From: a virus
Virus record (IMG/VR): IMGVR_UViG_3300030108_001618
Coordinates: 1-23,383 of that record
Strand: one strand, 5' to 3'
Length of the DNA: 23,383 nucleotides
The notes under the pieces were generated by a model, which did not search any database, had not been told where the DNA came from, and worked only from the letters and a program-made list of their open reading frames with translations. A program made the translations under genes and the position numbers. Within the stretch, counting starts at the first letter, position 1, and each line of letters starts with the position of its first letter. Below are positions 1-23,383 of the stretch, piece by piece.

Positions 1-75
1 AATGCCTACGTCGCATAGGATGTCACCAGTATGTGATTCAATCATATCCTCAAATACTATCATCCTATCTTTCAT
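1..75 (-). CDS. N-terminal fragment of an unidentified phage protein, cut by the window edge
   Basis: An open frame on the minus strand starts with ATG at 75 and stays open to position 1, giving 25 residues beginning MKDRMIVFEDMIES. Its ATG shares one base with the TAA of the upstream 97-residue gene (TAATG), the coupling seen throughout this operon, which supports it as a real gene. Too little is visible to assign a function. Confidence 0.55.
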   Translation of the reverse strand, partial: MKDRMIVFEDMIESHTGDILCDVGI

Positions 76-368
76 TATTTATCAGACCTTAATCCTTTAA
101 TTAAGCCTCTTACAGCACCTCCCATAAAGTTATCTACAAGGTCAATAAACCATGGTTCTATTGTTGAGTTCCAAAGTCCTTTTGTAACTTTCCATTTACC
201 AAGACCTAGCGTCATTGCTTTGCCTAAAGTTTCAAAAGTTGTTTCTACAACAGAACAAATATGTTCATTAGGAACTTTTTTTAGTACCCACAATGCTATA
301 CCAGCAGCACCTCCGCCAGTCATCAAGCCTGCGTTACCTGTTAAAAATGTCATAAAACTAGATTCCAT
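75..368 (-). CDS. Hypothetical late phage protein, possibly membrane-associated
   Basis: This 97-residue protein has a Gly/Ala-rich hydrophobic stretch at about residues 13-30 followed by Lys-Lys, then an amphipathic, Trp-containing region and a basic C-terminus. A good Shine-Dalgarno (CAGGAGAAG) lies just upstream of the ATG. It sits downstream of the tail-fibre-like gene and is coupled by TAATG to the next gene. A single hydrophobic segment in a small late protein could fit a lysis or virion-membrane role, but there is no diagnostic motif, so function is unknown. Confidence 0.6.
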   Translation of the reverse strand: MESSFMTFLTGNAGLMTGGGAAGIALWVLKKVPNEHICSVVETTFETLGKAMTLGLGKWKVTKGLWNSTIEPWFIDLVDNFMGGAVRGLIKGLRSDK

Positions 369-397
369 AACTTCTCCTGTTTAATTAAACTAATTTA

Positions 398-1741
398 CTA
401 CACTGTTCCCCATAATTCAATGAGAAATTTTCCTGCAGAATAATCAGCATCTCCAGAGCTTTGACAAACTAAATAAAGGTAATCATTGCCTGCAGGTAAA
501 TTTCCATTATCAAATATAGTTGTTGTTCCTAAATTTTGAGTTCCACCATTAATAACTTGTTTTTCTGTCAATGTTGATATTGCTGCATTTTCAATACCAG
601 TGCCTTCTGTAGCTGCATATAAATCCATATCTTGAACAGTAGGTTGCTCTAAACATGTCATTCTACCACTAAAAATAGTCCCGTTAAGAGCTGTTGTTAT
701 TTGACCTATATGGCAAGGATTAGATGTTCCATCATTACCAATTATATCTCCAGCTGCGCTATGTCTAAGTCCAGTAACATCTATTAGTATACTTGTTTTT
801 ATAACATTTCCGTATCGCTCTACCCAGCTTTTATAAACTTCGCCAGTAGCATCTGTAATACCTGTTCCTGCTGTTGGGCCGCTATTTCCATTTAATAATA
901 CTTTGCCTGCGAATGTTGTAGGTGGAGTTATAGCCATAGTGTTACTTATCATTGAAACATACAAAGAATCTTCATCTCTAATTTCTAAACCATCTGATTC
1001 TGTAAACAATATATCTCTAGCTCCAGTAAATGTTAAATTACCAGTAATAGTAGTATTTCCACCAACAGCTAATGTAGAATCTAATGTTAATGCATTTGTT
1101 ATATTACCACCAGATATAGTCAAATCTCCTTTTATAGTAGCATTACCATTTGTATCTAGCTCAAAATCATTTGCAGCTTCAAATGCGCCATCTGTATTTA
1201 TAGCAAATACATCCTGGTCATCATCAATACCTATTATACTTTTTAATGTAGTATGTCCAAATGTAATAGACCTATCTGTTCCATCAGCATCAGCTCCTAC
1301 GACTACATTCGCATTAGCTGTAAATAAACCTGTAGTCGTTAAACTACTATCACATGTAATCGCATTTGTTATATTGCCTCCTGTAATAGTTAAATCTCCT
1401 ACTACAGTAACATTTGTTCCAGCCATTGTAATTGCTGTAGCACTACTTGATTTTATATCATTACCAGTTACTGTTAAATCTCCAGCAATAGTTACATCAC
1501 CTGTAGTGTTTGTAGTTGTTATTGATGTAGTTCCATTTTGACTATATATAATATTATTTCCAAGCTTTATTCCTGCGCTAGCTGTAATTAATCCGCTTAA
1601 CGTCATTGGGCTTGCAAGTGTAGTCATTTCAACATCAGCAGTTCCACCACTATTAGTATAATAAAGTTTATTATCGTCTTTTTGAAATAATATTTTTTTA
1701 TAAGTTGTTGAAATTACATCTGCTGTTAATGTTGCCGACAT
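398..1741 (-). CDS. Repetitive beta-rich tail-fibre-like structural protein
   Basis: This 447-residue protein is very rich in Thr, Gly, Asn, Ile and Val. It contains tandem units of the type GDLT(I/V)(T/S)GGNITNA at about residues 87-95, 115-131, 205-221 and 232-240, as expected for an elongated beta-solenoid or trimeric fibre shaft. Residues 1-60 (KILFQKDDNKLYYTN region) look like an attachment region. Residues about 300-447 lose the repeat and look like a globular C-terminal domain, a plausible receptor-binding or tip part. It has no transmembrane segment. A Shine-Dalgarno AGGAGT precedes the ATG. Low-complexity repeats of this kind are known in phage tail fibres and tail-associated virion proteins; I infer that role from composition, architecture and position after the head and connector genes. 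Confidence 0.7.
   Translation of the reverse strand: MSATLTADVISTTYKKILFQKDDNKLYYTNSGGTADVEMTTLASPMTLSGLITASAGIKLGNNIIYSQNGTTSITTTNTTGDVTIAGDLTVTGNDIKSSSATAITMAGTNVTVVGDLTITGGNITNAITCDSSLTTTGLFTANANVVVGADADGTDRSITFGHTTLKSIIGIDDDQDVFAINTDGAFEAANDFELDTNGNATIKGDLTISGGNITNALTLDSTLAVGGNTTITGNLTFTGARDILFTESDGLEIRDEDSLYVSMISNTMAITPPTTFAGKVLLNGNSGPTAGTGITDATGEVYKSWVERYGNVIKTSILIDVTGLRHSAAGDIIGNDGTSNPCHIGQITTALNGTIFSGRMTCLEQPTVQDMDLYAATEGTGIENAAISTLTEKQVINGGTQNLGTTTIFDNGNLPAGNDYLYLVCQSSGDADYSAGKFLIELWGTV
1092..1400 (-). repeat. Internal nucleotide repeat in the fibre gene
   Basis: Two segments of about 39 bp, at 1092-1130 and 1362-1400, are near-identical on the plus strand (both begin GCATTTGTTATATT and end AAATCTCCT) and are 270 bp apart in the same reading frame. 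They encode the repeated GDLTI(S/T)GGNITNA unit. A shorter related copy lies at about 1465-1490. This points to in-frame duplication within the shaft. Confidence 0.7.
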
Positions 1742-1749
1742 ATCTACTC

Positions 1750-1995
1750 CTAAGTTGTTGTGTTGCCATCATCACGAAACCATCGTGATATATTATCTTT
1801 ATTAAAGCTTTCAGGTATTTCGGTAAAATTTACTCCAGTCATTTGAGACAAATTAAATGCACCTGGAAGACCTTTTTTATTAGCTAAAGTATCATCTAAA
1901 CCAGTATTAGATATTTCTGAGCCTTGACCTTGCTTATTAGTATCTGCAGGTTCAACAGAATTATTGCCCTTAAATGATTGCCTAGTAAATGCCAT
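1750..1995 (-). CDS. Hypothetical small late protein
   Basis: An 81-residue, Asn/Thr/Gly-rich soluble protein with no cysteine, no membrane segment and no motif I recognise. Its ATG shares one base with the stop of the preceding 137-residue gene (TAATG), so it is translated with the connector block. By position it is probably a minor virion or tail-associated protein, but that is only inference. Confidence 0.6.
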   Translation of the reverse strand: MAFTRQSFKGNNSVEPADTNKQGQGSEISNTGLDDTLANKKGLPGAFNLSQMTGVNFTEIPESFNKDNISRWFRDDGNTTT

Positions 1996-2408
1996 TAAAA
2001 TTCTTGAGGTGCAATAACACCAGTTTGTATATAGTTACTTCTTGCAAATTTCTTTCCTTGCTTAACTACCTTTTCATATTCCATATCAAAGTATTGAGCA
2101 ATGTTAATATCCATAGCTGGTGGAGTCTTATATCCCATTGCAATTACTTTAAATACTAATGCTTCATGAAATTGAGGAGGTATATGACCTAATGGACCAG
2201 CAGTAGAAGACTCAAAATCTGTTTCTTTAATATTGCTTCCAGTATTAAAATGGTCAGCTTTACATATACTATTAATTCTAATAGGTTTAGCTGCTGATAT
2301 AGTTTGATAGTTTGTTGTTGCACCATCAACTGTAGTAGAACCTTTCTTTTCAATTATAGCTAACCTATCATTGTCTACAAAATAATATCTTTCTGGATTA
2401 GTATACAT
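1995..2408 (-). CDS. Hypothetical virion or connector protein
   Basis: A 137-residue protein opening MYTNPERYYFVDNDRLAIIEKKG. It has a beta-rich first half and a C-terminal helix rich in charged and aromatic residues (MDINIAQYFDMEYEKVVKQG). The pattern, a short beta-domain with HEALVFKVIAMGYK followed by a helix near the C-terminus, resembles small proteins that sit with head-to-tail connector genes in other phages. It overlaps its neighbours by one base on each side (TAATG couplings). A connector or tail-completion role is inferred from neighbourhood only. Confidence 0.65.
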   Translation of the reverse strand: MYTNPERYYFVDNDRLAIIEKKGSTTVDGATTNYQTISAAKPIRINSICKADHFNTGSNIKETDFESSTAGPLGHIPPQFHEALVFKVIAMGYKTPPAMDINIAQYFDMEYEKVVKQGKKFARSNYIQTGVIAPQEF

Positions 2409-2704
2409 TACATCTCCTCTGTAGTTGTGTCGTCTATAATAGGTTTATTAGTCATCCTTGGTATTCTTACATTGTTAAGATATACTTCTCGTATTGTAAG
2501 TATCTCATCTGGCAATGTATAGTACCTTTTACTTGCTGTTGTTGAATCAGGGTTTACATCACTACCTAAACTAAAACTATGCTTAATAAGCTCTGTTTTA
2601 GCGCAAAAATCATCAGATGCTCTATTGAGCAATAATCTAATTTCATTATCAGCCATATTAGGATGATGTTGTCTAACTAATTCTATCATTTCATTTAATG
2701 TCAT
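2408..2704 (-). CDS. Putative head-tail adaptor-type protein
   Basis: I place the start at 2704 (98 residues, MTLNEMIELVRQHH...). A second ATG at 2710 directly abuts the only Shine-Dalgarno (AGGAG, 2711-2715), leaving no spacing, while 2704 gives a normal 6-base gap. The N-terminal helices (NEMIELVRQHHPNMADNEIRLLLNRA) followed by YTLPDEILTIREVYLNNVRI resemble small phage adaptors that bind the portal ring: helical start, then a short beta-rich segment with a Leu-Pro-x-Asp element. It overlaps the end of the upstream 221-residue gene by 14 bases. The adaptor role is inference without a database search. Confidence 0.65.
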   Translation of the reverse strand: MTLNEMIELVRQHHPNMADNEIRLLLNRASDDFCAKTELIKHSFSLGSDVNPDSTTASKRYYTLPDEILTIREVYLNNVRIPRMTNKPIIDDTTTEEM

Positions 2705-3356
2705 TTCCATCTCCTACTAATTGAAAAGGAAGTCCTAATCTTTGTAATTCTTCTTGAATCATTTTATCTATAGTAGCTATCTGACCTTGTGTCAAAGCAA
2801 ACAATTCATTGTCTTCTTCTTCTTGAACAGCTTCACTTATTTTAGCTTGCAACAGATAAGAACATGCCTTTAATATTCCTAAGTTTAAAGCTTGTTGAGG
2901 AAAGTCAAAATCATCTCCAGAAGTTTTTTCAGTAATATCTGTATCTATTAAATATTGATATCTATATATAGCTACTGTACTTCCAGTTGGTTTAATTACC
3001 ATATCACCATTAGCTTCAAAACTATAAATAGGATTTTTATAATTACCTTCATTGTAATATATGCTAGTAGGGTCACCTTGACCTCTTTTTAAATAATCCA
3101 AAGAAACTTCTTTAGCTACTCTATCAGTACCGCCACTATCTTCTCTAGTAACCAAAATAACTTTTGCATTAGAAGCATCAATTGTTGACAAATCTGTTGA
3201 TGGTGAAATTAAAGCACTTCTCCACAATTCAGAGTCTGATGGAATTAAATCAGCAGCATGATTAAAACCAGAATTAATTAAGTCCTTGTAGCCTTCTATT
3301 GAAGTAACTTCATCACCTACAAGGTCTTTTATTCTTGTTATTATGCTACTCGCCAT
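2691..3356 (-). CDS. Putative head-tail connector or virion structural protein
   Basis: This 221-residue protein starts MASSIITRIKDLVGDEV and continues with a helical section, a beta-rich middle (residues about 60-130) and a long helical, Gln/Glu-rich C-terminal half (AQEEEDNELFALTQGQIATIDKMIQ region). The alternation of helical ends and a beta core, plus its place between the capsid and fibre genes, fits a connector or tail-completion protein. Its ATG overlaps the end of the upstream 52-residue coiled-coil gene by 11 bases. No enzymatic motif is visible. Confidence 0.65.
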   Translation of the reverse strand: MASSIITRIKDLVGDEVTSIEGYKDLINSGFNHAADLIPSDSELWRSALISPSTDLSTIDASNAKVILVTREDSGGTDRVAKEVSLDYLKRGQGDPTSIYYNEGNYKNPIYSFEANGDMVIKPTGSTVAIYRYQYLIDTDITEKTSGDDFDFPQQALNLGILKACSYLLQAKISEAVQEEEDNELFALTQGQIATIDKMIQEELQRLGLPFQLVGDGNDIK

Positions 3357-3504
3357 CTTCTACTTTTTCTTCAACAGATTCTTCATCAAGAGATTCGAGT
3401 ATTTCTATTGCGCCTAATAACTTAAATTTAAGTTGTGTAAACTCTTCTAACTTAATAGTTACTTGTTGTAAATCTGTTTTTAATTTAGCTATTTTTTCTT
3501 CCAT
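3346..3504 (-). CDS. Small coiled-coil protein
   Basis: A 52-residue frame begins MEEKIAKLKTDLQQVTIKLEE and ends in an acidic tail (ESVEEKVEDGE). Heptad spacing of Leu/Ile runs through residues 4-40, predicting one continuous coiled coil; there is no cysteine or membrane segment. It begins one base after the stop of the small membrane protein and overlaps the 221-residue gene at its end, so it is packed like a real gene. Pairing of a one-helix membrane protein with a coiled-coil protein could be a lysis pair or a structural pair; neither is demonstrated. Confidence 0.6.
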   Translation of the reverse strand: MEEKIAKLKTDLQQVTIKLEEFTQLKFKLLGAIEILESLDEESVEEKVEDGE

Positions 3505-3505
3505 T

Positions 3506-3664
3506 TTATCTTTTAACCTCGTTTTTTATTTTTAGTATCATATATATTAAAGTAGCTATAGCTGTCAAGGCGCTTAAAAACGGAGGAATTACCTCTAGCC
3601 AAGTCACCATAGTACCACTCATCCCAACAAAAGATGTTCTAACTGTATCTATTGAACTATTCAT
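3506..3664 (-). CDS. Small single-span membrane protein, holin candidate
   Basis: A 52-residue frame starts MNSSIDTVRTSFVGMSGT and has one clear hydrophobic segment at about residues 29-46 (PPFLSALTAIATLIYMILK), followed by a short basic tail ending KIKNEVKR. The ATG immediately follows the stop of the 187-residue gene. Size, one central hydrophobic helix and a basic C-terminus are compatible with a small holin, but many phage membrane proteins look like this and no endolysin is adjacent. Function is therefore only suggested. Confidence 0.55.
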   Translation of the reverse strand: MNSSIDTVRTSFVGMSGTMVTWLEVIPPFLSALTAIATLIYMILKIKNEVKR

Positions 3665-4228
3665 TTAATACTCTATATGAAAAACTAAATCCATAGAATC
3701 TGCTTGGAATGTTATGGCGCCACTCGAAGTCTGTATAGCAGCAATATAAACTGATGTTGACCCTGGTGCTGCTTGTAATAATATAGGATTAACATCTTCA
3801 GTATTTGAATTATTATACACTCTTTGTATTCTTGAATTATCTAAAAAACCTGTATTTGCTTCACTACTATCTAATTTTAAATATCCAGTAACGTTCATAG
3901 CTTCAAGTGCTGAGTCAGCTATGTTTGCTGTTGCATTAACTGTACCAAGAGTTCCTGTGTTTTCTGAAAATATAAAATCAATGTCAACCGTAGTAGTAAC
4001 TTGATTTACAATGAACATAGCTATCAATTTGCTACACCCGCCATCACCTAATACAGCATTTGGTATTTCTACGCTATTAAATACAACATCTCCTTGTCCA
4101 TAAGCAGCTGTATCCAATGTCGGTGTAATTCTAATAATCCTACGTCTTGCTGTAGATATTGAGCTTCCAGGGCTATCAGCGCTTCGAGTTACAGCATTTC
4201 CCGCATGCGTTATTGTTAAATCACTCAT
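3665..4228 (-). CDS. Virion-type beta-rich protein
   Basis: This 187-residue protein is beta-rich and Thr/Ser/Asn/Ala-rich, opening MSDLTITHAGNAVTRSADSPG and ending QADSMDLVFHIEY. There is a single cysteine (GGCSK) and no membrane segment. A GGAG Shine-Dalgarno lies upstream, and a strong hairpin separates it from the upstream 210-residue gene. The composition resembles capsid decoration or head-fibre proteins often encoded just after the major capsid gene. I infer a structural role but not a specific one. Confidence 0.65.
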   Translation of the reverse strand: MSDLTITHAGNAVTRSADSPGSSISTARRRIIRITPTLDTAAYGQGDVVFNSVEIPNAVLGDGGCSKLIAMFIVNQVTTTVDIDFIFSENTGTLGTVNATANIADSALEAMNVTGYLKLDSSEANTGFLDNSRIQRVYNNSNTEDVNPILLQAAPGSTSVYIAAIQTSSGAITFQADSMDLVFHIEY

Positions 4229-4253
4229 TTTTTCTCCATTTAAAAAATTATGC

Positions 4254-4276
4254 TAGGGGGCCATAAGGACCCCCTA
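4254..4276 (-). terminator. Probable rho-independent (possibly leaky) terminator after the capsid gene pair
   Basis: Between two minus-strand genes, TAGGGGG (4254-4260) pairs with CCCCCTA (4270-4276), with two further G-C pairs inside around an ATAA loop. Read on the minus strand, the stem is followed within a few bases by an AT-rich stretch containing six T residues. In this AT-rich genome such a GC-rich stem stands out. Genes continue in the same direction, so partial termination that lowers expression of downstream genes is likely. Confidence 0.65.
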
Positions 4277-4288
4277 ACGATTACATCA

Positions 4289-4921
4289 TTATGATGGGTC
4301 TTTGCCTATACCACCAAAAGTAACTGGGTTATTAATAGTATCGTTCTTTTTTGCTTGTTTGTCAATAGGAAGTCTACAAAATGCAGCATTAACTGCAGCT
4401 ACACCTGCTGTAACTAATCCCGCTGCAACTCCATTACTACCAGCATCAGTTACTACCATTTTAACTCTTAACCTAACAACTCCAGCATACGTAAGGTCTT
4501 CATCTGAAGCAGTAGCAGGCACTATTACTTCGCTTGTATAATCTTGAGCAGGGCTACCTATGTCTGTCCATGTGCCAGCATCTTGAATTGCTGCCGTGCC
4601 AGGAACAACTTCGTTTCCACTGTTAAAATTATTACCATTTGAAGATTTATAGTATTGCCAACATGTTGTTATTTGAGCATCACCCGTATCACCAATTTCA
4701 AATTGAGCACCACTTGTAATAGTTCCTATACATAACTCTTCACTATAATAAGTATTTGTTTCACCATTACCAGTAGCTCCAGGGTCAGACATTATAGTGT
4801 TAGCTGTATATTGAACAACTTTATTGCTTATTGAAGGAGCCCAATTTGGAGATAAATTACCCGTTGGGCGGGACCCCGAAGGGTCCGCCCGTAGTATTGT
4901 AAGATTACTTTGGTCTGCCAT
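4289..4921 (-). CDS. Virion-type protein directly downstream of the major capsid gene
   Basis: A 210-residue, beta-rich, Thr/Gly/Ala/Asn-rich protein. The SD AGGAGG and a 10-base gap after the capsid stop indicate strong translation, in line with an abundant virion component. Its Ala/Val-rich section (SNGVAAGLVTAGVAAVNAAF, about residues 162-181) is followed by a basic and polar tail. It is followed by a terminator-like hairpin, so it would share transcript level with the capsid gene. A decoration, cement or major tail protein is possible; I cannot decide between them. Codons 11-19 form an unusual GC-rich hairpin. Confidence 0.65.
   Translation of the reverse strand: MADQSNLTILRADPSGSRPTGNLSPNWAPSISNKVVQYTANTIMSDPGATGNGETNTYYSEELCIGTITSGAQFEIGDTGDAQITTCWQYYKSSNGNNFNSGNEVVPGTAAIQDAGTWTDIGSPAQDYTSEVIVPATASDEDLTYAGVVRLRVKMVVTDAGSNGVAAGLVTAGVAAVNAAFCRLPIDKQAKKNDTINNPVTFGGIGKDPS
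4866..4890 (-). other. GC-rich hairpin with UUCG loop inside a coding region
   Basis: On the minus strand GGGCGGACCC (4890-4881) is followed by TTCG and then GGGTCCCGCCC (4876-4866), giving a 10-bp stem with one bulged base closed by a C(UUCG)G tetraloop, an exceptionally stable RNA loop. It lies 31-55 bases into the 210-residue gene and encodes the AspProSerGlySerArgPro region. No T-run follows, so it is not a standard terminator. Confidence 0.7.
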
Positions 4922-4931
4922 AATCTACCTC

Positions 4932-6323
4932 CTAACTAAACTTAAGAACAGCGTGAGTTTCTGGTAAGCTAATTTCAAGACCAGCTTCTGTAATCACTTG
5001 GTCTTGTCTTCCATCAACTCCATTATCCTGTACGTTAGTTTCAACAAAGGTATCTCTGCTTATTCCATTTCCAACTAGTGGTCTATATGCTACATTTTTT
5101 AAATCAACAGCAACACAATAGTTTTCCCATGGACCTCTAAATAAAGGCTCAGCAACAAAATGTAAATTACCAAAAATAGTATTTACCATTGTTACTTGGT
5201 GTCCAAATGCACCTTTTACATTTTGAACATCTAAGCTATATTGAGAAGCTCCAACTGAGTTGTTTAAGAAAGAGCCATTACCTAATTTATTTAAATAAGT
5301 AATAACTTTTCTTGAAGCAAGTACCAGTTTGTTTCCAGAATTACCGCCTTCAGGTGCAAAGAAATCTTCCATTGCATCTAAGAAAGCATCGTACCCAGAA
5401 GAAGCGTAAGTCATGCTATACACCTTACCATTAGCTTCTGTGTACGGAACAATTCCATGAGTATATCTAGTAGTAGTTGCTCCAGCAGTAGCATTTCCTA
5501 ATCCAAACAAAAATGCCTGCTCCATATCCATTTTATGCTCCATAAGCTTATCTGTCCAGATTCTTTGGAACTCATTCTTAATGCCTCTATACTCTGTGGC
5601 AAGTGCAGTATTAGAGTAGATGTTCATTCCAGTTTTGAAAATTTGGCAATAGCCTTCGCTATCACTCATGATATCTTCCCAACCAAGAGGAGCATCTGTT
5701 CCTTCTGCAAAAGCACTTCCAATTACAGAACCTTTTTGACCAGCATTCATGTCTGCTCCAGCAGCAACAGCATCAATAGCTATAAGAGATTCACCTGTAA
5801 TTTCTGTATGACCATTAGTTGCATCGTGATTAATAAACTTACCATCACCTGCATCTGCACCAGCATTTGTTGTTACTGTTGCATCTGGGTCAATTCTAAA
5901 ACGATACACTTTTGAATCACCATCAGAATATATTGCTAATACTTGATTTGGTAGAATCCAATGACATTCTTCTTCTACACTAGATATTTTACCATCTTTA
6001 GTTACATTACAAGAAATATGTAAATCAGTACCAGCAGCAACTGCGTTTCCAGCACTAACTGTTCCTGGGTCCCAATCTTCACCTGTTGATACAAAAAAGT
6101 TACGTCTTTGCCATTGATGTCTTTGTTCTAAAAACTTAAAGACGGGGTCGTTTGTTGGTTTTTTACCTACTTTATTTAAATAAACGAAGAAAGGACTTTG
6201 CTGAGGAGCAAGTTCGGCAACCCTATCACCAAAATCAAATTTTCTTCGAGTATTGTCTAAAGATACACCTGTGCCAGTTTGATTGGCAGAGGTACTAAAT
6301 ATGGTCGCATTTCCTGAGCTCAT
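4932..6323 (-). CDS. Major capsid protein (putative, HK97-fold type)
   Basis: This 463-residue protein lies exactly where a capsid gene is expected: TerL, portal, then a Gln-rich scaffold-like protein upstream. Its N-terminus has the character of phage major capsid proteins (DFGDRVAELAPQQSPFFVYL near residues 30-50, followed by FKFLEQRHQWQRRNFFV). Later segments resemble the P-domain and A-loop of HK97-fold capsids, for example NKLVLASRKVITYLNKLG, then HQVTMVNTIFGNLHFVAEPL, and a C-terminal ITEAGLEISLPETHAVLKF. SD AGGAGA precedes the ATG. It has no membrane segment. It should be among the most abundant products of the operon. The role is inferred from synteny and general sequence character rather than a profile search. 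Confidence 0.85.
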   Translation of the reverse strand: MSSGNATIFSTSANQTGTGVSLDNTRRKFDFGDRVAELAPQQSPFFVYLNKVGKKPTNDPVFKFLEQRHQWQRRNFFVSTGEDWDPGTVSAGNAVAAGTDLHISCNVTKDGKISSVEEECHWILPNQVLAIYSDGDSKVYRFRIDPDATVTTNAGADAGDGKFINHDATNGHTEITGESLIAIDAVAAGADMNAGQKGSVIGSAFAEGTDAPLGWEDIMSDSEGYCQIFKTGMNIYSNTALATEYRGIKNEFQRIWTDKLMEHKMDMEQAFLFGLGNATAGATTTRYTHGIVPYTEANGKVYSMTYASSGYDAFLDAMEDFFAPEGGNSGNKLVLASRKVITYLNKLGNGSFLNNSVGASQYSLDVQNVKGAFGHQVTMVNTIFGNLHFVAEPLFRGPWENYCVAVDLKNVAYRPLVGNGISRDTFVETNVQDNGVDGRQDQVITEAGLEISLPETHAVLKFS

Positions 6324-6388
6324 ATTTATTCTCCTTTACTCTTAATTAACTCTCTCTCAGCTGTCGTGGGACCTTCGAGTAGAGTTGG

Positions 6389-7330
6389 TTACCACGGATT
6401 CTTATTATTAAAATCCGATATTAAACTATCCATAATCTTATCAGAGTCACTTCTTGCATCATTCCCGCCACCTTGACCTGTTTGGACACCCATCGGAGAT
6501 GGTATCTGCTGAGCTCTTTGTGTTTGTTGGAACTCAGGACTTGGTCCAGCATTAGGTTGTGGTTGGCCTTGGCCTTTCTGCAGTCTGTATAACTGAACAA
6601 GATTATCTAAACTAAGTGAATTAGGGTCTGACATCTGTTGAATAAACTCTTGAGCATCAGCATCATTAAATCCATAATGACCTTGAAGATGAGTATTAAC
6701 ATCAGCCATTTGCTGCTGTTGAGCTGCATGCGCCTGCTGTCTTTGTATTTCATCTTGCCTAGCTTTTTCTTGAGCATCAAACTTTTCTTGCATCTGAGTT
6801 ACGGTATACTCTTGTTTTAAAGTAGCGTATTCAGACATGTTATCACGCCATTCCTCATAATCATCTAAGTACCTAGCGCTTTCGCTAGTAGGGTCGCTAT
6901 ACGCTTCCTCTCTACTGTAGCCTCTAGGTTTTTGGGGTCTTTCAGGTGGCTCAGGAAACTCTTCAACAGGTTCTGCTTCTTGTTGTGGAACTTGCATTGC
7001 GTTCATTTGAGCCTGTAATTGCTCATTCTGCCGCTGAATTTCTGCTATTTGATTATCACGTTGAGCAGTTTGGCTTTGCCAGTACTCAAATCGTTTTTGG
7101 TCATTTTTAGCAGAATACTCTTGTGCTTGCTCTTGTATTGGAGCAGATTCAGGGGTCTCAGCTACTGCTGGAGCCTGTTCCTGTGGTTCTGTTGTTTCTT
7201 GAGTGCCTAAAAAAGCATCCTCAATAGACACACTATCACTAGAGCCTTCTGTTGGCCATGGTCCTTCAAATGCAGTAGTTGCATCATTTGGATTGGCATT
7301 TTCCATCGGGGTATCTATGTTGTCTGTCAT
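6389..7330 (-). CDS. Putative capsid scaffolding protein
   Basis: A 313-residue, very Gln/Glu/Pro-rich protein with strongly helical, coiled-coil-like sections at about residues 76-115 (AKNDQKRFEYWQSQTAQRD region) and 165-215, and a disordered acidic N-terminal third. The C-terminus ends in DSDKIMDSLISDFNNKNPW, a short amphipathic end of the kind scaffold proteins use to bind capsid subunits. It lies between portal and capsid genes and overlaps the portal stop by ATGA, the usual scaffold position. I see no protease catalytic motif. Confidence 0.8.
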   Translation of the reverse strand: MTDNIDTPMENANPNDATTAFEGPWPTEGSSDSVSIEDAFLGTQETTEPQEQAPAVAETPESAPIQEQAQEYSAKNDQKRFEYWQSQTAQRDNQIAEIQRQNEQLQAQMNAMQVPQQEAEPVEEFPEPPERPQKPRGYSREEAYSDPTSESARYLDDYEEWRDNMSEYATLKQEYTVTQMQEKFDAQEKARQDEIQRQQAHAAQQQQMADVNTHLQGHYGFNDADAQEFIQQMSDPNSLSLDNLVQLYRLQKGQGQPQPNAGPSPEFQQTQRAQQIPSPMGVQTGQGGGNDARSDSDKIMDSLISDFNNKNPW

Positions 7331-9546
7331 TTCTTTTTACTCACTTTCGGCTTGCCCTGTTCGCCGCTTACGGGGGTAGAAGCCTCTGTTTTTATTGAAC
7401 CAGCGATATCACGCTTGATTACGGCCATATTGTCGTCAAGTCGTTTTTCATAAACAGAACTTGCAGCTTTCGCTTTATTACTAACTTGGTCAAGTTCTGT
7501 TTTAAATTTCTCAACTTCAATTCTTTTTCTAAGGTTAACTGACTCCCTATCTCTAGATTGCAAGTCACCCTTTAATTTTTTAATTTCATCAACTGCTTGT
7601 TGCAACTGTGTTTGGAGTTGTCCGACTTGGTCGGTTCTTTCAACAACACCCTCCATATCAAATACTTCTGTCTTCTTGAGAACCTCAATTCTATCAACCA
7701 ATCCTTTCTGATAAGCATCCATATAAAACTCAAGCTCTGCATATCTGTTAGAAGGTAATGTACTACCTGATAGATAAATTACGTCATATTTTCCAACTGT
7801 AATATCATTAAATGTAGTAATTTCATTTGTTTTGTCGTCAATAAGCTTTTTATTAATAACAAATTCACTTAATGAGTTATTAGGCTGTATTACTCTAAAC
7901 ACTTTTTCTTGCGTGTACAACTGCTGCATTAAAGGTATGGCCACTTGAGCTACTTTAGTTAGACCAGCTTCAATATCAGCTAATTTTGATTTAATTTTTC
8001 TTTGTCCAAATTCATCAAGACTAATTGTAGCCTTGTAGGTTTGTGGAGCAGCTTGGGCATTACCCATCATCATTTCATATAATCCTAACTGATGGTCAAT
8101 ATCTTGCTTAGCTACTTGCTCACCGCTATAAAGTTCGTTTGGAAGCGGAGAGGGTTGGACAGGCATTGGTGCGCCATCTGTTGGGTCATAAGGGATTGCG
8201 ACACCAGGCTGAGCCCATTTCTGCTCAAATTCTGACATGTCTACACTACCTTCTGGGACAAGTATCTTAGTATTAGTACTTGTCGTTGCATGCGCTACTA
8301 TTAATGAACGCATTTTATTTATATATTCTTGAAGACCTTTTATCATCCTTACATCAGATTGAGGATAAGGAGTTCTTGTATGTAAACTCATAAATGGTAC
8401 AATTGGATAATCTTCTATTGGAAGTTCTCTGCTGTATAAATGTTTATCTCCCATAATAACGCACATATTGACCCGTTTAATTTGAGTTACAACTGTCTGT
8501 ATTAGTTGTCGTTCAATAAGTTCTGCAAAACTTACTTCTTCAACGTTAATAGGCTCAGGCGCAATAGGAACTTCTGCATTGCCATCTAAACCCATACTCG
8601 TCATACCAGATTCCATTTGAGTTTGATACTGCTGTCTTTGTTGTTCTAGTTGAGATAAAATTACCTTTGCTTGTGCGGGGTCATCAATTATTTCGCCATT
8701 AATTATATATGCTTGTCGTTGAACGTAGCTAGCATATTCTTCTTCATTTAATAATAATTCTTTTTTACTCCACACTTCATAAATCCTATACCTATCAACC
8801 ATTACTTTATAATAACGTTCGTACCCTCTAAGGTATTCAGTATTATCTGTTCTATCTACATCTTCAGGAAAATGAGTAGCCATATCGTTAGCTCTACCTG
8901 TTTCTGGCCTATCATGGTCATAATCACTGGCGTTATTAGCAGCATTTTTAATAGCCTTTTCATACATAGGATATAAGTTAGCAGCTTGCTCTCTAGTAAA
9001 TAATCTAGATATAATAATATTTTCGGCATCATTAAAAAATCTATCTCTACTATTTGGGTCTACGTATACATCAAGTGGGTCTACATCGTGAATACACACT
9101 TCGCCTTTACCCATATCCATCATTGGGTCTTGATATACGTGTATATATCCTAATCCCATTACATAGTAATCATCTATCATTTGCCGTACTGCGGTTCGCC
9201 CATCAGATATATCATACATATACGCAAGCATAGCACTCATTACTTGTGCTACTTTATTGTCAGAATCTTCTCTAGGCGCTACTCTAAATGATGGTCTGTT
9301 TGCAGACATCATTGATTTTGCTGCTTCAACAGCAGGATGTACCCTATTAACAACTACAGGCGCTTGCCCTCTAGCTCTTAATATATCCTCTTGTTCTTTT
9401 GTCCATTGACGCCCAAGTCTAAATTCTTTATCTTCCTTGGCATGCTTTGCCCAGTTGTCGCGTTTAGAGCCATATTTCTGGAATAGGTCTAATGTTTCAT
9501 CGACTAAGGGCTTGCCTGAAAGTTTCTTTTTAACGGTATATGCCAT
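7327..9546 (-). CDS. Portal protein
   Basis: This 739-residue protein lies between TerL and the scaffold gene and has the size of the large podo/myo-type portals. The N-terminus (about residues 20-70, RLGRQWTKEQEDILRARGQAPVVVNR split over two motifs) is typical of large phage portals. About residues 135-150 carry DVDPLDVYVDPNSRDRFFNDA, also seen in this family. The C-terminal quarter is a long charged coiled coil (residues about 630-710), consistent with the portal barrel or crown. It forms the dodecameric ring at the DNA entry vertex, contacting TerL, scaffold and adaptors. A Shine-Dalgarno AGGAG lies about 12 bases before the ATG, slightly long; the stop overlaps the scaffold start. Confidence 0.88.
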   Translation of the reverse strand: MAYTVKKKLSGKPLVDETLDLFQKYGSKRDNWAKHAKEDKEFRLGRQWTKEQEDILRARGQAPVVVNRVHPAVEAAKSMMSANRPSFRVAPREDSDNKVAQVMSAMLAYMYDISDGRTAVRQMIDDYYVMGLGYIHVYQDPMMDMGKGEVCIHDVDPLDVYVDPNSRDRFFNDAENIIISRLFTREQAANLYPMYEKAIKNAANNASDYDHDRPETGRANDMATHFPEDVDRTDNTEYLRGYERYYKVMVDRYRIYEVWSKKELLLNEEEYASYVQRQAYIINGEIIDDPAQAKVILSQLEQQRQQYQTQMESGMTSMGLDGNAEVPIAPEPINVEEVSFAELIERQLIQTVVTQIKRVNMCVIMGDKHLYSRELPIEDYPIVPFMSLHTRTPYPQSDVRMIKGLQEYINKMRSLIVAHATTSTNTKILVPEGSVDMSEFEQKWAQPGVAIPYDPTDGAPMPVQPSPLPNELYSGEQVAKQDIDHQLGLYEMMMGNAQAAPQTYKATISLDEFGQRKIKSKLADIEAGLTKVAQVAIPLMQQLYTQEKVFRVIQPNNSLSEFVINKKLIDDKTNEITTFNDITVGKYDVIYLSGSTLPSNRYAELEFYMDAYQKGLVDRIEVLKKTEVFDMEGVVERTDQVGQLQTQLQQAVDEIKKLKGDLQSRDRESVNLRKRIEVEKFKTELDQVSNKAKAASSVYEKRLDDNMAVIKRDIAGSIKTEASTPVSGEQGKPKVSKKK

Positions 9547-9561
9547 CTTGCAATTTAACTC

Positions 9562-11058
9562 CTACATAGTCATCCAATCAAGGAATTTCTTTTTCTTCTT
9601 TTTATCATACTTTTTTTTGTCATATTCTTTAAGTCTACACGGCTTTGCTCCATCTAATGCTGTCCACACAGCATCCATAACATCATCATGTTTACCTCTA
9701 GGATATGATAGAAATTCTTGTTGGGGTTTTATGTCTTCTGGTCTAAAATAAAATTGTTTTCTAGCAAACATTGGAACCATAGACAATAATCGTTCTGATT
9801 TTCTAGTTCTTGGTTTTACACCAGCCTCTAATCCTGGTATGTATAACCCTTTTTCTTTCATTATGTCTCTTACACCTACACGTAACGCTTCCTGATAACC
9901 TGTTGTTTCTATCTTAATTCGTCTAGGTTTAAATTTTGTAAACGTATCAATAATCATATCGGGTTGTTTAGAAGGAGTAACTCGCTCTCTCTTAATATCT
10001 ATTACGTATTTATTGTTTTCATTGTCTATGCCAATAGTAGCAATAACAAAATAGTCTGCCCTTGATGACAGTGAAGATGCGGGGTCAACGCCAGAATATA
10101 CCTCGACAGGTATTATCTTTTCTTCATCGTCTATTGTTCTAACTAGACACCCTTGTCCATTACGTATTTCATAATCGTAGTGATGCATTTGTATCCACTC
10201 AGGTTTAAACGGTGCGTTATCTGGTGACTGAGCAATATTCATATACTCCTGATAAAATCCATTCAAATTACCAATACTAGCAAACTCGTCTTTTATTTGC
10301 ATTATACGTTCATGTGGAAACCTTTCGGGCCATATACTTTTTTCATCGTCGTCCCATATACTATACCACAAAACATTCCACGAAGCAGATTCTTTTATCC
10401 AATACAAAAAACAATCTTCCGATATAACCGTACCAATCATCACTAATTTACCATCATCTGATAGCGATGGTATTACTGCTTCAGTCATCCATTTCTTGTT
10501 TTTAGCTCTAGCTTCTGGTGTATACGCATTTAGCTCAGACTCAAAGTCGTCTACAATAATTAAGTTAGGTCTTGTATCTCCTTCAATAAAACCCCTAACT
10601 CTTTGCCCTGTACCCACAGCTATAATTCTAGTGCCATTAGCAAGTATAACATCATTGTTTGTCCATCTCTTGGCAGTAGTAGGTCCCATATCTCCAAACA
10701 ACTCTGTAAATTTATCTGAATGCGCCAAATGATATTTAATTCTAGATAAGAAGTTAATAGACTGAGTCTGTGATTCTGATATAATAACAATAAATAAATC
10801 TTCGTCACTATGTTTAAACGCGGCTTTCCATAATGGAAATATAAGTGATGTGGTTGTGCTTTTGGCTGTACCACGAGGGGCCGCTATTGCGACCCTTCGT
10901 TGTTCGTTGTCGGATAAGGACTTGTAGATATTGAAGTGAAAAGGAGGTATCTCCTTCTTGAGGGCTGTTGGGAAGCAGTACCTTCCAAACAATGCCATAT
11001 TAGTATATAACTTTTTTAACGCTTGCTGTTGAGCATAGCGTTCTTCATAGTCACTCAT
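9562..11058 (-). CDS. terL: Terminase large subunit (ATPase/nuclease)
   Basis: A 498-residue DNA-packaging motor. The ATPase half shows a Walker A (APRGTAKST, about residues 60-68), Walker B plus catalytic acid (LIIVDDFE, 166-173) and a coupling motif (VMIGT, 206-210). The nuclease half shows the expected RNase H-like acidic triad: D325 in SGVDPASS, E384 in IKIETTG, and D458/D459 to D462 in GKHDDVMDAVW. The C-terminus is Lys-rich. It overlaps the putative small subunit by 8 bases and is followed by the portal gene, the standard arrangement. Every key residue appears present, so it should be active. Confidence 0.96.
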   Translation of the reverse strand: MSDYEERYAQQQALKKLYTNMALFGRYCFPTALKKEIPPFHFNIYKSLSDNEQRRVAIAAPRGTAKSTTTSLIFPLWKAAFKHSDEDLFIVIISESQTQSINFLSRIKYHLAHSDKFTELFGDMGPTTAKRWTNNDVILANGTRIIAVGTGQRVRGFIEGDTRPNLIIVDDFESELNAYTPEARAKNKKWMTEAVIPSLSDDGKLVMIGTVISEDCFLYWIKESASWNVLWYSIWDDDEKSIWPERFPHERIMQIKDEFASIGNLNGFYQEYMNIAQSPDNAPFKPEWIQMHHYDYEIRNGQGCLVRTIDDEEKIIPVEVYSGVDPASSLSSRADYFVIATIGIDNENNKYVIDIKRERVTPSKQPDMIIDTFTKFKPRRIKIETTGYQEALRVGVRDIMKEKGLYIPGLEAGVKPRTRKSERLLSMVPMFARKQFYFRPEDIKPQQEFLSYPRGKHDDVMDAVWTALDGAKPCRLKEYDKKKYDKKKKKKFLDWMTM

Positions 11059-11809
11059 CTATTGGTTTAGTAGTAGTCCGTGATGCTTCTATATGCGATT
11101 CTTCTTTAACAATATCATCAATCATAGAAACAGATTTAGACTCTATCTTATCTACCGTTTTCTCCATATACTTTTCTTTCATGCCATGCATATCCTGCAG
11201 ATTTTCCACAGCACGCATTATACTAGGGACATCTTTCTTGTCCTTAGCCATTTTAATTGCATCTTCTAATAAATTAAGAGTATACTTTTCATTTAGACCA
11301 TGCTCTTCTAATAAATTAGATAATTCTTCTCGTACCATCCTTTTAAAGACCTCCGATTTCATAGTGCGTCGCCATTTACGTCTTTGAGAGCTAGTTACTG
11401 AGCCTAATGCCCATTCAATAGCTAAATCATAATCTGGCTTTAACGCATACATTGTTGCCAGGTTTTTCATCTTTTGCTGACCCGCCTGGACTTCTATGTA
11501 ACTCTTACCTGTAAAAGTTACATTAGTTTTACGACCAGCAACAATAAGTTTTTTAGAATCATACTTAGGATTATAAAAGGTATAACCCCAAGGAAAACGC
11601 ATATAAATACTAGAACGACCGTCTTCCGCCACATAATCTTTCTTTTTGATGACCTTTGCAACATAATCGTCATCAGAGATTGCATATTCTCCCTCTTCCG
11701 CTTCTTTCCAATATTTAAATTCAATCCCATTATCTTTTGCTTCGTTCTTTCTATAGACAGTATAGACTATCTTGCCTCGGTCTTTATGATTAATTGATAT
11801 ATCGTACAT
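11051..11809 (-). CDS. terS: Putative terminase small subunit
   Basis: This 252-residue protein is placed immediately before TerL and overlaps it by 8 bases. Residues 1-120 are a beta-rich domain; residues about 140-215 are helical and contain KRMVREELSNLLEEHG, then YTLNLLEDAIKMAKDKKDV and AVENLQDMHGMKEK. This helical block is of the type found in phage small terminase proteins that recognise the packaging site. The N-terminal domain is an extra that I do not recognise. The start has no clear Shine-Dalgarno and is coupled to the previous gene by TAATG. Assignment rests on synteny plus the helical block. Confidence 0.7.
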   Translation of the reverse strand: MYDISINHKDRGKIVYTVYRKNEAKDNGIEFKYWKEAEEGEYAISDDDYVAKVIKKKDYVAEDGRSSIYMRFPWGYTFYNPKYDSKKLIVAGRKTNVTFTGKSYIEVQAGQQKMKNLATMYALKPDYDLAIEWALGSVTSSQRRKWRRTMKSEVFKRMVREELSNLLEEHGLNEKYTLNLLEDAIKMAKDKKDVPSIMRAVENLQDMHGMKEKYMEKTVDKIESKSVSMIDDIVKEESHIEASRTTTKPIDE

Positions 11810-12363
11810 TAAACCATAGTATCTAAAAAAGCACTTTGATACCCAGGATTTACTATATCATCCATAAAAGATTCATCAGGCGTTTCATCTAAATAAAACT
11901 GCGATTGTTTTATAAAATGCTCTTCTGTTCCTTTGCCAGCTTCAGTATTCCAATTTTGTTTCCAATAATTAGCTTGCCCTTCTAAATCTTCGGGTATTGC
12001 AGAAGGAATATTTAATAATCCCATTCTTGTTAATGCAGCTGATATATATGGATTATGGTTTTCTTGAGCTAAATCTAAATTTAAAATATCAAAATCAGGT
12101 CTATTTAATTTATCCTGCAAATATTGATTAGCAATTTGAACTCTTTTAGCTCCTTCAGGCCCCGTAGCTCTTTGAACAATATCTTTGTATTTAATGGGGT
12201 CAATTTGCGAAGCTCCAAAAGAATATCCTCCCATCTTATCCATGCCAAGATTGCTTTCTGTTGCAGCTACATTTTTCATAAACTGACCTACATCACTATA
12301 TCCTGCATCAGAGTATAATTTATTAATATCCCGTATTGCTTCTAATGTTTTTTCTTTAGCCAT
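11809..12363 (-). CDS. Lysozyme/lytic transglycosylase-like protein
   Basis: This 184-residue protein has the pattern of the lysozyme-like transglycosylase fold: a Glu in AATESNLG (E36, candidate catalytic acid) followed by YSFGASQIDP (about residues 47-56), matching the usual ES.xG...S.G..Q.. signature. Later sequence YWKQNWNTEAGKGT (about residues 132-146) resembles segments of phage peptidoglycan hydrolases. No signal peptide or membrane segment is seen. It could be an endolysin or a virion-borne hydrolase for DNA entry; its position next to terminase rather than a holin does not decide this. It is coupled by one-base overlaps to both neighbours. Confidence 0.65.
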   Translation of the reverse strand: MAKEKTLEAIRDINKLYSDAGYSDVGQFMKNVAATESNLGMDKMGGYSFGASQIDPIKYKDIVQRATGPEGAKRVQIANQYLQDKLNRPDFDILNLDLAQENHNPYISAALTRMGLLNIPSAIPEDLEGQANYWKQNWNTEAGKGTEEHFIKQSQFYLDETPDESFMDDIVNPGYQSAFLDTMV

Positions 12364-12680
12364 TACTTACTCATTGACCTAGCACGCTCTTTACTGCAGT
12401 TGCAGTTCCATTTACGCAATGCTTTGTTTATTCTGCTGTTTGGGTCGTTAGCCGTCTTCGCTCCCGTTAGTCTACGCTTCATTCCACACATCCTAGCACA
12501 GAAAGAACTTCTTCTTTTAGCAGATTTACTGCCTTTCTTTAGCTTACTTGGCTTCGTAGTAACAGCCATCTTTAGCTTAGAACCAGGGTTTGCAGCTCTA
12601 TACGACGCAATACCCTTTCTATTTAAGCCACCAGATTTGCTTTTACCCGCTTTACGCTGCCATGCTGGTGTTTTAGCCAT
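12363..12680 (-). CDS. Basic four-cysteine phage protein
   Basis: A 105-residue, extremely Lys/Arg/Ser-rich protein opening MAKTPAWQRKAGKSKSGGLN. Four cysteines (C61, C65, C93, C95) could bind zinc. The sequence (WQRK.GKS..GGLN.KG..SY, then SFCARMCGM, then DPNSRINKALRKWNC) is of a conserved family of unknown function that I recall next to terminase genes in other, including marine, phages. Its strong positive charge suggests nucleic-acid binding. It overlaps the upstream 76-residue gene by 8 bases. Confidence 0.7.
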   Translation of the reverse strand: MAKTPAWQRKAGKSKSGGLNRKGIASYRAANPGSKLKMAVTTKPSKLKKGSKSAKRRSSFCARMCGMKRRLTGAKTANDPNSRINKALRKWNCNCSKERARSMSK

Positions 12681-12903
12681 TTTTATTACGTTTCCTTCCT
12701 GAAGCTGTTATTGACCAGTTTACATGATGTGGACCAGTCTTCTTATATGCTTCTCTTTTCGGTATTCTACTGGCTATAGCAGCAGGTCTGCATGCAGGAT
12801 AGGGTCTACCCTTATCTTTTTTCCCACTTCTACCACATTTTTTACCAGTCTTAACATCTCTCCAGTCTTCTTTAAACCATTGAGTCAATCCACCTTTGGC
12901 CAT
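12673..12903 (-). CDS. Small basic protein of a conserved phage family (DUF5872-like)
   Basis: A 76-residue protein with GGLTQWFKEDWRDV at the N-terminus, then CGRSGKKDKGRPYPACRP (C23, C38), and HH at 59-60. The order (L..WF.EDW.D, K.CGRS, YP.CRP) is what I recall of the DUF5872 type, small proteins found in phages and some eukaryotic viruses; I have not verified this by search. It is Lys/Arg/Gly-rich and probably binds nucleic acid or packs into virions. It shares one base with the stop of the 44-residue gene before it. Confidence 0.65.
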   Translation of the reverse strand: MAKGGLTQWFKEDWRDVKTGKKCGRSGKKDKGRPYPACRPAAIASRIPKREAYKKTGPHHVNWSITASGRKRNKNG

Positions 12904-13037
12904 TAGTATGTACCTCCTCTGCGTTTGTACTCCTTAACTAGCCAAGCACTACCATAAGCAGAAGGCCATACTTTGAACTTTTTCTTAGCTAGTGCTTTAA
13001 CTCGTAAATATAGTGATTTATTCTTTGGTTTAGCCAT
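12903..13037 (-). CDS. 44-residue basic protein of a conserved small-protein family
   Basis: A short frame opens MAKPKNKSLYLRVKALAKKKF and continues VWPSAYGSAWLVKEYKRRGG. The combination V.A.AK.KF..WPSAY...WLVKEYK.RGG is a compact motif I recognise from small phage and virus proteins, often fused or adjacent to the DUF5872-like domain. It joins both neighbours by TAATG overlaps (one shared base each), strong evidence of a real gene. Function unknown. Confidence 0.65.
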   Translation of the reverse strand: MAKPKNKSLYLRVKALAKKKFKVWPSAYGSAWLVKEYKRRGGTY

Positions 13038-13231
13038 TAACTGCCGTAACCCATCTTTTTCTTAGTTACAGCGTCTCTGTTGCCTGCTTTCTTTAACATT
13101 TTTCTGTCTACAGCTCCTTTTCCAGCCATAGCTCCCATTTTAGCACCAGCCGCCATTGCTTTTTTAGCTTTAGCTGCAGCAGCCATCCCTGCTTTTGTGT
13201 ATGGATACTTCTTTCCACCTACATCTGGCAT
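13037..13231 (-). CDS. Ala/Lys-rich 64-residue phage protein, first gene of the late operon
   Basis: This protein opens MPDVGGKKYPYTKAGMAAAAK and continues with an Ala/Lys/Gly/Met-rich helix, then VDRKMLKKAGNRDAVTKKKMGYGS. Its VGGKKYPYTKAGM start is a pattern seen in small phage proteins. A strong Shine-Dalgarno (AAGGAGGT) lies 5 bases upstream of the ATG, the best in the late operon, as expected of the first gene. Low complexity and high charge suggest nucleic-acid or virion packing, but function is unknown. Confidence 0.6.
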   Translation of the reverse strand: MPDVGGKKYPYTKAGMAAAAKAKKAMAAGAKMGAMAGKGAVDRKMLKKAGNRDAVTKKKMGYGS

Positions 13232-13260
13232 AATTACCTCCTTGATTTTGGCTAAAGTTA

Positions 13261-13266
13261 ATTATA
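13261..13266 (-). promoter_or_regulatory. Candidate -10 element for the late (minus) operon
   Basis: On the minus strand a perfect TATAAT lies about 30 bases before the first late ATG, leaving room for a short leader with the AAGGAGGT Shine-Dalgarno. No matching -35 hexamer is found at 15-18 bases, so if real it would need an activator or a phage factor. It is a short AT-rich motif in AT-rich DNA. Confidence 0.3.
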
Positions 13267-13300
13267 AACTCAAAATAAAAGCAAGAATTAAATTTTTACT

Positions 13301-13410
13301 TACTACTAGTAGTACTAATAGTACTTACATACGTTTATCTGTTGATACTAGGTACTATATGTTACCAATCTCACTACTACTAGTACTACTATTAGTACTA
13401 CTACGTAGTA
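13301..13410. repeat. Inverted repeat A: ACT/AGT-rich arms
   Basis: TACTACTAGTAGTA at 13301-13314 is a perfect palindrome and runs into AGTACTAATAGTACT (13311-13325). The reverse complement of this block recurs at about 13373-13410 with small insertions (core TATTAGTACTACTA). The two arms could pair around a loop of about 50 bases, and each arm is itself self-complementary. Confidence 0.7.
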
Positions 13411-13440
13411 AAATAAGAAAGTTGAGCAAAAATGCAAGAA

Positions 13441-13461
13441 AAAAATTTTCAAAAAATTTTC
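13441..13461. repeat. Direct A/T repeat (AAAAATTTTC type)
   Basis: AAAAATTTTC (13441-13450) is followed directly by AAAAAATTTTC (13451-13461), inside a run of A residues. In the divergent intergenic region such easily melted, bent DNA is compatible with an unwinding element, but no initiator sites are recognised. Confidence 0.45.
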
Positions 13462-13517
13462 TGTAGAATGGATGCACGTGATATACCATCTATGCCACGG
13501 GGTTGATTTACGGGCTG

Positions 13518-13560
13518 TGGGGGTCAACTCTCGTTGAAACTTGTATTTGTGTTGCCCCCA
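13518..13560. repeat. Inverted repeat B: G5/C5 stem
   Basis: TGGGGG (13518-13523) plus CAAC (13525-13528) pairs with GTTG (13551-13554) plus CCCCCA (13555-13560): 10 bp with one bulged T. An alternative smaller hairpin, TCAAC with GTTGA (13524-13528 with 13533-13537), shares one arm, so the two structures would be mutually exclusive. Confidence 0.65.
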
Positions 13561-13571
13561 GCACTGCCATC

Positions 13572-13666
13572 ACTCATAATCTCAACCAACTAGCTGTATA
13601 CTACAAATACTTGCTGTTTGTTTAGGCATTTGTGCTTGTGGTTGTGGTTGGTTGAGAGTTATGAGT
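13572..13666. repeat. Inverted repeat C: 19-bp arms
   Basis: The arm at 13572-13590 (ACTCATAATCTCAACCAAC) is the reverse complement of 13647-13666 apart from one extra G in the second arm. The arms enclose about 56 bases in which ACAAAT (13602-13607) can pair again with ATTTGT. Confidence 0.75.
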
Positions 13667-13680
13667 TGCGTACAATCGTA

Positions 13681-13721
13681 TTGTATTATACCTTTTTACT
13701 ACACATACTGGTATAATACAA
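13681..13721. repeat. Inverted repeat D: perfect 12-bp arms containing TATAAT on both strands
   Basis: TTGTATTATACC (13681-13692) and GGTATAATACAA (13710-13721) are exact reverse complements around a 17-base T-rich spacer. Each arm holds a TATAAT hexamer, one per strand, pointing outward. It could be a repressor or activator site, a hairpin or part of a bidirectional promoter; no convincing -35 elements are seen. Confidence 0.75.
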
Positions 13722-13745
13722 CTTGTTGTGTCAACCCTCGCTTTA

Positions 13746-13858
13746 CTTATATCAAGCCTAATATTCGCTGTTTTACACTACCTTTATTACTACTCTAATC
13801 ACTACCATCGGTAGTGTAAAAGTATGCTAGCATACCACGAATATTAGTTTGATATAAG
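13746..13858. repeat. Inverted repeat E: long nested stem with a 14-bp palindrome
   Basis: Outer arms CTTATATCAA + CTAATATTCG (13746-13767) and CGAATATTAG + TTGATATAAG (13838-13858) pair over 20 bp with a small internal bulge. Inside, TTTTACACTACC (13771-13782) pairs exactly with GGTAGTGTAAAA (13810-13821), and directly after it GTATGCTAGCATAC (13822-13835) is a perfect 14-bp palindrome. The ensemble would fold into a branched structure of about 113 bases ending just before the early genes. Confidence 0.8.
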
Positions 13859-13937
13859 TATGCGCTCGTTGTCCCTAGGCATAGATATTCTTCCTCTTCT
13901 AGTAGGTGATAATTTTAAATTTACAAAGGAGAAAGAT

Positions 13938-14273
13938 ATGGAAAAGTTACAAGAAATAGTTAACAATTTAAAATTTACTGATACTATGAATCAGCTACTA
14001 TCAAAGATAGTAGCACCAGATGCAGTATCAGTAATACCCTCAAAGAGCAAGAACGGCGTTGAGGGTATTAAGATTTACGGCATTCAATGCTTTAACAAGG
14101 CTCAGCTGATGAAAGATGAAGACTTTTCAGCATTGAATGACGCAATCAAAGCATCATCTAACCATAGTCTGCTTGTACGTCACGATGATGCGTACGAAAC
14201 GCCTATGGTTTGGATTGGCCCAGGTTCTACCAATAACCAATCCAAAGAAGATAAGCAAACGTTGTTTGCTTAA
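13938..14273 (+). CDS. Hypothetical first early protein
   Basis: I choose the ATG at 13938 (111 residues, MEKLQEIVNNLKFTDTMNQL...) because AAAGGAG lies 6 bases upstream (13925-13931). The in-frame ATG at 13860 would add 26 residues but has no Shine-Dalgarno and begins right after a long inverted repeat. The protein is soluble, with N-terminal helices and then a mixed part containing VEGIKIYGIQCFNKAQLM and MVWIGPGS. I do not recognise the family. As the first early gene after the control region it may be a takeover or regulatory protein; that is only positional inference. Confidence 0.6.
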   Translation: MEKLQEIVNNLKFTDTMNQLLSKIVAPDAVSVIPSKSKNGVEGIKIYGIQCFNKAQLMKDEDFSALNDAIKASSNHSLLVRHDDAYETPMVWIGPGSTNNQSKEDKQTLFA

Positions 14274-14298
14274 TCTTCAAGGGAACTTACGTTCCCTT
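14247..14298 (+). terminator. Tandem hairpins at the end of the first early gene
   Basis: GAAGAT+AAGCAAAC (14247-14260) pairs with GTTTGCTT+ATCTTC (14264-14278) around GTT with one bulged A. Immediately after, AAGGGAAC (14279-14286 plus flank) pairs with GTTCCCTT (14291-14298) around TTAC. The first stem covers the stop codon. Only three T residues follow, so termination would be weak; RNA 3'-end stabilisation or processing are alternatives. Confidence 0.5.
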
Positions 14299-14318
14299 TA
14301 AACGTTAATGTATAATTG

Positions 14319-14380
14319 GTGGTGGCAAAAGCTCAAGTGTTGTTACTAGTCCTTTCACTGCTTGGACGAGTAGCCACCAC
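14319..14380 (+). promoter_or_regulatory. Stem-closed RNA leader before the 46-residue gene
   Basis: GTGGTGGC (14319-14326) pairs exactly with GCCACCAC (14373-14380). Inside, AAGC and AGTG can pair with CACT and GCTT, extending the fold. It ends 18 bases before the ATG at 14399. A TATAAT lies at 14311-14316 just upstream, so a transcript could start at this element. No U-tract follows. Confidence 0.5.
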
Positions 14381-14398
14381 TACAACTATGAGGTAAAT

Positions 14399-14539
14399 AT
14401 GAATAAATTTAAAATAGTAAACTTATTAAATGGTGCAGTAACAGTAGTAGTAGCTAAGTCTTATGTATCAGCACTTAAACGTGGTAGAAGATACTTTAGC
14501 GAACCTAACAGAACTAAAGTACCAGTTCAGGTAATATAG
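14399..14539 (+). CDS. Small basic early protein (46 residues)
   Basis: A frame opens MNKFKIVNLLNGAVTVVVAKS and continues with YVSALKRGRRYFSEPNRTKVPVQVI. GAGGT (14390-14394) lies 4 bases upstream of the ATG. The next gene starts 2 bases after its stop. It is positively charged with an N-terminal beta-strand and a helix (SYVSALKRGRRYF). No family recognised. Short phage early proteins of this kind often act on host factors, but nothing here shows that. Confidence 0.55.
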   Translation: MNKFKIVNLLNGAVTVVVAKSYVSALKRGRRYFSEPNRTKVPVQVI

Positions 14540-14541
14540 AT

Positions 14542-14856
14542 ATGAAGACGATTGATATCTTTTTATATTGGACTGTTACAATCTTTGTGTTAGCAGTTAC
14601 AGCTGGTATGTATCTAAAACATATTGATTACTGGTTTATTGGTGCAGTAATTGCATTCTTACTGATAGGCTATTACTTTGATATAGCAGAAGAAGAAAGC
14701 AATCGTAACTACTTTGAAGACAGAGGTTATCCTCTTGACTGGGAAGATTACAAAGCACAGTATGAAGCACCAGATGAGTACAATATGGATGGTTGTAACA
14801 CTTGCCATAACGAGGTTTATGAGGTTTGTATGTGCAAACCTGTAGTCAATGATTAA
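14542..14856 (+). CDS. Two-span membrane protein with a C-terminal Cys cluster
   Basis: This 104-residue protein has two hydrophobic segments at about residues 6-24 and 31-47, then an acidic soluble part, and finally a tight Cys/His group (CNTCH...VCMC, about residues 84-98) that could bind a metal such as zinc. The topology predicts both ends on the same side of the inner membrane. It starts 2 bases after the preceding stop. I do not know the family; a host-membrane early function is possible. Confidence 0.6.
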   Translation: MKTIDIFLYWTVTIFVLAVTAGMYLKHIDYWFIGAVIAFLLIGYYFDIAEEESNRNYFEDRGYPLDWEDYKAQYEAPDEYNMDGCNTCHNEVYEVCMCKPVVND

Positions 14857-14859
14857 CGA

Positions 14860-14934
14860 AATAAAGCACGGATTTATTAGAGGATACTTTGCGTCGATGA
14901 CAAGCTCAGTATTAGTCTCGGTTCGTGCTTTATT
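14860..14934 (+). promoter_or_regulatory. Stem-closed RNA leader before the 119-residue gene
   Basis: AATAAAGCACG (14860-14870) pairs exactly with CGTGCTTTATT (14924-14934) around 53 bases. Within the loop, GATACT can pair with AGTATT. It ends 18 bases before the ATG at 14953 and there is no U-tract, so it resembles the leader at 14319-14380 rather than a terminator. Confidence 0.6.
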
Positions 14935-14952
14935 ACAACTTATGAGGTAAAA

Positions 14953-15312
14953 ATGAGATATAAAAATGAATTTGTAACATTAATTAGTGGTTGTGTAGCT
15001 GTTGTGTTGTTAGGTTATTTATCATACAATGCAATGGTAACACGAGATGTACCTGTCGAAAAGATAGTATATCAAGATAAAGAAGTAATGGTAGAAGTAC
15101 CAAAATATATAACAGAAACAGTTACAGATACAATATACAGGGACAAGTTTATTCCTTTGTATTTAAGTATCAGTAAAAGTGAGTTTGAAGAAGTGTTTAG
15201 ACATTACCGAGATTTACGAGGTCCTTGTAGCACATTTGACTGGAACGGTAAACTATATTGCACCAGACTCGACACAGAGCCAAAAGATATTTGCTCTCCT
15301 AAAGTAAAATGA
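14953..15312 (+). CDS. Single-span membrane-anchored early protein
   Basis: A 119-residue protein with a basic N-terminus (MRYKNEF), one hydrophobic segment (about residues 8-26, VTLISGCVAVVLLGYLSY), then a Val/Glu/Lys-rich stretch (DVPVEKIVYQDKEVMVEVPKY) and a soluble domain with three Cys. It could be a membrane anchor or an uncleaved signal-anchor with the rest outside the cytoplasm, which would fit a superinfection-exclusion or envelope role. GAGGT lies just upstream. No family recognised. Confidence 0.6.
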   Translation: MRYKNEFVTLISGCVAVVLLGYLSYNAMVTRDVPVEKIVYQDKEVMVEVPKYITETVTDTIYRDKFIPLYLSISKSEFEEVFRHYRDLRGPCSTFDWNGKLYCTRLDTEPKDICSPKVK

Positions 15313-15449
15313 GCTATATAAAACAATATTGTCCATACAGAACAAGATACGAATTATTGCAATGGGCAAAAACTCGGTATCCTTCAACCAAGTTTGATAG
15401 TAAGTGGTCTAAGAAAAGGCTGTTTGCGCTTTACTACAATACTAAATGA
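15309..15449 (+). CDS. Small basic early protein (46 residues)
   Basis: The start overlaps the preceding stop by ATGA, indicating translational coupling. Sequence opens MSYIKQYCPYRTRYELLQWAK and continues TRYPSTKFDSKWSKKRLFALYYNTK. It is highly basic and aromatic, with a helical core (RYELLQWAKTRYP) and a second helix (SKWSKKRLFALYYN). Such small basic phage proteins may bind nucleic acid, but there is no known motif. No function assigned. Confidence 0.6.
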   Translation: MSYIKQYCPYRTRYELLQWAKTRYPSTKFDSKWSKKRLFALYYNTK

Positions 15450-15664
15450 AGGTGGCATAAGCCATCTACTCGCAGGTGTGTACAATCCTCCTTTCATCCG
15501 TGTCTTGTTCGCGTGTATGCACCTGCAAATTATTAAACTATGTACCTCATAGTTATAGGTGATGGGTAACCATTATAAAGATATTGACAGGCGAGTACTA
15601 GCTAATTAGCTGATAACAGGGATACTTTGATATCTGACTATCACTAACGAGGGTCAAGCCACCT
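15450..15664 (+). promoter_or_regulatory. Long structured leader upstream of the ubiquitin-like gene
   Basis: The 260 bases between the previous gene and the modifier gene contain no ORF of note but much potential structure. AGGTGGC (15450-15456) can pair with GCCACCT (15658-15664). A 13-bp stem, 15472-15484 with 15514-15526, has two G-U wobbles. A perfect 7-bp hairpin AACTATG/CATAGTT lies at 15536-15554, and the palindrome AGCTAATTAGCT at 15600-15611. A TTGACA at 15584-15589 has no matching -10 at proper spacing. Wobble pairing favours an RNA structure over a DNA site. Confidence 0.5.
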
Positions 15665-15709
15665 AAACTTTTAATTCAACAGATAACGCTAAAATAAGGA
15701 GCCTATATT

Positions 15710-15976
15710 ATGGCAAACGCAACAAGCGCACCTAGCGGTGAAAGAACAGTAAGTGTAAGTGAGAACGGTAGCTGGTCTACCAAAACAATCGTAGCAAATA
15801 CTATTGGCGAACTAAGAATAGCATTAGATATACCTAATGAAGCTACAGTAAACGTTCAAGACCAATTGTATACAGATAATTCATCTGCGATGCCAGTTAA
15901 CGAGCTAAATGATGATGGTACAACACGACCATTGTGTATTGGCTGGGTAGCTAACAATAAAACAGGCGGTTGTTAA
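15710..15976 (+). CDS. Ubiquitin-like modifier ending Gly-Gly-Cys
   Basis: An 88-residue protein preceded by AAGGAG 9 bases upstream. Predicted strand order (ERTVSVSEN, then WSTKTIVAN), helix (TIGELRIALDIP, residues 31-42), then strands (ATVNVQDQL and TRPLCIGWVAN) fits a beta-grasp fold like MoaD, PRTRC protein C and other ubiquitin-like proteins. The tail ends with G86-G87-C88. In ubiquitin systems E1 requires an exposed C-terminal GG, so the last Cys would need removal, a job for the JAB protease encoded two genes downstream. Neighbours are E2-like, JAMM and E1-like genes. Individual homology is weak by eye; the context and GG tail carry the assignment. Residues 1-10 look disordered. Confidence 0.8.
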   Translation: MANATSAPSGERTVSVSENGSWSTKTIVANTIGELRIALDIPNEATVNVQDQLYTDNSSAMPVNELNDDGTTRPLCIGWVANNKTGGC

Positions 15977-15991
15977 TTATAATTGTAATCA

Positions 15992-16014
15992 GGGGTCTGC
16001 ACAACGCAGGCCCC
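15992..16014 (+). promoter_or_regulatory. Hairpin between modifier and E2-like genes
   Basis: GGGGTCTGC (15992-16000) pairs with GCAGGCCCC (16006-16014), 9 bp including one G-U wobble, with ACAAC as loop. No T-run follows (AAACTATAAAGGAG and the next ATG come instead). It could stabilise the 3' end of the modifier message, slow readthrough, or be a processing site, which would let modifier exceed enzyme in amount. Confidence 0.55.
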
Positions 16015-16032
16015 AAACTATAAAGGAGAATT

Positions 16033-17655
16033 ATGAATTTGTTATTAGATTTTAACTCAAGTCCAGCAATTAATAAAAATATTGTAGAGTGTAGTAAATC
16101 TCCTGTAGAGTTTACAGAAACAGGAGCGCGCATTAAATTTGTTAGACCACCACGATATGATTCATTGGACCGACCATTGTGGATAGATATTCTTAATATT
16201 GATACATTGTGGGATAATGTAGATGCAGAGCAGTTTGCAAATAATACAGGCATGCAAGACATAATAGCGTTTAAAGAAGAGCTGGAAACAACAAACAAAT
16301 GGTTGTATGATGCTCTTGAAATAACAGATAAAATTGATGTTACTAAATCATATGCTTGGAAAAAAGGTTGTTATGATATCGTCAAAAATGCAATTACAAA
16401 AGCTCACAGATTTAACATGAGACCATCAGGAATGCCTAGTATATTCAATAGAATACAAGATAGTAGATGGATATACGACCAACTACAAAGACAAATGTCA
16501 CGTCTTGATACTTATCGTAATAAAGCTAAAGCAGCAGAAATAACACTTGATAGTAGTATCGAAAGTATTATTGAAAACCAACGAGCAGCTTATGATAATA
16601 TTATAGAAAGTACAAATCAAGCTAATGCGATGTCTGATTATTACAAAGTATATAATTATATCGAACCATCAACTGATAGTGTTAATATCCAATTATATAC
16701 AATTGTACATTGCAAATCAAAAGATATGACTATCATCAACAACAAAAACGAAGAGATATGTAAAATGCGAGTTCCTGAATGTTATCTTAAGTTTAATAGG
16801 CCATTGTACAAAGCATTAAATGGTGGTAATAAATACGGACTGCAATACAATGCAGCTGTTATGCACGGTAAACATCCATACATTAATGCAGTGCCATATC
16901 GAAGGTTAAATCATCCAAATATAGATAGATATGCATGGAGCACATTATGTTTATCTAGTTATACTGACGACATAGAACGTGCATTGTACAAAAATGATTA
17001 CATGTCTTTTGTTATGGGTATTATGAATTGGAATAATATTTATAATAAAGATGCAACTAATCCATATGCTGAAATCACACAAGTTATGACTTATGGCACA
17101 TTTCCAGAAGTTGAAAACGAAGATGAACTACATAGAATAAGAACAGCTCTTAACATTAGTCTACACGAGTTCTTTCGTGCTAAATACTTTAAACATGCAA
17201 TGACAGAACTTGATAGTGTTCAAAGAGATTGGAACGAAAGAATAACTAGAAATTATTCTCCATATGCAAGATATATTGTTGAAGAATATGATAGTAAGAA
17301 TTGTCCAACACGAAGTGTTTGTACTGGATATCAAAATCTTAAATCATATCTTGAATCAAATGCGCAGTATATGGTAGAAGAAATGGTAGGTAATTTTCTT
17401 ATTAACGACAATAGTAATGAGTTTGATGTAGGCTATGAGTTTCAAGAACTAGAATCAATACTAATGTCTATAAATGATTCTGTAAGACCTGAAAACTTGT
17501 GGGACCAATTGCAACAATTAAGGTATTCAGATGAAACTGATTACTGGGGTACAGCCCCGACAAAACCCGATAATAACCCTGATATTGCAGCAATGCAAGC
17601 TAAAATATCACAATGGGAAGAACAATTAGCAGCTTCAGGAGGTATAAATGAGTAG
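16033..17655 (+). CDS. E2-like ubiquitin-conjugating protein with large extensions
   Basis: This 540-residue protein (SD AAGGAG) sits second in the cassette. A central region, about residues 217-350, runs from a beta-rich stretch (VNIQLYTIVHC... and NKNEEICKMRVPECYLKF) to MHGKHPYIN, then H294-P295-N296-I and, 12 residues after His294, C306 in STLCLSS. The HPN...(I/L)CL order is the hallmark of E2 enzymes, in which the Cys forms a thioester with the modifier (classical spacing is 10). The following helices (DDIERALYKNDYMSFVMGIMNW) and YNKDATNPY resemble the E2 C-terminal part. Residues 140-200 are coiled-coil-like; residues 370-540 form a helical extension ending in a short coil. Typical E2s are about 150 residues, so the flanks are additions whose role (target binding or ligase-like) I cannot read. 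It overlaps the JAB gene by 8 bases. Confidence 0.7.
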   Translation: MNLLLDFNSSPAINKNIVECSKSPVEFTETGARIKFVRPPRYDSLDRPLWIDILNIDTLWDNVDAEQFANNTGMQDIIAFKEELETTNKWLYDALEITDKIDVTKSYAWKKGCYDIVKNAITKAHRFNMRPSGMPSIFNRIQDSRWIYDQLQRQMSRLDTYRNKAKAAEITLDSSIESIIENQRAAYDNIIESTNQANAMSDYYKVYNYIEPSTDSVNIQLYTIVHCKSKDMTIINNKNEEICKMRVPECYLKFNRPLYKALNGGNKYGLQYNAAVMHGKHPYINAVPYRRLNHPNIDRYAWSTLCLSSYTDDIERALYKNDYMSFVMGIMNWNNIYNKDATNPYAEITQVMTYGTFPEVENEDELHRIRTALNISLHEFFRAKYFKHAMTELDSVQRDWNERITRNYSPYARYIVEEYDSKNCPTRSVCTGYQNLKSYLESNAQYMVEEMVGNFLINDNSNEFDVGYEFQELESILMSINDSVRPENLWDQLQQLRYSDETDYWGTAPTKPDNNPDIAAMQAKISQWEEQLAASGGINE

Positions 17656-18616
17656 ACCTAACTTTATTATTAAAGAGAAAGCATGGAATACCATGCAACA
17701 ATATGCAAACATTGCATATGACAAAGACCAAAACGAGATATCTGGGTTGATACCGTACAGATTAACTGAACATCCTGTGTCAAACGAGACTGTGTATGAG
17801 TTGTTTGACCCAGTTATCTTAAAACAAGAAAACTCAGGAACAACAACAGAGCTTGATGGCGAAGCATTGCGAGATTACCAAGTCAAAGCTGGTATGAAAT
17901 ATGGAACAGACATTAAATTTTGTTGGTGGCATTCACATCATACAATGGGTGCATTCTGGTCAGGAACAGATGATAAGGAAATAAAAGCGTGGAAGAATGA
18001 CTCATGGTCACTTGCACTTGTTATCAATCTGTTTGGAGAATACAAACTAAATGTATCTGTTTGGAAACCAATAGAGTTTTCTGAAGATGTACCATTAGAA
18101 ATTATAAGAGATATTCCTAAAGCAACAAAGAAACAGCTTAAAGAGTATAATGAATTATGTTCTAATAAAACAGAAGTTATGAATACGGGCTGGCATACAA
18201 AAGGATATACTCCACGCAGTCAAATGAATATGTGGTACAATAAAAAAGAAGAAGATGCATTAGACCCTGATGCAAACAAAAAACTAAAATGGGTTAAAGG
18301 AGAATCTATAAATATCTATGCAGAACTTATCGAAGCGTTAGATGAAGCAATATCTGATATAGTAGATGATTTCTGCCAAGGTACTATAGATTACAAAGAA
18401 TATTCTAATAGAATCAAAATGTTAAACAAGGACTTAAAGTCAAGAAATGCAAAAGTTAAAATAAATATATTGCCACAAGGCAGTGTACTTGAAAAAGCTA
18501 TGACTATGCAACCTTGGGAACATTTAAAATATGATAACGAAGCTGTAGAAAAATCATATGATGATGCTAGATTAAGTAATTATCAAACAAACTATGGAGG
18601 TTATGGATGGGTATAA
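17648..18616 (+). CDS. JAMM/JAB-domain metalloprotease (ubiquitin-like isopeptidase)
   Basis: A 322-residue protein with SD AGGAGGT (17637-17643) 4 bases before the ATG. The JAMM signature is complete: E30 in QNEISG, H95-S-H97, then seven residues, S105, two residues and D108 (HSHHTMGAFWSGTDD). These residues bind zinc and catalyse isopeptide or peptide hydrolysis after a C-terminal GG in known JAB enzymes. The domain spans about residues 5-150. The remaining half is helical (about residues 222-275) with a Tyr/Gly-rich tail, not part of standard JAB. Expected substrates are the GGC-ended modifier (maturation) and conjugates (removal). It overlaps both neighbours, by 8 and 10 bases, supporting coupled translation. 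Confidence 0.93.
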   Translation: MSRPNFIIKEKAWNTMQQYANIAYDKDQNEISGLIPYRLTEHPVSNETVYELFDPVILKQENSGTTTELDGEALRDYQVKAGMKYGTDIKFCWWHSHHTMGAFWSGTDDKEIKAWKNDSWSLALVINLFGEYKLNVSVWKPIEFSEDVPLEIIRDIPKATKKQLKEYNELCSNKTEVMNTGWHTKGYTPRSQMNMWYNKKEEDALDPDANKKLKWVKGESINIYAELIEALDEAISDIVDDFCQGTIDYKEYSNRIKMLNKDLKSRNAKVKINILPQGSVLEKAMTMQPWEHLKYDNEAVEKSYDDARLSNYQTNYGGYGWV

Positions 18617-19278
18617 ACATGAGAAGCGAAGGCTTAGTAAACACTTTGCATGAATATACTTTTCATATACTAGGTTGCGGAGCTATAGGTAGCTCTGCAG
18701 CCACTCAGTTATTACGATGTGGTGCTAAAAACTTTGTGCTGTACGATATGGACAAAGTAGCAACAGAAAACATCGGCGTATCTCAGTATATGGATGAGCA
18801 TATTGGCATGTTAAAAACTGAAGCATTGGAAGAACATCTGATGAGTATTAATTGTAGGAACTTAGAAATAATACAATCACCAGAATACTTTAACATGTTT
18901 CGATATCAAAACAATAATGACATTGTAATATTAGGTTTTGATAGTATGAAATCTAGAAAACATGCAGTTCAAGAAATATGTTCAAACAAACGAACTAAAC
19001 CATTCTTGTTGATAGATGGTAGGATGGGTGGTGAACATTACCAGCAATATTTGTTTAAAGATTTGACACTAAATAAATATCTAAAAACATGGTATTCTGA
19101 CGATGAAGGTGATGCAGAACCATGCAATGTCAAAGCATCAAGTTATTGCTCAAATATGGCAGGTAGTATGATTGTTAACGCTATTAGGAAAGTAGTCACA
19201 AATAGTCCTTACGAAACAATGTTGACTTTTAACTTCCCTACAATGACAATACAAAAAAATACTTGCTTCCCAGCCTGA
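18607..19278 (+). CDS. Minimal E1/ThiF-like adenylating enzyme
   Basis: A 223-residue protein. I choose ATG 18607 because GGAGG (18596-18600) is 6 bases upstream; ATG 18619 would be too far. The nucleotide-binding loop GCGAIGS (23-29) is followed by the E1 hallmark LYDMDKVATENIGVSQ (about 45-60: D47, D49, N55, Q60), then a conserved Asp (D112 in LGFDSMKSR) with Arg. C173 (EPCN) is the likely catalytic Cys; C181 is a second candidate. Usual E1-like enzymes exceed 250-300 residues; this one is stripped to the adenylation core with no separate ubiquitin-fold or zinc domain. Expected role: adenylate the modifier C-terminus and hand it to the E2-like protein. Confidence 0.9.
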   Translation: MGINMRSEGLVNTLHEYTFHILGCGAIGSSAATQLLRCGAKNFVLYDMDKVATENIGVSQYMDEHIGMLKTEALEEHLMSINCRNLEIIQSPEYFNMFRYQNNNDIVILGFDSMKSRKHAVQEICSNKRTKPFLLIDGRMGGEHYQQYLFKDLTLNKYLKTWYSDDEGDAEPCNVKASSYCSNMAGSMIVNAIRKVVTNSPYETMLTFNFPTMTIQKNTCFPA

Positions 19279-19291
19279 CAATTAGTAAATT

Positions 19292-19326
19292 GATAGCTCG
19301 TCTTCAATCTCTGAGGACGAGTTATC
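19292..19326 (+). promoter_or_regulatory. Hairpin between the conjugation cassette and the replication genes
   Basis: GATAGCTCGTC (19292-19302) pairs with GACGAGTTATC (19316-19326), 11 bp with one G-U wobble; TTCA with TGAG extends it to 15 bp with an ATCTC loop. It is followed by GTTATCGTAAATAAGG rather than a U-tract, then the ATG at 19352. Candidate processing site or leader that separates the two gene blocks. Confidence 0.6.
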
Positions 19327-19351
19327 GTTATCGTAAATAAGGAAAAACACA

Positions 19352-20026
19352 ATGAAACTAACAAAAGTAAAGAGAAAAGCTGTCTCTGTAAATCCCTCTA
19401 CTTTATTATTGTATGGAGCACCTAAAGTTGGTAAAACTACTATGCTATCTAATTTAGATGATTGTCTAATAATAGATACAGAAAAAGGTAGTCGTATGAT
19501 TGAAGGTTACATACAAGAAGTAAACAGTAGAGATGAGTTAATTGAAACATTGATAGCTATTAAAGAAAGTAATGATGTAAAGTATAAATATATAGCTATT
19601 GACACAATTGATAAAGTTGCAGAGTGGGCTGAACGCAGAGTATGCGAAGAAGAAGGTGTAAACTCTATTGCTGATTTAGCATTTGGTAAAGGCTATGGAC
19701 TTGTACGTGAAAAGGTAGCTAAAACTATTTCACATTTCAAAGAAGTAGCAGAACATCTTATCATCATTGGACATAGAAAAGTAGCATATGCAGTAACAGA
19801 AGGTAACCCTATAGTAATACCAGAATCTCTTGATTTAACAGGTAAACTAAAGAATGTTATCATGGCTGGTTGTGATGCTATTGGCTATGTATATCGTGAT
19901 GACAAAGAAAACCTAATGGTATCTTTTAAAGCTAATGATAGCATAGAAGCAGGTAGTAGATGTCCTCATCTAAAGGGTAAAGAAGTTAAATTTGAATGGA
20001 AAAATATATATAAGGAGGCTAAATAA
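19352..20026 (+). CDS. RecA-core AAA ATPase, Sak4-like recombination protein
   Basis: A 224-residue P-loop ATPase. Walker A GAPKVGKTT is at residues 22-30, then LIIDTEKGS (39-47), a Walker B-like YIAIDTIDKV (80-89) and a third strand LIIIGHRK (136-143). This set and size match phage ATPases of the Sak4/RecA-like group that assist single-strand annealing or homologous repair during replication. No separate DNA-binding domain is visible. Its gene is followed directly by a 202-residue partner, an arrangement common for this pair in phages. It is separated from the E1 gene by a hairpin. The general assignment is good; Sak4 status needs a profile search. Confidence 0.8.
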   Translation: MKLTKVKRKAVSVNPSTLLLYGAPKVGKTTMLSNLDDCLIIDTEKGSRMIEGYIQEVNSRDELIETLIAIKESNDVKYKYIAIDTIDKVAEWAERRVCEEEGVNSIADLAFGKGYGLVREKVAKTISHFKEVAEHLIIIGHRKVAYAVTEGNPIVIPESLDLTGKLKNVIMAGCDAIGYVYRDDKENLMVSFKANDSIEAGSRCPHLKGKEVKFEWKNIYKEAK

Positions 20027-20635
20027 ATGGCTATATTCAAACCAGAAACAACAAGTACAACAACAACTCCTAAGTCTTCATACTTAGGTGCAATAGAAGT
20101 AGGACCAGTAGGTTTTAAAGATAGAAGTGGTGATTTCCCAGGACAAGATTGGGCTGAAATATTCTTAGAGATAGAATTATCTGTTAAGGGTAGCGAATAC
20201 ACCAACAAAATGTCTTTATTAGGCAGACTAGATAAAGATAGTGAAGGTAAAATTGTAGGAGGTAGTGTACTTAAAAGAATGTACAATATCTTTGAAATGA
20301 TTGGATTTAAAGGTGGTCTTACTATTGATAAAAAATGGGAAGACGAAAATGGCAATGAAATTACTAATATTGCAGAACACTTAAACAATAATTTCAAAAC
20401 TACAAATCAAGAGTTTATTGCATACGCATACAAAAAGAAACCTAAAAAGCCAGGAGATAAAGTGTACACAGAAATGTGGCCAAAACTATGGCTAAATACA
20501 GAAGGCGGTAGAATGCAATGCGATAAAGATATTAAATGGTTAAAAGAAAATGGATATCTAAAAGAAGCTAGTCAAGATGATTTTGCTCCAAAAGGACAAA
20601 CTAACTTGGCTGACAATGCGCTAGCTAATCTATGA
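20027..20635 (+). CDS. Putative single-stranded-DNA-binding partner of the ATPase
   Basis: A 202-residue protein starting one base after the ATPase stop, with SD AAGGAGG. Residues 15-110 are beta-rich (YLGAIEVGPVGFKDRSGDF, then WAEIFLEIELSV...), followed by basic linker KKKPKKPGDK and a mixed C-terminal part ending LADNALANL. Size, basic linker and location after a Sak4-like ATPase and before a primase-helicase suggest a ssDNA-binding or DUF669-like helper, but I see no diagnostic motif. The stop overlaps the primase start (ATGA). Confidence 0.6.
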   Translation: MAIFKPETTSTTTTPKSSYLGAIEVGPVGFKDRSGDFPGQDWAEIFLEIELSVKGSEYTNKMSLLGRLDKDSEGKIVGGSVLKRMYNIFEMIGFKGGLTIDKKWEDENGNEITNIAEHLNNNFKTTNQEFIAYAYKKKPKKPGDKVYTEMWPKLWLNTEGGRMQCDKDIKWLKENGYLKEASQDDFAPKGQTNLADNALANL

Positions 20636-22398
20636 ACTATGTAGAGATAGCAGTTGGAAGCCCCAATAATCGGGGCAACCTAGTGTTGCGCAGCGAGCTT
20701 GGACATTATCTTCCTAAAGATGGTAGCCCATTATATCGCTCTGTTTATCTCTACGGTGATGATGCAAAAGAATATGCTAATTCACATAGGACCTTAAAAG
20801 GCTATCACGGTAAGCGTGGTATTGACAATATACTTATTGATATAGATAGAAAAGACAACTCAGATGAATACACACTAAAACAATTGCGTAATACCCTGCT
20901 CCATTTAAATACTTTAGAAGTATTAGATGAGAGTATACAATGTTATTTTAGTGGTACTGGTTATCATATCGTCATAACAAATAAAGTATTCAATTTCCAA
21001 GCTAGTGATAGCCTGCCCTATCAAGTCAAACAAACAATGTCAAATCTGTTTGAAGATATAGATAGTAGTATATATATGAGAAGTGGAATATATAGAGTTT
21101 CTCACACTAAAAATCAAAAAACAAACCTATATAAAATACCTATCACATTACATGAAGCACTAAACTATACTTATCAACAGATACACGACTTGGCTAAAGA
21201 CCCTCGTTTTGAATATCCATATGAATTATTAGATGGTGATAATGAGCTAGAAGGCTATATATGCCTAGATGTCCCTAGAATACGCCAACAAAGCAAAGTT
21301 AGTGAGCCCACGAAGATAGTACCTTGTGTGCAAACAATGCTTAGAAATGGCCCAATACAAGGCTCTAGACACAATACGCTACTTAGGATAGCTAGTTATC
21401 TCAAAAGAAATGGTGTTCCTAGTGATTATGCAAAAGTAATGATATTGCATTGGAATAACAATATGATGAATGAAGAATCAATAATACAAAAAATAGAATC
21501 TGTTTACAATGGAAACTACAGATACAGTTGTCATGACTCAGTAATGAAAGAACATTGTCAAACAAAATGTATTTACTTTAAAAACAAAAATTATCATATT
21601 GATGTTAAAGATTCTAGCACATTACAAAAAGAATACGAAGAACGATTAGAAACAAACTTCCAAGGTAGAACTGTACCTTTATCAGATATGTTTGATTTAG
21701 ATGGTTATGACACACAAATATATCCAGGAGAGCTTGTTACTATATTCGGTCCAACAGGGTCTAACAAAACTACATTAGCGCAAAATCTTGCATTGGGTGT
21801 AGATTTTAAAAACGATAGAATAAACAAACAATGGCAAATACCAACATTGTTTTTATCTTTAGAACTTTCAGCATGGTATATGCACAGACGTCATTTGCAA
21901 ATTGTATCTGGTTTATCAAAAGAACAAGTTAATGCTAACTACAAAGAAGTATACAAAAAACATTCTGATGAACTACAACATTTGCATATACAAACAGTAA
22001 CGCCAACTCTGACATCAATACAAGACAAGATAAAAGAATTAAATCCATATCTTGTTGTTGTTGATTATATTGATTTGGTAGATACGCCAAAAGATGTTAA
22101 AGGAGAATATGAACAAATTAAATACATATCTCATAACTTATCTAATATGGCTGTAAATCTAGACGTTATTATTATACAAGTATCACAAGTCAGTAGAGAG
22201 TACAGTAGAAATGAAGTTTTAGACCTGTATGCAGGTAAAGGTTCAGGTGCTATTGAGAATGCATCACGTAAAGTGATTGGTCTTAATGGTCAAGCTGATT
22301 CTAATATTAAAGAAATTCATATGTACAAAAATACTGATGGTGAATTATTTGACGTAAATGTAGAATGGCGTGAAAGTTTTAGATTAAGGAGAGTCTAA
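20632..22398 (+). CDS. Bifunctional primase-helicase (AEP-type primase plus DnaB/RecA-type helicase)
   Basis: A 588-residue replication protein. N-terminal part: metal-binding D70-x-D72 in IDIDRKD, SGTGYHIVI (107-115) with H112, and YRVSHTKNQ...KIP (154-170), the order of archaeo-eukaryotic primase (AEP) catalytic motifs. Middle: four Cys (C232, C300, C309, C313) spaced like the Fe-S or zinc cluster of PriL-type C-terminal domains. C-terminal part: Walker A GPTGSNKTT (373-381), LFLSLELS (406-413), Walker B LVVVDYID (474-481), and VIIIQVSQVSR (512-522), typical of DnaB/KaiC-type helicases. It should make primers and unwind DNA at the phage fork. No polymerase is in the window. Confidence 0.9.
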   Translation: MNYVEIAVGSPNNRGNLVLRSELGHYLPKDGSPLYRSVYLYGDDAKEYANSHRTLKGYHGKRGIDNILIDIDRKDNSDEYTLKQLRNTLLHLNTLEVLDESIQCYFSGTGYHIVITNKVFNFQASDSLPYQVKQTMSNLFEDIDSSIYMRSGIYRVSHTKNQKTNLYKIPITLHEALNYTYQQIHDLAKDPRFEYPYELLDGDNELEGYICLDVPRIRQQSKVSEPTKIVPCVQTMLRNGPIQGSRHNTLLRIASYLKRNGVPSDYAKVMILHWNNNMMNEESIIQKIESVYNGNYRYSCHDSVMKEHCQTKCIYFKNKNYHIDVKDSSTLQKEYEERLETNFQGRTVPLSDMFDLDGYDTQIYPGELVTIFGPTGSNKTTLAQNLALGVDFKNDRINKQWQIPTLFLSLELSAWYMHRRHLQIVSGLSKEQVNANYKEVYKKHSDELQHLHIQTVTPTLTSIQDKIKELNPYLVVVDYIDLVDTPKDVKGEYEQIKYISHNLSNMAVNLDVIIIQVSQVSREYSRNEVLDLYAGKGSGAIENASRKVIGLNGQADSNIKEIHMYKNTDGELFDVNVEWRESFRLRRV

Positions 22399-22598
22399 TG
22401 GGATGGTTTATAACAATAATACTAGACGATAATTTAGCTATGATAGAGCTATTTAAAACGTTTAGGATAGGCGTAGCATGGATTAATGATGAAACAGGTA
22501 AAGCATCGTCATTAATTTTAGGCCTATGGAAACTAGAAACAAATCTTACGCTAGCTGTGCGAAGCAAATTGGGGTGGCATGAAGCAGGCCAAGCGTAA
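22398..22598 (+). CDS. Hypothetical small protein (66 residues)
   Basis: It shares one base with the primase stop (TAATG) and has AAGGAG 7 bases upstream of its ATG, good evidence of translation. The sequence MGWFITIILDDNLAMIELFK starts with a short hydrophobic stretch and has a Trp-rich, mixed remainder (VAWINDETGK..., SKLGWHEAGQA). No motif. Its end overlaps the HNH gene by 20 bases. Function unknown; possibly a replication accessory by location. Confidence 0.55.
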   Translation: MGWFITIILDDNLAMIELFKTFRIGVAWINDETGKASSLILGLWKLETNLTLAVRSKLGWHEAGQA

Positions 22599-23055
22599 GA
22601 TTACTAGTAGAATGAAGTTTTGGGAGGACAAGTTCCTCCCAAAGCTTAAAAAACATCATGGCAACAGAAGTAAAGGTGTATTTCATCGTTTGATGAAAAA
22701 GTCATCTACACTGCGAACTTCATTAAAAAGAAGGAGCAGAGAATATGAAGTATTATTTGATATTAGCCTTAAAGAAATACGCGAACTTATGTTATTGGCG
22801 TACGGAAAACAATGTAAATATTGCAAAGAAATACTTAAAGTTAACAATATGGTTTGTGACCACACTAATCCTATTAGCCACGGCGGAGATTCTATCAAGA
22901 CAAATCTTCAAATGATATGTTCACGTTGCAATACAAGAAAAGGACCTTTAACAGATAAAGTATACAAAAAGTTATTAGGTTGGCTAAAAAGACAAAACAA
23001 AAATTCAAGAGATTATATATTAAGAAAACTCGCTAGAAGCGATGTATTTAAATAA
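22579..23055 (+). CDS. HNH endonuclease
   Basis: A 158-residue protein with a very basic N-terminal half (Lys/Arg-rich, probable DNA contact) and an HNH domain at about residues 76-123: C79-x2-C82 zinc pair, D94-H95 catalytic pair, GG (102-103), N109, then C114-x2-C117-N118. All HNH and zinc residues appear present. The fit is to phage free-standing HNH nucleases, which may act as homing endonucleases, in packaging or in DNA processing. It overlaps the previous gene by 20 bases and is followed by a structured intergenic region. Whether it is selfish or serves the phage is not shown. Confidence 0.9.
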   Translation: MKQAKRKITSRMKFWEDKFLPKLKKHHGNRSKGVFHRLMKKSSTLRTSLKRRSREYEVLFDISLKEIRELMLLAYGKQCKYCKEILKVNNMVCDHTNPISHGGDSIKTNLQMICSRCNTRKGPLTDKVYKKLLGWLKRQNKNSRDYILRKLARSDVFK

Positions 23056-23225
23056 ATACTGGCTGGAAGTTGCAGTATAAAAACTCCAAGATGTTTTCAT
23101 AATGTCCTATGTATAGGTAATGGGAACTTTCTAGTCGAAAAAGGGGAGAGTCAAACAATTAACAATTAACGGGAGTTATTATCAATAGTTTGGTGCAGCT
23201 CTCCCCGCTCACATAAGGAGATATT
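23056..23225 (+). promoter_or_regulatory. Structured leader after the HNH gene
   Basis: Within 170 bases: ATACTG/CAGTAT (23056-23061 with 23073-23078), then GGGGAGAG (23143-23150) exactly pairing with CTCTCCCC (23199-23206) around 48 AT-rich bases, ending 19 bases before the next ATG (SD AAGGAG at 23215-23220). Positions 23113-23125 (TATAGGTAATGGG) nearly repeat 15554-15566 in the modifier leader. No T-run follows the stem. Confidence 0.55.
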
Positions 23226-23383
23226 ATGATATTATTTGGAATGGTTATTAAATGTTATACAATACTTACTTTTGCAACAATAGCAGATGAAATATGGAAT
23301 CTAAATAATCCACGTCCATATCCACAAGATAAGTATTATGAATTAGCAAATTGGGAAGAAAAAGACTTTATCTTTTATACGAA
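23226..23383 (+). CDS. Partial early protein with an N-terminal hydrophobic segment
   Basis: An open frame begins with ATG at 23226, 5 bases after AAGGAG, and runs to the window edge (52 complete codons) without a stop: MILFGMVIKCYTILTFATIA then DEIWNLNNPRPYPQDKYYEL. The first 20 residues are hydrophobic and could be a signal or membrane anchor; the rest is acidic and aromatic. The C-terminus is missing, so no family is assigned. Confidence 0.55.
   Translation, partial: MILFGMVIKCYTILTFATIADEIWNLNNPRPYPQDKYYELANWEEKDFIFYT

Follow-up and report, generated by a model that had tools for sequence, protein, structure and literature searches.

Bacteria are known to fight phages with ubiquitin-like conjugation, and a cluster of four genes in a viral DNA fragment raises the question of whether phages can themselves own the complete set. 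The window, meaning the whole stretch of 23,383 nucleotides that was analyzed, comprises positions 1 to 23,383 of IMG/VR virus record IMGVR_UViG_3300030108_001618. The original prediction, made from the DNA letters, placed here four adjacent plus-strand genes for a ubiquitin-like modifier (Ubl), an E2, a JAB protease, and an E1. All four reading frames were found, with the E2-like and JAB genes overlapping by 8 bases and the JAB and E1 genes by 10. The core of that reading, a phage-owned Ubl, E2, JAB, and E1, is supported by a predicted beta-grasp model, an E2-like core (moderate evidence), conserved catalytic residues, and near-absolute linkage of the genes. The features of the region are as follows.

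15696-15701, plus strand: AAGGAG, a ribosome-binding-like site ahead of the Ubl gene, read from the sequence
15710-15976, plus strand: Ubl, a predicted 88-residue beta-grasp modifier ending TGGC, with the candidate mature end KTGG (nt 15959-15970) and a one-residue tail (Cys)
16022-16028, plus strand: AAAGGAG, a similar site ahead of the E2-like gene, also a sequence reading
16033-17655, plus strand: E2-like protein of 540 residues, with an E2-like core at about residues 181-357 flanked by helical extensions
16873-16884, plus strand: HPYI motif (E2-like residues 281-284), proposed to correspond to the HPN motif of E2s
16948-16950, plus strand: Cys306, the candidate E2 catalytic cysteine, present in 45/45 E2s
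17648-18616, plus strand: JAB/JAMM metalloprotease of 322 residues, with E30 plus H95 to D108 (nt 17930-17971)
18607-19278, plus strand: E1, a single ThiF-type adenylation domain of 223 residues
18673-18693, plus strand: GCGAIGS of E1
19123-19125, plus strand: candidate catalytic Cys173 of E1, present in 139/140 E1s
19352-22398, plus strand: downstream replication/recombination neighbors, namely a Sak4-like AAA_24 protein, a 202-residue protein of unknown function, and a DnaB-like primase-helicase (PHROG/Pfam; synteny in relatives)

The modifier

The predicted Ubl model (pLDDT 79.7) has the strand and helix order bbabb..b, which is the beta-grasp arrangement expected of the small protein. Its Foldseek and VIA neighbors were, at modest scores, largely what we take to be Ubl-type beta-grasp structures, including Ubl, ThiS/MoaD, and ISG15 entries, and the best VIA Z of 6.5 lies in a range that VIA rates as common. 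When used as single queries against Pfam, NCBIfam, and PHROGs, neither the Ubl nor the E2-like protein found anything better than E 0.07, and the Ubl family profile was unproductive against PDB and Pfam sequences. Pfam ThiS was matched by 2 of the 23 aligned Ubl members, at best with 1.6e-4.

Relatives of the window's own family (window-type) were used to examine the carboxyl terminus, with 39 distinct rows reduced to 37 by dropping two as fragment or duplicate. The sequence K[TV]GG was present in 37/37; a stop follows the GG directly in 23 of these, and a tail of 1-11 residues in the other 14, resembling the tails of pro-ubiquitins. The original prediction had emphasized a terminal GGC. The two glycines belong to the conserved element, but the final cysteine represents just one form of a tail that varies, and a functional role for it was rejected for that reason.

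The E2-like protein

The 540-residue protein is called E2-like on moderate evidence, from its predicted fold, motif, and position. About four fifths of the 50 matches listed by VIA for its model were E2s, mostly over model residues 177-357, while Foldseek against the PDB returned no E2 among the 50 of 141 matches listed. Knl1 RWD and BRCC45 are kin of the E2 fold. The BFVD search with the model returned six large unnamed proteins, followed by a 435-residue protein of phage cr128_1 and a 420-residue protein. No search with sequences (Pfam, NCBIfam, PHROGs) or family profiles (PDB, Pfam) linked the protein to a known E2, tblastn against phages yielded zero matches, and a Prok-E2_B search of the virus record itself also gave zero matches, with no control responding either. 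The fold neighbors of the model and an invariant cysteine favor the proposed E2 fold; VIA Z scores of only 4-5 and the lack of any significant sequence match count against it.

Forty-five E2s were aligned after L102, L103, and L106 were omitted for weak matches, and Cys306 was invariant among them. The HPN at residues 294-296, originally offered as the E2 signature, was rejected as such, since it lies in a loop that is hypervariable across the family. The family motif is instead HPYI at 281-284, whose first place is H in 36, F in 8, and Y in 1, followed by P (42/45) and Y (43/45). An upstream histidine is thus present in 36 of the 45, and no downstream histidine is conserved at 85% or above. 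The column six places after Cys306 holds D in 40, E in 4, and Q in 1.

The JAB protease and E1

The exact JAMM spacing reported for the third protein was borne out, as E30, H95-S-H97, S105, and D108 were invariant in 16/16 aligned JABs (own sequence included), and a profile of the 21-member JAB family matched RPN11 in the PDB with 1.3e-5. The protein alone matched Pfam Prok-JAB with 9.4e-4, which falls below the cut-off. Catalytic residues were counted in 126 JABs and 140 E1s, with JABs under 250 and E1s under 200 residues excluded; the JAMM motif was intact in 120 of the JAB genes, and the remaining ones look interrupted.

The ThiF/E1-like identity of the fourth protein was likewise confirmed. 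It matched Pfam ThiF above the cut-off (3.9e-20) in one match spanning residues 11-217, and its profile matched UBA5 in the PDB with 3.9e-9. Roles have been assigned to single ThiF/E1 residues, and the adenylation residues D47, D49, N55, K70, D112, and R117 were kept in 140/140 E1s, with the candidate catalytic C173 kept in 139. With 223 residues, the protein has no room for a separate Cys domain. The CPxRxxC motif has a role involving zinc.

In some relatives, group I introns were observed at active-site codons. Such introns favor conserved codons.

Related loci

One E1 scan yielded 425 viral relatives, and the IMG/VR relatives examined were the best 80 of 425 and the best 80 of 91. The linkage survey covered 145 E1 loci, distinct by their last 150 residues; L034 is a ThiF-like match without the cassette. 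JAB was linked to E1 in 56/56 window-type and 74/74 crAss-type loci, and JAB plus E2 in 39/39 and 71/72, respectively. Among loci with enough DNA, the Ubl, E2, and JAB genes all lay upstream of E1, in that order, in 32/33 window-type and 68/71 crAss-type cases; a recognizable partner was missing in crAss-type L171, L175, and L187 and in L102. Identical gene order was found in phages whose E1 is only ~23-31% identical to this one, and its recurrence at such distances is more than chance would give. DnaB served as an independent anchor. Thirteen loci were found, three were too short to reach the place of E1, and E1 was present in 10/10 of the others (six contigs already known via E1, four new). 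The linkage in related phages on which the original prediction depended is near-absolute. The set is kept in nearly every locus examined and is common to groups that include cultured crAss-like human gut phages.

A scan of 84,980 prokaryote genomes, which used two short degenerate patterns with a tblastn check and could miss divergent cellular relatives, gave a single match, located on a phage-like contig. A plasmid search returned 18 records, with matches of at most 34%, and partial, among the ten listed. TerL and portal were 21-27% identical to those of phages of unrelated hosts among the 15 matches listed of 731 and of 41, respectively. In comparisons with five relatives, dN/dS stayed at or below 0.41 in all genes counted, and that of E2 was not the highest throughout, as JAB was higher in 2/5 and Ubl in 1/5.

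The same set occurs in crAss001 (gp79-gp76) and in Flavobacterium phage Fpv1 (gp58-gp53), with the order, JAMM motif, and E1 motifs seen in the window. The genes are annotated there as 'hypothetical', 'metalloprotease domain', and 'thiamine biosynthesis', and the cassette suggests a likely function for the latter two in crAss001. Profile-profile comparison of window-type with crAss-type families gave 4e-27 for E1 and 8e-9 for JAB. The Ubl profiles matched with a probability of only 27, and the E2 profiles were not significantly matched (E 0.068, 0.029, and 0.015 over 17-23 columns). The crAss001 and Fpv1 E2s are shorter than the 540-residue form and carry HSHV/HSHL and C.G motifs. Their Ubls have a long C-terminal extension past K-S-G-A (crAss001) or K-S-G-G (Fpv1). 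In crAss-type Ubls, the second glycine is often replaced by Ala, Ser, or Asn, and within the searched stretch 18/69 have no [ST]G[GAKSN], indicating that this end is not a strict di-Gly. Searches of the open-license PMC literature found no prior description of such a phage pathway.

Comparison with known systems

General features of ubiquitin-like conjugation are present in the cassette: a beta-grasp modifier with C-terminal Gly (window type), a JAMM peptidase motif, and an E1 that has both the adenylation residues and a candidate catalytic Cys. The original prediction had likened the cassette to Bil (BilABCD), whose four genes encode Ubl, E2, JAB/JAMM protease, and E1, with the letters A-D giving the same order. 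A review (PMC11354881) bears out this gene set and describes BilA as two Ubl domains, BilD as an inactive and an active adenylation domain with a Cys domain, and BilB as an E2 with a CEHH motif (C, +6 E, +8 H, +13 H). The likeness extends to gene set and order but not to domains and motifs. The phage modifier has one short Ubl domain (88 residues), its E1, judged by length (223 residues) and its one ThiF match, is a single domain, and in its 540-residue E2 the CEHH places hold C306, D312, I314, and Y319, with no H. Membership in Bil was therefore rejected. PADLOC had no family for the Ubl, E2-like protein, or JAB; E1 matched E1-E2 models (best 3.2e-13), with Bil absent from the top 25 of its 32 families, while the crAss001 E1 matched BilD with 2.5e-5.

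Ubl, JAB, E1, and E2 are separate proteins in PRTRC, which we take to be operon type 6d of Iyer et al. 2006, as they are here. The NCBIfam models PRTRC_A (14.7 bits, cut-off 101.8) and PRTRC_ThiF (26.6 bits, cut-off 144.75) fell short of their thresholds, and the other PRTRC models gave no match. Type 6d E2s lack the upstream His and have one downstream, whereas the His of the phage E2 is on the upstream side, and PRTRC membership was rejected on these grounds. Type II CBASS also has a JAMM protease, Cap3. Its Cap2 is an E2-E1 fusion, whereas the phage E1 and E2 are unfused and accompanied by a dedicated Ubl gene, which led us to reject this assignment as well; no CD-NTase was detected by Pfam, NCBIfam, or PHROGs among the proteins scanned in this part of the fragment. 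Phage-borne Ubl and JAB are also known as the lambda-type tail proteins I and K, as described in PMC1779556. These lie in tail operons without E1 or E2, whereas this cassette lies among replication genes with both, and this type was rejected too. The compact E1 and large E2 forms bear on the origin of ubiquitin systems.

Proposed pathway and its targets

The best explanation, which we consider probable, is that the cassette encodes a ubiquitin-like conjugation pathway of the phage; the cascade itself appears highly probable. JAB would trim the residues beyond the GG of the Ubl. E1 would adenylate its C-terminal Gly with ATP and, from the conserved residues, probably hold it as a thioester on Cys173. 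The Ubl would pass to Cys306 of E2 and then be joined to lysines of target proteins. As a separate E3 was not recognized in the cassette, target choice probably falls to the extensive, diverging helical regions that flank the E2 core. JAB may also strip the tag, making the modification reversible. Since the cassette lies beside Sak4 and the primase-helicase, and its crAss001 counterpart is flanked by the genes for primase and uracil-DNA glycosylase, it is most likely expressed together with replication genes, such that the tag would act during takeover and replication; the neighboring genes also point to the early-gene status originally proposed.

The likeliest targets, at a little under even confidence, are host proteins of defense or nucleic-acid machinery. 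This estimate rests on the wider identities, as the distant window-type relatives L011-L021 are 23-33% identical in E2 versus 70-94% in Sak4. Phage tagging of host proteins by the phage's own ubiquitin becomes testable, and named bacterial hosts of crAss001 and Fpv1 open the pathway to experiment now. More tentatively, the window family, the Steigviridae crAss-like phages, and Fipvunavirus may share a phage-specific core Ubl pathway whose evolution is separate from that of cellular systems. One large E2 would then attach the modifier as well as select the targets, the pathway would serve to steer proteins of host and phage while replication proceeds, and JAB would make the tag reversible.

The same cascade might act on the phage's own replication, recombination, or virion proteins, regulating the phage program rather than the host. 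We regard this as possible but unlikely. The constant location next to replication genes favors it, as does near-universal retention in the loci examined, which resembles that of a core gene rather than an arms-race accessory, but the E2 divergence relative to Sak4 would be odd for slow-changing phage targets. Further, word searches found gp76-gp79 unnamed in the main text of the crAss001 structure paper, and gp76 and gp77 unnamed in the first crAss001 paper.

A weapon against competitors, in which other phages infecting the same cell would have their tail or capsid proteins tagged, would fit the gene set shared with Bil, which reportedly interferes with phage assembly. Such a weapon is expected to be accessory and patchy, whereas the cassette is kept in nearly all loci examined, among replication genes, and its domain make-up is not that of Bil; we consider this role improbable.

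It is quite improbable that the cassette is a sulfur-carrier pathway of the ThiS/CysO type, in which E1 would activate the Ubl for a thiocarboxylate, JAB would trim it, and the product would feed a modified base or cofactor. Ubl, E1, and JAB without E2 form a known sulfur set (PMC1779556), E1 has its best NCBIfam match in the ThiF model PRK08644 (78 bits against a cut-off of 159), and ThiS matched the two Ubls noted above. Against this stand the linked fourth gene, with its E2-like core and invariant Cys, and the scan of 20 proteins of the fragment (10 in Pfam and NCBIfam, the same 10 plus 10 more in PHROGs), several matching nothing, in which no sulfurtransferase-like match was found.

Finally, a captured, degenerate bacterial defense or decoy operon, enzymatically non-functional in the phage, is very improbable despite a toolkit familiar from defense systems and the E1 matches to PADLOC E1-E2 models, because catalytic residues are kept in 139-140 of 140 E1s and 120/126 JABs, the sole prokaryote-genome match is on a phage-like contig, and dN/dS does not exceed 0.41.

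Gene order and genomic setting of the cassette

The window is contained in a linear IMG/VR virus record of 28,975 bases. The four adjacent plus-strand genes of the original prediction are present, with overlaps of 8 and 10 bases among the last three.

15710-19278, plus strand, the four cassette genes (Ubl, E2-like, JAB and E1), with products of 88, 540, 322 and 223 residues

Structural genes, encoding the major head protein, portal, and large terminase, are carried on the opposite strand. Located 3' of the cassette are genes for a Sak4-like annealing protein, an unknown protein of 202 residues, a DnaB-like primase-helicase, and an HNH/endonuclease VII-like protein.

The cassette is conserved in related phages

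Relatives of E1 were found at E 0.001 in 76 INPHARED records, the phages being crAss-like phages of Bacteroides, phages of Flavobacterium psychrophilum, and a few others. The order Ubl, E2-like, JAB, E1 was present in crAss001 (gp79-gp76) and ten further phages, nine of crAss-type and Fpv1. The JAB gene of Fpv1 is split, and an HNH ORF follows the Ubl gene of cr106_1. Two scans of IMG/VR with E1 gave overlapping sets of 425 and 91 relatives, of which the best 80 of each were examined. Linkage was counted for distinct E1 loci with sufficient upstream DNA. JAB was linked to E1 at 56 of 56 window-type and 74 of 74 crAss-type loci, and both JAB and E2 at 39 of 39 and 71 of 72, respectively. Ubl, E2, and JAB all lay upstream of E1 in order at 32 of 33 window-type and 68 of 71 crAss-type loci, which bears out the predicted linkage of the cassette in related phages. 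A search anchored on DnaB rather than E1 gave 13 loci; E1 was found in all 10 that extend to its place, and 4 of these 10 sit on contigs missed by the E1 search. When profiles of the window-type and crAss-type proteins were compared, the E1 profiles matched at 4e-27 with C173 aligned, JAB at 8e-9, Ubl at 7e-4 but with a probability of 27, and E2 at 0.068 with a probability below 1 (0.029 and 0.015 with larger sets).

When 84,980 genomes of bacteria and archaea were scanned with sequence patterns, one relative emerged, on a 3.7-kb contig. By eye, the next genes there are gp75-like and uracil-DNA-glycosylase-like, in the order of crAss001, so the contig is probably that of a phage binned into a MAG. 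A plasmid search gave partial ThiF-type matches among the matches listed. The cassette is real and conserved and, as far as searched, phage-specific. At three loci (L102, L103, and L106), about 3.3 kb of small ORFs lie between the E2-like ORF and JAB, and no Ubl was recognisable there.

According to Iyer et al. (2006, PMC1779556), lambda-type tail operons carry Ubl with JAB, and bacteria have E1/E2/JAB/Ubl operons. Word searches returned no instance of Ubl, JAB, or E2-like in a jumbo-phage survey of 2021, of gp76-gp79 by name in the main text of the crAss001 structure paper, of gp76 or gp77 by name in the first crAss001 paper, or of ubiquitin or ThiF in a Crassvirales review (PMC10136315) and a crAss-like survey. 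We found no description of a phage Ubl-E2-JAB-E1 cassette in the open-licence literature searched. One GenBank record already names the gene 'E1 enzyme family protein'.

E1 and JAB retain their catalytic motifs

The window E1 is a minimal single-domain E1. It matched Pfam ThiF at 3.9e-20, and its profile searched against the PDB returned UBA5 first (3.9e-9), with MccB, MoeB, ThiF, and Cap2 also among the matches. All 140 E1s of at least 200 residues keep G23, G25, D47, D49, N55, K70, G110-F-D112, M114, R117, and R139 (window numbering), and C173 is kept in 139. In one relative (L004:4164-4835), E1 is broken in frame, leaving an ORF of 142 residues although tblastn spans all 223; this is either sequencing error or decay.

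The JAMM motif predicted for JAB was likewise found to be kept, in that E30, H95, H97, S105, and D108 do not vary across the 16 sequences aligned; of 126 distinct JAB ORFs with 250 residues or more, 120 have HxHx7SxxD/E plus the upstream E. A profile of 21 members gave as first match the proteasomal deubiquitinase RPN11 (1.3e-5). In the six ORFs lacking the motif (L117, L130, L137, L141, L159, and L161), the gap between the E2 and JAB ORFs is 551-2129 nt. Inspection revealed five of these to be C-terminal pieces of interrupted genes, and the layout of the sixth, L161, matches that of L141.

Eight crAss-type loci, selected because they have gaps or split genes, were examined by eye (L117, L130, L136, L137, L141, L159, L032, and L192). 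In seven of the eight, JAB is interrupted at or beside its HSH codons; in the eighth, L136, it is E2 that is interrupted, at its HSH codons. Rfam identified a group I intron in four (L117, L130, L136, and L159). By eye, several interrupting elements carry homing-endonuclease-like ORFs, the one in Fpv1 being annotated 'endonuclease'. Group I introns prefer conserved codons of needed genes, which is in keeping with a catalytic function.

The small protein resembles a ubiquitin-like modifier

The AlphaFold model of Ubl (pLDDT 79.7, pTM 0.64) has the strand and helix order of a beta-grasp, as was predicted. Foldseek against the PDB gave nothing at E 0.001 or better. The best row was 2kan (E 0.022, probability 1.00), and the top rows include ubiquitin-like domains, the ThiS-like protein Mth1743, MoaD, EloB, and DIX domains. 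Structural realignment of the Foldseek candidates (VIA) gave FAT10, ISG15, ubiquitin, molybdopterin synthase, and ThiS chains at Z 5.5-6.5, a range in which the tool itself cautions that matches (Z <8) are common. As DIX domains also score alike, the fold by itself is no proof of a modifier.

Judged from the alignments, the C-terminus does more to suggest one. All 37 distinct window-type relatives have a Ubl domain that closes with K[TV]GG, followed by nothing in 23 and by 1 to 11 unrelated residues in 14. A conserved GG with a variable tail is the pattern of pro-ubiquitins, and such tails would call for a trimming protease. In a second Ubl subfamily the entire protein is typically 65-72 residues, ending in NNKVGG or NNKTGG and then a stop. 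The crAss-type Ubls have a long extension beyond a K-S-G-A-like stretch; the loose pattern [ST]G[GAKSN] was present in 51 of 69 and absent from 18.

The E2 assignment

The E2-like protein was not recognised by sequence libraries or PDB sequence searches. In its model (pLDDT 80.2, pTM 0.71), a longer helical protein encloses a helix, a meander of strands (204-257), a Cys306-bearing loop, and helices. The E2 fold predicted for this 540-residue protein has moderate support: ubiquitin or UFM1 E2s make up about four fifths of the 50 VIA rows listed, mostly covering model residues 177-357 over 112-133 residues, but the Z of 4.1-5.0 is modest, with rmsd near 4, and Foldseek against the PDB gave no convincing match. 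Against BFVD, six large unnamed proteins came on top (E 3e-20 to 1e-11), followed by a 435-residue protein of the crAss-like phage cr128_1 (E 0.010, probability 0.89) and an unnamed protein of 420 residues (E 0.018, probability 0.96). The second cassette gene of cr128_1 encodes 435 residues and Fpv1 gp57 has 420, and from these lengths we infer that the two proteins are the E2s encoded by these phages' cassettes. Tenth in rank was a 'Type II CBASS E2 domain' protein from a phage (probability 0.25).

C306, W333, Y337, P344, and C424 are invariant in 45 aligned E2 relatives, with [HFY]PY upstream (H in the first place in 36, F in 8, and Y in 1). The E2 label, for which the sequence match is not significant, is thus supported by predicted fold, motif, and position. 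C430 accompanies C424 in 37 of the 45, part of them with CPxRxxC (residues 424-430), which may be a metal site within the helical part.

A proposed pathway and its divergence

Together, the cassette looks like a predicted Ubl conjugation pathway. JAB would release the GG end of Ubl, E1 would activate the freed end, and E2 would hand Ubl on to lysines; JAB could also reverse the conjugation. Across window-type loci L011-L021, identity was 23-33% for E2, 70-77% for E1, and 70-94% for Sak4. Comparison of the window with five nearer relatives gave dN/dS of 0.13-0.41 for E2 and 0.14-0.17 for JAB, E2 exceeding JAB in 3 of 5 comparisons; values were 0.014-0.07 for E1 (four comparisons), 0-0.07 for Sak4, and 0.03-0.10 for DnaB. 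On these sequence comparisons, an E2 diverging next to a constant E1 would fit an E2 in direct contact with changing targets. A similar picture would arise if constraint on the E2 extensions were relaxed.

The review PMC10136315 places the replication, recombination, and nucleotide genes of crAss001 among middle genes, starting at 10-30 min. Since the cassette sits among genes of this type, its expression would be middle.

Intergenic elements

The following elements were observed in the window, which had no Rfam matches.

13301-13408, dense direct and inverted TACTACTAGTAGTACT-like repeats in the divergent region separating the two gene blocks
14860-14934, near-invariant intergenic hairpin 5' of a gene of 119 residues (fold z -3.0)
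15450-15526, two strong hairpins between the 119-residue gene and Ubl (z -5.2), conserved in five relatives
19292-19326, 15-bp hairpin separating E1 and Sak4 (z -6.4), with no T run after it

The repeats are a possible control or origin region, and the hairpin after E1 is perhaps an mRNA-processing or stability element. In two of the six sequences compared (L022 and L026), Ubl is preceded by an additional small ORF that has a start context of its own. By eye, the 14860-14934 hairpin in L004 has an apparent compensatory change of U-A to C-G in the inner stem, and the 15450-15526 hairpins in L022 have a paired change of C-G to T-A.
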